This document shows positions 1-64,000 of a stretch of DNA of 64,000 bases, piece by piece; position 1 is the stretch's first letter; each line of letters starts with the position of its first letter. Source of the stretch: Bacilli bacterium (GTDB lineage: Bacteria; Bacillota_I; Bacilli_A; RFN20; CAG-826); assembly GCA_024408655.1 (NCBI GenBank), contig JAKSUV010000003.1, positions 1-64,000 of the forward strand, read 5' to 3'. The notes under the pieces were generated by a model, which was given only the letters and a program-made list of their open reading frames with translations, made no database searches and was not told the origin of the DNA. Both the position numbers and the translations under genes were made by a program.

Positions 1-63
1 GGGACGATTTTGGACGAAATCACTATCCCTTCTCGTCGTTCCGACCATTTTTTATTTAATCAA

Positions 64-1935
64 TTAAATACAGAAAGCGGGCGCAACCGCGTACATGGTG
101 TACTTAGTATCGTAAACGATGCCGCTACCGATGACACCGCTGTTTTCGCCGACATACCACGCGCTAGCGTCACCGTCCACATTAGGCGAGCGGAGCCAAT
201 ATCGTACATTTTTAATTCTCCTACTTTTAGAATCAACTTTATAATATTCATAAGTTTTATCATCATTTCCGTCAATTTCATCATAAGATAATGGGAATAA
301 TTGAGTATTATAATTACCTTCTATCCATTCATCATTGGGATGAATCTCAACTTTTTTATTAACAGTTTTAACAACACTCATCAAATCAGATGGCATCATT
401 TTGTAAATATTACCAGCCGGTTGCAAACAATTATTTAAATCGGATTTATCAATAAAATTATAATTAGTAGAATCAGACCCATCTATATTATTCCATGTTG
501 TTGAAAAGCTAGAAATGGTATTAACAAATTCAAATGTAATTCCTGCATATTGAGGATTTTCTTTTGTAGATGTTGATAATTCATCATAGTCATAAGCAAC
601 GATTCTTACTTGGTGTTCATTGCCGTATACTCCTATGTTTTTAGTTTGAGCACCTGGATCACCAAAAGTAGCTCTTGCTCCACCTTTCTCAGAAATCATT
701 TTAATTTCAGGCCATTTACATTGCTCTAATGTTTTGTTATAGGTCATCTTGGCGTATAAAGTTAAATTGCCAGCTGTGCCTGTTGGAATGGTATTATCAG
801 CTAATCGACTTTCCTCAACAAAAGTTTCATCGGTGTAGTAGCCGTTAAAAGTCCAATCAGCAGTGCGCGTTGGAGTAGATAATGTTAATGGTAAATCATT
901 AATTGTATAAGTGGTGGCAAAACCAGCAGTTTCTTCCGCGGTTACATTTTTATAGGTAATTGTATAAGTTGTTGGGGTGTCACTCCAACTGGCGTATAAA
1001 TTAATATCACCGGTCGTACCTTCTTCAATTTGGGTGATAAGTTCACCAGTCGGACTATCTTTATGCCAACCAGTAAATTCATAACCACGCTCAGTTGGTT
1101 TTTCTAAAGTAATCGTTTCACTTTCAACGGTGTAACTAGTTGGATTATCAGTTGTCGATTCTTCAAGATTGTTATAAGTAATGTTATAAAGAATAGTGAC
1201 TTTGCTTGTATATAATTTTAAATCACCGGTGCTTCCTTTAGGAATAGTGGTTATTTTTTCACCAGTCGAACTACCAATATGCCAGCCGTCACATTCTTGT
1301 TCATACCCTTCTTTAACAATCGTAGCGTTTTTTAACACGATATCTTCAGATTCAACCGTGTAACTAGTTGGATTAGTCTGCGTAGCCCCATCGGGCATAT
1401 TATATTCAATACTATATGTTGAAGCGACTTTGCTTGTGTATAATTTTAAATCACCGGTGCTTCCTTTCGGGATAACTGTTATGATCTCACCAGCCGGACT
1501 ATCTTTATGCCAGCCATCACATTCTTGTTTATACCCTTCTTTAACAATCGTAGCGTTTTCTAGAACGATATCTTCAGATTCAACCGTGTAACTAGTTGGA
1601 TTAGTCTGCTCGGCACCTTCTGGCATATTGTAGGTAATCTGATAAGGAATAGCATCTGACCATTTAGCGTATAAGACAAAATTATTCGTGACTACACTAG
1701 AAAAATTATACTCAATCGTTAAAGCTTCATCGGTGCACCACTTTATAAATGTATATCCATTTTTCGTAGGATCATCTGGTTTTACTAGATGGCTATTTGC
1801 TTTAACTTCTTGTTGAGGTACTGAAGTTCCACCGTTAGATACAAAAAGGACAACATATGTCTTGGAACCAGAACTACAGTTAGTTAAAAGAGACACCGCC
1901 ATTAATGGTATTACTAACAAACCTAGTTTTTTCAT
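64..1935 (-). CDS. Surface lipoprotein, InlB-like repeats plus C-terminal WLRSP (DUF6273-like) domain
   Basis: The N-terminus is a lipoprotein signal peptide ending in LLTNC (lipid-modified Cys20), so the protein should be anchored outside the membrane. Residues about 28-93 and 327-398 resemble Listeria-Bacteroides (InlB/Flg_new) repeats with KW and LYA(K/S) signatures. Residues 102-326 hold three units of about 76 residues, the first two nearly identical. Residues about 405-623 form a domain containing YWLRSP and ending in VAPAFCI, shared with the proteins at 3581 and 19895. An ATGTATAAT -10 box and an AGAGG ribosome site precede the ATG. The role is probably adhesion or ligand binding; no catalytic residues are recognised. 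The domain names come from motif memory, not a search. Confidence 0.85.
   Translation of the reverse strand: MKKLGLLVIPLMAVSLLTNCSSGSKTYVVLFVSNGGTSVPQQEVKANSHLVKPDDPTKNGYTFIKWCTDEALTIEYNFSSVVTNNFVLYAKWSDAIPYQITYNMPEGAEQTNPTSYTVESEDIVLENATIVKEGYKQECDGWHKDSPAGEIITVIPKGSTGDLKLYTSKVASTYSIEYNMPDGATQTNPTSYTVESEDIVLKNATIVKEGYEQECDGWHIGSSTGEKITTIPKGSTGDLKLYTSKVTILYNITYNNLEESTTDNPTSYTVESETITLEKPTERGYEFTGWHKDSPTGELITQIEEGTTGDINLYASWSDTPTTYTITYKNVTAEETAGFATTYTINDLPLTLSTPTRTADWTFNGYYTDETFVEESRLADNTIPTGTAGNLTLYAKMTYNKTLEQCKWPEIKMISEKGGARATFGDPGAQTKNIGVYGNEHQVRIVAYDYDELSTSTKENPQYAGITFEFVNTISSFSTTWNNIDGSDSTNYNFIDKSDLNNCLQPAGNIYKMMPSDLMSVVKTVNKKVEIHPNDEWIEGNYNTQLFPLSYDEIDGNDDKTYEYYKVDSKSRRIKNVRYWLRSPNVDGDASAWYVGENSGVIGSGIVYDTKYTMYAVAPAFCI
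1176..1632 (-). repeat. Tandem about 228-bp repeats inside the lipoprotein gene
   Basis: Two adjacent units encode almost the same 76 residues (YNMP(E/D)GA.QTNPTSYTVESEDIVL...KGSTGDLKLYTSKV), and their DNA is near-identical over long stretches. A third, diverged unit follows at the low-coordinate end. The recent duplication makes copy-number change by recombination plausible. Confidence 0.8.
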
Positions 1936-2010
1936 TGATGAAAACCTCTATCATTTTTATTATACATTATGTAGCTAAGATTAAATTATTTATCCAGCAA
2001 CGCAATAATG

Positions 2011-3480
2011 CTATTTATCTTTATCGTGCGGATGCTTTGAAAGTTTTTCTTCGTGACGCTTAATATGTTTAACAAATTGATTTACCGCGATACCTAAAAG
2101 TAAAGAAGTAGCGACCGAGGCAATCGGAATATATTTACACGCTTCTGGATCATCAGCGATAATGTAAGGAATATTAATACATAAGCCACCGATACCGGCA
2201 ATTAGAATCGTACAAACCGTTAATAAGTTACCGCTATCATCAAGGTCAACGTTCTTAAACATCTTTAAACCAGAAACCGAGATAAAGCCCACCGCCGCAA
2301 TACAAATGCCACCGATAACACACCGCGGAATGGTTTGTAATACCAAGGCAAACGGTGATAAGAAGGACAACAAGATACAAATGCAAGAGGTCATAAAGGT
2401 CGTAGCGACCGAAGCGTTTCGCGTTAAGGCTACACACGCAATACTTTCGCCTAGACTTGTGTTTGGACAAATCCCAAACGAAGTCCCGGCAATAGTGCCC
2501 ACTCCATCACCTAATAATGTCCGGTGTAGTTTCGGTTCATCGTTAATTAAATCGTGACCGATAATGGTGGAAATATTCTTATGATCGGCAATATGCTCCG
2601 CAAAGGTCACTAACGCAATTGGGCAGAAAGCGATGGCGATTTCAGCTACTCCAACGCCATCAAGTAAACGGGCGGTGCCTTTGCTCGCCTCGATAATTTC
2701 AGCGGCAAATTGCCCCGTCACCATCTCCTTAATTCCCTCTACTAAAGAAATCTTTGGGACGGTGAAAAATGACTCAATCGTAATGGGTGAGAAACTTTTA
2801 ACTAGATTATCCCAATTAATAATTTTTAAATAACTAACATTGGTAGCCATCCCAATTAGGGTAAAAATGGTCGCTAATAAATAACCCGCTCCAATGCCGA
2901 TAATAAATGGTAATAATTTAACACTTTTGAAACGGTTTTGTACCATGCAGTAGGTCACTGTAAATAAGGTAACAAGGCCGCAAAAAATCGCGACAAAGTT
3001 ATATTGGGAGAATGGATCAGTCGAATTCGCGGCGGTTAAATCGCGAATTGCTTGGGGTGCTAAACTAAAACCAATTAACGCCACCACCGGACCAATAATT
3101 GCCGCCGGCATTAAACGGTCAACCCACTTAGTGCCCACCATTTTCACGATAATGGCAATGATGATATAAACCACCCCAGAAAAAATCCCACCGACTAAAA
3201 TCCCCATATAACCAAAAGAAATAGCGACGGGAAAGGCGCTAAGGAAAGCGAAGGAAGAAGAAAGGATGATGGGTGACCAACCTTTGGTAAAGAAAATATA
3301 AACAATGGTCCCAATCCCCGCTCCTAAAGTCGCCGCCGGAATTTGGGTTGGTAATCCAATAATCGCGGGGACAGCAATAGTTGCCGCGAGAATTGCTAAT
3401 AACGTTTGAAACGCGTAAAGGATTAGGTTCTTAAATTTTGGTATATCGCCAACACCATAAATTAGTTTATTTTTGGCCAT
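2011..3480 (-). CDS. NCS2-family nucleobase permease (uracil/xanthine type)
   Basis: A very hydrophobic protein of 489 residues with the spacing of the 14-helix NCS2/UraA transporters, which import uracil or xanthine by proton symport. Diagnostic motifs are GTIVYIFFTKGWSP followed by SSSFAFLSA near the N-terminus, an AEH motif near residue 295, and GDGVGT...PNTSLGES near 322-346, matching the substrate and proton sites of UraA. I chose the ATG at 3480, because the longer GTG start lies inside the GGGGTG ribosome site. An ATGTATAAT -10 box sits just upstream. The gene stands alone between two lipoproteins, so the substrate (uracil or xanthine) cannot be settled from context. Confidence 0.88.
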   Translation of the reverse strand: MAKNKLIYGVGDIPKFKNLILYAFQTLLAILAATIAVPAIIGLPTQIPAATLGAGIGTIVYIFFTKGWSPIILSSSFAFLSAFPVAISFGYMGILVGGIFSGVVYIIIAIIVKMVGTKWVDRLMPAAIIGPVVALIGFSLAPQAIRDLTAANSTDPFSQYNFVAIFCGLVTLFTVTYCMVQNRFKSVKLLPFIIGIGAGYLLATIFTLIGMATNVSYLKIINWDNLVKSFSPITIESFFTVPKISLVEGIKEMVTGQFAAEIIEASKGTARLLDGVGVAEIAIAFCPIALVTFAEHIADHKNISTIIGHDLINDEPKLHRTLLGDGVGTIAGTSFGICPNTSLGESIACVALTRNASVATTFMTSCICILLSFLSPFALVLQTIPRCVIGGICIAAVGFISVSGLKMFKNVDLDDSGNLLTVCTILIAGIGGLCINIPYIIADDPEACKYIPIASVATSLLLGIAVNQFVKHIKRHEEKLSKHPHDKDK

Positions 3481-3567
3481 AAGAAATATCACCCCTATTA
3501 TACATTAGTTTTCCGCGCGCGTACTTTAATATACTGCGACAAGTTTAAAAGCATTAAAAAAATGATG

Positions 3568-3573
3568 TATAAT
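3568..3573 (+). promoter_or_regulatory. -10 box 7 nt before the start codon
   Basis: TATAAT, preceded by ATG, ends 7 nt before the ATG at 3581. No Shine-Dalgarno sequence lies between them. Transcription would begin at or next to the start codon, giving a leaderless mRNA. Confidence 0.55.
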
Positions 3574-3580
3574 AAATGAT

Positions 3581-5740
3581 ATGAATAAGCATAAATTTGT
3601 ATTACCATTTTTAGCTATCTCCCTTTTAGCGAGTTGTGGCTCGCCAAGCGAAGATACAACCTATAATTTTGTTTTTGAAGGCACTGCGTGCTCAATTAAC
3701 GGACAAGAAAGATACACCGAAAAAATCGAAAAGAGCGAAGGACGAATTTATACAATTAAGACGGATAACGAATATGAAGAACTACCTGAAGCAATCACTG
3801 ATATCCCTGACTGGGTCGTTTATAATCGTCGCAACAATAAAACTTCAGCGACTTTAACGATTAATCAAATGCAAGCGGATTTTGCCGTGAAAATTACCGC
3901 TACGCAATATCCAATCGAAATTCAATTTGCCGAAAGCGTAGGCGGCCCAATCATTGATACCGTTCAAACTTATAAAGGGGTCAAATGGTCACAAGTTAAG
4001 AAGCCAACATTTGAGCAAGATCAATATAAAGTCGAAGGGTGGTCGTTTGACGGCACTACGCCAACTGGCGACATCATCCTTGATAATTACGTTTTCTTAG
4101 ATGATGCAGTCGTTTATCCATCATATAGTTATCTTTGCTCTTTGTTCGCTGATAAAGAATCCCCGTACCAAATTGATAGGTATTCGGGAAAACCCGGCGA
4201 AGATTTAGTAGTGTCTATTTCAGCGAAACCAGAACAAGAAGCTAAATTTGATTTACCAACGCTTGAACAATTTACGGCCGGAGAAGGAATTACAATTAGC
4301 GTTGGCGAAGAAGAAACTAAAATCCCGTTAGAAAACGTGACCTATGCTATAAGCACTCGCACTAGCGCAACCTTAACGATTCCCCACACACTAGTTTCTG
4401 GCAAGGCCGTTATTGCTATCACCGCTTATCAACCAGAATATGAAGTATTATTTATCAATGAGTCGGCCGATTCACACCTAGATTTTGAACCCGTCGTGCC
4501 GAATAGTAATGAACCTTCATACGTTAAAAAAGGCGATTCTTACGCCTTTACCGTGATGGTGACGGGTGACTCTGGTGCTACTAACCCGACCGAATACCTT
4601 GTACCAAACAATTATTCTATTTATCTTGGTGAATCAAGAATTCCCCTCAATCGATCTTTATATGAAGTTAAGCCTAATAGCGATCGTAGCCAGGCGACAG
4701 TGACAATCAAAGAAAATGTGATTGATGGTAAGGTACGCATATCCGCCACCGCTGCACAAGCCAGTTGCTATTTTTGCGAAGTTATTAGTCTCGGGGGAAT
4801 TTTTCCGATTCCTATTCAACGGGTTTCAACTCAAGAAGCACGACACGAGTTACAATTAACATCAGCCGGAGGACAATTCCCATACGAGGAAGACATTTAT
4901 GTTGATAACGGTACGCAAGCCCTTCCTATCACTAAATACGACAATATTGAATATGATGGAGAAAACGGGATAATAACTATCATATCGGCTAAAGAAAATG
5001 ATTCGTTCACTTTTATACTAGCCGCCCACGGACAACCACTTCTTGAACTAGCTAATTGGGATGACATCAAAACCATTTCCGAAAATAAATACGCACCATA
5101 TTTCTTTACCATCGGCGATATTAAAAGAATAGAAATCAATGGCCGTGTCCATCGATTGAGGATTATCGGTTTTAATCATGATTACACCGATAAAGACCAT
5201 CCTGATGAAACGAGGGTGGGAATTACTTTTGAATTTGCCAACGTTTTAACTAATTCGAGTGGAGAGGCTGTTAAAAACCGCTGGGGAGGTCCTAATACCT
5301 GCTGTTACCCCGACTCCGTATTAAACGCTTATTTAAACACCGACTTTTTGCCTAATAAAATTCCTGACGACTTAAAAAATGTTATTAAAACCGTTTATAA
5401 AGAAACAACTCTTGGACATGATAGCGTCTACGAATTAGCGCATTATCCAACCAAATTATTCCCGCTTTCTTATGAAGAAATGACTAATGTTCCGTCAGAC
5501 ATGATGGGTCACGAAGGGTTCATTTATCAATATTATGACGAGCATGACAACGATGTTTTCCGGATAAAGGAAACAGCTGAACCTGCATCAAATAGCGGTA
5601 CTCCGACTAATTATTGGCTCCGCTCATTTCCTGTTGGGATGCTCTATATCGCGGGCACATGCGAACCTACTGGTAGGCTTAACGGGCGTCCGATTATTGG
5701 AGGCATAACGGATGGCATGGCGCCGGGCTTCTGCATTTAA
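3581..5740 (+). CDS. Large lipoprotein with repeated Ig-like modules and C-terminal WLRS (DUF6273-like) domain
   Basis: The lipobox LLASC places the anchored cysteine at residue 19. The middle has beta-rich modules ending in phrases such as SATLTI...VSGKAVIAITAYQPEYEVLF, repeated in altered form further on and in the next gene. One InlB-like segment (KVEGWSFDGTTPTGDI) lies near residues 145-165. The last 200 or so residues match the WLRSP domain of its paralogues: FEFAN, TKLFPLSYEE, NYWLRS and a terminal APGFCI. It is followed after 9 bp by a paralogue. It is probably surface exposed and ligand binding; no enzyme motif is seen. Confidence 0.85.
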   Translation: MNKHKFVLPFLAISLLASCGSPSEDTTYNFVFEGTACSINGQERYTEKIEKSEGRIYTIKTDNEYEELPEAITDIPDWVVYNRRNNKTSATLTINQMQADFAVKITATQYPIEIQFAESVGGPIIDTVQTYKGVKWSQVKKPTFEQDQYKVEGWSFDGTTPTGDIILDNYVFLDDAVVYPSYSYLCSLFADKESPYQIDRYSGKPGEDLVVSISAKPEQEAKFDLPTLEQFTAGEGITISVGEEETKIPLENVTYAISTRTSATLTIPHTLVSGKAVIAITAYQPEYEVLFINESADSHLDFEPVVPNSNEPSYVKKGDSYAFTVMVTGDSGATNPTEYLVPNNYSIYLGESRIPLNRSLYEVKPNSDRSQATVTIKENVIDGKVRISATAAQASCYFCEVISLGGIFPIPIQRVSTQEARHELQLTSAGGQFPYEEDIYVDNGTQALPITKYDNIEYDGENGIITIISAKENDSFTFILAAHGQPLLELANWDDIKTISENKYAPYFFTIGDIKRIEINGRVHRLRIIGFNHDYTDKDHPDETRVGITFEFANVLTNSSGEAVKNRWGGPNTCCYPDSVLNAYLNTDFLPNKIPDDLKNVIKTVYKETTLGHDSVYELAHYPTKLFPLSYEEMTNVPSDMMGHEGFIYQYYDEHDNDVFRIKETAEPASNSGTPTNYWLRSFPVGMLYIAGTCEPTGRLNGRPIIGGITDGMAPGFCI

Positions 5741-5749
5741 GGAAAAATT

Positions 5750-7117
5750 ATGAAAAAACAAATTCTTGTGATATTAGCTTCAACACTACTAATCACCGCT
5801 TGCCAGAAAAAAGAGCCGGATTATTACACCATAACGATTGCTAAGACCGACCAACGATTTATGCCCAATAAATCTTCTTTTACTTTTAAAAGAAACGATT
5901 TTACCCCAATTGTGGTTCCTTATACCATCGAAGAAGACTTTATCCCCGTAGTGGTATCATCCGATGTCGAAGGTAGCTACTGTACCTTCGATTATGAAAA
6001 CCAAGAAATTACTATTTATCCACAGGTTAACGCTAATTTCACCGTCACCGTCTCGATTACGCGTGTATCCATCGTTTCCTATGTTACGATTACCAATTCC
6101 GATAAACATTTTAAACCATTTACTAAATCAGTTCCGTATGTTCCTGGGACGGCTCATCCAGTAATATTTTCTTATCAGATTGATCAATACTGTGCGCCCA
6201 AAGTCGAACTAATCAATGGAGAGGCTACTTACACCTTTACCGGCAATCGATTAAATGTTGTCCCGGACATAAATGAAGATGCTGACATTTTAATCGAAGT
6301 GACTACAGACGAAAACTATAAGACATTTAGTTTTAAGGGTAATGGCGGCTTTTTATCACCTGGTAGCGAAACCGAAATAGCCATCCCGTTTGGTGGAACT
6401 TGGAAGAACTATGTTGATCCATCGATTCAGACCGCAATTAAAGACGAATATGATTTTAAAGGTTGGTCATTCGGAAAAAATCCGACCGATGAATTAATTA
6501 GTAAAGATTTTACTATTACACAAGATATAGAAGTAACTACCGTGTATGCGATTTATTATCACCACATCCACTTTATAATCGAAAGCCCGACCATGAAATT
6601 ATCTAGCCAAATTTATGAAAGCGACTTTTTGTCACTTAATTTTGCTTTGCAAAATACCGAAAGATACCATGTTCCTAGCAAGGATGATATTAACTTTTAT
6701 GTGAATGATAACGCCTATTCACGCACTAAACTAGAATTTGAATATACATATAACGAATCACTAAAAACGATATTAATTAAATTTCCTAATTACCAAGCGA
6801 TTCCCCGTGGGACCATCCTTGTCGATGTTAACGATTATCAACCGCAATACGAAGTATTATGCACTTTCCTTAATTTAACTAGCTCTATTCAAGAAGGCCA
6901 AAAAGCGAAAAAGGGTGACCCATTAGTCTTTCAACTTTTTGCCGAAGAACCTTACCAGGTTCCTATGGATATAACAATTACGATTGGTGAATCAACTATT
7001 CCACTTATTCTTAACACCCACTATAAAATAGATCGTAATCCTCCTAGCAAAGAAAAAATAACCATTTTCGAAGGCGTTATTACTGATAAAGTTAATATTT
7101 TCGCTCAAGCAATATAA
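5750..7117 (+). CDS. Lipoprotein paralogue lacking the C-terminal WLRSP domain
   Basis: The signal peptide ends in LLITAC (Cys18). The body repeats the modules of the upstream gene: an InlB-like segment (YDFKGWSFGKNPTDELI) near residues 235-255, and later QPQYEVL..., KKGD..VF, IGESTIPLI and ITDKVNIFAQAI, which align with QPEYEVLF..., KKGDSYAF, LGESRIPLN and IDGKVRISATAA of the neighbour. The protein stops exactly where that neighbour enters its final domain. It begins 9 bp after the upstream stop, so the two are probably co-transcribed. Function unknown. Confidence 0.82.
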   Translation: MKKQILVILASTLLITACQKKEPDYYTITIAKTDQRFMPNKSSFTFKRNDFTPIVVPYTIEEDFIPVVVSSDVEGSYCTFDYENQEITIYPQVNANFTVTVSITRVSIVSYVTITNSDKHFKPFTKSVPYVPGTAHPVIFSYQIDQYCAPKVELINGEATYTFTGNRLNVVPDINEDADILIEVTTDENYKTFSFKGNGGFLSPGSETEIAIPFGGTWKNYVDPSIQTAIKDEYDFKGWSFGKNPTDELISKDFTITQDIEVTTVYAIYYHHIHFIIESPTMKLSSQIYESDFLSLNFALQNTERYHVPSKDDINFYVNDNAYSRTKLEFEYTYNESLKTILIKFPNYQAIPRGTILVDVNDYQPQYEVLCTFLNLTSSIQEGQKAKKGDPLVFQLFAEEPYQVPMDITITIGESTIPLILNTHYKIDRNPPSKEKITIFEGVITDKVNIFAQAI

Positions 7118-7149
7118 CACCATCGCCTTCTAATCTTAAATAGCATATT

Positions 7150-7163
7150 TTTAAGCGCTTACA
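7150..7163 (+). promoter_or_regulatory. cre-like operator (CcpA) upstream of the inositol operon
   Basis: TTTAAGCGCTTACA differs by one base from the perfect catabolite-responsive palindrome TGTAAGCGCTTACA. It lies about 53 bp upstream of the -10 box of the operon. CcpA control is inferred from the site alone; a LacI-family local regulator would also fit. Confidence 0.55.
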
Positions 7164-7215
7164 TTTATTCGTTTTATTACATAAATTTTACCTAATAAAT
7201 ATTTATATTTTGGTG

Positions 7216-7221
7216 TATAAT
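7216..7221 (+). promoter_or_regulatory. -10 box of the inositol operon promoter
   Basis: TATAAT preceded by GTG lies 38 nt before the iolE start, with a leader carrying AAAGGAGG. No good -35 hexamer is seen. The rest of 7118-7259 holds only the cre-like site; no terminator is obvious. Confidence 0.55.
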
Positions 7222-7259
7222 ATTACTCGGTAAAGACTTTTAGTCAAAAGGAGGCAACA

Positions 7260-8159
7260 ATGTTTGACAAAAAGAAAGTAAAGCTCGGGATCGCACCCAT
7301 CGCATGGACTAATGACGACATGCCTGATTTAGGCGCGGAAAACACCTTTGAGCAATGCGTCAGTGAAATGGCGTTAGCCGGCTATACCGGTTCGGAAGTC
7401 GGAAACAAATATCCGAAAGATCCGAAAGTGCTTAAGAAGGCACTTGATTTACGGGGCATCCAAATCTGTAACCAATGGTTCTCATGCTTCTTAATTACTA
7501 AACCCTTTAAACAAGTTGAAAAAGACTTTAGAAAGCAATGTGCGTTCTTAAAAGCTATGGGCGCAAAGATTATCGGTGCATCCGAACAATCACACAGTGT
7601 TCAAGGTCAACTCAAGACCCCGGTCTTTGGTCATAAATACAAAATGAATGACAAAGAATGGAAAATCTTCTGTGATGGCATGAATAAATTAGGCAAGATT
7701 GCCTTAGAAGACTATGGCATTCATCTTACCTACCACCACCACATGGGCACCGTCATTCAAGACGAAAAGGAAGTTGATCGCTTCATGAAGAACACGAATC
7801 CAAAATACGTGAGTCTTTTATTTGATACTGGTCACTTCGCTTATTGTGGCGTTGATCCACTCAAGATGGTCAAAAAATATATTAAACGGATTAAACACGT
7901 CCACTTAAAAGACATTCGTCCAAAAGTGGTCGCCGAAGTCAAGAAAAAGAAATTAAGCTTCTTAGCGGGCGTAAGAAAAGGTGCCTTCACTGTTCCTGGT
8001 GATGGCTCAATTAACTTTGCGCCGATTTTTAAAGTCTTAGCGGATAACCACTACCAAGGCTATATGTTAGTGGAAGCGGAACAAGATCCCGCCAAGGCGA
8101 ATCCATTAGAGTACGCAATTAAAGCACGGAAATTTATTCGTGCCAAGACTGGTTTATAA
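7260..8159 (+). CDS. iolE: Inosose dehydratase IolE
   Basis: IolE removes water from 2-keto-myo-inositol (scyllo-inosose) to give 3D-trihydroxycyclohexane-1,2-dione, the second step of cytoplasmic inositol breakdown. At 299 residues it has normal family length and reads as a xylose-isomerase-like TIM barrel. Family motifs include APIAWTNDD near 12-20, EVGNKYPKDP near 46-55, YHHHMGT 158-164, DTGH 189-192, HVHLKD 213-218, FTVPGDG 243-249 and VEAEQDPAKANP 271-282; the His, Asp and Glu residues in these form the metal site. A strong AAAGGAGG precedes the ATG. It is the first gene of the operon, followed by iolG after 20 bp. Confidence 0.95.
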   Translation: MFDKKKVKLGIAPIAWTNDDMPDLGAENTFEQCVSEMALAGYTGSEVGNKYPKDPKVLKKALDLRGIQICNQWFSCFLITKPFKQVEKDFRKQCAFLKAMGAKIIGASEQSHSVQGQLKTPVFGHKYKMNDKEWKIFCDGMNKLGKIALEDYGIHLTYHHHMGTVIQDEKEVDRFMKNTNPKYVSLLFDTGHFAYCGVDPLKMVKKYIKRIKHVHLKDIRPKVVAEVKKKKLSFLAGVRKGAFTVPGDGSINFAPIFKVLADNHYQGYMLVEAEQDPAKANPLEYAIKARKFIRAKTGL

Positions 8160-8179
8160 AATAAGGAGGTAAAGATTTT

Positions 8180-9196
8180 ATGATTACAGTTGGTATTATT
8201 GGTGCGGGCCGGATTGGTAAAGTCCACGCGCACAGTATTTCGACCCAAATCCCCAATGCCCGGATTAAATGGATGGCTGATCCTTTCATGAATAAGGACA
8301 CCGCCGATTGGGTAAAAGGTAAAGGCGTTGAGAAACTCACAAAAGACTATCACGATGTCTTAAACGATAAGGAAGTTCAAGCCGTTCTTATTTGTTCTTC
8401 AACCGACACCCACTCAAAAATTTCGATTGAAGCGATTAAAGCGGGTAAGCATGTCTTCTGCGAAAAGCCGATTGATCACGACGTCAAAAAGATCAAAGCG
8501 GTTATGGAGTGCTTAAAGAAACATCCAAAGATTAAATACCAAGTTGGTTTTAACCGTCGCTTTGACCACAACTTCCAAGCGATTAAGAAAGCGGTTGTGG
8601 CGGGTAAGATTGGTGATCCCCACATTATCAAGATTACTTCCCGTGACCCCGCTCCACCAGCGATTGGTTATATCAAAGTGTCAGGTGGTATCTTCCTTGA
8701 TATGACAATCCATGATTTTGATATGGCGCGTTTCTTAGCGGGTTGTGATGCGGTGGAAGTTTCCGCCTATGGTGCCAACCTCGTTGATAAAGAGATTGGT
8801 AAAGCGGGCGATATTGATACCGCGATTATCACCCTCAAGATGAAAAATAACGCTTTAGTCGTCATTGATAACTCCCGGAAAGCGGTTTATGGTTATGACC
8901 AACGGGCCGAAGTCTTTGGTTCAAAAGGCATGGTCCAAGTTTATAACGACGCTGCTTCAAGTCTAGTCCTTAGTAACGAACAAGGTAACACGAGTGAAGG
9001 TTACTTATACTTCTTCCTTGAACGTTATATGGTCGCTTATGCGGAAGAAATTAAATCTTTCATTAACGCGATTGAAAAGAACAAGAAGACGGAAGTCGGT
9101 GTCTTTGATGGCTTACAACCAGTCCTCATGGGCCTCGCGGCGAAGAAATCATTAAAAGAACATCGCCCCGTCAAAATTAGCGAAATTAAATTCTAA
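8180..9196 (+). CDS. iolG: Inositol 2-dehydrogenase IolG
   Basis: An NAD-dependent oxidoreductase of the GFO/IDH/MocA family that oxidises myo-inositol to scyllo-inosose, the substrate of the preceding gene product. It shows the Rossmann motif GAGRIG at 8-13, CEKPID at 94-99 with the catalytic Lys96, and LDMTIHDFD at 173-181 with the active-site Asp and His. Its 338 residues are normal length. An AAGGAGG ribosome site precedes the ATG. A hairpin terminator follows, which may lower expression of the genes behind it. D-chiro-inositol may also be used, as in known IolG enzymes. Confidence 0.93.
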   Translation: MITVGIIGAGRIGKVHAHSISTQIPNARIKWMADPFMNKDTADWVKGKGVEKLTKDYHDVLNDKEVQAVLICSSTDTHSKISIEAIKAGKHVFCEKPIDHDVKKIKAVMECLKKHPKIKYQVGFNRRFDHNFQAIKKAVVAGKIGDPHIIKITSRDPAPPAIGYIKVSGGIFLDMTIHDFDMARFLAGCDAVEVSAYGANLVDKEIGKAGDIDTAIITLKMKNNALVVIDNSRKAVYGYDQRAEVFGSKGMVQVYNDAASSLVLSNEQGNTSEGYLYFFLERYMVAYAEEIKSFINAIEKNKKTEVGVFDGLQPVLMGLAAKKSLKEHRPVKISEIKF

Positions 9197-9207
9197 ATTA
9201 TTATGAT

Positions 9208-9232
9208 AAAGCCTGCCTCCGTGCAGGCTTTT
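9208..9232 (+). terminator. Intrinsic terminator/attenuator inside the inositol operon
   Basis: AAAGCCTGC and GCAGGCTTT form a 9-bp stem with a 6-nt loop, ending in TTTT. It sits between iolG and the transporter gene and probably ends some of the transcripts, giving higher iolE-iolG dosage. Confidence 0.75.
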
Positions 9233-9260
9233 ATCTCACACTCATAAAGGAGACAAGAAA

Positions 9261-10922
9261 ATGGCTACACAAACACAAACACGCGCGTACGTGAGCCCAG
9301 AAGACAAAATTAAATGGGGAACACGTTTTGCCTACGCCGGAGGCGACGTTGCTTGTAACATCGTCTTTGGTATGATCGGCGCGGTCTTAACAATTTTCTA
9401 CACTGATACTGCTCACATTAGCGCAGCGGCGATTGGTTACGTCATGCTCGGTTCACGGGTTTTCGATGGTGTTTCCGATGTCATCATGGGCATTGTCGTC
9501 GAAAAGACTCACTCTCGTTGGGGTAAAGCGCGACCGTGGCTACTCTGGATGAGTATTCCGTTCTGCGTCTCGGCGGTCTTGCTATTTACTGTGCCAAAGA
9601 CCGACGCACAGTGGATTAAAATCCTTTATGTCGCCATCACTTATAACTTCTGTAACACCATTTGTTACACCGCAATTAACTTACCTTATGGTACCTTATC
9701 AACCTACATGACACGTAGTTCACACGAACGCGATATGTTAGGTAATATAAGAATGGGTCTATCACCATTAGGAAAAATTCTGGGTGTTACTTGTACCGGC
9801 TTCTTAGTTGCCGCTTTCGATAAAGACAAAGGTCAAGACGCTTGGGTTAAAGCAATGACCATTTGGGCAGCAGTTGCCTTCGTCTTATTAATTCTTAACT
9901 TTATCTTCTGTAAAGAAAAAACTAATCCCGACATGGAAAAAGCCAATCCTAAAGCCAAAGAGGCGAAAGACGCGACGGCTAAAAAAGACAAACTCCCAAT
10001 GAAGAAAGCTTTAAAGTTCTTAGTCACTAACCAATACTTCTGGGCGGTCTTATTACTCTGGATGTTCCAAAGCGTTTCTTTCGGTGCCGTCGGAACTTCT
10101 TTAACTTATTTCTGTAAATGGGTTATCGGCGACGAAAGTTTATATCAAACCTTGTTCTTAGTTGAAACGTTAACACTTGTCGCTGGCGTCTTTGTGTGTA
10201 TGCCGCTTGTCAAAAAAGTTGGCAAACGGAATCTTGCCTTATTTGGCGCGATTGTCGCGGTGCTTGGACAAGCCTTATATTGTATCTATCCGGAAAATGT
10301 CGGTATGTTATACGGTATTAGCATTATTCGTTCCATCGGTTTAGCCCCACTTAACGCGGTCGTCTTTGGCATGCTAGGTGACGTCGTTGACTTTGGTCAC
10401 TATAAAAACGGGGTCCGCCAAGAAAGCTTCATCTGCGCAGGTGGTAGTGTTGGTACGAAACTTGGTTCAGGTCTATCTTCAGTCGTCATTACTCAATTAT
10501 TAACCGCAGCTGGTTATAACGAAGGTGGCGAAATCCAAAGCCCAGAAGCTCTCGCGATGATTAAATACATTTATATGTTTGTTCCATTAGCGATTGCTGT
10601 TGGTGTATTGCTTGTTCTTGTCTTCTATAAACTTGATAAGAAGTATGACGCGATGATGCTTGTTCTCACCAAGCGTGAATGGGAAAAAGAAGAAAGCGCG
10701 CATACTGAAGATATTATTGCCGCGACTAAACATAAGATTGATGAAAGAAAGACAGACACTACAGCTAGTGCCGCGGCTGCTCCTGCCATAAAGGTAGAAG
10801 AACAACCTAAAGTTGCGGAAACAAAAGTCGTTAGTAAACCCAAAGCAACCGCCAAACCAAAAGCGGCGAAAAAGGTTAGTAAAGTAGCAAAACCAAAAAG
10901 TAAAAGCAAAAAAAGTAAATAG
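9261..10922 (+). CDS. GPH-family sugar:cation symporter, probable inositol transporter
   Basis: A major-facilitator-type membrane protein of the glycoside-pentoside-hexuronide group (MelB-like). Signs are about 12 hydrophobic segments, the loop GIVVEKTHSRWGKARPWLLW near residues 75-94, and a second-half loop LGDVVDFGHYKNGVRQES near 372-390. Most GPH proteins end near 460 residues. This one has about 70 extra cytoplasmic residues dominated by Lys, Ala and Pro (KPKATAKPKAAKK pattern), resembling histone-H1-type tails. Its place in the operon suggests that it brings in inositol; the usual Bacillus carrier IolT belongs to a different transporter family. An AAAGGAG site precedes the ATG. Confidence 0.85.
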   Translation: MATQTQTRAYVSPEDKIKWGTRFAYAGGDVACNIVFGMIGAVLTIFYTDTAHISAAAIGYVMLGSRVFDGVSDVIMGIVVEKTHSRWGKARPWLLWMSIPFCVSAVLLFTVPKTDAQWIKILYVAITYNFCNTICYTAINLPYGTLSTYMTRSSHERDMLGNIRMGLSPLGKILGVTCTGFLVAAFDKDKGQDAWVKAMTIWAAVAFVLLILNFIFCKEKTNPDMEKANPKAKEAKDATAKKDKLPMKKALKFLVTNQYFWAVLLLWMFQSVSFGAVGTSLTYFCKWVIGDESLYQTLFLVETLTLVAGVFVCMPLVKKVGKRNLALFGAIVAVLGQALYCIYPENVGMLYGISIIRSIGLAPLNAVVFGMLGDVVDFGHYKNGVRQESFICAGGSVGTKLGSGLSSVVITQLLTAAGYNEGGEIQSPEALAMIKYIYMFVPLAIAVGVLLVLVFYKLDKKYDAMMLVLTKREWEKEESAHTEDIIAATKHKIDERKTDTTASAAAAPAIKVEEQPKVAETKVVSKPKATAKPKAAKKVSKVAKPKSKSKKSK

Positions 10923-10930
10923 GAGAAAGT

Positions 10931-11965
10931 ATGAAATACATTGAATTTGATCAGAAACGAAAACTCGACTTAATCTTATTAGGACGGGTGGCAATTGATT
11001 TTAATCCCGCCTATAACGATAAGGTCAAAGAAGACTTCAAACCTTTAAAGAAAGTCCATATGTTTGAAATGTTCTTAGGCGGTTCACCCGCGAACATTAC
11101 CGTTGGTCTTAATAAACACGGTCTAAAGGTCGGCTTTATTGGTAAAGTAAGTAATGATCAATTCGGTGATTATGTCACGGACTATTTTAAGAGCCGGGGC
11201 ATTGATACTTCGCATTTAACGCGTTGTAAACATGGTGAGAACTTAGGTTTAACCTTTACCGAGATGCGCTCGGCAAAAGAAAGTTCGATTCTCATGTACC
11301 GGAATAAAATCGCGGACTTACAATTATCCGTTGAAGATATTGATGAAGCCTATATTAAAAGTGCGAAAGCCATCTTAATTTCTGGTACCGCATTAGCGGA
11401 ATCCCCATCCCGCGAAGCCGCGATTAAAGCGGTGAATCTTGCGAAAAAGAATAAGACAAAAGTCATCTTTGATATCGATTACCGCGCTTATAACTGGAAG
11501 AATCTTGATGAAATCTCCATCTATTATTCCATTGTCGCTAAAGAAGCCGACATCATTATGGGTTCACGCGAAGAGTTCGATTTAACCGAACGCTTAATTA
11601 AACCCCATATGAGTGATTTAGAAAGTGCGAAATTTTGGCAAAGTTATAACGCGAAGATTGTCGTCATTAAGCACGGTATGAAAGGTTCAACCGCTTACAC
11701 CATTGATGGCCAAAAGTTTTCCATTAAACCCTTCCCCGTGAAAGCCCGGAAAGGCTTTGGAGGTGGCGATGGCTACGCTTCTGGCTTCTTATATGGTTTA
11801 TACCAAGGTTGGAAAATCATTGATTGCCTTGAATTTGGTAGCGCCGAAGCTTCTATGATGGTAAGAAGCAATAACTGCTCCGATGATTTACCAAGCGCCA
11901 AAGAAGTTTGCGCCTTTATTAAAGACGAAAAGAAAAAATATGGCGAGATGATTGCTCGCGCCTAA
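10931..11965 (+). CDS. iolC: 5-dehydro-2-deoxygluconokinase IolC
   Basis: A PfkB/ribokinase-fold kinase that phosphorylates 2-deoxy-5-keto-gluconate, the step before the IolJ aldolase. GGSPANITVGLNKHG (50-64) is the N-terminal sugar-site signature. GGGDGYASGF (277-286) is the anion hole with catalytic Asp280; the usual GAGD has become GGGD, which keeps the Asp. At 344 residues it is slightly longer than the classical enzyme. It starts 8 bp after the transporter, and iolD begins 10 bp after its stop. Confidence 0.92.
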   Translation: MKYIEFDQKRKLDLILLGRVAIDFNPAYNDKVKEDFKPLKKVHMFEMFLGGSPANITVGLNKHGLKVGFIGKVSNDQFGDYVTDYFKSRGIDTSHLTRCKHGENLGLTFTEMRSAKESSILMYRNKIADLQLSVEDIDEAYIKSAKAILISGTALAESPSREAAIKAVNLAKKNKTKVIFDIDYRAYNWKNLDEISIYYSIVAKEADIIMGSREEFDLTERLIKPHMSDLESAKFWQSYNAKIVVIKHGMKGSTAYTIDGQKFSIKPFPVKARKGFGGGDGYASGFLYGLYQGWKIIDCLEFGSAEASMMVRSNNCSDDLPSAKEVCAFIKDEKKKYGEMIARA

Positions 11966-11975
11966 AGGAGAAATT

Positions 11976-13907
11976 ATGAGTAAAAAAATTCGGATGACTA
12001 CTGCCCAAGCCATTGTGCGCTTTTTAGACAACCAATATGTCTTAATGGATAATAAAGAAACAAAATTCGTTCATGGTTTCTTTACCATCTTTGGTCATGG
12101 TATCGCAGTCGGTTTAGGCGAAGCCTTAGACACTAATCCTGGTGCTTTAAAGGTTATGCAAGGAAGAAATGAACAAGGAATGTGCCATGCGGCCATCGCG
12201 TTCGCTAAACAAAATAACCGCCGGAAAATTATTGCTTGCGCTTCTAGCGTTGGTCCAGGCGCGGCAAACATGGTCGTTGCTGCGGCCACCGCGACCGTCA
12301 ACAATATTCCCTTATTAGTGTTCCCCGCGGACACCTTTGCCTCAAGACAACCTGATCCCGTTTTACAACAATTAGAGCAAAGTAATTCTTTAGCCACTAC
12401 CACAAACGACGCCTTTAAACCCGTCTCTAAATATTGGGACCGGATTACACGTCCTGAACAAGTGATGACCGCCTTAATTAACGCGATGCGGGTATTAACT
12501 GATCCGGCGGAAACCGGTGCGTGTTGTATCGCTTTACCGCAAGACGTTGAAGGTGAATCATTTGATTATCCGGAATATTTCTTTAAGAAAAGAGTGCACC
12601 GGATTACGCGTCCTGTTGCCGTTAACGAAGAACTTGATGATATCGTTAATGTGATTAAAAAAGCCAAGAAACCGTTAATCATTGTTGGTGGCGGCGCAAA
12701 ATATAGTGAAGCCGGCGAAACCATTGAAAAATTCGCTAGTGAATTTAAAATCCCCTTTGGGGAAACGCAAGCCGGGAAATCCGCGTGTAAGTCATCGCAC
12801 CCCTATTGTTTAGGTGGAATTGGGGTGACTGGTACCTACGCTTCTAACATCATTGCAAAAGACGCCGATGTCGTCATTGCGATTGGAACGCGCTTAAGTG
12901 ACTTCACGACTGGTTCTAAACGCTTATTTAAAAATCCTAATGTTGAGTTTGTGACGATTAATAACTGCCGTTATCACGCGTATAAATATGATGCGACCAA
13001 AGCGATTGGTGATGCGAAAGCAACTTTATTAGCGTTAATCGCTAAACTAAAGAAAATTAAGTATGTGAGCAAATATAAAAACGAAATTAAAGTCGCGAAA
13101 GATAAATGGGATAAAGAACTTAAACGTTTAGGTTCAATCGTCTATACGGGTAAGAACTTTGAACCATTAATTAAAGCCCGTGATCCACGGACCATCCCAG
13201 AATTTAATAAATTAACTAACTCGGTGTTAACCCAAACCGCCGCGTTAGCGACTTTAAACCGAGTCTTAGATAAAGACGCGACGATTATTACCGCGGGTGG
13301 TTCACTCCCAAGCTGCATGCAAAGAATGTGGCGGACGGATAAACGGGGTGGCTATCATGCCGAATATGGTTATTCCTGTATGGGTTACGAAGTCGCCGCA
13401 ACCTTAGGGGTTAAGATGGCGGAACCGCATAACGAAGTTTATGCGGTCGTTGGTGATGCGAGTTTCCAAATGCTCCATAGTGAAATCATGACCATTATGC
13501 AAGAAAAACAAAAGGTGAATATCTTAGTGTTTGATAACTGTGGCTTTGGTTGTATTAATAACCTGGAAATGAACCACGGTATTGGTAGTTTAGCCACTGA
13601 ATTTAGATACACTAATGGTAAGAAACCATGTGAAAAACTTATTCCCGTTAATTACGCCAAGATTGGTGAAGGCTATGGCATGAAAACCTACACTTGTAAA
13701 AACGTGAAACAACTTGAAGCCGCTCTAAAAGACGCCAAGAAACAAAAAGTGGCCTGCTTATTTGATTTAAAAGTTTTACCAAAGACGATGACCGATGGTT
13801 ATGAGTCTTGGTGGAACGTTGGTATTGCTACAACTTCAACTAAAGCGAGTGTCCGGAAAGCGTGTGAAGGCGTCTTAAAGGGCCGAAAAGAAGCAAGAGA
13901 TTATTAA
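11976..13907 (+). CDS. iolD: Trihydroxycyclohexanedione hydrolase IolD (ThDP enzyme)
   Basis: IolD opens the ring of 3D-(3,5/4)-trihydroxycyclohexane-1,2-dione to 5-deoxy-glucuronate, using thiamine diphosphate. The order is typical: an N-terminal pyrimidine-binding domain (HGFFTIFGHG, GRNEQGMCHAA), a central domain (IIVGGGAKYS), and a C-terminal diphosphate domain with GDASFQMLHSEI followed by FDNCGFGCINN, the GDx...N metal motif. I start it at the ATG at 11976, which has AAAGGAG 5 nt upstream; the longer frame would overlap iolC. The resulting 643 residues match the family. IolB follows after 13 bp. Confidence 0.94.
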   Translation: MSKKIRMTTAQAIVRFLDNQYVLMDNKETKFVHGFFTIFGHGIAVGLGEALDTNPGALKVMQGRNEQGMCHAAIAFAKQNNRRKIIACASSVGPGAANMVVAAATATVNNIPLLVFPADTFASRQPDPVLQQLEQSNSLATTTNDAFKPVSKYWDRITRPEQVMTALINAMRVLTDPAETGACCIALPQDVEGESFDYPEYFFKKRVHRITRPVAVNEELDDIVNVIKKAKKPLIIVGGGAKYSEAGETIEKFASEFKIPFGETQAGKSACKSSHPYCLGGIGVTGTYASNIIAKDADVVIAIGTRLSDFTTGSKRLFKNPNVEFVTINNCRYHAYKYDATKAIGDAKATLLALIAKLKKIKYVSKYKNEIKVAKDKWDKELKRLGSIVYTGKNFEPLIKARDPRTIPEFNKLTNSVLTQTAALATLNRVLDKDATIITAGGSLPSCMQRMWRTDKRGGYHAEYGYSCMGYEVAATLGVKMAEPHNEVYAVVGDASFQMLHSEIMTIMQEKQKVNILVFDNCGFGCINNLEMNHGIGSLATEFRYTNGKKPCEKLIPVNYAKIGEGYGMKTYTCKNVKQLEAALKDAKKQKVACLFDLKVLPKTMTDGYESWWNVGIATTSTKASVRKACEGVLKGRKEARDY

Positions 13908-13920
13908 AGGAGGAATAACG

Positions 13921-14712
13921 ATGAAAGTTTTTGGTTATCCGAAATATAACAAAAAGGGTGAGATGGTTCTCACCACCTACACGAACGAATATAAACATAT
14001 GAATATGGATATTCGTCTCTACATCTTAAAGAAAGGTGAAGTGCGGAAATTTAAAAAACCAACGGAAGAAATGGCCATCTTACTTTTATCTGGCAAATTA
14101 AATTTTGCTTGGAAAGGTGGCAATAAAACCGTTTCGCGTAAGTGCGTGTTCTGTGAAGGACCTTGGGCGCTCCATGTGTCGAAAAATGAATTAGTGACAC
14201 TAAAAGCGATCACCAAAACCGAAATTTTAGTGCAATGCGCGAAAAATAATAATACTTGGAAAAGCAAACTCTATTCACCAAAAGACGCCCCATTTAAGTA
14301 TTCTTGTGTTGGCAAATTTGGTAACACCGCTAAGCGTCGTTTAAATACGATTATTGATCATGATATCAATCCGAAATCACACATCGTCCTTGGCGAAATT
14401 GTCAATGACCGTGGTAATTGGAGTGGCTATCTTCCCCACCGTCACCCCCAACCCGAATGTTATTTATTTAAGTTTGATCGCCCCGAAGGTTTTGGTGCGA
14501 GCTTTGTCGGTGATAAAGTTTTTAAAAGTGTTAACAACAGTTTCTCAGCGATTCCGGGTGGTGAATTACATCCACAGGTTTGCGCCCCCGGTTTCCATAT
14601 GTACACTTGTTGGATGATTCGTCATTTCGACAACAAACCGTGGTTACAAACTGATCGTAACGAAGATAAAAGATATCTTTGGTTACATAAAGCTAAATTT
14701 AAAGGAGAATAA
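13921..14712 (+). CDS. iolB: 5-deoxy-glucuronate isomerase IolB
   Basis: IolB isomerises 5-deoxy-glucuronate to 2-deoxy-5-keto-gluconate, linking IolD to IolC. This is a bicupin of 263 residues. The C-terminal cupin carries HRHPQPECYLFKF near residues 173-185 and PGGELHPQVCAPGFHMYTCW near 204-223, whose His and Glu residues bind the metal. An AAAGGAGG site lies 7 nt before the ATG. The next gene begins 3 bp after its stop. Confidence 0.93.
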   Translation: MKVFGYPKYNKKGEMVLTTYTNEYKHMNMDIRLYILKKGEVRKFKKPTEEMAILLLSGKLNFAWKGGNKTVSRKCVFCEGPWALHVSKNELVTLKAITKTEILVQCAKNNNTWKSKLYSPKDAPFKYSCVGKFGNTAKRRLNTIIDHDINPKSHIVLGEIVNDRGNWSGYLPHRHPQPECYLFKFDRPEGFGASFVGDKVFKSVNNSFSAIPGGELHPQVCAPGFHMYTCWMIRHFDNKPWLQTDRNEDKRYLWLHKAKFKGE

Positions 14713-14715
14713 TTT

Positions 14716-15867
14716 ATGGCAAGAGAATTTATTGTTCCAGGACAAATGCTTACTGGCGCTGGCGCACTTGATAGCGCCATCACTACTTTAAGTAGTTTAG
14801 GTAAGAAAGCGTTACTCGTGACGGATGCCGTTATGATTAAATTAGGTAACGCGAAGAAAGTCGAAGACGCACTCAAGAAAGCGGGTGTCGACTATGTGAT
14901 CTATGATCAAATTACTGGTGAACCAACCGACACGATGATTGAAGGTGGTTTAAAAATCTATAAGGATAACCATTGTGATTTCTTAGTCGCTTTAGGTGGT
15001 GGTAGCCCCATCGATTCGATGAAAGCGATTGGCTCATTAGTGGAAAAAGGTGGTAGCATTTCTGACTTTATGGGTAAAGTCATTACCTCCAAGATGCCCC
15101 CAATGGTCGCGATTCCCACGACCGCTGGTACCGGAAGCGAAGCTACTCAATTTACGATTATTACTGATACCAAGAAAAACATTAAGATGCTTTTAAAAGG
15201 TCGCGTCTTAATTCCAACTTTAGCAGTCATTGACCCACAATTTACTATGACCGCTCCACCAAAGATTACCGCGGCGACCGGCTTAGATGCTCTTTGTCAC
15301 GCAGTTGAATCATTTACTTCACGGAAAGCCCAAACCTTATCCGATACCTTCGCTTTAAGCGCGGTGAAACGGATCTTCAAGTATTTACCAATCGCGTTTA
15401 AAGACGGGAAAAACGAAGAAGCGCGCATTCAAATGTCCGTTGCCGCTCTAGAGGCTGGCATTGCCTTTAATAACGCTTCTGTTACTTTAATACACGGCAT
15501 GTCTCGTCCAATTGGCGCGCTCTTCCACGTCGCGCACGGTATTTCTAACGCGATGCTGATGAAAGAATGCTTAGGCTTTGCCTTATCGGGCGCCTATGAC
15601 CGGTTCGCGATCTTAGCCCGCGAAATTAATGTTGCAAGTAAAGATGATAGTGATGAAGTCGCGAGTAAGAAATTCTTAGCGGCCATTGAAGGTATTACTA
15701 AGACCTGCGAAATCCCCACACTTGAACAATACGGAATCAATAAAGATCAATTCTTCGCCGCCATCCCCAAGATGGCGCACGACGCGATGGATAGTGGTAG
15801 CCCACAAAACACCATGCGTTCGTTAACTGAAGCGGATCTAGTTCAAATGTATAAGAACCTTTACTAA
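14716..15867 (+). CDS. Iron-containing (group III) alcohol dehydrogenase
   Basis: An NAD(P)-dependent dehydrogenase of the 1,3-propanediol/lactaldehyde dehydrogenase group. It has GGGSPID (94-100) for NAD, TTAGTGSE (135-142), and the metal ligands Asp191, His195, His260 and His274. It sits in the middle of the inositol operon between iolB and iolJ, with AAAGGAG before the ATG and iolJ 3 bp behind. The aldolase step makes malonate semialdehyde, and no iolA (methylmalonate-semialdehyde dehydrogenase) is in the window. I infer that this enzyme reduces malonate semialdehyde to 3-hydroxypropionate, re-oxidising the NADH made by IolG. That role is not proven by the sequence. Confidence 0.88.
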   Translation: MAREFIVPGQMLTGAGALDSAITTLSSLGKKALLVTDAVMIKLGNAKKVEDALKKAGVDYVIYDQITGEPTDTMIEGGLKIYKDNHCDFLVALGGGSPIDSMKAIGSLVEKGGSISDFMGKVITSKMPPMVAIPTTAGTGSEATQFTIITDTKKNIKMLLKGRVLIPTLAVIDPQFTMTAPPKITAATGLDALCHAVESFTSRKAQTLSDTFALSAVKRIFKYLPIAFKDGKNEEARIQMSVAALEAGIAFNNASVTLIHGMSRPIGALFHVAHGISNAMLMKECLGFALSGAYDRFAILAREINVASKDDSDEVASKKFLAAIEGITKTCEIPTLEQYGINKDQFFAAIPKMAHDAMDSGSPQNTMRSLTEADLVQMYKNLY

Positions 15868-15870
15868 AAT

Positions 15871-16704
15871 ATGCCATTAGTGAATATGAAAACCCTCTTA
15901 ACGAGGGCGAAAATAAACCATCATGGTGTTGGCGCTTTTAATGTTGGTAATATGGAGATGGTCTTAGGTGCAATTAAAGCGGCCGAAGACACTAACACCC
16001 CCATTATCATCCAGATTGCGGAATCGCGGTTTAAACATTCACCCTTATATTTAATGGGTCCAATGATGGTCGCTGCTGCTAAAAAAGCGAAAGTCGATGT
16101 CGCGGTCCATCTTGACCATGGACAAACCTTTGATGCGGTGAAAGAAGCACTAGCCTTAGGTTTTACTTCCGTCATGTTTGATGGTTCTAGTCTTCCTTAC
16201 GAAGAAAATATCGCGAAGACGAAAGAAGTGGTTATGATGGCGAAAAAATACGGCGCAAGTGTTGAATCTGAACTTGGTCACGTTGGTGGGAGCGAAGACG
16301 GGAGTCAAGAAATTAAAGCCCTTTATACTGATCCTAGTAAGGCACTTGATTTTGTAAACCAAACTGGTGTTGACTTCTTAGCCGTCGCCATTGGTAATGC
16401 GCACGGTGTTTATAAAGAAAAACCAAAGCTCGCTTTTGATGTTTTAGATCAGATTGCCTCTACCGTTTCGATTCCTTTAGTCCTCCATGGCGGAAGCGGA
16501 ATTAGTGATGATGAGTTTGTTAAACTCATTAAGCACGGCATTAGTAAAGTTAATATCGCAACCGCGAGTTTTATCCGTCTCACCCAAGAAGCCGAAGCGT
16601 ATTTAAAGAACGCTGATAAACACAACTATTTTGATTTAAATCTTGCGATGGTTAAGGGTACTTACCTTAACGTTAAGCATCATATTGAGGTCTTTAATCG
16701 ATAA
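15871..16704 (+). CDS. iolJ: 6-phospho-5-dehydro-2-deoxygluconate aldolase IolJ
   Basis: A class II fructose-bisphosphate-aldolase-type enzyme. In this operon it most probably cleaves phosphorylated 2-deoxy-5-keto-gluconate to dihydroxyacetone phosphate and malonate semialdehyde. Features are GAFNVGNMEM near 21-30, the zinc/active-site HLDHG at 80-84, ESELGHVGG near 131-139, AIGNAHGVYK and VLHGGSGI. At 277 residues it has normal length. No clear ribosome site precedes the ATG, which lies 3 bp after the upstream stop, so translation is probably coupled. General glycolytic aldolase activity remains an alternative. Confidence 0.88.
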   Translation: MPLVNMKTLLTRAKINHHGVGAFNVGNMEMVLGAIKAAEDTNTPIIIQIAESRFKHSPLYLMGPMMVAAAKKAKVDVAVHLDHGQTFDAVKEALALGFTSVMFDGSSLPYEENIAKTKEVVMMAKKYGASVESELGHVGGSEDGSQEIKALYTDPSKALDFVNQTGVDFLAVAIGNAHGVYKEKPKLAFDVLDQIASTVSIPLVLHGGSGISDDEFVKLIKHGISKVNIATASFIRLTQEAEAYLKNADKHNYFDLNLAMVKGTYLNVKHHIEVFNR

Positions 16705-16707
16705 ATT

Positions 16708-17388
16708 ATGGAAAGTTTTTTTAATGCGATTACCGTACCCGCTATGTGGGTGATTGCCTTCTTAGAATTATTTGGCGCCTGTTTTGCGCTTTATAAATCA
16801 AGAAAACTAATTAATGTATTGTTTTTTATTGAATGTATCGGTTTAAGTATTGACGCCTTTATTCAAGTTTTAGGCGTTTATATTGGTGTTAGCCAAGGAC
16901 TATTAGCGTTATCCTATCTTCGCTTTGTTTTACATGGTATTTTAGTGCCGCTTTTAATACCAATTGCCTACCTTCTTAGTGGATCGAAATGGAATAAGAT
17001 CATTATTTATGCGATTACGGGCGTCGTGATGGTCTTTGGTATTATCATGGCCGCCTTAGTAAAGTTAGAACCGGTTGATACAGCGGGTATTTTACGTTAC
17101 CAAATGAGCGAAGCGACTTCTAAATTCGTGGTGACGATTAACCAAGTAATTTCAATCGGTGGTGTCATTCCTTTATTCCTCTTTGGTGTTATTGCACTTA
17201 TTAAAAAGCAAGGGCTATGGGTATTATTATCGGGTATATTTATGTTAATATTCGCTGCGATTGGTGGCCCTGTTAAAGCGCTTAATGACTATAATTTCTT
17301 CTTAACTGCGATTGGCGAAGTATTAATGATGGCGTGTTTATTAATGCCGCTTGTGCTTAAAAAGAAAAAGATCGCACCTTCTCGTTAG
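16708..17388 (+). CDS. Seven-helix membrane protein at the end of the inositol operon
   Basis: I do not recognise the family. The 226 residues contain about seven hydrophobic segments (near 8-28, 34-56, 62-90, 97-117, 143-163, 169-188 and 195-217) and end in a positively charged KKKKIAPSR tail, which suggests a cytoplasmic C-terminus. It starts 3 bp after iolJ and is probably co-translated with it. It could be an accessory transporter, a lipid-modifying protein or a sensor; nothing in the sequence decides between these. Confidence 0.65.
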   Translation: MESFFNAITVPAMWVIAFLELFGACFALYKSRKLINVLFFIECIGLSIDAFIQVLGVYIGVSQGLLALSYLRFVLHGILVPLLIPIAYLLSGSKWNKIIIYAITGVVMVFGIIMAALVKLEPVDTAGILRYQMSEATSKFVVTINQVISIGGVIPLFLFGVIALIKKQGLWVLLSGIFMLIFAAIGGPVKALNDYNFFLTAIGEVLMMACLLMPLVLKKKKIAPSR

Positions 17389-17433
17389 TCGCCAATTTTT
17401 GTCATCGCCTTTGCATAACGCCTTATTTTTATG

Positions 17434-17439
17434 TAATAT
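17434..17439 (+). promoter_or_regulatory. -10 box 6 nt before the GH43-like lipoprotein start
   Basis: TAATAT preceded by ATG ends 6 nt before the ATG at 17446. There is no Shine-Dalgarno sequence, so the transcript is probably leaderless. Confidence 0.45.
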
Positions 17440-17445
17440 AAAAAT

Positions 17446-19875
17446 ATGAAGAAATCCGCCTTAGTGATTATTCCGGTTGTTTCCTCTTTTTTATTTATGT
17501 ATGGTTGCGGCCCTACCCCGCATACAGATCAACCAACCGCCTATCAATTTACCTTTGAAGGCACAAACTGCAATATTGAATACGAAGACAAATACGAAAC
17601 TAAGATATATGAAGGTGATAAAAATCTTACTTTTACTATTAACCCTGAATACGACTTTGTCTTAATTCAAAGTGATGTACAGATTACCGGTGAAAATACT
17701 ACTTATGATGAACAGACCCATGTTCTCACAATTAGCGAAGTAGTCGGTGATGTCATAGTTACGGCGAACGCGACTACTAAGCCAACTTTCACCTTCCGTG
17801 GCGAAAATTGTGATATATGGGGAGAGCGAACAATTATTAAAAGCCCACTTAAAAAAGGCGCGAAAAATGTGACTTTTCAAATTAATGTATACAATGACTA
17901 TTTTTTAACGAAAGACGATTTAACAATAACCGGGGATAATGTTAAATATAATCAATATAATCATAAATTAACTATTACTGAAGTAACCTCTTCCGTAGAA
18001 ATCGAAGCAAGAGCCTACGCTATTAAGTCTTTTGGGTTTACCGGAACCGAACATTGTAGTATCAATGGCAGTCAAAATATTGTAGGCGAGCCACTTAAAG
18101 AAGGAGACACAGATGTGCAATTCACCATCAGTGTCGATGCTGGATATTCAATAAGTAATGTTAGAATAGTCGATCCAGTCGACGATAATACCGAGTATGA
18201 TCCAGATACTAGAACCATTACTATTCACAAAGTAGCAAATAATGTTGAAGTTACTGCCACTACTACGGCCTTAACTAAATATAAAGTTAATGGCACCTTG
18301 AGTAACTGCCATTACTACGAAGAGCCAAAAGAAAATGGATATATCGCTGGGTCAAAAGTAAAATTAAAATTTATTCCTAATAAAGCGATCGATCATATAT
18401 ATGGCATGCCAAAACTAAGCGATGTTAGTTTAAGTGAAGGCGATTATACCTATGATTCCGCAACCGGAATGCTCACTTTTATAATGCCAGAAAGTAATGT
18501 TTCATTTACCGCTACGTCCACATCGACGGTTAATATTTTACATATCACAAGTGACTATACAATTATTGAAGAAGGGAATTATAGAGTAGCACATCAAAAC
18601 TCTTACCAAATTAATGACGCTTATAGATATTATAATTTAAACGAATTAGGATTATCGACGACCAGTGGAACACCTAACAAGGAGATTATTTTAACTAACA
18701 CCCGAAACGAATCAAAAGAATTAACTGCTAAATTAGGAAAAGAAGAAGATTACGCTATAGAAGTACAAGGTACCAATATAGTAATAGGTTATAAAACAAA
18801 TTTTGCAAGAATTTGTGCGGTTGATCGCCTTTTAACCGATTTCTTATATGACAAAGATGGAATAAATGTTCCAACTAGCCTTAATGTTAGAGGCACTTGC
18901 AAAAGAGAAGCCTTTGTTAAAGTATTCTTCCCTGATGATTGTCCTATTCGCGATCCATTCATTTATCGCGATGGGACTGATTATTATATGTACGGTACAA
19001 GCGGAAGCTTTGATGGCGATGAATGGCGAGTGTATGGTGCAAAAGATACTTTCAAAACTGGTTGGGAGTTAATAAGCCATAATATTGTCGAAGAAACTGA
19101 CGATATTGATACAAAACGTTGGGCACCTGAAATGCACAAATACGGAGATAATTATTATTTATTCACTACATATTCAAGTAAAGAAACTGATAAAAGAGGT
19201 GTAACTATTTTTAAGAGTTCTTCTTTAACCGGAGGGTTTAAGATGATCTCTAAGAATAGTAATAATCTCGTTCAGCCAGGCCACATCACTAACGATTCGG
19301 TTATTTCAAATACAATCGATGGTAGTTTATATGTCACTCAAGATGGAGTGCCGTGGATGGTGTATGTTGATGAGTGGGTTGATAATCCTCCTGATAATAA
19401 AGGTGGAATGGATATCGTTAAATTTAAGGATAATTTAACGGAACCTTTATCAGAAATCGATGAGAGCACTAACGTGGAATTATTTAAGTCGTATGATCCA
19501 GAGTGGACCGATGACAGGGTTACGGATGGCTGCTTTATTCATCGCCTTAAAGATGGTGGATTGGTAATGATATGGTCGAACGATGATGCATCTGATAGGT
19601 ATGCAATTGGGCTAGTTTGTAATCGTGAAGGTGATTCTAAAATTAATGATCCTAAGAGTTGGGTACATCAAAAAAGACTTCTTTATGCAAAAGATATTTA
19701 TGAAGACGCTCCTGACGGAGGGCACGGAATGATTTTTGATGATCCGAATGGTAATTTATATCTTTGTCTCCATGGTCCTAACGATGATGGCTTTAAATAT
19801 TGTAAAGCTCGCATTATTCCAATTAAAGAAGCGTATGGCACTTTGGTTTGGGATATATATAACCACTCGGTATAA
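17446..19875 (+). CDS. Lipoprotein with glycoside hydrolase family 43-like domain
   Basis: The lipid anchor is Cys21 (FMYGC). Residues about 30-360 hold four or five beta-rich modules of about 80 residues with the pattern FxFxGxNCxI...EV...V.ATA. From about 495 to the end is a five-bladed-propeller hydrolase of GH43 type: IRDPFIYRDGTDYYMYGTS with Asp503, RWAPEMHKYGDNYYLF (WAPE 559-562), TDGCFIHR (693-700), and GGHGMIF (758-764) followed by LCLHGPN. Related enzymes remove arabinose, xylose or galactose from plant polysaccharides outside the cell; the substrate here is unknown. A WLRSP lipoprotein follows after 19 bp. Confidence 0.85.
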   Translation: MKKSALVIIPVVSSFLFMYGCGPTPHTDQPTAYQFTFEGTNCNIEYEDKYETKIYEGDKNLTFTINPEYDFVLIQSDVQITGENTTYDEQTHVLTISEVVGDVIVTANATTKPTFTFRGENCDIWGERTIIKSPLKKGAKNVTFQINVYNDYFLTKDDLTITGDNVKYNQYNHKLTITEVTSSVEIEARAYAIKSFGFTGTEHCSINGSQNIVGEPLKEGDTDVQFTISVDAGYSISNVRIVDPVDDNTEYDPDTRTITIHKVANNVEVTATTTALTKYKVNGTLSNCHYYEEPKENGYIAGSKVKLKFIPNKAIDHIYGMPKLSDVSLSEGDYTYDSATGMLTFIMPESNVSFTATSTSTVNILHITSDYTIIEEGNYRVAHQNSYQINDAYRYYNLNELGLSTTSGTPNKEIILTNTRNESKELTAKLGKEEDYAIEVQGTNIVIGYKTNFARICAVDRLLTDFLYDKDGINVPTSLNVRGTCKREAFVKVFFPDDCPIRDPFIYRDGTDYYMYGTSGSFDGDEWRVYGAKDTFKTGWELISHNIVEETDDIDTKRWAPEMHKYGDNYYLFTTYSSKETDKRGVTIFKSSSLTGGFKMISKNSNNLVQPGHITNDSVISNTIDGSLYVTQDGVPWMVYVDEWVDNPPDNKGGMDIVKFKDNLTEPLSEIDESTNVELFKSYDPEWTDDRVTDGCFIHRLKDGGLVMIWSNDDASDRYAIGLVCNREGDSKINDPKSWVHQKRLLYAKDIYEDAPDGGHGMIFDDPNGNLYLCLHGPNDDGFKYCKARIIPIKEAYGTLVWDIYNHSV

Positions 19876-19894
19876 TTAAGGAAGAAATTACGAT

Positions 19895-21766
19895 ATGAAA
19901 AAAATAGCATTAATGATAATTCCGTTAACCGTTACGTCTTTTTTAACGAATTGTGGCCCCAAGCAATGTACAGTTACTTTTGACTCCGATAATGGCACTC
20001 CCGTCGCGTCGCAAACGGTTTATCCTGGCGAAACTATCTATGAACCGACCAAACCCACTAAAGCCTCATCAGAGGAATTTAACTTCCAATTTGAGGAATG
20101 GCAGCTAAACGGAAAAGAATATAACTTTAATACGCCGGTCACTAGCGACTTCACTTTGAAAGCCAAATGGAAAGAAACGAAGAAAAAATATGTTGTTACA
20201 TTTGATTCGAATGGTGGTGACCAATTCATTGATCCGCAATTTATTGAACCCGGCGATTCAGCGTATGCGGAGTATCCAGGTGATATTCATCACCCCGATA
20301 CTTCTACAAATTTTTATACCTTTGCTGGCTGGCACGAAGTAATCGATGGTGAAATGGATCCTATCGCATTTGTGTTTACGGAAAGACTAATTGAACACGA
20401 TACACTTTTGCGGGCAAACTGGAAAATAGACCCTCGACATTATCTAGTGGATGCATATGATACAACTAACCTAGAGTTTTTAACGAATGATAATCATTCA
20501 TCCGTGCATTGTACAGTTACTGCTGGTCAGCCCTTCACTTTTAAGGTGAAAACTAATTCCCCCGATTATATCGTTCCTTCTTCTTTACAAATCTCGGTTG
20601 ATGGGAAACCTCGTTTAATGGATGGCTACACGGTTGATATCGACGAGCAAGATCCGACTCAAGCCACTGTAACTATTGCTGGTGAAAAAGTAGTTGGGCA
20701 TATTGAAATTACCGGCGAAGGAGTCAGAAAAGGCAAATTCACTTATGAAGCACCATACACTTATGGTTTAGAGACAATTCCATCTGGAACTCACGAGTTA
20801 GAAGGCGAGGGCGATTTAAAAATTGTCCTTCATCCAATAGATGGCGCTATGTTACCTAAAGGCGAGAATATATATATTCAGTTTGATAATTGTGAGGGAG
20901 AAGAAAAAGTTCAATGGATAACTCCGTCTGAAGATGAATCATATGTTCACGAATATTGTGATTACGATAAGGATAGCGGCGAATTAACTATTAAAGCTAA
21001 ACATATTAAAAACGGCATAAAGATTATTGCTCGGGCGAATAATTACGAATTACTAAAAAAGCTCGATTGGAACACAATCAATGAAATTTCCTATCTGCAT
21101 CTAGCGCCCTATCTCTTCTATATTGGTGAAACAAAAACAGTTAAAGTTAACGGTTTAGACCATCAAGTGAGAATTATTGATTTTACTCATGATTGTGATG
21201 AGGATGATAACCTGGTTGGCATTACTTTTGAGTTTGTTAATCTTGTTAGTTATGATAACGGCAATCCACAAACCATCCCTTGGGAAGATAAAGCCGGTAC
21301 CGCTTCCACGAATCGTAATTTTCCCCACTCCAGTCTTAATTATTTCTTAAATTATGATGCGGACAGCATCTTATTTAAATTAGATAGTGATTTAAGGGGC
21401 GTAATTAAAACCGTCAATAAACATGTAGGCGTAGGAGCGAACTACTCCGCTAAATTACCTTACACCACTAAGCTTTTCCCGTTATCGTTTAGTGAAATAT
21501 GCGCCAACCAAACAGAAAAAGATCCAGTTCCTAGGGATGAGGGAACGCTTTACGCGTATTACAACCATCCAGAAGAAACGGTACAAGAAGCTAACGAGCG
21601 TAGAATCAAAAAAGATATAAACGGTAATCCTAATAATTATTGGCTCCGTTCGCCTGTCACCCTTCTTTGGCACCACGCCTGGTATAACACTGATAGGGGC
21701 GAACTCCATGCCTACGCTTACATTTTTCATGCCCATGACGCGGTTGCCCCTGCTTTCTGCGTTTAA
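19895..21766 (+). CDS. Surface lipoprotein with InlB-like repeats and C-terminal WLRSP (DUF6273-like) domain
   Basis: The lipobox FLTNC gives Cys20. Two InlB-like repeats occupy residues about 26-92 and 100-180 (VTFDSDNGTPVASQTVYPGETIYEPTKP and similar, each ending in KAKWK or RANWK). Beta-rich modules follow up to about 385. The last 215 residues are the shared domain with VGITFEFVN, TTKLFPLSFSEI, NYWLRSP and a terminal VAPAFCV. It follows the GH43-like gene closely, so substrate binding beside that enzyme is possible but unproven. It ends just upstream of a small-RNA promoter. Confidence 0.85.
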   Translation: MKKIALMIIPLTVTSFLTNCGPKQCTVTFDSDNGTPVASQTVYPGETIYEPTKPTKASSEEFNFQFEEWQLNGKEYNFNTPVTSDFTLKAKWKETKKKYVVTFDSNGGDQFIDPQFIEPGDSAYAEYPGDIHHPDTSTNFYTFAGWHEVIDGEMDPIAFVFTERLIEHDTLLRANWKIDPRHYLVDAYDTTNLEFLTNDNHSSVHCTVTAGQPFTFKVKTNSPDYIVPSSLQISVDGKPRLMDGYTVDIDEQDPTQATVTIAGEKVVGHIEITGEGVRKGKFTYEAPYTYGLETIPSGTHELEGEGDLKIVLHPIDGAMLPKGENIYIQFDNCEGEEKVQWITPSEDESYVHEYCDYDKDSGELTIKAKHIKNGIKIIARANNYELLKKLDWNTINEISYLHLAPYLFYIGETKTVKVNGLDHQVRIIDFTHDCDEDDNLVGITFEFVNLVSYDNGNPQTIPWEDKAGTASTNRNFPHSSLNYFLNYDADSILFKLDSDLRGVIKTVNKHVGVGANYSAKLPYTTKLFPLSFSEICANQTEKDPVPRDEGTLYAYYNHPEETVQEANERRIKKDINGNPNNYWLRSPVTLLWHHAWYNTDRGELHAYAYIFHAHDAVAPAFCV

Positions 21767-21783
21767 ATGATATAAAATCATAG

Positions 21784-21956
21784 TAACTCGGGTTGCTTGT
21801 CCTTGAGTATAAAGAGATGCGAAGTAGGCATCAAGAAAACATCGTGATGGTGTGTAGTAAACATGGCGGAGCTGAAATCATGGCCGCGGAAACAAACCTT
21901 CAGCACTACACCGACGAAAGTCGTTAAATAAAGAAAGCGGGTTGCCGCTTTTTCTT
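21784..21956 (+). ncRNA. Unrecognised structured small RNA
   Basis: The 191-bp gap between a rightward and a leftward gene holds a free-standing transcription unit. A TGATATAAAAT -10 region overlaps the end of the lipoprotein gene (about 21767-21777). Predicted hairpins are ACTC/GAGT extended by G-U and G-C pairs (21786-21808), GATGC/GCATC (21816-21832), and a long-range stem GGTG+TAGT with ACTA+CACC (21849-21858 with 21905-21912) continued by GCTGAA/TTCAGC (21871-21876 with 21899-21904). A GAC-GAAA-GTC tetraloop hairpin follows (21913-21922), then an intrinsic terminator. It does not match 4.5S, 6S, tmRNA, RNase P or the common riboswitches I know. Confidence 0.6.
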
Positions 21957-21957
21957 T
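21934..21957. terminator. Bidirectional intrinsic terminator
   Basis: AAAGCGG-gttg-CCGCTTT forms a 7-bp stem with T-rich tails on both strands. It ends the small RNA on the plus strand, and the leftward GMP synthase operon, whose stop codon begins within a few bases of it. Confidence 0.8.
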
Positions 21958-22935
21958 TTATTCCCACTCAATCGTGCCGATAGGCTTTGGGGTAATATCG
22001 TAAACCACGCGGTTCACATTTTTTACTTCTTTTAAGATTCGGTTAGTGACTTTCTTTAAGAAAGCGTATGGAAGTTCTTCAATGGTGGCACTCATCGCGT
22101 CTTTTGTGTTCACGGCCCGAATAACCGCCACATAACCATAAAGCCTTTTCCCGTTGATGACTCCGGTTGACTTACCTTCAGGGATAATGGTGAAATATTG
22201 CCACACCTTTTGATCAAGCTTCGCTTTTTTAAATTCATCGCGAAGAATATAGTCAGTTTCTTTTAAGGCCGTTAAGCGGTCAAGCGTAATCGCACCTAAG
22301 CATCTTACTCCTAAACCAGGTCCCGGGAAGGGTTGACGGTACACCATATCGTGCGGTAAACCAAGGGCTAAGCCTACTTGGCGAACTTCGTCTTTATATA
22401 AGAACTTCACTGGTTCCACTAATTTAAAATTAAGGTCTTTTGGTAGACCACCAACGTTATGGTGGGCTTTAACACCTTTACTTTCGATAATGTCAGGATA
22501 AATCGTCCCTTGAGCTAAATAGGCAACGCCTTTTAACTTCTTCGCTTCGCGAGCGAAGACATCGATAAAGACTTTCCCAATAATCTTTCTTTTCTTTTCC
22601 GGATCATTCACACCTTTTAATTTATTTAAGAATTCTTTACTCGCATCAACATAAATAAGATTGGCCTTTAGATTATGGCGGAAAACTTTAATCACTTGTT
22701 CGGGTTCACCTTTTCTTAGTAAACCATGGTTTACGTGGACCGCGACGAGGTTTTTTCCGATTGCTTTAATTAGTAACGCCGCGACAACACTCGAATCAAC
22801 TCCCCCACTTAAGGCGAGTAAAACTTTCTTACTCCCCACTTGTTTTTTAATCGCTTTCACTTGTTCGTTAATAAACGCGTTCGCAAGTGTTTTATTAGTA
22901 ATACGTTTCATTTTTGGATCACGAATATTAGCCAT
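21958..22935 (-). CDS. guaA: GMP synthase ATP-pyrophosphatase subunit (no amidotransferase domain)
   Basis: This protein makes GMP from XMP, ATP and an amino donor. The N-type pyrophosphatase loop SGGVDSS is at 43-49. The dimerisation domain follows with RQPFPGPGLGVRC near 198-210, and the universal GuaA C-terminus ends in GTIEWE. At 325 residues it has no N-terminal class I glutamine amidotransferase domain (about 190 residues in most bacteria), the arrangement known from archaea. The ATG at 22935 was chosen because AAGGAG lies 7 nt upstream. The glutaminase subunit must be encoded elsewhere or ammonia is used directly; none is in the window. Confidence 0.92.
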   Translation of the reverse strand: MANIRDPKMKRITNKTLANAFINEQVKAIKKQVGSKKVLLALSGGVDSSVVAALLIKAIGKNLVAVHVNHGLLRKGEPEQVIKVFRHNLKANLIYVDASKEFLNKLKGVNDPEKKRKIIGKVFIDVFAREAKKLKGVAYLAQGTIYPDIIESKGVKAHHNVGGLPKDLNFKLVEPVKFLYKDEVRQVGLALGLPHDMVYRQPFPGPGLGVRCLGAITLDRLTALKETDYILRDEFKKAKLDQKVWQYFTIIPEGKSTGVINGKRLYGYVAVIRAVNTKDAMSATIEELPYAFLKKVTNRILKEVKNVNRVVYDITPKPIGTIEWE

Positions 22936-22945
22936 ATCTATCTCC

Positions 22946-23620
22946 TTATAAAGCAAAAGTTAAAACCGCGATAAGCATCCCGACAAAGTAAAGAGCGCTA
23001 TTTAAGCGCAGAACCCATTTATTATCGGGACAAACAAATTTATGGAAAGTGATGTCAAAATCACTGAGCATAAAGATAAACATCCCTAAACCAAATAATA
23101 AAAACTTTGGCACATAGATAGCCACCGCTAAACCAAAGACACCATTAGAAATAATGGTCGATAGATAAAAAAGGAAGGGACCACGCATCTTGTTTAATTT
23201 AAAGAAATTAGGAAATTTCTTAAAGAGGATAAAGAAAGTTGTCCATAACACCGGGATTATTAAAAATACCCACCAGAAACTCGCGACCCCATTAGGCGCA
23301 TTATCAAGTAATAAAACCACTTGATAAGCAACAAAACACACATTACCCGCTAAGAAGAAATCGCCACCCCGGTTATACGAAAATAATAAGAAAATATCAC
23401 CGAGCATCGCTAAGAATAATCCCGCAATCGCTAAATAATGGAGACGATCAAGCGGAAGGAAATTTTTACAAATAAAGACGGTCCCAAAAATAAAGAACAT
23501 AAGTGCCATCAGGATTTTATTCGGCGCTCTTAATTTAAGGTCGCCCGTTGTTTCGGTATAAAAATAACAACAAAGAACCGCACAATAAATAACAATAAAG
23601 GTAATTACACCAACACTCAT
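22946..23620 (-). CDS. YhhN/TMEM86-family membrane protein (lysoplasmalogenase-like)
   Basis: Eight or so hydrophobic segments over 224 residues carry the two family marks: LAMLGDIFLLFS near residues 73-84 and MFIFMLSDFDITFHKF near 176-191, each with a membrane-buried Asp, followed by LNSALYFVGMLIA. Family members hydrolyse the vinyl-ether bond of lysoplasmalogens. It lies between the ferredoxin-type reductase and guaA, with the guaA ribosome site overlapping its stop region. Lipid-related neighbours support the assignment; activity is inferred from family only. Confidence 0.72.
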   Translation of the reverse strand: MSVGVITFIVIYCAVLCCYFYTETTGDLKLRAPNKILMALMFFIFGTVFICKNFLPLDRLHYLAIAGLFLAMLGDIFLLFSYNRGGDFFLAGNVCFVAYQVVLLLDNAPNGVASFWWVFLIIPVLWTTFFILFKKFPNFFKLNKMRGPFLFYLSTIISNGVFGLAVAIYVPKFLLFGLGMFIFMLSDFDITFHKFVCPDNKWVLRLNSALYFVGMLIAVLTFAL

Positions 23621-23623
23621 AGA

Positions 23624-24775
23624 TTAAAACTCCTTTAATTCATCAACCGGTGGTACATCAATCTCCATATCACTACTTGGGTAAGTTGAACACGGATGAA
23701 TGTATTTAAATTTAAAGTCCGCTAAGCGACGATGTTCGTACTCTTTTGGGGCAACATAACTACCTTTAATTAAACGCGAATGACAGAACCCACAATGCCC
23801 TCCACGACAGCGACTAGGCGCCGCTAAACCCGCCCGCTCCATCGCGACTAATAATGATTCATTTTCTTTCGCCTTAATCTGATACACTTCATCACGCATA
23901 TGAACGATTAAGTTAAACTCACGGGGGTTATCAATCTTTTGGTCCACCGCACAATTAGTTTCGCTTCTAATTTGATGTAAATCAAACTGGAGGGCTGCTA
24001 ATTCTTTTTTCACAAATTGGTACATTAAATTCGCCCCGCACATAAAGATACTGGCCTTTTCGGGTAGATATTTCTTAATTAATTCTTTAGTGAGGAAGCC
24101 GTTTTCGGCCCCTTCGACCTTTTCATCACTATAAACCGGGATAATCTTAATGCGGTCATCCTTAATCTTAGTAATATCAAGCATTAAGTCAGCTTTACTC
24201 TTCACGCCATAAAGGATAACTAATTTAAAGTTTTCGCTCCCTTCAATAATCGCTTTTATCATCGAGACAAATGGCGTAATCCCACTCCCACCCGCTAAAG
24301 CGTAAATGGTATCTTCATCACGAATGGAGTCATGATGAAAATCACCGATTGGCTCACTCACTAATACGGTTTCACCAACTTTCGCTTGAGTGGTTAGATA
24401 AGTAGAAACATAACCCGCAGTCTGGACACCGAGTTCTAATTTACCCATAAGGGCATCGTTGGGTGAAGACATAATCGAATATGGACGAGTGACTACTTTG
24501 CCATTGATTTTAACGCTGATAGTCACATATTGGCCCGCACGGAAATAAGGGAATTTCTTTGCACTTAAAGTAATAACTTTACTGTTTTTACTACAAGGTT
24601 TAATTTCTTTAATGGTTGCCTTAATAAAGCCGGGATGGAGAGCGTCGGCTAATTGGTTAACCGCATAGGTCTTCGGTAATTCTTTGGCGGGGGTATCGTC
24701 AATTAATTTACGGCGAACATCAAGCATTGATAAAGTACGTTTAACGTCTTCATTGGGTCCGTTTTTAGTAAACAT
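23624..24775 (-). CDS. FAD/NAD(P) oxidoreductase with C-terminal [2Fe-2S] ferredoxin domain
   Basis: The order is a short N-terminal extension, a ferredoxin-reductase FAD domain (RPYS at 97-100), an NAD domain (AGGSGITP 161-168, MCGANLMY near 245-252), and a plant-type ferredoxin domain with Cys323, Cys328, Cys331 and Cys362 (CRGGHCGFC then HPCS). This makes a self-contained electron-transfer chain from NAD(P)H through FAD to an iron-sulfur centre. It is separated by 1 bp from the upstream flavin desaturase/saturase-like gene and may supply it with electrons. Similar fusions serve as oxygenase reductases, but no oxygenase is visible here. Confidence 0.85.
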   Translation of the reverse strand: MFTKNGPNEDVKRTLSMLDVRRKLIDDTPAKELPKTYAVNQLADALHPGFIKATIKEIKPCSKNSKVITLSAKKFPYFRAGQYVTISVKINGKVVTRPYSIMSSPNDALMGKLELGVQTAGYVSTYLTTQAKVGETVLVSEPIGDFHHDSIRDEDTIYALAGGSGITPFVSMIKAIIEGSENFKLVILYGVKSKADLMLDITKIKDDRIKIIPVYSDEKVEGAENGFLTKELIKKYLPEKASIFMCGANLMYQFVKKELAALQFDLHQIRSETNCAVDQKIDNPREFNLIVHMRDEVYQIKAKENESLLVAMERAGLAAPSRCRGGHCGFCHSRLIKGSYVAPKEYEHRRLADFKFKYIHPCSTYPSSDMEIDVPPVDELKEF

Positions 24776-24776
24776 A

Positions 24777-26312
24777 TTACTTCCCCTCCTTAGCGATATC
24801 GCCTAAAGTGCGAGCGCCTTCGTTAGCGCCAGATTTATAAGAACTTGGGAAACCATCTAAGCGTTCACCATAGCCTCCACCGATTCTTAAACCAGGGACA
24901 TAGGCGTCTTCATTTACCATTTGAATCCGGTACATTAAGCCATCGTTATATTGTGAATAATAACCATAGATGACGCCTTGGGGATGTAGACAATAGTGAG
25001 CGTAAGTAACAGGCGAAGCAATCGCGAGTTCTTCAATATGATCATGAAGATTAATGTGTAAAGCGTCTTCAAATTGCTTAATTAAGCCTTCCGCCATTTG
25101 GTTTTTCATTTTGACATAATCTTTTTCACTCACTTTACTCCACGCATCTTCGGTAAATAAAGTAGTGATATAAAGAATGGTCGTTCCTTTTGGTGAACAA
25201 TCCGGTAAAGCGTTATTTAAACACACCGTGGCTTGTCCAGCGGTATGAGGAAGCTTACCCATTTCTTTATAAACTTTAATGTTGTCGCTACTTGAATAAA
25301 TAAAATAAGAATGTTCATTAATTCCAAGTTCCTTGGGTGATTTATTTAAACCAAGGAAAACCGTAAAGCCACGACCAGCGAACTTCCGGTAATTAGTTAA
25401 CTTAAGCGCCCGCTCTGGGATCGCTTTCTTATCTAACATCGTGGAAAAGACGTTATGTGGGGAGCAGTTAGCGATAACGTGACGGGTGTAATATTCTTGA
25501 CCATTAACGAGTTTAACGCCGCTCACGTGACCGGTTTCATCGGTTAAGATTTTTGCCACTTTGGAATTAAAATAAATATCACCACCTAATTCATGAATTC
25601 TTTCTTCAAAGGCTAAAGATAAGCCGTGTGAACGTAAAGTCGGGACACACGCGCCTTTGGTGAAATAAGAATTAATCATATTGGCAAGATGAACGAAACT
25701 CATATCATCTTCCTTCGCCCCTAGATAACTCCAATAACCAGTTAAGACTTTACGGATAATCGAAGGATAATTTAATTTATCCATGACTTCCTTAAAGGAA
25801 TAAGAGCAGGTAGTCATATAGTTAATATATTTAGTTTTCATCACGTTTGGATCAGGTTTACCATGACATTCACCAAGATAGGTCATTGCATCCGAAATAC
25901 TACCCGCTAATTCAAGGAAGTCTTTCATGTATTTACTGCCGCCTTCACAAAGTTTATCGCCAAGAGCAATCACTTTTTCTTTACCAAGTGGCACGGTCAC
26001 ATCAATATTTTCTTCTAAGGAAATTAAGCGATAGGCTTCGTGAAGTGGCACCCAGTCGATTTTATCGCTAACGCCTAACGCGTTAAAAAGTACACCACAA
26101 CTACCGGGTTCTTCTTTTGTGCCAATCCCGTTAAATTCGTGTAAGGAGGCTTCAAATTCAAAGCGACCCCGCACAAAACTAGTTGCAAAGCCGCCCGGAA
26201 GATTATGTTTTTCTAAAACTAAACAAGTCTTGCCCTTGTTTAAAACGGCTAAAGCGGCTGCTAAGCCACCATTACCAGCACCAATAACAATAACATCGTA
26301 ATTCTTTTTCAT
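24777..26312 (-). CDS. CrtI/retinol-saturase-like FAD-dependent oxidoreductase
   Basis: Residues 8-35 form a dinucleotide-binding fold (GAGNGGLAAALAVLNKGK then LVLEKHNLPGG), and the C-terminal FAD motif is GLRIGGGYGERLDGFPSSYKSGANEGART. The family includes phytoene desaturases and all-trans-retinol 13,14-reductases, acting on long polyene or acyl chains. The length of 511 is typical. It starts 2 bp after the lipid kinase gene. No phytoene synthase is in the window, so carotenoid synthesis is not indicated; a lipid double-bond reductase is an equal or better guess. Confidence 0.82.
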   Translation of the reverse strand: MKKNYDVIVIGAGNGGLAAALAVLNKGKTCLVLEKHNLPGGFATSFVRGRFEFEASLHEFNGIGTKEEPGSCGVLFNALGVSDKIDWVPLHEAYRLISLEENIDVTVPLGKEKVIALGDKLCEGGSKYMKDFLELAGSISDAMTYLGECHGKPDPNVMKTKYINYMTTCSYSFKEVMDKLNYPSIIRKVLTGYWSYLGAKEDDMSFVHLANMINSYFTKGACVPTLRSHGLSLAFEERIHELGGDIYFNSKVAKILTDETGHVSGVKLVNGQEYYTRHVIANCSPHNVFSTMLDKKAIPERALKLTNYRKFAGRGFTVFLGLNKSPKELGINEHSYFIYSSSDNIKVYKEMGKLPHTAGQATVCLNNALPDCSPKGTTILYITTLFTEDAWSKVSEKDYVKMKNQMAEGLIKQFEDALHINLHDHIEELAIASPVTYAHYCLHPQGVIYGYYSQYNDGLMYRIQMVNEDAYVPGLRIGGGYGERLDGFPSSYKSGANEGARTLGDIAKEGK

Positions 26313-26314
26313 AA

Positions 26315-27160
26315 TTATTCACTAATCACCTCATAGGTGGTGACATCTTTAATTACATCACCATCAATTTGTAACGCACAAGGAGATGAGAAAGTCACTT
26401 TAATATGTTTCCCGCGTAAATGAGTAAGGAATCTTTTCTTATCGTGCTTACCACCCGAGAATTTCGGGAAACGTAATAAGGTATGAACGCGACCAATACT
26501 ACTAAGCGTGACTAAGTCACATTCGTGTTTCGCGTTTAAACGGTCTTGTTTAGGTGCTGCCATCATTCCACCACCATAATATTTCCCGTTCATCGTCGAA
26601 GATAACCAGACATGTTTAAAGGTGGATTTGACTCCATCTACTTCCACTTCGGCGGTCTTGGTCTTAAATTTACCAAGTAATAAACCAACCGCGATTTTTG
26701 TATAATTAATCACCGCATTAGGGTCTTTTGTGCGAATTTCATCGCCCGCTAAACAAGTATCGCCATCGATACCATAACCAATGCCATTGAGGAATCTCCG
26801 CTTAATCCCGTTTACTTTAATTAAGGGTAGATGTTTTAAATAAGGTTTTAGATCAATGCGACCATCGACTTCTTGATCCGCGACATCACGGTAGAAGTCA
26901 TTGCCACTCCCGCACTTAGCGTAACTTAACTTACAGTTAAATTTCGTTCCATATGTGTCATTAGCGAAACGGTTAAGCGTCCCATCGCCACCACAAAGAA
27001 TAACCTCATCACTCGCTTTAACTTTTTTAAAGAAGTCTTTGAAGTTTAAACCAATCACGCTTTTAAAAGTTGGTTTCGTGGTTAAACGTTCCGCCCAGTG
27101 TTCCGCGTCAATTTGACCACGGGAATTATTGGCTAATGGATTATACAAAATGTAAATCAT
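26315..27160 (-). CDS. Diacylglycerol/sphingosine kinase-family lipid kinase
   Basis: GGDGTLN at 57-63 is the nucleotide-binding signature of the DAGK catalytic domain, followed by GSGNDF at 84-89 and a C-terminal beta domain (ALQIDGDV near the end). Such enzymes phosphorylate diacylglycerol or related lipids. The ATG at 27160 is preceded by AGGAGG; the longer TTG frame would run through that ribosome site. It is the first gene of a leftward operon of five, all separated by 1-10 bp, that continues to guaA. Confidence 0.85.
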   Translation of the reverse strand: MIYILYNPLANNSRGQIDAEHWAERLTTKPTFKSVIGLNFKDFFKKVKASDEVILCGGDGTLNRFANDTYGTKFNCKLSYAKCGSGNDFYRDVADQEVDGRIDLKPYLKHLPLIKVNGIKRRFLNGIGYGIDGDTCLAGDEIRTKDPNAVINYTKIAVGLLLGKFKTKTAEVEVDGVKSTFKHVWLSSTMNGKYYGGGMMAAPKQDRLNAKHECDLVTLSSIGRVHTLLRFPKFSGGKHDKKRFLTHLRGKHIKVTFSSPCALQIDGDVIKDVTTYEVISE

Positions 27161-27425
27161 AGAGCCTCCTAATATCACCAATATTATACTATAAGTATAA
27201 AGTAAAAGAGAAACACCCTTTTAATGCGTTAGACGTTCTTTTAATTTTGTTACTTATATATCCATCTCGTCTTCTTCGGTTTCTTACTCGTCGCGATTGG
27301 CTTTTTAGTATAGTTTAGCTAACTTGTTAAAATATTTGTTAAGCAATTCTCGGTTAAGCAACATTTCTTATTTCGCTCTCCATTAAATTTACGATTGAAA
27401 TTTGCGCACATAAACAAAATAATTA
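27161..27425. other. Intergenic boundary between lipid operon and accessory block
   Basis: No gene or structured RNA is recognised in this divergent spacer. It has a TATAAT-like sequence for the leftward operon (about 27178-27185 on the minus strand) and then AT-rich sequence with no clear repeats until the CATATG palindrome. Composition and gene style change here, so it may mark an insertion border; I see no attachment-site duplication. Confidence 0.4.
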
Positions 27426-27443
27426 ACATATGTCCCCATATGT
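27426..27443 (+). promoter_or_regulatory. CATATG inverted-repeat operator
   Basis: ACATATG-tccc-CATATGT is a perfect 7-bp inverted repeat with a 4-bp spacer. It sits directly before a TAATATAAT -10 region and about 32 bp before the ATG at 27475, where a repressor would block the promoter. The same CATATG half-sites recur before the gene at 28890. Confidence 0.6.
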
Positions 27444-27474
27444 GTAATATAATAACAGTCGAGGAGCGTCCTTT

Positions 27475-27861
27475 ATGTTTAATAAAAATAAATACATTAG
27501 TGAGTTTAACAAACTGAACTATCGCGACTTAAAACTAAGAATTAGAAAAGACGATTATATCGTCTTATCGACAATTGATAGGAACAAAAATATCAATAAA
27601 TACATTCGAGATTTAATTTACGAAGATGCATTAAAGAAAATAAATTATCGGTATATAAACGATGAATTTAAGATTAATTTTGCTTTATCCAAAACTATGA
27701 AGCAACTAGTAAATAAAGCGGAAGAAGCGGATTTTCTTGACGACTATGGTCTATATATGAATATTGTTGATGCCATCGATTCGCAAGCTAAAAAAGAAAC
27801 TAATAACCACATTATTAGAGAATCGCAATGGAAGCAACTGATTAGGAGATATGCATTATGA
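27475..27861 (+). CDS. Ribbon-helix-helix-like protein, probable antitoxin/regulator of the HipA-like kinase
   Basis: At 128 residues, its first 50 or so (KYISEFNKLNYRDLKLRIRK and onward, with NKYIRDLIYEDA) look like an Arc/MetJ-type ribbon-helix-helix DNA-binding unit: a beta strand followed by two helices. The same unit begins the protein at 28890. The remainder is helical and unassigned. The stop overlaps the kinase start (ATGA), the usual antitoxin-toxin arrangement. GAGGAG precedes the ATG. Regulation by binding the CATATG repeat upstream is inferred from position and from the shared domain. Confidence 0.7.
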   Translation: MFNKNKYISEFNKLNYRDLKLRIRKDDYIVLSTIDRNKNINKYIRDLIYEDALKKINYRYINDEFKINFALSKTMKQLVNKAEEADFLDDYGLYMNIVDAIDSQAKKETNNHIIRESQWKQLIRRYAL

Positions 27862-28799
27862 TGGATATTATTGACTTCACTGATTGCCAATTAAGTTCTA
27901 GAAACCTTTCATACGCTGGAAGAGCCGGCGAAAAACGGGGGATTATATATAAGAATCAACTCTGGATTTTAAAATTTCCTAAAAACACTAAAGGTATGAA
28001 TAATGTTAATAATTCATATACAACTTCGCCTTTATCTGAATATATTGGAAGCAAGATTTATGAAATTTTGGGATACGATGTCCATGAGACAATTTTAGGG
28101 ATATGTAATGATGGCAAAAGAGATAAAATCGTTTGTGCTTGCAAAGATTTCATTTCTAATGACCAAAACGAAGTTTTAATTCCTTATACTGCATTAAGAA
28201 ATGATACTAGCATAGCCGTGATGAATAGAGATGAAGAAGATTTGTCCGCTTCCGCTAGCAACTTAAAAGATATATTGTTTCAACTAAATAATAATGAAGT
28301 ATTAAGTAAACTAAAAGATGCCAAAACTAGATTTTGGGACACGGTGGTTATTGACATTTTAATAAACAATAACGACCGCAATGAAGACAATTGGGGAGTA
28401 ATTAAATACAAGAACGAAAACAAATATGTGTTAGCCCCAATCTATGACAACGGGAATTGCTTTTATAATAAAGCTGATGATGAAAGAATTAAATTAATTA
28501 TGGCTAACGAAGAGCGTTTGCTTAGTAGCGCCCTAAACGGGATCACTGCATATGAAGATAATAACGAAAAAAGAATTACCGCCAAAGAGATGCTAAACAT
28601 TAATAATAAAGATTTAAAAGATGCAATAAAAAGAGTTACAAGTAGAATTAACGCTCACATAAATGAGATCAAAACCTTGATTGACAATATCCCTGAATCA
28701 TATAAAAATATTCCAATCATATCGAAGATTAAAAAAGAGTACTATTTTAAAACCGTTCAGCTTCGATTAGCCTATCTATCCACTTGTAAAGCCAAATAG
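27858..28799 (+). CDS. HipA/CtkA-like serine/threonine kinase, probable toxin
   Basis: The fold marks of HipA-type kinases are present: LWILKFPK with the ATP-binding Lys39, LSEYIGSKIYEILGYDVHET near 59-78, the catalytic loop NNNDRNEDNWG at 170-180 with Asp173, and the metal-binding PIYDNGN at 194-200 with Asp197. At 313 residues it lacks the N-terminal extension of classical HipA, so it is closer to the short CtkA type. Known members phosphorylate tRNA synthetases or host/bacterial proteins; the target here is unknown. It overlaps the upstream gene by 4 bp, with AGGAG before the start. Confidence 0.8.
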   Translation: MMDIIDFTDCQLSSRNLSYAGRAGEKRGIIYKNQLWILKFPKNTKGMNNVNNSYTTSPLSEYIGSKIYEILGYDVHETILGICNDGKRDKIVCACKDFISNDQNEVLIPYTALRNDTSIAVMNRDEEDLSASASNLKDILFQLNNNEVLSKLKDAKTRFWDTVVIDILINNNDRNEDNWGVIKYKNENKYVLAPIYDNGNCFYNKADDERIKLIMANEERLLSSALNGITAYEDNNEKRITAKEMLNINNKDLKDAIKRVTSRINAHINEIKTLIDNIPESYKNIPIISKIKKEYYFKTVQLRLAYLSTCKAK

Positions 28800-28861
28800 T
28801 CACGTTAACATTGGCTCGAAAATGATGCTGGCAATAGCGCTTTTATTTGCAATCTATTTAC

Positions 28862-28877
28862 CATATGATATCATATG
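28862..28877 (+). promoter_or_regulatory. Perfect 16-bp CATATG palindrome, probable operator
   Basis: CATATGATATCATATG is self-complementary and lies 12 bp before the ATG at 28890. It shares the CATATG half-site with the operator at 27426, and both genes behind these sites encode the same N-terminal DNA-binding unit. Confidence 0.62.
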
Positions 28878-28889
28878 CTATAGCCAAAT

Positions 28890-29345
28890 ATGAATTTTAA
28901 CCAAATTGATTACATCAAAAAATATAATAAAAATATTTATAAAACGATTCTTTTCCGCGTACGGAAAGATAAATCGGATATTATCAAAAAATTAAATTCC
29001 GTCAGTAGTGTGAACGGCTATATCAATGAATTAATTGAAAATGATGTTCATCCGAATGTTTTAACCATTAAAGAAATTAAAAACCGAATTTTACCGATTT
29101 TTAAGAAACATAATATCCACGAAGCTTATTTATTTGGGAGCTATGCGCGAGGCGAAGCGAAAAATAGTAGTGATATTGATATTTATTGTGAACCGGGTGA
29201 TGTCAAAACCTTAATTAAACAAGGCTATTTTGAAGATGAACTAACTAACGCCTTAAAAAAGGATGTGGATATTGTATTTATTGACTCGAAAATGGATAGT
29301 CATTTTAAAGAACAGCTCGAAAAAGATAAAATCAGAATATATTAA
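28890..29345 (+). CDS. RHH-like domain fused to a minimal nucleotidyltransferase (MNT)
   Basis: Residues 5-53 repeat the DNA-binding unit of the protein at 27475 (DYIKKYNKNIYKTILFRVRK, then NGYINELIENDV). Residues about 60-150 are an MNT domain with the exact GSx10DxD signature (GSYARGEAKNSSDID, 83-97; Asp95 and Asp97) and a third carboxylate pair in DVDIVF (Asp125, Asp127). Known MNT proteins neutralise partner toxins by adding AMP to them, or act as tRNA-modifying toxins. No HEPN partner is adjacent. No Shine-Dalgarno sequence precedes the ATG. Being next to a kinase-toxin pair with a shared operator suggests joint control. Confidence 0.75.
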   Translation: MNFNQIDYIKKYNKNIYKTILFRVRKDKSDIIKKLNSVSSVNGYINELIENDVHPNVLTIKEIKNRILPIFKKHNIHEAYLFGSYARGEAKNSSDIDIYCEPGDVKTLIKQGYFEDELTNALKKDVDIVFIDSKMDSHFKEQLEKDKIRIY

Positions 29346-29384
29346 CAGCTAAAAGAAACGCCACCAAAAATTCATTATTTTTCA

Positions 29385-29497
29385 ATGACAAAAGTTTTTA
29401 GAAATGACAACAAATGACAACAAATGACAAAAGTTTTTGAATATGACAACAAACGACAACAAATGACAACAAATGACAAAAGTTTTTGAAAATGACA
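29385..29497 (+). repeat. Iteron-like array: nine phased ATGACA repeats
   Basis: ATGACA (one copy ACGACA) begins at 29385, 29404, 29414, 29424, 29443, 29453, 29463, 29473 and 29492. Steps are 19, 10, 10, 19, 10, 10, 10 and 19 bp, so every copy falls on nearly the same helix face. Short steps have ACAA between copies; long steps have AAAGTTTTTGAA-type spacers. The array stops just before the promoter of the AAA ATPase gene. Confidence 0.85.
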
Positions 29498-29507
29498 AAA
29501 GTTGCTA

Positions 29508-29513
29508 TATAAT
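29508..29513 (+). promoter_or_regulatory. -10 box of the AAA ATPase gene
   Basis: TATAAT lies in TTGCTATATAAT, 23 bp before the ATG at 29537. The expected -35 region is occupied by the last ATGACA repeats, so proteins bound there would control this promoter. GTGAGGT is the ribosome site. Confidence 0.5.
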
Positions 29514-29536
29514 AAAAAGCACAGTGAGGTACATTT

Positions 29537-30583
29537 ATGACTACTAATCCATTTAATATCGGTTTTGGGCAAGAGCCATATAACTTAATAGAAAGAACTA
29601 ACGAATTTAATGAAATAATTACTACTTTTTCTAGCGATGCACCCGAAACAAGAACTTATATACTTACTGGCCCACGCGGATGTGGAAAGACTGTCCTAAT
29701 GACACAAATCGCTAAGCATCTTAACAAAAATAATAACTTTTTAACAATCGATTTAAACCAATACGGAAATATTTTAGAACAACTTGCCGCAAATTTATAT
29801 GATCGTGGAAAAATGAAGCACCTATTCTTAGAAAAAGAATTTAGTTTTTCCTTTCATGGTCTCTCCTTTTCAATCAAAGGCCGCAATCCCATTGTAAATA
29901 TCGACTCCTTACTAGATGTAATGTTTGCTTATTTAAAGAAAAAGCGCATTAAAGTTTTAATTACCGTTGATGATGTTTCCAACAACAGTAACATAAAACT
30001 ATTTGCTCATTCCTTTCAGCGCTTTGTCCGCGAAAATTATCTAGTATGTTTACTAATGACAGGATTATATGAGAATGTTTCTAGTTTAACCAACACCAAA
30101 AATTTAACTTTTCTTTTACGCGCTCCTAAAATCCGTCTTTCTAGTTTAAATTTGAAAGCTATCGCTCAATCTTACCAGGAAATTTTTAAAATTAGCGAAA
30201 ACGAATCGGTTGACTTAGCAAAAATAACTAAAGGATATGCATATGGCTATCAATTGTTAGGAAATCTTGTATTCAAAGATAATTGTAAAAAGCTTACTAA
30301 AAGCGCTCTACTCAAATTTGATAATATGCTTGAAGATAATGTTTATATGAAAACATGGACTAACTTTAGCGAAACTGAAAAACGAATAATGTTTGCGATG
30401 GTAAAATCAAACCGCATTAAAGACATCATCAAACTCACAAAATTAAATAACTCCGCAATCCAAGTGTATAAAAGACGTTTATCGGATGCTGGCGTAGTTG
30501 ATTTATCTACACGCGGGACTATCGCTTTTGCTTTACCACGCTTTGGCGAATTTGTGATTTTTCAAAAGAAACTTCTTGGGTAG
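29537..30583 (+). CDS. AAA/STAND-type ATPase with C-terminal winged helix
   Basis: The N-terminal region begins with a short ERTNEF motif (residues 19-24) typical of archaeal-type ATPases and Cdc6-like proteins, followed by Walker A GPRGCGKT (45-52) and Walker B VLITVDD (140-146). Residues about 270-348 look like a winged helix-turn-helix ending in a loop before ALPRFGEFV. The design is that of an ATP-driven DNA-binding switch. It is a single gene with its own iteron-like upstream array; it could be an initiator-type protein or an autoregulated defence/STAND sensor. No partner gene is adjacent on the same strand. Confidence 0.7.
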   Translation: MTTNPFNIGFGQEPYNLIERTNEFNEIITTFSSDAPETRTYILTGPRGCGKTVLMTQIAKHLNKNNNFLTIDLNQYGNILEQLAANLYDRGKMKHLFLEKEFSFSFHGLSFSIKGRNPIVNIDSLLDVMFAYLKKKRIKVLITVDDVSNNSNIKLFAHSFQRFVRENYLVCLLMTGLYENVSSLTNTKNLTFLLRAPKIRLSSLNLKAIAQSYQEIFKISENESVDLAKITKGYAYGYQLLGNLVFKDNCKKLTKSALLKFDNMLEDNVYMKTWTNFSETEKRIMFAMVKSNRIKDIIKLTKLNNSAIQVYKRRLSDAGVVDLSTRGTIAFALPRFGEFVIFQKKLLG

Positions 30584-30603
30584 TACAGTAATCTAGAGTT
30601 TTT

Positions 30604-31290
30604 TTATAAATCCGCTTGTTCGAGTTCTTGACTTGCCTTACGGTAGATTAAATACATCCCAACGATATATAGAACAATTGCGACCCCAAGGAAGATACAT
30701 TGGAAAGCGGGGGTTGATAAAACAAACACCTCTTGGAAACCAGGTGCGAACCCAGGCAAAATTAAGGTAAAGATTGCTATATAGATAATATAACCAAAGG
30801 TTGAGATTAAAGTTGGAGCGGTAATACTTCTCCCTTTCTTATAAAACATAAGGAAGAAGATTGCGTTTACCATTAAATAACCAACAATCACAAAGGCAAA
30901 GGAAGAAACTAGGCCATCAATTGAATTAAGCCCAGGAATATATGGGTCCACACTTGGATCAGTTGGCATATTAGCGATAATCGCTAATTTAGCTGGAGTT
31001 AATAACGCCATTAAGGATAAAGTCGCGACTTCCATCGTGACGACACTTGCCATTCTGGCCTTCACAATATCGCGCTTACGAATGGGTAATAAGGCGGTAT
31101 AAAATAAGTCGTGACTTTGCACCCCTTTTTGGACCCCCACAAATAACACCGAAAACATTGGGATAATGTATAAAGTACCAACAAATAAAGGATAATTAGG
31201 AATTAAAAACATTAACGGGAAGACAAAAGAAAAGATATAGCAAAGGGGATGCATACAAAGGACAAATTCTTTATAAAGTAATTTTTTCAT
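30604..31290 (-). CDS. ABC-2 type exporter permease
   Basis: Six hydrophobic segments over 228 residues with the start MKKLLYKEF, typical of ABC-2 permeases that work with BcrA-type ATPases to export drugs, peptides or lipids. The ATG at 31290 is preceded by AAGGAG at 6 nt; the longer frame has no ribosome site. It overlaps the ATPase gene by 20 bp, so translation is coupled. Substrate unknown. Confidence 0.8.
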   Translation of the reverse strand: MKKLLYKEFVLCMHPLCYIFSFVFPLMFLIPNYPLFVGTLYIIPMFSVLFVGVQKGVQSHDLFYTALLPIRKRDIVKARMASVVTMEVATLSLMALLTPAKLAIIANMPTDPSVDPYIPGLNSIDGLVSSFAFVIVGYLMVNAIFFLMFYKKGRSITAPTLISTFGYIIYIAIFTLILPGFAPGFQEVFVLSTPAFQCIFLGVAIVLYIVGMYLIYRKASQELEQADL

Positions 31291-32140
31291 ACGCCGCTCC
31301 TTCTTCACTATATTGCATAATATCTTCAATACTCGGTGTTAAAACTTTAACCCCGGGCTTATTAATCACACGCTCTTTCTTCACTAACGCAATAATTTGC
31401 CCAAATTGTTCTTTAGAAGAGATAAAAGTCGCTTTTAGTTGCTCATCCATCGCTTCCGGATCAATTCGTAACAAAGCGTAACCGTTAATTAAGTTATCTT
31501 TTGTGCCGGTAAAGATAATCTTCCCGTCATTAATATAAACGATATGGTCCGCACATTTATCAAGGTCACTAGTAATATGGGTAGAAAAAAGAATACTTCT
31601 TGTCCCGTCTTTCACTAAATCGATAAATAAATCCGTTATCTCCGCGCGGCTTACTGGATCTAGACCACTAGTTGGTTCATCTAGGATCAATAATTTAGCG
31701 TTATGTGATAAAGCAACCGCTAAAGAATATTTCACTTTCATCCCGCTACTAAGTTGTTCAAGTTTCTTATTTTGATCAAGGTTCCACCGACTGCATAATT
31801 TATTAAACGTCTCATAAGAGAAGTTCTCATAGAACTTACTAGTGACTTTGGTTAATTTCTTAATAGTGACATTCGGATAATAATTTAGTTCACTTAAAGA
31901 GAAAGCAATCTCTTGCTTTAACTTTAATTCATTATCTTTCATCCGTTCATTAAAAATCTTAATCTCACCTTGTTCATAATGAAGAAGATTCATAATGGAT
32001 TTAAGGGTGGTAGTTTTGCCCGCCCCATTACGACCAATAAAACCAGTAATACTCCCTTGCGGGACGGCAAAAGAAACATCCGTTAAATCAAATTTTGGAT
32101 AATGTTTCGTTAAATGATTAATTTCTAAAGCGTTATCCAT
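31271..32140 (-). CDS. ABC transporter ATP-binding protein (BcrA/YtrB type)
   Basis: It has Walker A GRNGAGKTT (36-44), signature LSSGMK and Walker B LLILDEPTSGLD, followed by the D-loop and STHITSD switch. The C-terminal 80 residues, after KDGTRSIL, form the extension common to the BcrA group. It pairs with the overlapping permease. Its ATG overlaps the stop of the AbrB-type gene by one base (TAATG), making a three-gene operon with its regulator first. Confidence 0.88.
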   Translation of the reverse strand: MDNALEINHLTKHYPKFDLTDVSFAVPQGSITGFIGRNGAGKTTTLKSIMNLLHYEQGEIKIFNERMKDNELKLKQEIAFSLSELNYYPNVTIKKLTKVTSKFYENFSYETFNKLCSRWNLDQNKKLEQLSSGMKVKYSLAVALSHNAKLLILDEPTSGLDPVSRAEITDLFIDLVKDGTRSILFSTHITSDLDKCADHIVYINDGKIIFTGTKDNLINGYALLRIDPEAMDEQLKATFISSKEQFGQIIALVKKERVINKPGVKVLTPSIEDIMQYSEEGAAYEKITL

Positions 32141-32337
32141 TATTTAGCAAATTTTGCGACCTTATAGAACTCTTCGTCTTTTAAAAGCGCAATCCCCCGC
32201 TCTTTATCCCCTAACACCATCATAGTGTCACCGGGCTTAATCTTAAACATTTCACGTGCCTCAACGGGAATCACGATTTGGCCTTTACTCCCCACCGTGA
32301 CACTAACAATGAAGCGATCTTTCGTAATTTTTTTCAT
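32140..32337 (-). CDS. AbrB/SpoVT-type transcription regulator
   Basis: The 65-residue protein is a swapped-hairpin AbrB domain: VTVGSKGQIVIPVEAREMFKIKPGD is the family core (residues about 13-37). Such proteins bind DNA as dimers or tetramers; a role as antitoxin-like regulator is also known. As first gene of the exporter operon it probably controls its own promoter. TAGGA and a TATAGT-like -10 lie upstream. Confidence 0.85.
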   Translation of the reverse strand: MKKITKDRFIVSVTVGSKGQIVIPVEAREMFKIKPGDTMMVLGDKERGIALLKDEEFYKVAKFAK

Positions 32338-32394
32338 AAATTATACTTTTCCTACTTTTCATACTATAGCAAAAGGGAAAGAAAAAACCAAGTT

Positions 32395-33267
32395 TTATTT
32401 AATCTTTTTAAGGATCATCTTTAAATACGCGGCGGCGGCGTTTTTCTTCGTCACTTTCTCAAACTCATTAAAGAAGGCATTTGAGTTAATCTCGCAGAGG
32501 ATTGGTTCATTCTTTGGCCCAAAGAGTAAATCAATCCCGGCGTAATCAATCTTTAGTTTCTTCGCGATCATTTGGGCGAAGGCTAAATACTTTTGATCAT
32601 TAAAGGCTTTGCTTTTTGCGCCTCTTGCGTTACTTCGAAAATCACTTGGATGATAACGTTCAATCGCTCCAAACACCTGACCATCAATAATTAAGACCCG
32701 AACGCTTCTCCCTTTGCTACTTTTAATATAGCGTTGGAAGATTAATGAAGCGGGTAATAATTTGCGGTATAAAGATAAAAGTTCTTGTTTGTTTTTAACA
32801 AGATACACTTCTAAACCAAGTGAACCAGATACTTTCTTAACGATTAAGGGATAACCTAACTCACGACCGACCTTATTAAGGAAAGTGTAATAACTTTGGT
32901 TAAGGCGCTTGGTGTAGACTAACGGGGAAGCGAAAGTCTTAGGCATCCGAATCTTCTTATCTAAGCAGGCTAAATAGGTAAGAAATTTATCATCACATAA
33001 GCGCATAAAATTAGCGCTTGTAAATAAGCGATAACCCGCCTCTTCAAGTAAATGGGCTAGATAATAGTCTTTATCTAGATATATCACAAAATCATAACGC
33101 GGTAAGTTAATTTTTGGCTGAGCGTTTTCATTAATATAGGCTAAGGTGCCATCGTTAATGACATAATCAAGTTTAATCGCGAGTTTTTTGCTTTCGCTTA
33201 AGAAGCGCTTTAATTTATGCGCATTGATACTTTGATCTTGATTAAGAATAATCACGCCTTTTTTCAT
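32395..33267 (-). CDS. RimK-like ATP-grasp ligase
   Basis: An ATP-grasp enzyme of 290 residues. The ATP-binding region includes LGYPLIVKKVSGSLGLEVYLV near 140-162, and the metal-site motif is LCEINSNAFFNEFE near 262-275. Related enzymes add amino acids such as glutamate to proteins or small molecules; the substrate cannot be told. I start it at the ATG at 33267: a TATAGAAT -10 ends 7 nt upstream (leaderless style), and a longer frame would run into the divergent hydrolase gene. It ends close to the AbrB operon on the same strand. Confidence 0.78.
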   Translation of the reverse strand: MKKGVIILNQDQSINAHKLKRFLSESKKLAIKLDYVINDGTLAYINENAQPKINLPRYDFVIYLDKDYYLAHLLEEAGYRLFTSANFMRLCDDKFLTYLACLDKKIRMPKTFASPLVYTKRLNQSYYTFLNKVGRELGYPLIVKKVSGSLGLEVYLVKNKQELLSLYRKLLPASLIFQRYIKSSKGRSVRVLIIDGQVFGAIERYHPSDFRSNARGAKSKAFNDQKYLAFAQMIAKKLKIDYAGIDLLFGPKNEPILCEINSNAFFNEFEKVTKKNAAAAYLKMILKKIK

Positions 33268-33302
33268 CTCTAATATTCTATACGCAAACTTAAGAAAAAA
33301 TG

Positions 33303-33308
33303 TATAAT
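33303..33308 (+). promoter_or_regulatory. -10 box before the Mbeg1-like hydrolase
   Basis: TATAAT preceded by ATG lies 11 nt before the ATG at 33320, leaving a leader of about 4 nt and no ribosome site. Confidence 0.5.
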
Positions 33309-33319
33309 TATTTTTAGCA

Positions 33320-34417
33320 ATGAATTTATTAGGATACGTGAAGAAATTTGGCCAGTATGGTTTTAAAGAAAAACCATTTAACCATGTGGACGCGGCCATT
33401 TGTGTCACACTTTCTTATCTTAATTTTGAGTTATATATTCCTTCCCACTTTGGTGATACTTTAACGCTTAAAGATATCCCTGACGAGATTGTGAAAAAGC
33501 TTTGCGCGGGTGAATTTACGAGTTTCCCGAACCGGAAGCTCATCCGTTTATTAAGAGACAGTAAACGTTACCAAAATGCGAAGATTACTTACGTTAGTAG
33601 TGTTCGGGATAAGAACATTACTGAGCAATTCTTTGCGATGACGATCTTTTTAGAAGACGCTGAACCCTTTGTGTCCATCCGGGGAACTGATTTAACACTC
33701 GTTGGTTGGAAAGAAGACTTTATGCTCGCGCTTGATGATATTATCCCTTCGCAAATTGAAACCTTTAACTATATCGATAAGGTGAGCAAGCTCATTAAAG
33801 GCCCCTTTAAGATGGGCGGCCACTCCAAAGCCGGTAACCTTGCCTTATTCGCCGCAATCCATTGTTTAAAACCCGTGAAGAACCGTTTAAGCGCCGTGTA
33901 TAGCTTTGATGGTCCGGGGTTTAAAAAAGAAGATATCTTCCTCTCGGAAAAATATAAACAAATTAAAGATAAGATTATTCAGGTGTTCCCGAGTGATGAT
34001 GTGATTGGGGCAATGTTTTATACCCCCAAACACTCAATCACCATTAAGGCTAAGGGCCTCATTAGTGTCTTACAACATAACCCCTATAGTTGGAAGATTG
34101 ATCGTCTTGGTGAATTTGTGCGCGTCAAAGAAAGAAATAAAAAGTCCTTAATCCGTAACCGAGCGCTTAAAACCTGGATTGATGGATTAAAAAACGAAGA
34201 TAGTGAGATGCTGATTGAAGTCATTATCTCTTTACTCGGGGGCATTGACTCAAACTTAATTGAATTTGGTAAACATTTACCCACACGCCTAATCGAACAT
34301 CATCGTCGCCGGAAGACTTATAGTAAAGAGCAACGGGCGAGGATTAAAGAACTGACACATAACTTAATTGAAGCGTACCGTGAAAGTAAACGGTATTATA
34401 AAAAGAAAGCTCGTTAA
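33320..34417 (+). CDS. Mbeg1-like (DUF2974) alpha/beta hydrolase
   Basis: The nucleophile elbow GHSKAG lies at 167-172 with Ser169. It is preceded by VSIRGTD (118-124), the oxyanion-side strand seen in class 3 lipases, and by the N-terminal DAAICVTLSYL typical of Mbeg1-like proteins. SFDGPGF and FPSDDVIGAMF follow in order and fit the acid residue region. Members are intracellular serine hydrolases of unknown substrate. No signal peptide is seen. The C-terminus overlaps the end of the opposite gene by 4 bp. The promoter region is shared with the divergent ATP-grasp gene. Confidence 0.8.
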   Translation: MNLLGYVKKFGQYGFKEKPFNHVDAAICVTLSYLNFELYIPSHFGDTLTLKDIPDEIVKKLCAGEFTSFPNRKLIRLLRDSKRYQNAKITYVSSVRDKNITEQFFAMTIFLEDAEPFVSIRGTDLTLVGWKEDFMLALDDIIPSQIETFNYIDKVSKLIKGPFKMGGHSKAGNLALFAAIHCLKPVKNRLSAVYSFDGPGFKKEDIFLSEKYKQIKDKIIQVFPSDDVIGAMFYTPKHSITIKAKGLISVLQHNPYSWKIDRLGEFVRVKERNKKSLIRNRALKTWIDGLKNEDSEMLIEVIISLLGGIDSNLIEFGKHLPTRLIEHHRRRKTYSKEQRARIKELTHNLIEAYRESKRYYKKKAR

Positions 34418-35910
34418 AGCTTTTGATAAAAATTAAATAACGCGTTTAACACTTTAACCATACTTAAAGTATCTAAACAGCAATAATCAAGCATCCCTTG
34501 CCGCACTCGTTGGTATTCTTCGCCCGTCATCTTCACTAACTTCGGGAACATAGTAAGCGCCTCTCCCCCATTATGGACGACTGGTAACTTCTTATAAGCA
34601 AGTTCCATCTCCGGACATAAGGCGGGCATCACGTATTTAATTGAATTAGAATTACCTTGTTTCTCGTGATAGAAGTAACCCTTCTTAAAAGGATCAAGTA
34701 AATCAATCATATGATCAGCGATATTAAGAAGATGTTCACTTAAATCTGGATATTTCTTCGCTAGCATCCGGATAATCCCTTTTTCAGTGGAAGAGTGATA
34801 GGCAATGGAACAAACGTTCATGGGGATATCGTTCACTAACTGTTCCGCAAGTTCCCGGATACAATCAAGTTTCGCACCTAAATATTCTTTATGAATACAT
34901 GTTCCCCCTTGGCTCATCTCAATATGTAAAGAATATTGGAATGGTAGTTGTTCATAGGGTTTGGTGTTATCGTATGGAGGAATGGCTTCGTTCATCGTTT
35001 CAAAATCAAGGTGATATAAAGGATACTTAACACTTTTAAGGAACTTACTAAGCATCGTTTTATCATAAATGACGGGGGTGTGGTTTAAATAAGCATCCAC
35101 CTGCGCTTGTTTACGAGGGCTCTTAAAGGTAATACCCGCTTTGCGTAAGTCCATAAAGGTAATGATGTTATCTTTTTCAATATATTCGTGGGCTTTCTTT
35201 TTGGCTAAGCCGTTAATATAAATGACATTAGGTTTCTCTAAATCATGGTGACAATAATCTAAGAAGTCACAACTTGAGACACAGTGTTTACCATACGCGA
35301 CATCACTACTATTAATGACCCGCCGTAAATCATCTAAATTCGCCGCCACGAGTTTCGCTTCTTCATCAAACGCTTCGTTATGGTTAAGTGAATAAGTAAT
35401 TAATAATTGATATAAATCAATCTCCCCGTGTCGAACATAATCCGGATTAAGGTGAATAATATAACAATGTTTAATGTTTAAGCCGCATCTAGTTAAGACA
35501 TATTTTTGAAAAGCGACGTCAGGATAATATTCTCTTATATGGTTATTAATATCATTACACGCTTTCACTTCATAAATCGCATACCCATCATCTTCTTTTT
35601 TTAAGATATCGACCGCACAAAATAGATCATCGACACTAAAAGAGGCTTCGGCAATCGCGTTGACCCCTTCTTTTAAGAGTTTTTGGGTAATCTCGAGTTG
35701 TAATTTAATATCAACGTTCTTTTCGTTACCTTTCACTTTATAGGTATCCGGAAAGAATTGATGAGCGAAGCGCCCCACTAACATGCCTTCGTCGATTCGT
35801 TTCTTCGCTTGTTCATCAACTTCTTTGGCTTCACTAGGATGATGTAGATAAAACCAAAAAGCTCTTGGACAAGCACAATATTCAACATAATGGGTTTTCG
35901 TGATTAACAT
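34414..35910 (-). CDS. DUF2779 protein: RecB/Cas4-like nuclease domain plus DEDD exonuclease-like domain
   Basis: The N-terminal half resembles RecB/Cas4 nucleases: Cys12 and Cys14, an Asp in CAVDILKK (Asp101), EVK at 114-116, and a C-terminal cysteine group Cys210, Cys214 and Cys220 that could complete an iron-sulfur cluster. The C-terminal half is DUF2779, with LDFETMNEAIPP (Asp302, Glu304) opening a DnaQ-like exonuclease fold, then SIAYHSSTEKGI and DLLDPFK. Such proteins are widespread and uncharacterised; DNA or RNA processing is inferred from the folds. It starts 2 bp after the upstream membrane protein gene. Confidence 0.8.
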   Translation of the reverse strand: MLITKTHYVEYCACPRAFWFYLHHPSEAKEVDEQAKKRIDEGMLVGRFAHQFFPDTYKVKGNEKNVDIKLQLEITQKLLKEGVNAIAEASFSVDDLFCAVDILKKEDDGYAIYEVKACNDINNHIREYYPDVAFQKYVLTRCGLNIKHCYIIHLNPDYVRHGEIDLYQLLITYSLNHNEAFDEEAKLVAANLDDLRRVINSSDVAYGKHCVSSCDFLDYCHHDLEKPNVIYINGLAKKKAHEYIEKDNIITFMDLRKAGITFKSPRKQAQVDAYLNHTPVIYDKTMLSKFLKSVKYPLYHLDFETMNEAIPPYDNTKPYEQLPFQYSLHIEMSQGGTCIHKEYLGAKLDCIRELAEQLVNDIPMNVCSIAYHSSTEKGIIRMLAKKYPDLSEHLLNIADHMIDLLDPFKKGYFYHEKQGNSNSIKYVMPALCPEMELAYKKLPVVHNGGEALTMFPKLVKMTGEEYQRVRQGMLDYCCLDTLSMVKVLNALFNFYQKL

Positions 35911-35912
35911 AG

Positions 35913-36440
35913 TTATTCAACACTCGCGTAGATATCTACTAACGCTTTTACTTTCTTCTCAAATTCGGTAAATGACTTCTTATCCGCATAGCCTAAATTA
36001 ATCTTATGGGTGTTATAGATATCATCCTTAATCACCTTATAGGTTAAATAAACACAATTAGTCCATAAGTTATCTTGTTGAATTTTAACAATATCTTTTA
36101 GACTAAGGCGATACTCTAATGCATGCATATCATAAACCGTTAAGGTTTCTTTCTCTTTATTAAAATAAGCGCAGTCTTTTACAATGATATTGTTTTTCTT
36201 CTTACGCTTAATAGTGAAGATAGCATCAACGGTTAAGATAACAAACAAGATTAGCGCAAATAACACCATATACACCTTATAAATAGTGGATAAGGTCGTA
36301 GTGACCACAATAAACGCCGCACTTAACGCCACAATCGCAAAATCAAAGGTATAAGTTGGTCTTGCTCTTTTTAGTAGAGAAATAACCTCTACTTTACTCT
36401 CTTCTTTCTTGATTGTCTCTTTAGTCTTTTTAGTCGCCAT
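35913..36440 (-). CDS. Two-helix membrane protein, PH-like C-terminal domain
   Basis: I do not recognise the family. A Lys-rich N-terminus (MATKKTKETIKKEESK) precedes two hydrophobic helices near residues 38-58 and 63-83, then a beta-rich cytoplasmic part with LTVYDMHALEYRLSLKDIVKIQQDNL, reminiscent of bacterial PH-type (YdbT/YvcR-like) domains. The ATG at 36440 is preferred; the TTG alternative overlaps the end of the upstream lipoprotein gene. It lies 5 bp from that gene and 2 bp from the DUF2779 gene. Confidence 0.65.
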   Translation of the reverse strand: MATKKTKETIKKEESKVEVISLLKRARPTYTFDFAIVALSAAFIVVTTTLSTIYKVYMVLFALILFVILTVDAIFTIKRKKKNNIIVKDCAYFNKEKETLTVYDMHALEYRLSLKDIVKIQQDNLWTNCVYLTYKVIKDDIYNTHKINLGYADKKSFTEFEKKVKALVDIYASVE

Positions 36441-36445
36441 ATTAA

Positions 36446-39019
36446 TTACCAATCAATACAAATAGGATCATCGCCCATTGGAGACCCGCTATAATAAACA
36501 TGCATATCTCCACCAGATGTCGCATAATCTGAGAAACATAAACTAGTATCGCTAACATCAAAAACTTGCGCATGATAAGTGTCTAAATCTTGCAATATAG
36601 TAGGTTCGTATGTCGGGCCATCCACTGAAACATAATATAATCCACGGAATTCATTAGTATTAACATAGTAATAGATAGAAGCTACTTCATCATCGTTTTT
36701 GTGATACTTAATTGTGAGTGCCTGGGTTGAATGCACTATTATCTCGCTTTGAGGTTCGATTGAACCTAATGGGCATTTAGTTATAGCGCCCCTTGGTGCA
36801 TCCTCTAAAACATCGCAATAATAGATATAACCATTGCCAATATCAAAACAACTAACGGTAGCGCGTTCGCCATCAGGTTTTATCTCTTTGACGCCTTTAC
36901 CTATATCGGTTAAATCGATTGTGTTCATCGTATTTGAACTAATAAAATATAGACCATTGCCAGCAATTCGCAAATTTCTAATGTTACTGCCACCGCTTGG
37001 TAAAAGTGCTTCAGGATTACTTCCATCTAATGCGCAGCGATAGATATTTGTCGCTGGATGATTTTTTGCATAATATAAATAAGTGCCGTCGCTAACTATT
37101 TCACGTGCATCTACATTACATAGTAATGTGGCAGAGCCAAGATTCAAATCGAATGCATAAGTAACATTATCGTTAGGCGAATGATAAATGGTGCTAGCAT
37201 AAAGCGTATCGCCGACAAAGGAATAATTAGCCACCTTGTTTGAGGTTAAACGAGTATTGCGTTGATTTGTTGGATTATAGGAGTGAAGAGCACCGTCATC
37301 ATAAGCATCGATATAATAAACAATGTCATTATAAATACTTACTTGACCAAAATATTTAGTAGTAAGTTCCACTGGTTGCGGGTCAAAATCCGCTAATAAA
37401 TCATCCGGATTCTTGCCATCGAGGTCGCAACGGATTAATTGCTCATCATCGTAATAATATAGATAAGTACCATCCGAGGTTAAAGAAGATAGAGTCGCGC
37501 TAGTAGTGGCAATGACCTCGCTATCATCTCCACTTGTAATATCCACTTTATGGATAGAAGAACCATAGATTAATGACTCATCTGCGGCAACATAATACAA
37601 GTCATTATTAACTAAAGAGAAATCAACACCAACAGCGTCAACAAGCTCATTAAAACTTGATGAAGCAATAGTGTATTGATAGATACCATCTTCGCCGGTG
37701 TAATAAAGCGCACCATCTAGATGAGATAAATTTTTAATCTTTACATCCTTACCGCCGTTTTGGATATGGATAGCTTCTTGACCCTCCCTATCTTTATTGA
37801 TATAAGAAAGGACTTTATCCGCCCCGCTAGCAAAATAAATATTATCGTCCACTAGTTGAAGGAAATAAGCATTACCTTGATATAAACATGTTTCGTCTGC
37901 TTCATCATCCGCTAAACTTAGTTTATAAATACCAGATTGATCCTTAACTGGACTATTAACCGCATAGTAATAACAAGCTCCATCGGTTTGAAGATAGCGG
38001 CAGTCTCTTGATAATTCATTTAGCGCTTCAAATTTCCCGTTATCATACTTAGCGTATTTAATCGCCGGAAGAAGACTTGAATTATCAATATAAGCTACTT
38101 CATCTATATCGACGCCATTACCTGTTGAGACAATATCAATCGCATTATCGTTACTAACTTTAACTATGCCATTTGAATCATCTCTAATAGCGTATAACCG
38201 GTTATGATCTTTCACGTTTTGGAAATAAAGGGTGTCACCACAACGATAGATATTACGTTTCACCTCGCTATTTTCGATGGTCAATGTTGCTTCAAGTTCT
38301 AAAGTCTCGTAATTCCTTTTTTCGATTGTTGCCTTAATTTTATACTCACCAACCTCAGTGAAAGTATTGCCTGGACTATAAGTTATATTTAATTTGTCAA
38401 TCCCAGATTCGTCCTTAACTTCAATCTTATGTGGATTGCCATCGTAAGCGACTGTTTTGCTTTCAAATGTAACACCGCTTATTTGACCTGGCGAGATAGT
38501 GAGTTTAACGGCTTTATAATAACGTTTATATCCAGCCGCATTAACTTCAAGAGCGATGTAATACTCACCTGCGTCAACAAATGTAGGCGGCGTCTTCTCT
38601 CGATAATTTGCTGAAGGAATAGAATAATTATATTCGGCGCCTTCTGGAATCCCAGTTGCTTCAATGGTGTGTTTATTACCATCATAGGTAACTTCGTCGT
38701 CTTCAAAAGTGATTATTTTATCAAGACTGCCTTCTTTAATGGTTAAAGTCGCCGTCTTAGCGTAGTCATTATAACCATCCGCGGTTACTTTAATTGATAT
38801 TGGGTATTCACCAACGGAAGTAAAATGGCTCTCACCAACATAATCATAATGAGCAAAACTTGGGACACCTTTAGGTGCAATGGTGTGTTCTTTGCCATCA
38901 AAATCTACTTGGGTGTCATTAAATTCAATGCCCGTAAAGTCTTTCTTACCATTAGGCCCACAAGAAATAAGCGCAAAGATGCTCGCACATGATAATAACG
39001 CTAGTCTATATGCCTTCAT
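36446..39019 (-). CDS. Lipoprotein with MBG-type Ig repeats and DUF5050-like beta-propeller
   Basis: The lipobox ALISC gives Cys20. Residues about 28-250 contain three Ig-like repeats with the pattern V.(Y/F)DG..H.I...G.P....Y.Y followed by F...GEY.I...V...GY.....A.LTI, as in MBG domains. From about 255 to the end, at least ten repeats with LYY, IYY or LYYV and DG motifs (for example GTYLYYYDDEQLIRCDLDGKNP) form a DUF5050/TolB-like propeller. It is probably a surface binding protein. The promoter region is shared with the divergent hydrolase gene at 39133, with TATAAT at 39047-39052 on this strand. Confidence 0.82.
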   Translation of the reverse strand: MKAYRLALLSCASIFALISCGPNGKKDFTGIEFNDTQVDFDGKEHTIAPKGVPSFAHYDYVGESHFTSVGEYPISIKVTADGYNDYAKTATLTIKEGSLDKIITFEDDEVTYDGNKHTIEATGIPEGAEYNYSIPSANYREKTPPTFVDAGEYYIALEVNAAGYKRYYKAVKLTISPGQISGVTFESKTVAYDGNPHKIEVKDESGIDKLNITYSPGNTFTEVGEYKIKATIEKRNYETLELEATLTIENSEVKRNIYRCGDTLYFQNVKDHNRLYAIRDDSNGIVKVSNDNAIDIVSTGNGVDIDEVAYIDNSSLLPAIKYAKYDNGKFEALNELSRDCRYLQTDGACYYYAVNSPVKDQSGIYKLSLADDEADETCLYQGNAYFLQLVDDNIYFASGADKVLSYINKDREGQEAIHIQNGGKDVKIKNLSHLDGALYYTGEDGIYQYTIASSSFNELVDAVGVDFSLVNNDLYYVAADESLIYGSSIHKVDITSGDDSEVIATTSATLSSLTSDGTYLYYYDDEQLIRCDLDGKNPDDLLADFDPQPVELTTKYFGQVSIYNDIVYYIDAYDDGALHSYNPTNQRNTRLTSNKVANYSFVGDTLYASTIYHSPNDNVTYAFDLNLGSATLLCNVDAREIVSDGTYLYYAKNHPATNIYRCALDGSNPEALLPSGGSNIRNLRIAGNGLYFISSNTMNTIDLTDIGKGVKEIKPDGERATVSCFDIGNGYIYYCDVLEDAPRGAITKCPLGSIEPQSEIIVHSTQALTIKYHKNDDEVASIYYYVNTNEFRGLYYVSVDGPTYEPTILQDLDTYHAQVFDVSDTSLCFSDYATSGGDMHVYYSGSPMGDDPICIDW

Positions 39020-39085
39020 ACCTACCCTATATATCTAACTATATATATTATATATAAATGCCTTATAAAACTAAAATAGCATCTT

Positions 39086-39094
39086 TGCTATAAT
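39086..39094 (+). promoter_or_regulatory. Extended -10 promoter of the amide-hydrolase lipoprotein
   Basis: TGCTATAAT is a perfect extended -10 element, 38 nt before the ATG. The leader carries AAAAGGAG. No convincing -35 is present, as expected for an extended -10 promoter. Confidence 0.6.
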
Positions 39095-39132
39095 ATAAGC
39101 GTGTTAATTATATTAAAAGGAGAACACTATTT

Positions 39133-40497
39133 ATGAAGAAAAGTCGTCCATTTTTATTAATGCTCACCGTCCCCATGTTATTTGCGGGCCTAACTAGCTG
39201 TGCGAAAAAGGGTGTAGAGCATGGTGAATTTGTTAAGAGTTTAGATGGTGGCATTGGTCTTGATTATCTATACGAAGTTACTTATAACAACTATGATTGG
39301 GATGATGTTACTAATTGGATGAATGGTCCAAAACATAAAAGTGATAACCAGGGTGCATTCGGTTGTTCAAGCGTCCATCTTGGTAACTTCTATGGTCGGA
39401 GTTTTGATTTCTGCGCCACAGATATGTGTGAATTCTTGGTAAGAACCAATCGTGAGAATAGTCACTACGCGAGTATTGGTATTTCTATCGCAGACTGCAA
39501 AACTAATGAAAAAGCGGTTAAAGAGAAAACGCTTGATGACAAGATGATTCCGTTTGCGATGGTTGATGGGATTAACGAGAACGGGGTTGTGTGTAACACC
39601 AACGTCGTTCCAGCAAAAGATTTACCCGCTCATCCAGGAATTGAAGAGGGTCACTACAATACGCGTGGAACTAATCCTGGTAAAAAGGATTTGTTCTATC
39701 AATTTATTCCCCGCTTTATCCTAGATAACGCCAAAAGTGCTAAACACGCGGTTGAATTATTAAAAGAACGTAATATTACCGCGGTTAATAGTAAAGGCGA
39801 AGTCTGCGACATGTTTGGTGTAAGTAACATGGGCTATGAACTCCATTGTATGGTCGCGGATAAAGATGACACTTACATCCTTGAATTTGTTGATGATCAA
39901 ATGAGCGTTATTCGTGGTCATGTTATGACTAACTATTATCTATCTGAGACCACTCCTAGCGGAGCGGGGCTCGAAAGATACCAGATTTTGTATGAACAAA
40001 AGAATTACGTTACTGGTAAAGATATTGAAGTCAACGACATTGACGGAATGAAAGAATTAATTCAATGCGTTCAATATTCGCCTAATTATAATCCAAATTG
40101 GATAAGTAACGCTGATTGCGCAATGTGGCCAACCGAGTTTTCAGGTTGTGAAGTAGTTGATGAAGGAAGCGTAGAAAAACTTACATTCTATAACGCATAC
40201 GACTGGTGCCATAAATATTGGACAACAAAAATACTCGGGAGTGACCCTAGTAAATCTTTATCAGAACAACTTGATGGCGTTTATACCACAATCCAAAGCT
40301 ACTTAAAAGTGCCCAGCGGAAGCGAAGGGCGCCCAGATAAACCTGGAGGAGCTGTCCCTTGGATCTCCACTCACGCTGAAGCGTATGATATCGAAAACAG
40401 AACCTTGTATTTAGTGACACAAGAACAAACTATTAAGGGTGGCGAAAAAGACGGTCAATACGATTTTAAAGAAGTTAAGCTCTTTGAAGAAGAGTAA
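39133..40497 (+). CDS. Lipoprotein of the linear amide C-N (choloylglycine-type) hydrolase family
   Basis: The lipobox GLTSC gives Cys23. The Ntn-hydrolase core follows: FGCSSVHLGNFYGRSFDF places the probable nucleophile at Cys78 and the conserved Arg soon after; VDGINENGVVCNTN near 144-157 and NMGYELHCMVADKDDTYILEF match the substrate and Asn regions. The family includes bile-salt hydrolases, penicillin V acylases and N-acyl amino-acid hydrolases. The nucleophile must become N-terminal, which requires cleavage between residues 77 and 78 and would free the enzyme from its lipid anchor. Substrate cannot be decided; bile-salt activity is only a family possibility. Confidence 0.82.
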   Translation: MKKSRPFLLMLTVPMLFAGLTSCAKKGVEHGEFVKSLDGGIGLDYLYEVTYNNYDWDDVTNWMNGPKHKSDNQGAFGCSSVHLGNFYGRSFDFCATDMCEFLVRTNRENSHYASIGISIADCKTNEKAVKEKTLDDKMIPFAMVDGINENGVVCNTNVVPAKDLPAHPGIEEGHYNTRGTNPGKKDLFYQFIPRFILDNAKSAKHAVELLKERNITAVNSKGEVCDMFGVSNMGYELHCMVADKDDTYILEFVDDQMSVIRGHVMTNYYLSETTPSGAGLERYQILYEQKNYVTGKDIEVNDIDGMKELIQCVQYSPNYNPNWISNADCAMWPTEFSGCEVVDEGSVEKLTFYNAYDWCHKYWTTKILGSDPSKSLSEQLDGVYTTIQSYLKVPSGSEGRPDKPGGAVPWISTHAEAYDIENRTLYLVTQEQTIKGGEKDGQYDFKEVKLFEEE

Positions 40498-40506
40498 CTT
40501 TTAAAA

Positions 40507-41199
40507 CTATTCGCTCCATTTTTTGATATACGCTTCCATATTTGGTGTGTTTTTGTAATATTCTTCCTCACCAAATATTTTGCAGAAATATCTCTTACCC
40601 TGGGTAATAGCCTTTTGCATTCGAAAGTTACCTTTTAAGATAACTTCTGCCCATATTAAGATACTAGCGTAATACCAAGCCTGTTCCTCTTTTGGAGCGT
40701 TAAAGCGATCAAATAGCTTATCACCTAAATGGGGATATTCTAAGTACATATCTTGTAAATTACAAATAGCGTCCGCGACTTTAACGGTCCAAATGTTATA
40801 CCAAGGAATAAGATCTTGGCCTTCGCCCATAAAGTTTCTAATGTTCGCGTAATAGTCAATGAAAGCTTCACGGGCCTTCCGCCAGCCTAATTTCTTATCA
40901 AGAGTTAAGGCTAATACAATATCCGCGGTATCGCGTCCTAACTTCCGTTCGATTAACTCATAGCTCGCATCAGTATCTTCTAGTAGGTCATGACAGATAC
41001 CCGCCATCCGACAGATTACGCTTTGCCTATAATAACTTAATAGTGACTGAACCTTAACTAAATGCGTTAAGTATAATTGCTCCCCGCCTTTTCTTTTTTG
41101 ATCTTTGTGCATCGTGCACGCTAGATCAATGGCCTGCGAAAGATAGATAATTTTGTCCTCTTCGCTCATTGGCTCTTGTTTGAATCGATTGATGTACAT
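40507..41199 (-). CDS. HD-domain phosphohydrolase (SpoT-like HD fold)
   Basis: Metal-binding positions typical of the RelA/SpoT-type HD domain are visible: His31, YLTH with His46, GICHDLLEDT with His70-Asp71 and the following Glu-Asp, and VKVADAICNLQDM with a later Asp. There is no synthetase or TGS domain, so it is like small alarmone hydrolases, or an HD nucleotidase. It has 230 residues with AGGAGG 9 nt before the ATG. It is divergent from the HTH gene at 41290. Confidence 0.78.
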   Translation of the reverse strand: MYINRFKQEPMSEEDKIIYLSQAIDLACTMHKDQKRKGGEQLYLTHLVKVQSLLSYYRQSVICRMAGICHDLLEDTDASYELIERKLGRDTADIVLALTLDKKLGWRKAREAFIDYYANIRNFMGEGQDLIPWYNIWTVKVADAICNLQDMYLEYPHLGDKLFDRFNAPKEEQAWYYASILIWAEVILKGNFRMQKAITQGKRYFCKIFGEEEYYKNTPNMEAYIKKWSE

Positions 41200-41289
41200 A
41201 ACTTATTTCCTCCTATCGACACTTATACTTTAAGCGATTATTACTGTTATTCGGTCAACTACAAGGTGACAATGATAAAATAGTGGTGT

Positions 41290-41673
41290 ATGGAAAGCTT
41301 TACATCATTTTGTAAACGCAATAAAGTGAGTCAAGATCGTAGTAGCGATTTCTTAACTTATTTCTATCAATTAATGAAAGCAAAGGATATTAAACCCGTT
41401 GATATCTATAAACCAATGAATATGTCTCGTCAGACTTATTCAAAGATTATCTCTAAACAAATGGAACCATCACTTACGAACGCGGTTAAACTAGCGATTG
41501 GCTTAAAATGCTCGAATTTAGAGTGTAAGACGCTTTTAAAGAAGTTAGGCTATACTTTATCAAGCTCCTCCACTTTCGCTCTAGTAATTCGTTATTGTCT
41601 AGAGAATAAGATATATAGCTACTTTAAGATTAATGAACTACTAGTGGATAATCATTGCCCTACGTTAGATTGA
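41290..41673 (+). CDS. XRE-type helix-turn-helix protein
   Basis: Residues about 21-75 fit a Cro/C1-type helix-turn-helix: FLTYFYQLMKAKDIKPVDIYKPMNMSRQTYSKIISKQ...PSLTNAVKLAIGLKC. The remaining 50 residues (TLLKKLGYTLSSSSTFALVI...) match the common C-terminal part of short HTH proteins beside DUF262-type or HD genes. Its -10 (TGATAAAAT) ends 8 nt from the ATG, with no clear ribosome site. It probably regulates a neighbour or itself. Confidence 0.75.
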   Translation: MESFTSFCKRNKVSQDRSSDFLTYFYQLMKAKDIKPVDIYKPMNMSRQTYSKIISKQMEPSLTNAVKLAIGLKCSNLECKTLLKKLGYTLSSSSTFALVIRYCLENKIYSYFKINELLVDNHCPTLD

Positions 41674-41683
41674 AAAAATATTT

Positions 41684-42400
41684 TTAAATGTACTTCTTAT
41701 ATTGCTTAATTAGGGAATGAGTTTTGTATAGGATAATGATAGATATGGCCGACATTACTACGCCAGCTACTGCCATAATAAGAATCGCCACCGCCGCTTC
41801 TAAATTACTACCAAGTTTTTCTGGATTAAGCATAATAACAATGCCAACAATCATTAAAATGAGTCCTATCACAAAGAACGAAATGCATACTATTTTTTTC
41901 TTTTTAAATTTCGCAATCTGCTTTCTGCAATACTCGGCATACTTTTTATCTTCTTCTTTTTGCTTGTGAACCATCTCGGCTTCTTCTCTTTGTTTTTTAG
42001 CATAGTAAGATCTCCTTTGACTAGGAGTCATAGCAGCAATCCTGTTTTCTTCTTCAAGTTTCGCTCGTTCATATCTTAACCTGTCGGCTTCTAATTCCAT
42101 TTGCCGTTGTTTTTCTAAGAGAGCGGCCTGGGCTTTTTCATTTTCTTTTTTTAAACGCTTTTGTTCTTCTTTCATCTGAAGTTCTGATAAAATAGCCTGT
42201 GCTTGCCCACATAAATTAAAATGGCTACAACCATAATGTCCAGCACGCGTTTCACGTTCATTTTTTGTACAAATGCCATCAACATCAACTTCTATGGATT
42301 TACTTCCCCAACCATCCTTATTTCTTTTGGCGCCAGTGTAGTATTCACACAAACCACAAGTTTTACTTTTAAGGTCTGAATCATAATAAGTTTTAGTCAT
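41684..42400 (-). CDS. Cys-rich, coiled-coil protein with two C-terminal membrane helices
   Basis: I do not recognise this family. Residues 15-70 contain a probable zinc ribbon (CGLCEYY near 16-22, GICTKNE near 44-50, YGCSHF and LCG). Residues about 75-165 are a highly charged helix rich in Glu, Lys and Gln, probably a coiled coil. Two hydrophobic helices near 172-192 and 203-225 follow, ending in a basic tail. The ATG at 42400 was chosen; AGGAGG lies 11 nt upstream, and a TTG 3 nt earlier is an alternative. It is the first gene at the border of the defence island. Confidence 0.6.
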   Translation of the reverse strand: MTKTYYDSDLKSKTCGLCEYYTGAKRNKDGWGSKSIEVDVDGICTKNERETRAGHYGCSHFNLCGQAQAILSELQMKEEQKRLKKENEKAQAALLEKQRQMELEADRLRYERAKLEEENRIAAMTPSQRRSYYAKKQREEAEMVHKQKEEDKKYAEYCRKQIAKFKKKKIVCISFFVIGLILMIVGIVIMLNPEKLGSNLEAAVAILIMAVAGVVMSAISIIILYKTHSLIKQYKKYI

Positions 42401-42440
42401 CAAACAAGGCACCTCCTAAATTGTATGCTTTAAAATTAAA

Positions 42441-44354
42441 CTATTTTATCTGCAATGACTTACACTTAAAGAAATATTTGACTAATTTTTCGCCGCGTTT
42501 CGACATTTCGTTGTAAGTCGATACATTTGTATCATCTCCAAGATAAGTGGCATTGTTTCTCCTTACTATATTAATGTGACCAGTAAGTATTCTTAAATTA
42601 CCAATGCAATTAATGGTTAAATTTTTAAAAGTTTGATATGACATCCCATTTTTTATATCAATTCCATTTATATTTTCTGGAAAATCTGAACCGGGTAATA
42701 ACTTTAAATATTCATGCCCGAACGTTCCGGTTATAACACGATACTTTAGTAAAGAATCTTCTTTTGGGTCTTGAACCATGATGTGATCTATATGTAAAGT
42801 ATTAGATTTATATTGTCGCAAATAAACAACAGCCATGTCATAGTCAACTTCAGAAATAGAATAAATATCATCGCCTTCTCTCACCGGAGAATCAGATTTA
42901 ATATCAATCGAACTAATTAATGACAAAACAGGAAAAGCGATAGGCTTACCATATAATTCCGATTTTTGTAATGAGGACATGCAAGAATCGAGCGTGATAG
43001 ATTTGCTAGACAACGACTCTTTAAATTTACTAATGATTGCCGCGACGTCAATAGTTCCGCTGTTTCTAATATCTTCACATATATCAGAAAAAACTTTAAT
43101 AGAAGACTTACTATCTTGATTCATGATTGATTTGAACATCAGCATATATAAAGTAGAAACTTTCCAAACCTTTATAACATCACTCTTGCTAATTCGTTGC
43201 TCTTTTAAATGACAAAAACATCTAAAAAGCAAAGCTTTTGGGTGTTCATAATTTAAAATAGTAAATATACGGTGATATGTTTCAAATTCATTAGTTCCGA
43301 TTATTGCTTTTGCTTTTTCTAATTTAATAAGCTGCTGATAGCATGGTAACCACCTTTCAAGCTCGTCTAACAACTTTTTAACGGCGTCAGTTTCACTACT
43401 TAAATTAAATTTTTCTTTTATTAAATCTATCAAAGATGTAGTAAAAGTTTTGAGATTGGACACTTGCTTTATATAAGACCGAATGTAAACAAGTAAATAA
43501 TCATCTAAATTATCATCAGTTCCTTGTATTAGCGCTGACCAGCGGTTTAACATTGCGTCATAAGAATTTTCATCTATGCATTTAAAGACATACGTCTTAA
43601 TCAAATCGATATCATCTAGACGCTTGAATTTTGAATTAATTGATTCAAACATCTCAAAAATTTTCTTTGTAGGGAAATCGGTTTTAATCCCTATCATTGA
43701 AATTTGGTTAAGTAGGAAATTCAAATACATCTGCGGCTCATTTTGCGAGATTGCCTTTTCAGTAAATAATTTTTTCTCATAAAAATTATAAATAGTAATT
43801 AAGTTGTCTTTTATTCGCTCTTCTGCGTTAGATGTACAATCATGGTCACTAACAAATGTTAAAAGTTTTTTAGGCTCGTCAAAAGCCTGATTAAAAATAT
43901 TAGCAAAAAAAGCCTTATCCAAGCTATTTAACTCCAAAAATTTAAGAGTTCGGTTGCGTCTTTGGCCGTCGTTTTTCCATAGCAATGTATTTTCCAACAA
44001 CGAAAACTGCGAATTATAGTCGTCAATTTTATGTTTTTTTGACAATGCATGTAAACAAAGAAACATTATCGCATAGGTTGTTATGCGTTGTTGTCCATCA
44101 ATTACATAATTACAAATTTTTCCACCGGGGAATGTACATTTATAATTATAATAATAGGTTCCTGTATAATACATTTCTGTATGATTATTTTTATATTTTA
44201 GATAGGCGCCGAAAATGTCATCTAATAAAGTTTGTACATGCTCAGAGCTTTTCCAAGAATAAGGACGCTGATAGGCCGGCACTTCATATGCATAATCTAA
44301 AATTGAAGATAGATTAAAAGTGTGCGGTTCAAAAATGTTGTGTTCGTTCGGCAT
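42441..44354 (-). CDS. GmrSD-like DUF262/DUF1524 protein (type IV restriction)
   Basis: The N-terminal DUF262 (ParB-like/GmrS) part has VPAYQRPYSWKSSEH at 25-39 and VIDGQQRITT at 84-93, the nucleotide-hydrolysing motif. The C-terminal DUF1524 (HNH, GmrD) part contains LHIDHIMVQDP near 520-530 with the catalytic His-Asp-His pattern, then NLTINCIGNLRILTGHINIVRRNN, where family members usually show an Asn. Fused GmrSD enzymes cut DNA with modified cytosines. It has 637 residues with AGGAG 6 nt before the ATG. It is divergent from the DUF3578-DUF3883 gene and probably acts against phage. Confidence 0.85.
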   Translation of the reverse strand: MPNEHNIFEPHTFNLSSILDYAYEVPAYQRPYSWKSSEHVQTLLDDIFGAYLKYKNNHTEMYYTGTYYYNYKCTFPGGKICNYVIDGQQRITTYAIMFLCLHALSKKHKIDDYNSQFSLLENTLLWKNDGQRRNRTLKFLELNSLDKAFFANIFNQAFDEPKKLLTFVSDHDCTSNAEERIKDNLITIYNFYEKKLFTEKAISQNEPQMYLNFLLNQISMIGIKTDFPTKKIFEMFESINSKFKRLDDIDLIKTYVFKCIDENSYDAMLNRWSALIQGTDDNLDDYLLVYIRSYIKQVSNLKTFTTSLIDLIKEKFNLSSETDAVKKLLDELERWLPCYQQLIKLEKAKAIIGTNEFETYHRIFTILNYEHPKALLFRCFCHLKEQRISKSDVIKVWKVSTLYMLMFKSIMNQDSKSSIKVFSDICEDIRNSGTIDVAAIISKFKESLSSKSITLDSCMSSLQKSELYGKPIAFPVLSLISSIDIKSDSPVREGDDIYSISEVDYDMAVVYLRQYKSNTLHIDHIMVQDPKEDSLLKYRVITGTFGHEYLKLLPGSDFPENINGIDIKNGMSYQTFKNLTINCIGNLRILTGHINIVRRNNATYLGDDTNVSTYNEMSKRGEKLVKYFFKCKSLQIK

Positions 44355-44438
44355 AATTTTCTCCTGAAATTAATTATACTCCTGCGTAGTAGAATTACTA
44401 ATTTTTCATTCATTCACAGTAACTAAATGTATGGTTGT

Positions 44439-44468
44439 ATTGATCAATGATCAATCGTGTGCTAATCT
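44439..44468 (+). promoter_or_regulatory. Palindrome-overlapped promoter of the DUF3578-DUF3883 gene
   Basis: ATTGATCA-a-TGATCAAT (44439-44455) is a perfect 8-bp inverted repeat. It contains a -35-like TTGATC (44440-44445), spaced 17 bp from the extended -10 TGCTAATCT (44460-44468). The -10 ends 6 nt before the ATG, suggesting a leaderless transcript under repressor control. Confidence 0.6.
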
Positions 44469-44474
44469 GCTTAT

Positions 44475-45680
44475 ATGATTGCGGAAAAATTTCAATATGT
44501 TTTGGACCACTATATTGATGGCAGCTCAATTGTATCTAGTGCCTCACCAACTTATTTAGCGTTGGTCGATGAATTACCATCGCTGTTAAAAAAGGAACAT
44601 AGTTTTAGAAAAGATCTTTTGTTTAAAGGCAGTATGGGTCAAGGTAATAAAACTGATTATCCATGGCTTTGCATATTCAATACCAATATAACTAGAGGTG
44701 CTCGCTATGGAATATACTTAGTCTATTTGTTTAGAAAGGATATGTCGGGCTTTTACCTTGCTTTATCGCAAGGCGTTACTTATTTCGAAGAAATGTATCA
44801 ACGCAAAAAATACGACGCTTTAAAAACAGTAGTGAAATATTTTAGGAGCCAGATTAATATTGGAACTCTATCAGTCGAACCGATTAATTTAATCGGTACT
44901 CGCCGTGGGACGCTTGGGTATGGGTATGAAGCGTCCACCATCGTTTCTAAGTTCTACCCTTCGCATCAATTTAACGATGAAATGCTTATTAACGATTTAA
45001 AAGAAATGTTAAATGTATATGATGAGATATATCGCCATATGAATGTTGATTCTTATAAAGAAATCATTAGTCGCATTGTCGTTGCTGAATCCAGTTCTAA
45101 AACACAAATGATGAAAGCGGATGAAGCAATTGAGGCAATTAGGTCATCGTTAGAACCAGTCGACGGGCAACCATATGATTTTAGTAAAGAACTGCGCGAG
45201 GTTTCTCCATATATTGATACATCGAAAAAATATCGTGAAATCACTAACCCTATTATTAGAAAAGTGGATTATATTAAGAAAGCCAAAAAGGACGCCGAAA
45301 CTGGTTATTTAGGCGAAATGATGGTTCTTGAGTACGAAAAGAAGCGTCTAGAAAATTTAGGTTTAAACAAATATATCGATAAAATCGAACACGTTTCTAT
45401 AAAATCCGATGGGTTTGGATACGATATAATTTCTTACGATTTAATCGGCGAAGAAGTCAAAAAGATATATATCGAGGTTAAAACCACCTCCAACAAGGTT
45501 GATATACCATTCCAAGTTTCTAAAGGCGAAGTTGATAGGTCAAAAGAACTAAAACGACAATATTTTGTATATCGCGTCTACGATATTAATAAAGACCCGA
45601 AAATATATCGTGTTTCTGGGCAAATCGAAGAACACTTTGACTTAGATCCGATTACTTATTTAGCGAGATATAAAGGATAA
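44475..45680 (+). CDS. DUF3578 (MrcB-like) - DUF3883 nuclease-like protein
   Basis: Residues about 1-190 match DUF3578, the DNA-recognition N-terminus of MrcB-type modification-dependent enzymes (PWLCIFNTNITRGARYGIYLVYLF, then FYLALSQGVTYF). Residues about 270-400 match DUF3883, a PD-(D/E)xK nuclease-like domain: GYLGEMMVLEYE (Glu281, Glu286), DGFGYDIISYD (Asp317 region) and IYIEVKTT (Glu334, Lys336). The pairing suggests a single-chain type IV restriction enzyme that senses modified bases. No Shine-Dalgarno sequence. It ends 6 bp from the stop of the opposite helicase gene. Confidence 0.8.
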   Translation: MIAEKFQYVLDHYIDGSSIVSSASPTYLALVDELPSLLKKEHSFRKDLLFKGSMGQGNKTDYPWLCIFNTNITRGARYGIYLVYLFRKDMSGFYLALSQGVTYFEEMYQRKKYDALKTVVKYFRSQINIGTLSVEPINLIGTRRGTLGYGYEASTIVSKFYPSHQFNDEMLINDLKEMLNVYDEIYRHMNVDSYKEIISRIVVAESSSKTQMMKADEAIEAIRSSLEPVDGQPYDFSKELREVSPYIDTSKKYREITNPIIRKVDYIKKAKKDAETGYLGEMMVLEYEKKRLENLGLNKYIDKIEHVSIKSDGFGYDIISYDLIGEEVKKIYIEVKTTSNKVDIPFQVSKGEVDRSKELKRQYFVYRVYDINKDPKIYRVSGQIEEHFDLDPITYLARYKG

Positions 45681-45686
45681 GAACGA

Positions 45687-48600
45687 TCAATCTTCAAAAA
45701 GTGAAATTTGGACATATTTATCTTCGATGTCTTTAACACCCATTGCGACGCTTTCGAACAATCTAATTATTAGCTCATAGTCCTTAATTTGACTATTTGC
45801 AATTCTAATAAGAGATATACCGTAATATTTACATATTTTTTCTTTTTCCCTATCGCGCATCGCTGTCTGTTTAGAACCAACATGTTCTCCACCGTCAATT
45901 TCAAAAACTACAATAGTTTTAAACCTCTGGAAATTGGAACTTTTTACTTGCACTACTACATCAAATTCTTTATTGCCGATGATTTCATGATCTTCTGGTC
46001 TTATATGTCGAACCGCGTCTTTTACTGACAAATTTCTGACAACACGAATTTTATTTTTTCTCCTTTCATTATTAAAGTAAGGAGCGATTGTTTTAAAGAA
46101 TTCTCTTTCACTTTCAGAGTTATTAGAGAAATCTGTCGAAATCACAACAGAACTCTTTGGTACAACGGTTTTCCCTTTTGAATAAACATAATCAGACAAC
46201 GCTTTTATATCACTATCTTCTTTGTCGTTTTTAGAAAGAACGTCAATCGCTTCTTTATCTCCAACAAAAATCAAATCTTTTTTAGCCCGTGTGACACCAA
46301 CATTAATCAATTCGTGATTATTTTTTATCCAATCCATTGTTTTTTTAGCGGTTTTAGTTGATAACGCAGCAGACATGATAATCGTCGATTTTTCTGAACC
46401 TTGCAATGTGTGGATAGTGCCTGCTTTTACTGTTGTAATTCCGCTTTGTTTAAGATAGGAGTTAATTAAATTCGCTTGGTTTACAAACGGGGTTATAACA
46501 GCGGCATCTGCATATTTATTATCTTTAATAATCTTAACAATTAATTTTGCTTCATCTTGGTATGAATTACGTTCTTCGTCGGTTTTTCGGTTTTTAATAT
46601 TGTAGTAAGTTAAATTGCCATTAAGACTATTAATTAATTTTAACTGATCATTATAAAAGCGTTTATTCGAAAAATCAGCAATATTCCTAGCGCAACGATA
46701 ATGATATCGAAGCAATATACTTTTGGAATTTTTATCCTTCCTAAGCATGGAAGAGAGGATGGAATTTTTAACATAATCGTAATCGTCGTTTATGTTATAT
46801 TTTTCTTTAAGTTTTTCGTTAACTTGCTGTTCAATAACAGTAACTGGTTGCAATTGGTTAGTATCACCGACTAAAAGTAAATTATCAGCGCGAACAATAG
46901 GTATTAAACTTGAGGCAATATTGCATTGGCCAGCTTCATCCATAATGCATAAATCAAATTGAGGTTTTGCCGTTCCTAGCTTGTCACATGACAAATTCGT
47001 GCATATGACAATCGGAAAAACCTTTAAAAACTTCGCCAAATTCTTATCATCTTTCAAAAATTTGTTCAATTTAACGACCGCTTCGTCCAAAGAATCAATT
47101 AAAATAATTTCCTTCAATTTGTCATACGACGAATATAGCAAATTCTTTATATGACTCATCGATGAATAATACAAATAGTTTTGAAAATCAGCATCTTCGG
47201 CTGCGGAAATACAATACTCTGCTACGTCCCTGTTTTCTAATTTTTTGCTATCGTTAAGTTTTCCGTTTTCAACCGATAGACGAATATCAATTTCTTTTTT
47301 TATAGAGCATGAGGAAGATAAATTCTTAATTTGTCTTAGTCTCTCTATTGTTTCAATCCTATTGACACGATCTTCATAACGAAGCAAAAGTAATCTCAAT
47401 GCCTTGAACTTTTCTAGAGATTTGTTTTTGCTCATTTCAGTCATTTTCTTATTGTTTCTTGTGTTGGCGTGCATATTAGCAAAATCCAAGAACTCTCTTA
47501 AACGTAATATTGAATTCTTCATTTCCTCGTTATTGCCGAGCCGAATGATGGGAAACATCATTTTATATTTTTTATTGTGCAACAAAGACGACGCCATTTT
47601 GGCGTATATATCATCAACCGGGTGATTATTGTTTGAACAGACTAATACAGTTTTGTTGTTTGTATAAGCGGACAGTAGTACATTAAAAATTGTTTCAGTT
47701 TTGCCGGTTCCAGGTGGTCCTTTTACAAAGGTTACATGGTTAAGCATTGAATTGTAAACCACTCTCATCTGGTCGATATTAATTTTTTTCTTATCAAACG
47801 CAACGATTTGAGTATCCTTGATATTATTATTAACTTTGCATCTGCTTCTTCCAAAAAAAGATTTAATTGGGTGAGTCAATTTGTTCTCGCCATCTAAGTC
47901 TTCAATTCCTTGGAAGGCTGCATCAACTCCGGAATGAATATTTCTTTCTAGTAAGAAGAAAGTAGGACGAGTATTAACTTTTTCATTGGATGAGAAATTT
48001 TGCTTAATCAACTCTATGTATTTTAATTTATCGTGCTCATAATTATTGGCAAAATCATCCGGGCTCATATCAAGGTAGGAGCTAAGTGAAACCTTTCGTT
48101 CCTCAATTAAAAACGATTTATTAATGGTCGGGTGATCAGCAACCTTTAATGTTCTGTCTTTAAAATTAAGCGCTAAAGAGTAGTAAGCAACAACGTATTG
48201 CTTGCCGCCAATATCGATAGAAAAAGAGTTAATTGCTAAATCTTCCGCCGAATAACGCAAACGCTTTTTATTTTTAAACACATCGTTGATTATTTTATTA
48301 AATTGAGAGTCATTTAACTTGTAAATTCTATCCCGTTGCAATTCTCGAATATCAATTCCATCAATCATAATAGGGTTTTTAATGTAGGGATCGCTATCCA
48401 TGCGATAACAATCTGACAAATATCGCAAAATGTCATTGTCAAAAGTTGCAACCTCCAAATAATTAATTAATTCTTGTTCCTTGTCTACCCGCTCTAATAA
48501 AGCAATTGGCGTCGGGTAAAAACTTTGATCCAAAATAGAGGCGTTTTTAATTCCAGAAACATTGATGAATATTCTATCGCTATCAATTAGTTCATTATTT

Positions 48601-48770
48601 CTTGTATAGCAGTTAAAAATATCGCAAAATATCTTCCCGTCTTTCGAGGAAATATCTTTTATGCCTATGCAATAATGAGTATGGCCTCCAGATTTATTTG
48701 TGTACCAAACATCAAGCCATTTTTTCTCAACGACAGCTTGATAAATAATACTTTTTATTGACCGTTTCAT
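45687..48770 (-). CDS. SF1 (UPF1-type) helicase with C-terminal DUF2726-like nuclease domain
   Basis: Walker A GPPGTGKT is at 351-358. Later motifs in order are CSNNNHPVDD, DEAGQ, GDTNQLQPV, RYHYRC, TIHTLQGSE and NVGVTRAKKDL, a complete superfamily 1 set of UPF1/Dna2 type. Residues about 890-1020 form a PD-(D/E)xK-like domain (FDVVVQVKSS, VVFEIDGGEHVGSKQTAMRDREKEKICKYYGI). The N-terminal 330 residues begin with a WYL-like stretch (WLDVWYTNKSGG). It directly follows the GIY-YIG helicase gene (stop TAA then ATG), so the two are co-translated and probably act together in defence. Confidence 0.85.
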   Translation of the reverse strand: MKRSIKSIIYQAVVEKKWLDVWYTNKSGGHTHYCIGIKDISSKDGKIFCDIFNCYTRNNELIDSDRIFINVSGIKNASILDQSFYPTPIALLERVDKEQELINYLEVATFDNDILRYLSDCYRMDSDPYIKNPIMIDGIDIRELQRDRIYKLNDSQFNKIINDVFKNKKRLRYSAEDLAINSFSIDIGGKQYVVAYYSLALNFKDRTLKVADHPTINKSFLIEERKVSLSSYLDMSPDDFANNYEHDKLKYIELIKQNFSSNEKVNTRPTFFLLERNIHSGVDAAFQGIEDLDGENKLTHPIKSFFGRSRCKVNNNIKDTQIVAFDKKKINIDQMRVVYNSMLNHVTFVKGPPGTGKTETIFNVLLSAYTNNKTVLVCSNNNHPVDDIYAKMASSLLHNKKYKMMFPIIRLGNNEEMKNSILRLREFLDFANMHANTRNNKKMTEMSKNKSLEKFKALRLLLLRYEDRVNRIETIERLRQIKNLSSSCSIKKEIDIRLSVENGKLNDSKKLENRDVAEYCISAAEDADFQNYLYYSSMSHIKNLLYSSYDKLKEIILIDSLDEAVVKLNKFLKDDKNLAKFLKVFPIVICTNLSCDKLGTAKPQFDLCIMDEAGQCNIASSLIPIVRADNLLLVGDTNQLQPVTVIEQQVNEKLKEKYNINDDYDYVKNSILSSMLRKDKNSKSILLRYHYRCARNIADFSNKRFYNDQLKLINSLNGNLTYYNIKNRKTDEERNSYQDEAKLIVKIIKDNKYADAAVITPFVNQANLINSYLKQSGITTVKAGTIHTLQGSEKSTIIMSAALSTKTAKKTMDWIKNNHELINVGVTRAKKDLIFVGDKEAIDVLSKNDKEDSDIKALSDYVYSKGKTVVPKSSVVISTDFSNNSESEREFFKTIAPYFNNERRKNKIRVVRNLSVKDAVRHIRPEDHEIIGNKEFDVVVQVKSSNFQRFKTIVVFEIDGGEHVGSKQTAMRDREKEKICKYYGISLIRIANSQIKDYELIIRLFESVAMGVKDIEDKYVQISLFED

Positions 48771-51746
48771 TTAATTCTCTACGCCGAAGCCGAACCAATT
48801 AAAACTATTCCGATATTGCTTCCTCATTTTTTCGTTAGTTAAATCTAATTCTGAACCCAGAGATTCATTAACAAAGAAGTCATGAATATAGTTGTTGAGC
48901 GTGGTTTCTTGGAAAATATGATACTTGTTAAGTATCTCAAAATCTTTTTTGGTAATACCTACGGCTTCTAAGAAGGTATTAGGATCAGCATTTTTAAATA
49001 TTTCAGCAAACGTTGTTTCTCTATAAACTGAGATATATAAGAACTCAAACAATCTAGCAAGAATATGTTGTAAAACGTTGTCTGCGTCTTCTACAGAAGT
49101 TTTTGTTTTATCGTCCACAACAGGCGTAAGCGCATTTCTAATCGCCCTCATAAACGATTCGCAATACCAGCGTTTGTAAAGCATCCCACGATAAGCCTTA
49201 GGTATATTTTGCAAATTATTTAAATATTTCTTAACAAAATTATCTATTTCTCTGCGATTAGATTTGAAATAACGTACGTTTTGGCCAAACCGTTTCTTAA
49301 TCTCTGAAATAAATTTAATGCCATCTTCTTTTCCGCATTGAAGCTTTTTGATTGGGGCATTGACTCCCGATCTATAGCCTTTGATAAATCCATTACAATA
49401 CCATAATCTTTCATCATCTTTATATGTAGATGGACAATTTTCATCAATAAGCTTACCCTGATTTTCCTCAAACGCTTTTTGAACATCTAAATCATCTAAA
49501 TCTAAATACTTTTCAGAATCTTTCATTCCTAATTCATATCCTTTATCTCTGCCCTCCTTAGCGAATTTAGTTTTAAATCCGTTTTCAGGAGCAGGCGGAA
49601 TAGTCCTCGTTTTAGGTTTGCTAAACTTTGCGTGTGCAAATACATGCTTAATTATCTCGCTGCATTCTTCATCGTTAAGCATGGCGGCAATCGTTTCATC
49701 GTCCATAATACGAGTGGTTTTGGATGTGTCTCTAATCCTTTTAGATAGCGATACTCCAGAAGAATCGCCCAACTCGGCTAATTCAAAGAAGACTGACTCA
49801 GAAATAGGACTAGTCATATCGCCATTTCTAAATATAGGCAAATATTTAACAATCAATTTAGCAATATCTAATTTTGTGTATTGACCGTCACGACTCGACT
49901 CATCAGCGTATTTCAAAATTAATGCGGCCGCCCTATCCATATTGAAATCGTAAACATAACCAGCTTTCTTAAGAATTTCGGATCCTTTTACATAGGGATT
50001 TTGAATTCTAAATATAGCTTGGAAATAAGACTCTGGACTTGATAAATCTTTTAGAACAAAGATGCTAAACCACTCTTTAACAGTTACGCCTATAGTTAAC
50101 TTATTAACTGTTATTGCAATACTACCTAATTTTCCAGTATTGTTGGCGGCACTCATTTCATCCATTAAAAATTCAAAAGCATCGGTCCCCGATCCAACAT
50201 TGCGATCAGAGAGATTAATAATTTGATATTTTTTAAAATACTCATCATTTCTTAATAGACGAGCCATGGCGATACATGAATTAACTGACGGCATTAGCCA
50301 TAATGTATGCTTATTATTGTTAAGCATTAACGTATTAGAATATGGAAATTTATCACCATAAACAGAGCGACCTTTAATAATTTCCAACCATTGTTTAATT
50401 TCTTCTTCGTAAATAAAGACATAGTCTTCATTTTTGTTCAAATCTTTTTTTGTTCTAAAGAATTTGTTAAGCGAAAAATATTTTTTGTTCAGCAATCTAT
50501 CATCGGAGAATACAGAAGCGGTTAAATTAGAAAATAGTCTGGTCATATTGTAACCAAATATTTTCATATCAGGGAACATAGCATATTTTGGATCAATAAT
50601 ATCAAAATTTCCTTCCTCGCTCTTAGGATATTTATTTCTTTGTTCATCAAAATATGAATATGTATGAGTGGATTCTTTGTTGAATTCGCCACGTGCTAAT
50701 GCTCTAAATGGAGTGCCGGATAAACAAATAGTTTTCTTCGTTTTGATTGCAAACTGTTTGATTACGTCTTTAGTTTCTTTTAAATTTCTTTGATAAGCAG
50801 AATCCAAATCTTCAAAAGTGTCCTGCGTGCGTGCGTTCCAAGCGCCAAAATGATATTCGTCAAGCACAACAAGATCAAATTCTATATCTTGCAGTTTTTT
50901 AATCTTTGCTTTAACCTCTGCGCTATTTTTATCTCTGCCCAAATAATTTTGTAAAGATAAAAACACGACATAAGGTTCGTTATGAGATTTTAAATCGAAG
51001 GCAGGCTTCTTTAAATTAAAATCAGTAAAATATTTATATTCTTTTTTAATGTGTGATAAATCGTCTCTCCACGATGTTTCTACAGCGGGAATAAACGTTA
51101 ATATCAATATCTTATTAAGATTTGCTTCTTCACAATATTTATATGTTACAAAAGATTTACCAAAACGCATTTTGCAATTGAGCAAGTATCTTTTACCCTT
51201 TGGATACTTATTAAAGTATTTCTTTAGATCATCGACGCAATCTTTTTGTTCTTTGCGTAAATCGTATATATCTTTAGAAACATTCACTTTTCGGCATTTT
51301 TCAAATGCCTCTATCAGTTCTTCAGCAGGAACGTTAATGAACCACTCTTGTTCTTTTTCAACAATGCCTGCGCACAATCTTGTTATTTTATCGTGAACAT
51401 GATAATCCTTAAAGGACTCGTTATGTGCATCGATACAAACGCCCCAGTAAATAACCTCTCTTTTTAAGCCGTAACGATTATATTTATCCTCAGAAAGCGC
51501 CAATTCGTGTTTTTGATTATAAATACGAGATTTAATGGAATGCCAAAACGTTTCGTCGGGTCTACAAATAGTCATCCCTACCTTAACGCCATGTTGTTGA
51601 AACTCAGGAAGAATATACATATACAAAACAACAAGTCTCTGCTCAGTATCATTTGGTTCATCCAAAAAGAATTGTTTAGTTTTACTCGAAACTTTAACGT
51701 TATCAGAAGTATTAATTGCGATAGACTTGAAGACTTGTACTGCCAT
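48771..51746 (-). CDS. GIY-YIG nuclease - DEAD/SNF2-like helicase fusion (restriction subunit)
   Basis: Residues about 38-150 look like a GIY-YIG domain of the T5orf172/MUG113 type: VLYMYILPEFQQHGVKVGMT, then a conserved Arg and finally EKEQEWFINV. The helicase follows with motif I CKMRFGKSF (190-198), motif II DEYH (296-299), SGTPFRAL (343-350), and the later AIFRIQNPY near motif VI. The last 300 residues are unassigned. It is preceded at 1 bp by the methyltransferase gene, a typical R-after-M order. It probably translocates on and cuts unmethylated DNA. Confidence 0.83.
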   Translation of the reverse strand: MAVQVFKSIAINTSDNVKVSSKTKQFFLDEPNDTEQRLVVLYMYILPEFQQHGVKVGMTICRPDETFWHSIKSRIYNQKHELALSEDKYNRYGLKREVIYWGVCIDAHNESFKDYHVHDKITRLCAGIVEKEQEWFINVPAEELIEAFEKCRKVNVSKDIYDLRKEQKDCVDDLKKYFNKYPKGKRYLLNCKMRFGKSFVTYKYCEEANLNKILILTFIPAVETSWRDDLSHIKKEYKYFTDFNLKKPAFDLKSHNEPYVVFLSLQNYLGRDKNSAEVKAKIKKLQDIEFDLVVLDEYHFGAWNARTQDTFEDLDSAYQRNLKETKDVIKQFAIKTKKTICLSGTPFRALARGEFNKESTHTYSYFDEQRNKYPKSEEGNFDIIDPKYAMFPDMKIFGYNMTRLFSNLTASVFSDDRLLNKKYFSLNKFFRTKKDLNKNEDYVFIYEEEIKQWLEIIKGRSVYGDKFPYSNTLMLNNNKHTLWLMPSVNSCIAMARLLRNDEYFKKYQIINLSDRNVGSGTDAFEFLMDEMSAANNTGKLGSIAITVNKLTIGVTVKEWFSIFVLKDLSSPESYFQAIFRIQNPYVKGSEILKKAGYVYDFNMDRAAALILKYADESSRDGQYTKLDIAKLIVKYLPIFRNGDMTSPISESVFFELAELGDSSGVSLSKRIRDTSKTTRIMDDETIAAMLNDEECSEIIKHVFAHAKFSKPKTRTIPPAPENGFKTKFAKEGRDKGYELGMKDSEKYLDLDDLDVQKAFEENQGKLIDENCPSTYKDDERLWYCNGFIKGYRSGVNAPIKKLQCGKEDGIKFISEIKKRFGQNVRYFKSNRREIDNFVKKYLNNLQNIPKAYRGMLYKRWYCESFMRAIRNALTPVVDDKTKTSVEDADNVLQHILARLFEFLYISVYRETTFAEIFKNADPNTFLEAVGITKKDFEILNKYHIFQETTLNNYIHDFFVNESLGSELDLTNEKMRKQYRNSFNWFGFGVEN

Positions 51747-51747
51747 A

Positions 51748-53478
51748 TTAGAGCATTTCCTGAATATTTTCTTCTATATAATCAATTTCTTTTTTTGTTA
51801 AATTATATTTTTTATAAAGTTGTTTATTAATATCAGAAATCGAATTGTTCCAATTTATGTCTTTATTATTTGCAAAATTTAGTATTGGAACAAAACGATA
51901 AACTTTTTGTGTGGTATGTTGTGTTTGCTTTTGAATACCAACTAAAGCTCTAAAAAATTTAGTTTTTATGTATTTAATTAAATTTTCTGCTTCGTGGGGC
52001 TGCTCAAAAGGACCTATTTCCAAGAATGTCTCCGTACACAGTTGCCCTGGCGTGCTTAGCACTGGCGTGCTTAGCACTGGCGTGCTAGGCACTTCCCCGA
52101 TTGCGCCGCATCCATAAGCTTCAGCTATAAAAACCTTATACTTATTCAAACACGGACTCTTTTTTGGAAGTGGATAGTTCTTTGGAAGGTATTTCCAAGT
52201 CCTTTTCATTTTATCTCCTAATCCAAATATTTCATAGCCATTTTTAATCTTATTTTCACTAAATTCAGGTAGCCCGAATTTAGAAGCAGACACCATAGTT
52301 TCAGCCCGAAAACCGTATGGTTTAGAAGCTGAAACTATGGTGTCGAGAGTTTTTTCCTTTCGTGCAACGACTTTTTTCATAATTTCAATTAAAACATCAT
52401 CTCTAACATAAATATCCATTCCTTTTTCTTTTAGATATCTACGGCTTTTCCTAATTCCAGATTGAGTATGCAATGAAATATCACACTCTCCTGAATAATC
52501 TCTGTCCCATAAAAAATAACAAACGCCACCTTTTATGTCATTATTAGGAAAACAAATTTTTGGATTAACAAAATCGTGTAATAACTTAAATTGTTTGTTA
52601 TTAATCATAAATTCTCTAAATTCATCAAGACCCTTACCGCCTATCATCCACCTTGACGGGATAATCATGCTGATGTATTTTGGATTCAAAGCGATTGCTT
52701 GATTAACAAACAAATGATATATAGGCCTGGCCGAAGATTGAGCGCCGCCATCGCTTAATTGATACGGCGGATTGCCAATAATAACGTCAAATTTCATATT
52801 TTTGTCTCCTTTAAAAAATCTTTTTTGCAAATGTTTATTTAAAATTAGGTGATTAATGTGGATGAATTCATAAGCATATTTTTCTAATTGATTCGCATCC
52901 ATATACTTGGAGTCCTTCGACATATTGCAATATATACACTTTTTTGTTTTAGGACTTATTTCATGATCTGTACAAGGCGTTTTAATGTTTCCCTCTTCAT
53001 CTTTAAACCAAGACCCATTGCCAATCGCATACCCGTTAACATAATGTCCGTCTTCTGCTTTGATGCCATCGCACTTTCTATTAGCTTGAGAGCAATAATA
53101 AAGTGTTCTACGGGCTACATTAGAAGTAAACTTTGTCTGCCCTATCGCAAATATCATATTCTGCAGAATATGTTTTCTTCTCTTTTCGGTATCTTTAATG
53201 ATATTTTTTAATCCTTCGTCTAAACGAATCGCTATTTCTCTTTCAAACACACCGTTTTTAGTTGCTGGATTTAACCACTTGTAGTTCGGGTTATGCCAAA
53301 CTTCATCAGGCAAAGAGTCTAAAATCATATCGCAAGTTTTTCGCGGGGTAAAAACTTCATCATTGCCCACGTTTGTAATCGTTTCTAAAATATCAAAATT
53401 TTCAATATAGTCATCAGCGGTTTCAACCCCTGTTCTATATTTTTCTTCTGCAACTAAAGCTTCATTATTATTAGGCAT
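51748..53478 (-). CDS. Eco57I-type adenine DNA methyltransferase, large subunit
   Basis: An N6-adenine methylase. VFTPRKTCDMILDSLP near 41-56 is the N-terminal family mark. WLNPATKNGVFEREIAIRL near 68-86 is the SAM-binding motif in the altered form usual for this family. A four-Cys zinc-like segment lies near 168-185, and the catalytic FDVIIGNPPYQLSDGG is near 230-245. The target-recognition region (about 375-530) includes the KPYG motif and a repeated LSTPV segment. It overlaps the small methyltransferase gene by 8 bp and runs into the helicase-nuclease gene. The two DNA repeats inside it are listed separately. Confidence 0.85.
   Translation of the reverse strand: MPNNNEALVAEEKYRTGVETADDYIENFDILETITNVGNDEVFTPRKTCDMILDSLPDEVWHNPNYKWLNPATKNGVFEREIAIRLDEGLKNIIKDTEKRRKHILQNMIFAIGQTKFTSNVARRTLYYCSQANRKCDGIKAEDGHYVNGYAIGNGSWFKDEEGNIKTPCTDHEISPKTKKCIYCNMSKDSKYMDANQLEKYAYEFIHINHLILNKHLQKRFFKGDKNMKFDVIIGNPPYQLSDGGAQSSARPIYHLFVNQAIALNPKYISMIIPSRWMIGGKGLDEFREFMINNKQFKLLHDFVNPKICFPNNDIKGGVCYFLWDRDYSGECDISLHTQSGIRKSRRYLKEKGMDIYVRDDVLIEIMKKVVARKEKTLDTIVSASKPYGFRAETMVSASKFGLPEFSENKIKNGYEIFGLGDKMKRTWKYLPKNYPLPKKSPCLNKYKVFIAEAYGCGAIGEVPSTPVLSTPVLSTPGQLCTETFLEIGPFEQPHEAENLIKYIKTKFFRALVGIQKQTQHTTQKVYRFVPILNFANNKDINWNNSISDINKQLYKKYNLTKKEIDYIEENIQEML
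52047..52091 (-). repeat. Three 15-bp tandem repeats in the methyltransferase gene
   Basis: CTGGCGTGCTTAGCA occurs twice exactly and once with two changes. The unit is 15 bp, so loss or gain keeps frame. It encodes STPVLSTPVLSTP in the target-recognition region. Each unit also contains the small palindrome GTGCTTAGCAC. Confidence 0.9.
52289..52344. repeat. Perfect 17-bp inverted repeat around the KPYG codons of the methyltransferase
   Basis: GACACCATAGTTTCAGC (52289-52305) is followed after 22 bp by its exact reverse complement (52328-52344). The inner 22 bp contain a further small palindrome, AAACC-gtat-GGTTT. The repeat is on codons 379-397 of the methyltransferase. Inverting the segment keeps the frame open. 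Confidence 0.95.
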
Positions 53479-54121
53479 CTATCTCTGCGTCCTCCATATG
53501 AAAATCTATAGATTTGTTATTTATATCCCAAACGGGAAATTGCAAGGTTTTTAGTTTTCCTTTTTCGGCCTCAGGCATTTTATAAACAACTTCAGTGAGA
53601 AGCATAGATATCGGGTGATCTGAATTAAACATCCCCCAAATAAAATTAGTGGAAATGATGCACTTAGCTAAATCAAAATATTCGTTTGATACATTAATTT
53701 TATTGTCATTAATAAAACTATGCAAAGCAGTAAAAATATTATTCCTTTGTTTAACAATTAATGTCTTATCCATTTCAATTGAATAAATAGTAGAAAGGGA
53801 TTTTAAAGAGTTAATTTCAAAATTACCTTTATCTTTTTTATAAACGGATTTTAAACGTTCTAATAATATATATACAGTAAAAGCGCCATCACCAGATGTA
53901 GGCTCTAAGACTGTTTTATTAAAGTCTAGAATGTCTCTTTTGCCAACAGACTCTACCATATCCTTAACAATAAAACGCGGAGTAAATATTTGAAATCCAT
54001 CGTCATCTTCTAAACCGCTATTAGCAAGTTGAACAGAATCAAACAAAACTATATTGTCAAAAGCTTCGTTTTCTTGTTTACTTAGCTTACTTTTTATAGT
54101 AGATAAACTATCATTCCACAT
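53471..54121 (-). CDS. Small DNA methyltransferase subunit
   Basis: Its 216 residues contain the N6-methylase N-terminal mark FQIFTPRFIVKDMVESVG and a canonical SAM-binding motif I, VLEPTSGDGAF (near 91-101), followed by an acidic motif II (IYSIEMDK). No NPPY catalytic motif is present, so it is either a truncated enzyme or a subunit completing the large methyltransferase, whose motif I is atypical. A TATAAT box ends 7 nt before the ATG with no ribosome site, so it is probably the leaderless first gene of the restriction operon. It overlaps the next gene by 8 bp. Confidence 0.75.
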   Translation of the reverse strand: MWNDSLSTIKSKLSKQENEAFDNIVLFDSVQLANSGLEDDDGFQIFTPRFIVKDMVESVGKRDILDFNKTVLEPTSGDGAFTVYILLERLKSVYKKDKGNFEINSLKSLSTIYSIEMDKTLIVKQRNNIFTALHSFINDNKINVSNEYFDLAKCIISTNFIWGMFNSDHPISMLLTEVVYKMPEAEKGKLKTLQFPVWDINNKSIDFHMEDAEIDA

Positions 54122-54128
54122 CAGCTAA

Positions 54129-54134
54129 ATTATA
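54129..54134 (-). promoter_or_regulatory. -10 box of the restriction-modification operon
   Basis: On the minus strand GTGTATAAT ends 7 nt before the ATG at 54121. It lies directly behind the terminator of the preceding unit, so the operon starts here. Confidence 0.6.
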
Positions 54135-54168
54135 CACTATTAATATTTTTAATAAATTAAAAATACAA

Positions 54169-54190
54169 AATGCACTAAATTAAGTGCATT
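54169..54190 (-). terminator. Intrinsic terminator after the three-Cys radical-SAM gene
   Basis: AATGCACT and AGTGCATT form a perfect 8-bp stem around a 6-nt loop. On the minus strand it is followed by TTGTATTTTT. It separates the TcmP/radical-SAM unit from the methyltransferase operon. Confidence 0.75.
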
Positions 54191-54204
54191 GAATAGACAA
54201 AGCT

Positions 54205-54960
54205 TTAGTTTGTACCTGTTTTAATATGCAATTTAATCTTTTTCTTTTTGCAAAACGCTCTTACTGTTTTTACGCATCCAGCATAGAAAGAGCGATAATT
54301 TTTGTATTCAGAAACAAGACGATTATAATGCCATCTACCAAAAACTATATAATCAACAAACGAAATAGATTTGAGCAATTTAGATAGATCCTGTTTACAA
54401 ATATTTGGAGTTGGATATGGCTCGATGCTTACCCAAGTTTTAAAACCAGCTTTATGCGCAGCTCTCAATGAATTTATCCTATCAGAATATTTTGCTGTAT
54501 GAGGTTCATATTTCTTTCTAAATTTTTCATCAAGCGATACAAGTGTAATTCCAAAGGAATTATATTTAGCTAAAGATAGTGCTTTTGCTGGTATTTTTCC
54601 CTTCGTCAAAATAACAGCTTTAATTTTATCCTTATTTAATCTCTTAATAATATCAATGGTTAAAGAAGAAACTTCTGGGTAGCCGACCATAAAAGGATCG
54701 GTTGTAAAAGAAAGCTGGACCGTTTTGATATCTTTTTTAAGTTTTGGTATCTCATGGTTTAAAATATCTAAAGCATTAGATACGATTTTCGGCTTAATCC
54801 ATTCTTTATATGTTTTTACGTTTCCAAAACGTTTCGCCATTTGAAAAGCGTAACAAGGAAACATACAACCGTGCGCGCAACCAAAAACGTGGTTAATCGT
54901 ATAATCACCGTATTCAACTTCAGTTTTGTATAGCAAGGAATTTCTCTCAATTTTATTCAT
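54205..54960 (-). CDS. Three-Cys-motif radical-SAM-like protein (TcmP partner)
   Basis: GCAHGCMFPCYAF contains Cys28, Cys32 and Cys36 in a Cx3Cx3C arrangement instead of the radical-SAM Cx3Cx2C. The rest reads as a partial TIM barrel related to spore-photoproduct-lyase-like proteins: LSFTTDPF, AVILTKGKIP, FGITLVSLDE and WVSIEPYPTP. It immediately follows the TcmP gene, with which such proteins are known to co-occur. The DUF5131 (phage Gp37/Gp68) group is the nearest family I recall. Chemistry is unknown; a nucleic-acid modifying role is inferred. Confidence 0.78.
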   Translation of the reverse strand: MNKIERNSLLYKTEVEYGDYTINHVFGCAHGCMFPCYAFQMAKRFGNVKTYKEWIKPKIVSNALDILNHEIPKLKKDIKTVQLSFTTDPFMVGYPEVSSLTIDIIKRLNKDKIKAVILTKGKIPAKALSLAKYNSFGITLVSLDEKFRKKYEPHTAKYSDRINSLRAAHKAGFKTWVSIEPYPTPNICKQDLSKLLKSISFVDYIVFGRWHYNRLVSEYKNYRSFYAGCVKTVRAFCKKKKIKLHIKTGTN

Positions 54961-54962
54961 AA

Positions 54963-56063
54963 TTACCCTTTAATGAAATAAGAATCTTTTTTAAACGTAT
55001 TATTAGGATACTTCCCTATTTTTTTAATAAATCCTTTTTTGATATATGGTTTTAGTAGATATTCAATAATTTGAGCACCCATGAGCATGGATCTTGTGAG
55101 AATAAAATTGTCTATTTCATTATACGAAATGACCTTATTAGGAAATTCGATTTTTAATAATTGCATAGCTTCTTCAGCCCATTTTTGGGCTATCATTTTT
55201 ATGTCCGCTTCGTCAGGCAACAACGATAACTGATCACCATTAGAAAAATAGCTGCTGTAGCATTCATCGCCATGAAAAACTTTCCAAATAGCATTTTTAA
55301 GCTTTCTTAAGCCAGCATCGTGTGGAGTAATAAATAATATTTGATATACTTCAGCGTTTTTAGAATTTTTGAAAGTATATGAAAAACAATATTTCATCTT
55401 GCCTACCGTTAATTTCTTGGCAACATAAGACCACAATTCATACTTTGAAGCAAAACGAATTTCCTCACCAATCGATTTAGCTATGCCATCATCAATACCA
55501 TTCCGCGTAGAATCATTTGTCATTAAATTGAAAAAGACTTCACAATAAGTCCGTTCTATAAATTTTTGAAGGTGCGGTATATGAACAGTTCTAAAATCAA
55601 ACGGATCAACAAAAAGAACAGTAAATGATTGAAAAATAAATATTCTATATTTTTGTTTAACAATTTCAAGATATTCGTTAACATCCATAACGTCAAACAT
55701 AATATGCATGTTCTTCGGGAGTTTAGGGAATTTATGTTCAACTACTATTTTAGCAATCCTTATCTTATTTTCGTTAAGATCATTGATCAATACATTAAAG
55801 TGTTTATTAGGATATTTCTTAGAAAATTCTATAAATTCGCTTGCAACCTCAATAGCGGTACAATAATCACCGTCTGAATATATGCCAGCGTTAGACATGC
55901 AATCAATAAAATTTATTTCTGTAGTTTTATCATGGTTGCACGCAACAAAAAGCCAATATCTGATATATTCTTTTACATATTTGATTTTATGTGCAGTGTG
56001 GGGGCTTTTGTCAGTAAGATACTTTCTTTCTTGTTTGATTATATTTTTAATATATGCATCCAT
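54963..56063 (-). CDS. tcmP: Three-Cys-motif partner protein TcmP
   Basis: The order of marks fits the TcmP family: a TAHKIKYVKEYIRYWL start, INFIDCMSNAGIYSDGDYCTAIEVA (normally DgFAGpGxYxxGxxGSp), NVLINDLNENKIRIA, TVLFVDPFDF near 157-166, and YQILFITPHDAGLRKLKNAIW near 239-259. The fold is Rossmann-methyltransferase-like; function is unknown. It has 366 residues and lies 2 bp before its three-Cys partner. An extended -10 (TGTTATAAT) ends 7 nt before the ATG, with no ribosome site, so it is probably leaderless. The typical GFAGxG is altered to MSNAGI here. Confidence 0.8.
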   Translation of the reverse strand: MDAYIKNIIKQERKYLTDKSPHTAHKIKYVKEYIRYWLFVACNHDKTTEINFIDCMSNAGIYSDGDYCTAIEVASEFIEFSKKYPNKHFNVLINDLNENKIRIAKIVVEHKFPKLPKNMHIMFDVMDVNEYLEIVKQKYRIFIFQSFTVLFVDPFDFRTVHIPHLQKFIERTYCEVFFNLMTNDSTRNGIDDGIAKSIGEEIRFASKYELWSYVAKKLTVGKMKYCFSYTFKNSKNAEVYQILFITPHDAGLRKLKNAIWKVFHGDECYSSYFSNGDQLSLLPDEADIKMIAQKWAEEAMQLLKIEFPNKVISYNEIDNFILTRSMLMGAQIIEYLLKPYIKKGFIKKIGKYPNNTFKKDSYFIKG

Positions 56064-56070
56064 GGATAAA

Positions 56071-56076
56071 ATTATA
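56071..56076 (-). promoter_or_regulatory. -10 box of the TcmP/radical-SAM unit
   Basis: TGTTATAAT on the minus strand is a consensus extended -10 element. It ends 7 nt before the TcmP ATG, with no Shine-Dalgarno sequence. Confidence 0.6.
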
Positions 56077-56219
56077 ACATTAAATCATCGGCTTTTAACG
56101 CCCTTTAGCCTCTCGACAAAATTTATACTTGCTTTGTTTTAAGCCATTCAACCCCTAAAAACAATAATTAATCATGCGCCTTATCGGCTGATTTGAGCAT
56201 TTTTATTAATTAATATATC

Positions 56220-57041
56220 CTAAAAACTGCTCTTAGCACTAATAAGATAAATGCATCTAGTTTTATATTTTAAACTCGATGAGTATTTATAAGCCTTATT
56301 CAAATAATTAAAAAATCGGAGCGCAAATTTTTTAGTGAACTCATGAGCCTCGCTGCTGTCATAATTAAAATCTAAAATAACAACATTAGTTTTGCTTCCT
56401 ACATAAGGTCTTACTAATTTACGAAAATTTCTGATATAAGTGATTTCATCCCAATTGGCTTTATAATTATGAAATTCAGTGTAGTTTGTGACGCGTGAAA
56501 AGATAATTGCATCATATTTTTTTTGAGCATTTAACTCGTCAAAGAAATCTGACAATATTAATGTTACTTTATTCAAATGATTGATGTCGTTAGATTTATA
56601 ACAATTAAGAGGCCATATAAATTTATCGATAACATCCACATCAAGACGGATGCCGCTCCCATCTTTCTTAAGATAATAATTTAATGCAACCAGTTCAGAA
56701 AGATTGCCACCACCTACAAGTGCTATTTTTAAGGTATTATCGTTTTTGTATTTCAACTTTTTGCGGGTATAAGAAAGGATGGATGAATATATGCTAAAAT
56801 TTTCATCAAAAAAATTTTTATAAAATCGAAAATAATTTTTATTGCTTGATGGGTTTAAATAATACCACCATTGATCGTCACCAACATTTTTAGAATCTAT
56901 TTCTTCATTTTGTTCAATAAATCGCTTTAATTCACTTGATTTATCGGTAATATCAGAAATGCCATCCTTCAGCACAAATTCCGCCTTATTCGAAGAGACA
57001 ATCGTGTTAGTCGAAAAATCAAAAATATTATTAGTTGGCAT
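56220..57041 (-). CDS. Rossmann methyltransferase-like protein in the TcmP/DUF1848 cluster
   Basis: The family is not recognised. LKIALVGGGNLSELVALNYYL near 108-128 is a nucleotide/SAM-binding loop, followed by LDVDVIDKF (acidic strand 2) and AIIFSRVTNYTEFHNY, consistent with a class I methyltransferase. The acidic N-terminal 100 residues are unassigned. The stop of the DUF1848 gene overlaps this start. The ATG at 57041 is my choice; TTG at 57047, 5 nt after GGGAG, is possible. Co-translation with DUF1848 suggests a shared pathway. Confidence 0.6.
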   Translation of the reverse strand: MPTNNIFDFSTNTIVSSNKAEFVLKDGISDITDKSSELKRFIEQNEEIDSKNVGDDQWWYYLNPSSNKNYFRFYKNFFDENFSIYSSILSYTRKKLKYKNDNTLKIALVGGGNLSELVALNYYLKKDGSGIRLDVDVIDKFIWPLNCYKSNDINHLNKVTLILSDFFDELNAQKKYDAIIFSRVTNYTEFHNYKANWDEITYIRNFRKLVRPYVGSKTNVVILDFNYDSSEAHEFTKKFALRFFNYLNKAYKYSSSLKYKTRCIYLISAKSSF

Positions 57042-57981
57042 AATCAAATAAACTCCCTTGTTTAAAACTCTTTTTGGCGACTTTAGTTTGTTCTTTTAGA
57101 TAAATTTTAACGCCATTGTTAATTTTACCAATTAAGGTTGTAGATTTAGGATCATGCAACCTATAGTTATTATTCGCGATTTTATAATTAAATGTGGCAT
57201 AACAATATTTACAGCGATGTAAGCATGTATTATAAACGCCTATGTCAGTACATGCAACACATCCACAAGCTTCTCTTTGACCATCACGCTTATCAGTCAC
57301 TTCAACATTAAACAGTCTTTCGATTAATTCATTATCAATGCATTTATTGTGGCTAATGCCATATTTATCTAAATCAATTTTTTCAGAGCATGTGGCAATG
57401 TCTAATTTATGTTTATGAGCAAGTTTACTTAATTTATCAGCTAAAATATTCATTTCCTTAACGCCTAAAGGGGTTAACCCTAAATCTTTAGTGTTACGAT
57501 TAGTCTTCTTATATAAATCAACAAAACTAATGACAACCTTTTCTGTATATTTATTTAATTTATCTATAAGATATTCAAACTTTGCAACATGCCAATCAAT
57601 GTCATATTTCTTCGTTAAAATAATTGGATCATATCGCCAAATAACTTTTTCTTTACCAATCTTTTTAGATAATTCAATGAACGTCTTGATTGATTCTTCT
57701 AAAGGCGGGACTCCTGGTTCAACATCCTTTTCATAAGCATTCAATGTATATTGAAAATAATAGCGATAATCCTTAAGTTCATCGATTCTTTTTAAAAGTG
57801 GTTTTGGATTCTTCGTCCAAAACACAATACAAGTAACATATTCTGACTTTAAATTAAGGCGACTCGCTTTTGTTGTATCAAAAGGATTAATGACATCAAC
57901 ATACCCCGCTTTTATCCGATTTAAAAACCATTCAGTATAGAATGCTGGTATATCCGTTCGGCGACTAGCAGAGATAATCAT
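57031..57981 (-). CDS. DUF1848 family iron-sulfur (radical-SAM-like) protein
   Basis: The N-terminal ISASRRTDIPAFYTEWFLNRIKAG and VFWTKNP are the hallmarks of DUF1848. Residues 239-260 hold two Cys groups: CGCVAC (239, 241, 244) and the radical-SAM-like CLHRCKYC (Cys253, Cys257, Cys260). IWRYDPIIL and FVDLYKKT lie between. Fold and Cys pattern resemble spore photoproduct lyase-like enzymes; no activity is established. TGGTAAAAT ends 9 nt before the ATG and no Shine-Dalgarno sequence is seen. It is the first gene of the leftward cluster; its -10 lies inside the end of the 39-residue gene before it. Confidence 0.8.
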   Translation of the reverse strand: MIISASRRTDIPAFYTEWFLNRIKAGYVDVINPFDTTKASRLNLKSEYVTCIVFWTKNPKPLLKRIDELKDYRYYFQYTLNAYEKDVEPGVPPLEESIKTFIELSKKIGKEKVIWRYDPIILTKKYDIDWHVAKFEYLIDKLNKYTEKVVISFVDLYKKTNRNTKDLGLTPLGVKEMNILADKLSKLAHKHKLDIATCSEKIDLDKYGISHNKCIDNELIERLFNVEVTDKRDGQREACGCVACTDIGVYNTCLHRCKYCYATFNYKIANNNYRLHDPKSTTLIGKINNGVKIYLKEQTKVAKKSFKQGSLFDYAN

Positions 57982-57986
57982 AACTG

Positions 57987-58106
57987 CTATATTTTACCAT
58001 TATATGAATTCGCTTTCTTCACCGCTTTACGTACCGCGGTAGTAGTAACAATTACTCCGGCAGCAAATCCAACCAATAATCCAAATATTAATTTCCCAAC
58101 ATGCAT
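57987..58106 (-). CDS. 39-residue single-helix membrane protein
   Basis: A small frame starting MHVGKLIFGLL encodes one hydrophobic, Gly-rich helix (residues about 5-24) and a basic tail (VRKAVKKA). It begins 2 nt after the stop of the 315-residue membrane protein, with an AGGG sequence about 10 nt upstream and AGGAGG a little further. Its position at the end of that operon and the helix-plus-basic-tail layout support a real gene. YtxH-like membrane proteins look similar. A small toxin is an alternative. Confidence 0.55.
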   Translation of the reverse strand: MHVGKLIFGLLVGFAAGVIVTTTAVRKAVKKANSYNGKI

Positions 58107-58108
58107 AA

Positions 58109-59056
58109 TTAAATCCCTAAGGCCTCCTCTAAGCATTTATCAAATCCGTGGAAGATATGAAGTTTTCTTTTATTACTATCAATATCTTGTCTTTCGACAA
58201 ATAGATAATAGTCTAAATCCGCTTTAAGGGTGTTAAGCTCTTCTAAGATAAGATTAAGCCGATCTTTAAACTCATCACTATTTAATTTCATTCGAAGATG
58301 CTTAATACAAAGTATTTGAATTGATAATTCCATCGCTAATTCATCCGGAGTAAGCTTCCTAAATTGTTTCCTAATCTCTTCTTTGTTATATTCTTTCATG
58401 CCAATATAGGTTCCACCGACAAGGGCAGTCCCAATTAAGAAAGTAGTGGCAGCGGCACTCCCGGCGGTCACCGTTGGCGCGGATAATGGCACAATAATAC
58501 ACGCTAAGATGGTCGCAAGTGATACACCCGCTAAGATCCCCATTTGTTTTAAGGATAAGCTTTTATCATCAGCAATTACCTTATAAATACTCTCTAAATC
58601 GTCTTTTAGATTTAAAAGATAGTCATCTTGACTATGAAGGTAGCTAGAAACCGCCATCAGGCCATCATCCAAATAAGTATATTTATATTTGTTATCAAGA
58701 ATAACACTAAGGTCGAACATTAATTGATTAGTGCCGGTTTTATCTTGCCCCACTAATTGTTTAAGTTCTTCACTAGCCTTAGCTTCATCAATCGCTTTTG
58801 GATTATTAGCGTTAAAGCGATTAATCTCATCAATAATAGCTTTATTCTTTTGCTCATAACTACCAGCGGAAGAAATGAACTTATTATATTTATTCTTCAC
58901 CGCCGCCTTAGCTTTATCAAAGATAGAGCCGTTGGCCTCAATTCTTTGGGTTGCTTGTAGTTTCTCTTCCATTACATATTTATCTCTATCTAAACGTAAT
59001 TTCTCAGTATAGAGGAACAATGTAGTTGTATCCTGTCGTTTCACTTCTTTAGCCAT
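58109..59056 (-). CDS. Membrane-associated helical protein of unknown family
   Basis: I do not recognise it. Residues about 1-165 are helical and charged with coiled-coil character. Two hydrophobic helices lie near 172-193 and 200-222, joined by a small-residue-rich turn (APTVTAGSAAATT), and another helical part of 90 residues follows. The layout recalls proteins that remodel or sense membranes, but no GTPase or nuclease motif is visible. AAGGAGGT lies 8 nt before the ATG. It overlaps the HTH gene by 8 bp and is followed by the 39-residue gene: a three-gene operon. Confidence 0.6.
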   Translation of the reverse strand: MAKEVKRQDTTTLFLYTEKLRLDRDKYVMEEKLQATQRIEANGSIFDKAKAAVKNKYNKFISSAGSYEQKNKAIIDEINRFNANNPKAIDEAKASEELKQLVGQDKTGTNQLMFDLSVILDNKYKYTYLDDGLMAVSSYLHSQDDYLLNLKDDLESIYKVIADDKSLSLKQMGILAGVSLATILACIIVPLSAPTVTAGSAAATTFLIGTALVGGTYIGMKEYNKEEIRKQFRKLTPDELAMELSIQILCIKHLRMKLNSDEFKDRLNLILEELNTLKADLDYYLFVERQDIDSNKRKLHIFHGFDKCLEEALGI

Positions 59057-59366
59057 TTTTAATTACCTCCTTAATAGCTTTTTTTATTGCTTTTAAATCA
59101 ATTTTGTCTTTATTATCCGCGAGGAGATTAACAATCTCTTGGATCTCCATATCACCATTAACTTTGCTAAAGTTCTTGGTGCAAAAGTTAACAATTTCTT
59201 TTTTACTCGCGTTTTCCTTATTAACTAAATCAAATAACTGGATAATGCTATAAGGAATATTCGCCTTATCATTATTCGAGTAATTCATCCAATATTTATA
59301 TAAGGTTGGGCGCGACTTGCCCGTTAATGAGGATAATTCAGTAATGGTGATTACTTGCTTTATCAT
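59049..59366 (-). CDS. Helix-turn-helix regulator (MerR-like N-terminus)
   Basis: Residues 5-35 (VITITELSSLTGKSRPTLYKYWMNY) fit a helix-turn-helix of MerR/DUF-type regulators that read TGTAAA-like operators; the remaining 70 residues are helical. It has 105 residues with AAGGAG 7 nt before the ATG. As first gene of the operon and next to a divergent promoter with TTTACA half-sites, it probably represses both directions. Assignment to a named family is uncertain. Confidence 0.65.
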   Translation of the reverse strand: MIKQVITITELSSLTGKSRPTLYKYWMNYSNNDKANIPYSIIQLFDLVNKENASKKEIVNFCTKNFSKVNGDMEIQEIVNLLADNKDKIDLKAIKKAIKEVIKNG

Positions 59367-59413
59367 TGTCTAACTCCTTTCAACGTTATCATCTTACTAA
59401 CAAAAAATATAAA

Positions 59414-59442
59414 TGTAAAGTTATTTTTACACTTTTTTACAT
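59414..59442 (+). promoter_or_regulatory. TGTAAA/TTTACA operator group in the divergent promoter region
   Basis: TGTAAA-gttatt-TTTACA (59414-59431) is a perfect inverted repeat, with a third half-site TTTACAT at 59436-59442. It lies just upstream of the strong rightward promoter and in the leftward leader region of the HTH gene, fitting autoregulation. Confidence 0.55.
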
Positions 59443-59448
59443 TTCTTG

Positions 59449-59476
59449 TTGACACTAGCGTTTCTTTATTTATAAT
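59449..59476 (+). promoter_or_regulatory. Consensus promoter of the YbjN-like gene
   Basis: TTGACA (59449-59454) and TATAAT (59471-59476) are both exact consensus hexamers, spaced 16 bp. It is the best sigma-A-type promoter in the window. ACACTAG occurs on both sides of the -10, at 59452-59458 and 59480-59486. Confidence 0.8.
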
Positions 59477-59503
59477 AATTACACTAGTAAGGAGATAGCC
59501 ATT

Positions 59504-59953
59504 ATGAATATGACAATTCAAGAAGTCCATGAGGTATTACAAAATAATTACCCCCACTTACGTTTTAAAATCGTCACTAACAAGAAAAACAACTCACAAG
59601 GCATCATATGCCATGCTTATAGCGATTCTCAGCAGATTGAATTTAGCGCGATGTTTGAATTAAGTGGCATGTTTATTCGAATCGTATATGGTTTTGGCCA
59701 AGTTAAACTCGATTATGAAACACTTGAGCACATTAATCGCTTTAACTTTACTAGTACATCTAATTATAAGGCGATAATCGATTATTCAAATAACCAAAAT
59801 TTTCTAGTAGTTGTCTATTACCTTCCCATTATTGTTCCTAACCAAGCTTCGAAAATCTTTGATCGTTCAAAGAAGCAGTTATTTTCTAATCCTGAATTTC
59901 TCGCCCTTTATAAATGCGCAAATGAATATAAATTGTTAAAGTCAATGAGTTAG
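59504..59953 (+). CDS. Small YbjN-like protein (tentative)
   Basis: 149 residues with alternating beta strands and a central INRFNFTSTSNYKAIIDYSNNQNFLVVVYYL, which recalls the NxxN...A.ID..G.L.L region of YbjN/type III chaperone-like folds. No catalytic motif. AAGGAG lies 9 nt before the ATG, behind the consensus promoter. It is divergent from the HTH operon and may share its control. The family assignment is weak. Confidence 0.55.
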   Translation: MNMTIQEVHEVLQNNYPHLRFKIVTNKKNNSQGIICHAYSDSQQIEFSAMFELSGMFIRIVYGFGQVKLDYETLEHINRFNFTSTSNYKAIIDYSNNQNFLVVVYYLPIIVPNQASKIFDRSKKQLFSNPEFLALYKCANEYKLLKSMS

Positions 59954-60045
59954 ACCGTTTAATCTTATTAATATGTCCACCGATATATAAATGTGGTATT
60001 AAGAAATGGAAAATACAGAAATTAATGGTAGTATTTAACTAGAAT

Positions 60046-61692
60046 ATGGATGAAGAAGAATCATTAAAAGAGGCAGATATAATTTATAAATCATTAAAGA
60101 TGATTGATAAGGAATGCCGCAGCCATTTTAATGACAATGACATTACTAGCGAAGAATATTTTAAATACGGCATTCTTTCTGATTTAGTCCGAAATATGAT
60201 TACATTTAATCTAATTCGGACGTTATATGGTCTACGATCGCCCGGATTAAATTTAAATTGCCGTTTGATTCTGGAATCTCTTGTAATTCTAAAAAAATAT
60301 GAAAATAACGAGTTTACCAAGGATAATTACGATTTATATAAAGAAGGTTACGCTCTAATAGAAGTTGATAATGAAAAGCACCTTTTTAAAGATGAAAATA
60401 TAAAGTGGGACGCTCTAAAGGAAACTAAAGAAAAGGAGCAAATATACTTAGAAAAATGGTCGAAGAAATTTGGAATTGATAAAACAACTTTGTCGGTAGT
60501 GGCCAGAGATTCTTGCTTTTATCTTGCTCCACAAATGTACATAGATTACGGATTAGCACATCCTGGAAAAATTTTTCACTATAGTTTTGTCGGTCTAATT
60601 AACAATACATTAGGATTCCAATATGGCGATTATTACACTTTCTTTGGCTTTTTACTTCACCCAACTTTAATTAGTGAAGATGTGATTGATGAAGTAGAAT
60701 CAGTAAAAGACAAATCTTATCTATCAGTTTTTACGTTAGCGTGTAATTATTTAAAAGAAAAAGGACTGATTCATGATAATGACTTGGAAGGCTTTTTTGC
60801 CGAAAAAATGCATGGCGTTATAAAAGATAATTTATATGTAACGGATAAAATCATCGTAACTCTCAATGGTTTGAATTATGAATGCTCTCATAAAGATGGG
60901 GTACTAGTTAATGACTTTATATATCGTATGGTCCAATCAATCAACGATATTCTTGCAGATATGCTAATCTGCAATGCATATGGACATACTGACCAAATAA
61001 TTTCTAAATTCAAGATTTTTATGGAATACATTAGTATGTATCATTCAATCGATATCGCGGGTAAAGATTTAGAATATCACTCTTTTGTTAGATGCTTTTA
61101 TATTTCTACATCGTATCAACTCTCTCAATTGATTCCAAAATTGATGTTAGATCTCAATCCAAATACAACAGATAACGATTTTGCTAAATTCGCAATTAAT
61201 AAAGACGATGAGTTGAAGCAAATTTATAACGATTGTTATAAAGAAAAATTTAGTTATATCACCGAAGAGTTCTTTGTCTCGGGGGTAAAAATGCATGTTT
61301 TATATTTTATAAATGGATGCCACCCTGCTAAAAATTATGGTCATTTAGTGGGAACTTTTATTAACAGTTTTTTCGCCTCATCAGAGCGTGCTGATATTTT
61401 TGCTTTAACTCATATGAGTACTGATTTATGTCATAGCGCAGGTTATGCTTTTAACGCTAGCGATCGAACTTTTTATGGCGCGGCCTCACAAGCTTTGGCG
61501 TATGCCTTTATTTACCTACGTTTATATTATGAGAATTTAAAAAAGCATGCTGCAAAAAAGAGATATTCTGAAATTGTTTTCCCAGCTGATTTATTTGACG
61601 TATTTATTAAGGTGGAAGAAGCTTTCGTTGATGATTGTTTAGAAAAAGTAGGCAAAATTATGAACAATGATGGCCGCCAAGTTAAACCTTAA
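60046..61692 (+). CDS. Unrecognised 548-residue helical protein (DUF5677-like N-terminus)
   Basis: No confident family. Residues about 40-90 (DLVRNMITFNLIRTLYGLRSPGLNLNCRLILESLVILKKYE) resemble the helical DUF5677/HEPN-like folds in which a conserved R and E sit on adjacent helices. The middle has HYSFVGLINNTLGFQYGDYYTFFGFLLHP, and the C-terminal part SAGYAFNASDRTFYGAASQALAYAFIY may be a second copy of a similar helical bundle. A TGGTAGTAT -10 ends 11 nt before the ATG, with no ribosome site. It overlaps the opposite ABC ATPase gene by 11 bp. A defence or membrane role is possible but not shown. Confidence 0.55.
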   Translation: MDEEESLKEADIIYKSLKMIDKECRSHFNDNDITSEEYFKYGILSDLVRNMITFNLIRTLYGLRSPGLNLNCRLILESLVILKKYENNEFTKDNYDLYKEGYALIEVDNEKHLFKDENIKWDALKETKEKEQIYLEKWSKKFGIDKTTLSVVARDSCFYLAPQMYIDYGLAHPGKIFHYSFVGLINNTLGFQYGDYYTFFGFLLHPTLISEDVIDEVESVKDKSYLSVFTLACNYLKEKGLIHDNDLEGFFAEKMHGVIKDNLYVTDKIIVTLNGLNYECSHKDGVLVNDFIYRMVQSINDILADMLICNAYGHTDQIISKFKIFMEYISMYHSIDIAGKDLEYHSFVRCFYISTSYQLSQLIPKLMLDLNPNTTDNDFAKFAINKDDELKQIYNDCYKEKFSYITEEFFVSGVKMHVLYFINGCHPAKNYGHLVGTFINSFFASSERADIFALTHMSTDLCHSAGYAFNASDRTFYGAASQALAYAFIYLRLYYENLKKHAAKKRYSEIVFPADLFDVFIKVEEAFVDDCLEKVGKIMNNDGRQVKP

Positions 61693-62440
61693 AAACAAAA
61701 TCTTTCCCTAATTTAAAATTAACGCCATATATTTTTCTCAATTTATCAAGTTTAATGATTTTTTTGGCTGAACCGACTTCTAAAATTTTTCCGCTATCGA
61801 TTAATATAACATTGGCATTTAACAATAAAGCGTGGTTCGGATTATGGGTAGATAAAATTACAGTTCTCTTTTCACTCGCGACAATTCTTTTTAATAACGC
61901 TAAGACCACACTTTGATTTTTTAAATCAAGGGCAGATGTCGGCTCATCTAACAAGATGACTTTCGCATTTTGTGCTAACGCGGAAGCAATCGAGACAATT
62001 TGCCGTTCGCCACCCGAAATATTCCCCAGTGTTTTATCTAGTAAATATTCAATACCGAGTTTTTTTGCTATTTCATTAACCTGCTTCATTTCTTTTTCTT
62101 TTGGGCTTTGATAGAAGGCAAACGAGTTTAATAGTCCGTACGCTAAATAATCTTTCACTTTAACATCTTCAATGCCCTTCGCATATTGCCCAACATAAGA
62201 AACAATCTTACTTCTTTCCTTATAAGTGAGCGTATTAAGTTTAGTGCTTCCGTAATAAACTTCACCACGCTTAGTTTCACAAATCCCCGCTAACACTTTA
62301 ATTAATGTAGTTTTACCAGATCCATTTAAGCCGAGAATAACATTAAGTGATTGGTTAGCGATATTTAAGGAAATGTCTTTGAGGGTGTCTGGACCATGCT
62401 TTTGGTAAGCAAAAAAGACATGATTAACCTTGATGCTCAT
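61682..62440 (-). CDS. ABC importer ATPase (FecE/BtuD type)
   Basis: Walker A GLNGSGKTT (37-45), a Q-loop near VGQYAKGI, signature NISGGERQIVSIASALAQ, and Walker B VILLDEPTSALD, ending in a STHNPNHA switch His. The 252-residue length and the spacing match ATPases of iron-siderophore, heme or vitamin B12 importers. It overlaps the FecCD permease gene by 17 bp, and GGAGGT precedes its ATG. Confidence 0.9.
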   Translation of the reverse strand: MSIKVNHVFFAYQKHGPDTLKDISLNIANQSLNVILGLNGSGKTTLIKVLAGICETKRGEVYYGSTKLNTLTYKERSKIVSYVGQYAKGIEDVKVKDYLAYGLLNSFAFYQSPKEKEMKQVNEIAKKLGIEYLLDKTLGNISGGERQIVSIASALAQNAKVILLDEPTSALDLKNQSVVLALLKRIVASEKRTVILSTHNPNHALLLNANVILIDSGKILEVGSAKKIIKLDKLRKIYGVNFKLGKDFVFKV

Positions 62441-63434
62441 GATAAGACCTCCAATATCTCACTAACACAATGATAAAGATAACGGTACCAAATATACCAG
62501 TAATAGCGCTTAATGGTATTTCTTGGTCGGTAAAGGAACGCGAGATAATATCCACTACTACCATAAAGACTGCACCAAAGGTAATACAAAGCGGAATGCT
62601 TTTTCGCGTATCACGCCCCGAAATAATGCGCACAATATGTGGAATCACTAAGCCAACCCAAGAAATTGTCCCACAAAAGGCGACCGTCGAAGCGGTTAAT
62701 AAAGTGGCAATCCCAATAATTAAGTAACGATAAAATTTGTAATTTAAGCCTTTTGATTCGGCTTCTTCTTTACCAAGCGCAACGATATTAATTCGCCATC
62801 TTAAAATTAATAAGATAGCAATTAAAATAGCGACAATTGGTGCTAACACATATACGCTCATCATATCAACACGCGAGAACGTTCCCATGAGCCAATAGGT
62901 AATGACCGCTAATTGGGTGTCGGCTTCAGCAAAATACTTAATTAAAGCAAGAACACTCCCCATTAACCCACTAATAATGATTCCACTAAGCAGTAAAGTC
63001 ATTGAGGAAGCATTCCGAAATAATTTCGCGACTAAACACGTCAGTAATACTGTGCCAACGGCGATAGCAAACGCAAAGATGTTAACAAAGGCAGTCGATA
63101 AGCCTAAAACAATAGCTAAAGCGGCACCAACGCCTGCCCCATTACTTACGCCAAGTAGGTCAGGTGAAACTAACTTATTTTGGAAAGTCTCTTGATAAAG
63201 TAAACCCGACACGCTTAACGCAACACCAGTCACGCCCGCGACAATCGTCCGGGGTAATCTTAGATTAACAATAATATTCCTTTCGATTTCCACGCTTTCA
63301 TCGTTAGTAAAGATGGCCTTAAAGAAATCGCTAAGCGAAATCTGATAACGACCGATTAGTAGAGCCGCTACAAATATAATTAGAAAGATAAGAAGCGATG
63401 AGAGAAAGAAAAGCAATACTTTATGTTTCTTCAT
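62424..63434 (-). CDS. FecCD-family ABC permease
   Basis: About ten hydrophobic segments over 336 residues, with the family signatures NLRLPRTIVAGVTGVALSVSGLLYQETFQNKLVSPDLLGVSNGAGVGAA near the N-terminus (cut here to describe positions 55-104) and GTISWVGLVIPHIVRIISGRD near 265-285. It is the dimeric membrane channel of a metal-chelate importer. It overlaps the binding-protein gene by 4 bp (ATGA) and the ATPase gene by 17 bp. Confidence 0.9.
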   Translation of the reverse strand: MKKHKVLLFFLSSLLIFLIIFVAALLIGRYQISLSDFFKAIFTNDESVEIERNIIVNLRLPRTIVAGVTGVALSVSGLLYQETFQNKLVSPDLLGVSNGAGVGAALAIVLGLSTAFVNIFAFAIAVGTVLLTCLVAKLFRNASSMTLLLSGIIISGLMGSVLALIKYFAEADTQLAVITYWLMGTFSRVDMMSVYVLAPIVAILIAILLILRWRINIVALGKEEAESKGLNYKFYRYLIIGIATLLTASTVAFCGTISWVGLVIPHIVRIISGRDTRKSIPLCITFGAVFMVVVDIISRSFTDQEIPLSAITGIFGTVIFIIVLVRYWRSYHEHQG

Positions 63435-64000
63435 ACTAATGGTTCTCCATTAGGGCCAAGTCCACTCATCATAAATCCGACTTGTTCATCACTAATTACG
63501 GTCATGAAGTATTCAGCAATAGTCTCTTTAATCATTTGATTGATATTAATATCAGTAAAATAACTAGGATATATTTTCTTAGCCTGATCATAAAAGAAGA
63601 CCGGCGTCATTGCAGATAATTGTTCAAAAGCGGTAAGGCCGATTGGAATAGAGTAGGTTTCGGCCCCTAATTTACTAAATTCAGCATCTTGATTAAATAA
63701 ATCTTGATTAATGTTTTGGTAAATTCCACCGAAGACAAAAATATCCGGATTATAACTTAAGACCGTTTCTTTTGATGGACGATTAGTATCAACATGTGAC
63801 CCCACAAAATCAAAGCCTAAAGTCCGGTACGCGTATTCGGTAAAGGCGCCAATGGTATCGGTGTAACACACGCCATTGTTTTTATCACCACGCACATAAA
63901 AGACGACCTTCTGATTATTGTTGACATCTTTTAAGCGTTGCTTGATATCGTTAATAGCGTCAGTAACTTTATTCTCCCATTTCTTCGCTTTTATCTTTAT
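63431..64000 (-). CDS. Metal-chelate ABC substrate-binding protein (5' end outside window)
   Basis: The frame stays open from the stop at 63431 to the window end, so the start and signal peptide lie beyond it. The visible 189 residues fit the C-terminal lobe of a PBP2-type binding protein: KVVFYVRGDKN, GFDFVGSHV, ETVLSYNPDIFVFGG and FEQLSAMTP, ending GPNGEPLV. It shares an overlapping start/stop with the FecCD permease. It probably binds iron-siderophore, heme or cobamide; the ligand cannot be named from what is visible. Confidence 0.82.
   Translation of the reverse strand: MKIKAKKWENKVTDAINDIKQRLKDVNNNQKVVFYVRGDKNNGVCYTDTIGAFTEYAYRTLGFDFVGSHVDTNRPSKETVLSYNPDIFVFGGIYQNINQDLFNQDAEFSKLGAETYSIPIGLTAFEQLSAMTPVFFYDQAKKIYPSYFTDININQMIKETIAEYFMTVISDEQVGFMMSGLGPNGEPLV

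Follow-up and report, generated by a model that had tools for sequence, protein, structure and literature searches.

A 56-bp palindrome within a DNA methyltransferase gene probably serves an Eco57I/Type IIG-like restriction-modification enzyme as a codon-scale specificity element that inverts recurrently. It occupies positions 52289-52344 of the window (the whole 64-kb stretch of DNA analysed here), inside an open reading frame on the minus strand (51748-53478, 576 aa) that encodes an Eco57I-type (gamma-class) adenine DNA methyltransferase with a C-terminal target-recognition domain. The protein matches the Pfam Eco57I family (PF07669, 111 bits at a cut-off of 25.3, 8.9e-32, residues 107-310) and carries NPPY at residues 236-239 and KPYG at residues 386-389. 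PADLOC matched it to both MTase_II and REase_MTase_IIG. The latter model matched, at different profile positions, also the 991-aa product of the next gene downstream (48771-51746, minus strand), a ResIII helicase-type restriction subunit (Pfam PF04851). The two genes are split in the window, whereas in L042 and other relatives the helicase and the methyltransferase with its recognition domain are fused into a protein of ~1.35 kaa. On the other side, a gene for a 216-aa protein (53471-54121, minus strand) overlaps the methyltransferase start by 8 bp, and its product is weakly similar to parts of other methyltransferases.

The original prediction described a perfect 17-bp inverted repeat around 22 bp of an Eco57I-type methyltransferase gene, and both the coordinates and the gene check out. 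Sequence comparison showed the arms to be complementary at 17 of 17 positions. The arm at 52289-52305 (plus strand GACACCATAGTTTCAGC) is the downstream arm on the coding strand and contains the codons for AETMVS, and the arm at 52328-52344 (plus strand GCTGAAACTATGGTGTC) is the upstream arm with the codons for DTIVSA. The 22-bp spacer (52306-52327, minus strand) encodes S385-K-P-Y-G-F390-R391, which reads R-K-P-Y-G-L-E when flipped. On the coding strand, the 56 bp run GAC ACC ATA GTT TCA GCT TCT AAA CCA TAC GGT TTT CGG GCT GAA ACT ATG GTG TC, translated as DTIVSA-S-KPYG-F-R-AETMVS. The entire stretch is a single near-palindrome, the centre of which falls between CAT and ACG within the Pro-Tyr of KPYG. 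Mismatches are confined to a single A-C pair at the centre and to pairs 8-11 counted from it. Pairs 8-11 correspond to the codon preceding K (position x, residue 385) and the codon two after G (position z, residue 391). They form two unpaired, asymmetric blocks on the minus strand, one at 52306-52309 with the Arg391 codon (CGG, position z) and the last base of the Phe390 codon, and one at 52324-52327 with the Ser385 codon (TCT, position x) and the last base of the Ala384 codon. The KPYG codons between these blocks (52312-52323, minus strand, AAACCATACGGT) make up a near-palindromic core with residues that are identical in both orientations. As third codon positions pair with third positions, the same frame is read on both strands. 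The predicted in-frame flip to DTIVSA-RKPYGLE-AETMVS was reproduced exactly by computation, with an open frame and KPYG kept. The predicted exchange of S/R, F/L and R/E is likewise correct for the window gene, and the wider rule in relatives is that a single Arg switches from one side of KPYG to the other.

No other inverted repeat in the 64-kb window has arms of at least 12 bp within ~90 bp, and the 913-kb genome bin contains the element just once. Folded as single-stranded DNA, the 56 bp reach -21.3 kcal/mol (z = -10.3). When synonymous codons were sampled according to local usage for an unchanged protein, a complementary run of at least 17 bp was obtained with P = 7e-4. That AETMVS arose by insertion or by tandem duplication of VSASK was considered and rejected, as homologues align at this site without a gap.

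A palindrome centred on the same KPYG codons was found in 12 homologues, which belong to several families of one class. These 12 loci stem mostly from draft or metagenome-assembled genomes, with one genome per species. Their arm sequences differ from one homologue to the next yet remain complementary. The closest relative of the window gene is G015, with a protein identity of 75% (L039, CASDRB010000008.1, is its nearest public copy). Its 17-bp repeat is likewise perfect, occupies the same codons in the same orientation, and differs from that of the window by a double compensatory change, GTTTCAGC/GCTGAAAC to GTCTCAGC/GCTGAGAC. In L040 (CANQDG010000004.1), perfect 17-bp arms with a sequence unlike that of the window enclose the opposite orientation, DSIVSA-R-KPYG-L-E-AETMLS, and L054 (G393) is identical to L040 in the palindrome region. 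Here, a compensated arm pair alters the amino acids on both sides, from T/V in the window to S/L in L040. Across the palindromic loci, the arms measure 9-17 bp in 11 cases and 7 bp around a 16-bp core in L122; the spacers are 18-22 bp long and the asymmetric part covers 1-4 bp per side. Significance was addressed by drawing codons at random from local usage with the protein fixed and scoring the observed run length. Each of 11 palindromic loci gave P values between 0.0002 and 0.03, which are not fully independent and must not be multiplied because the sequences are related. For the 13 other relatives tabulated alongside, the runs measured 2-5 bp and exceeded the respective nulls barely or not at all (lowest P 0.04), and most relatives with DFF (GDFF-type) or otherwise unmatched downstream residues carry no palindrome.

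The covariation of the arms was quantified in 11 aligned sequences. Paired cells amounted to 80.2%, compared to 67.2% when the 3' letters were shuffled and 31-39% when the partners were slid, and cells changed on both sides numbered 48 vs 19.5 expected from shuffling. The covariation score was 0.382 vs 0.144. Within arm pairs 12-22, we counted 114 Watson-Crick pairs, one G-U pair and six unpaired positions, of which the third-third pairs contributed 31 Watson-Crick, no G-U and two unpaired. Double compensatory changes are thus frequent and G·U pairs nearly absent, which implies a process acting on DNA and points to copying between the arms at this level. Homologues that encode the same residues in unrelated codons and lack the repeat, which the original prediction had listed among its refuting observations, did not turn up; instead, the repeat was kept and its arms covaried.

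Whether both orientations occur in relatives had been named as a check in the original prediction, and the homologue alignment showed that they do. The window and G015 share the state S-KPYG-F-R, while L040 is in the state R-KPYG-L-E. Comparison of a 44-nt core revealed 13 differences between the window and L040 in their native orientations, but six once L040 was flipped; for G015 and L040, the corresponding values are 14 and seven. The remaining palindromic loci also fall on either side of the toggle. Written as residues x..z, Arg is found downstream in L041 (T..R), L081 (S..R), L060 (L..R) and L122 (L..R), and upstream in L042/L055 (R..Q), L056 (R..A), L008 (R..S), L059 (R..S) and L005/L022 (R..S). 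Opposite states therefore recur in three further places, namely L059/L060, L056/L081 and L122/L008. A tree built without the codons of the palindrome, in which five of 19 inner branches are starred and the deeper part is poorly resolved, groups the window with G015, L040 and L041 in one supported clade (99/95), yet L040 is in the other state. Similarly, the states differ within the L056/L081 clade (99/98), and L122 and L008 differ within a 99/96 clade. Orientation requires at least five changes on the tree among the 12 palindromic rows, compared to 4.3 for shuffled labels, and thus carries no phylogenetic signal. Taken together, these comparisons make recurrent inversion on an evolutionary time scale a well-supported conclusion.

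In all 11 cases in which the flip was computed, the frame remained open and the single Arg moved across KPYG; for L122, reading the sequence by eye gave the same result. The two forms can be written as R-KPYG-L-x and x-KPYG-[L/F]-R. Each form is open and resembles forms present in the family, in line with the original prediction. The toggle is mechanical for any CGN codon in this register, as a CG in the first two bases of codon x is read after the flip as a CG in the first two bases of codon z. The switching Arg is indeed encoded by CGN in 12 of 12 palindromic loci, compared to a CGN share among Arg codons of 86/285 in the genes of those relatives and 44% near the window. Moreover, of 24 homologues, which include non-palindromic ones, 23 have exactly one Arg at x or z, so that the position is constrained. 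The sole homologue without Arg at either site (L013/L016/L017, G005 C3:64502-65448) contains stop codons and frame changes and represents a decaying restriction-modification gene.

What the loop contributes to the enzyme was approached via structure. An AF2 model of the methyltransferase has moderate confidence (mean pLDDT 66.7), and its best structural matches are CamA-DNA, BrxX-DNA and M.TaqI. In the model, a linker helix follows the catalytic domain, and KPYG lies ~24 residues beyond the point at which this helix begins; sequence searches of the PDB gave no match to a solved structure covering the KPYG loop. Several structurally related enzymes contact a base pair through residues three apart and ~20-30 residues into the recognition domain, as is the case for Asn346/Ile349 in CamA (PMC8187626), K681/D684 in BrxX (PMC11842806) and Y642/K645 in MmeI (PMC4833311). 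Judging by its position, KPYG may be the first of the base-reading loops in the target-recognition domain. In Type ISP enzymes, the placement of Arg or Lys sets the strand on which guanine is read, with R1286 for G:C and R1327 for C:G (PMC4872093), and MmeI uses charge-exchanging pairs, E806-R808 for C:G and K806-D808 for G:C (PMC4833311). As the position of Arg decides the guanine strand in these systems, a shift of Arg to the other side of KPYG could turn G:C into C:G at one position of the recognition sequence. A change in DNA specificity upon flipping is thereby plausible and, by this analogy, somewhat favoured.

The following sequence of events would account for the data, and template switching is its likely cause. 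During a single-stranded stage in replication or repair, a polymerase would switch template between the arms, rewriting one arm from the other and sometimes inverting the spacer. Such a flip keeps KPYG, swaps the flanking codons, and moves the single CGN-encoded Arg from just before KPYG to two residues after it, or back. The shift across the loop may then place the contact with guanine on the opposite strand, as when C:G replaces G:C at one position. A single recognition domain would serve both methylation and restriction, as in the fused relatives with their one polypeptide, and the flip may be tolerated because methylation and restriction would change together. Template switching had been raised beforehand as an alternative that would explain the repeat by one event and dispense with an active switch. 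The mechanistic part of that suggestion is probably correct, but the data describe recurrent homogenisation and spacer inversion rather than a single event. Whether flips also occur at a high rate is a different matter, and fast switching within populations is possible though doubtful. Equally tentative is the idea of a recombinase-free, single-codon contingency locus, in which selection would keep the palindrome at the predicted base-reading loop, and hairpin-mediated inversion would toggle the enzyme within populations between two recognition sequences, with Arg on the guanine of either strand, and alter the methylome and the restriction spectrum along with them.

Other readings share parts of this evidence. 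The palindrome might be a passive mutational hotspot, where template switching homogenises and inverts the sequence, the forms are equivalent or tolerated, no switch is selected and specificity stays the same. This is rather unlikely in our assessment, albeit the mechanism alone accounts for covarying arms and parallel flips, as has been argued for yeast (PMC8604942), and an orientation devoid of phylogenetic signal is expected if the forms are nearly neutral. Conversely, the rule of one Arg at x or z extends to non-palindromic homologues, the asymmetric block was never made symmetric (R..R or no Arg) in the 12 palindromic rows whereas neighbouring pairs were, and in the subfamily of the window palindromes persist even where the recognition regions are just ~60% identical. 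A dedicated invertible element, with a site-specific recombinase acting on the arms and high-rate phase variation of the gene, is improbable. It would fit the perfect arms and the two orientations in nature, and recombinase-inverted specificity loci are known in restriction-modification (PMC7394358, PMC7096588). Still, arm sequences differ among relatives and the arms can be as short as 7-11 bp, which leaves no shared recombinase site. In the genome bin, which is ~67% complete and to that extent leaves room for a recombinase, all recombinases recovered were XerC/XerD-like and lay in housekeeping surroundings, and none was of the serine type. Moreover, an element of 56 bp is very small for two recombinase sites.

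Selection on the transcript rather than on DNA would be expected if the palindrome were a conserved mRNA hairpin involved in translation pausing, regulation or stability. The folded sequences do give a strong predicted hairpin and the covariation is significant; however, selection for RNA pairing should leave more G-U pairs than one in 121 varying pairs and none in 33 third-third pairs, and a hairpin leaves the two orientations, the in-frame Arg toggle and the fixed asymmetric block unexplained. A search of Rfam returned no family match at the palindrome site, and we consider an RNA function very improbable. Finally, protein constraint and codon choice could coincide, with Arg being moved by ordinary point mutations. 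KPYG is naturally near-palindromic if written AAACCATATGGT, the residues S/E, V/T and A/A correspond to reverse-complement codons, and, with the protein fixed, chance alone accounts for ~8.6 matches among the 11 core arm pairs in the subfamily of the window. This reading is scarcely credible given that the fixed-protein null is rejected in most sequences, that compensatory double changes occur, one of them amino-acid-changing, that flipped comparisons match better than native ones, and that GDFF-type relatives exist without the palindrome.

Intragenic invertons, in which inversion of a segment within a gene reportedly recodes the protein, are said to be defined by reads in both orientations. 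The KPYG element resembles them in that inverted repeats flank an in-gene segment, although its orientations are known from homologues, no recombinase was found and just three residues change. In Type I restriction-modification systems, inverting hsdS loci (PMC7394358) are similar in that DNA inversion changes specificity, which for the KPYG element is a prediction. In these loci, including the PsrA system where hsdS inversion is accompanied by a recombinase (PMC7096588), whole target-recognition regions are exchanged between gene copies, whereas here ~20 bp within one gene are affected. The closest mechanistic parallel is provided by coding genes in yeast, in which template switching between short inverted repeats homogenises arms and inverts spacers (Abraham and Hazkani-Covo 2021, PMC8604942). 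The repeats in SPO75 and YBZ1 share with the KPYG element short perfect arms in coding sequence, homogenisation, spacer inversion and repeated flips between two forms. As the inverted spacers in yeast are 2-5 bp long (PMC8604942), compared to 18-22 bp of mostly palindromic sequence here, the KPYG palindrome is likened to these repeats and not placed in their class. The yeast flips were presented as mutational, with no need for an adaptive explanation (PMC8604942). Unlike them, the KPYG element is held at a single loop in several bacterial families, and its flips leave the core motif intact and toggle one Arg. With regard to specificity, MmeI-family (Type IIL; PMC4833311), BrxX (PMC11842806) and Type ISP enzymes (PMC4872093) read a base pair through two positions, and changes of charged residues alter or relax recognition. 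There, the changes were made by substitution or engineering, while here one inversion would exchange both positions; the likeness is one of position. Literature searches, which covered few subscription papers, returned reports of the separate ingredients and none of their combination. Thus, the ingredients are known separately and the codon-scale combination appears to be new.

If the specificity step holds, the KPYG palindrome would be a very small restriction-modification switch, in which one gene and ~20 bp suffice, no recombinase is needed, and target and methylation are altered in one step. It would also mean that DNA palindromes can be maintained in coding sequence as two-state devices readable on both strands, and would provide a natural experiment on specificity change in Type IIG-like enzymes.

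The search was extended to mobile elements and other genomes. Viral contigs scanned with the whole protein and with degenerate patterns gave no hit, and the three distant viral relatives in alignment A3 are all free of the palindrome. Phage and plasmid records contained relatives only below 60% identity, and the palindrome was absent from a Fusobacterium phage, from Leuconostoc, Enterococcus and Latilactobacillus plasmids and from a Loigolactobacillus plasmid gene. No match was obtained in E. coli genomes.

Some minor observations should be added. In L056 (G331), the loop reads KPYA through a G-to-A residue change, and a second, off-centre small palindrome, GCGAAAGCcatatGCTTTCGC (GCGAAAGC..GCTTTCGC), is present; both features could be the product of a misplaced, off-centre template switch. 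The homologue-bearing metagenome bins of L042 and L043 are titled Anaeroplasma bactoclasticum and Corallococcus, and the latter title looks mislabelled. In the window, the region 54205-57981 encodes a radical SAM protein, a TcmP-like three-Cys-motif partner and a match to a reverse-transcriptase-associated DUF1848 defence model, and together with the adjoining restriction-modification genes it likely constitutes a defence cluster. The methyltransferase gene itself contains, separate from the palindrome, a 15-bp in-frame tandem repeat (STPVL, 52047-52086, minus strand), of which the window has one copy more than L004 and other close relatives; its repeat unit holds a small palindrome, AGCAC..GTGCT.
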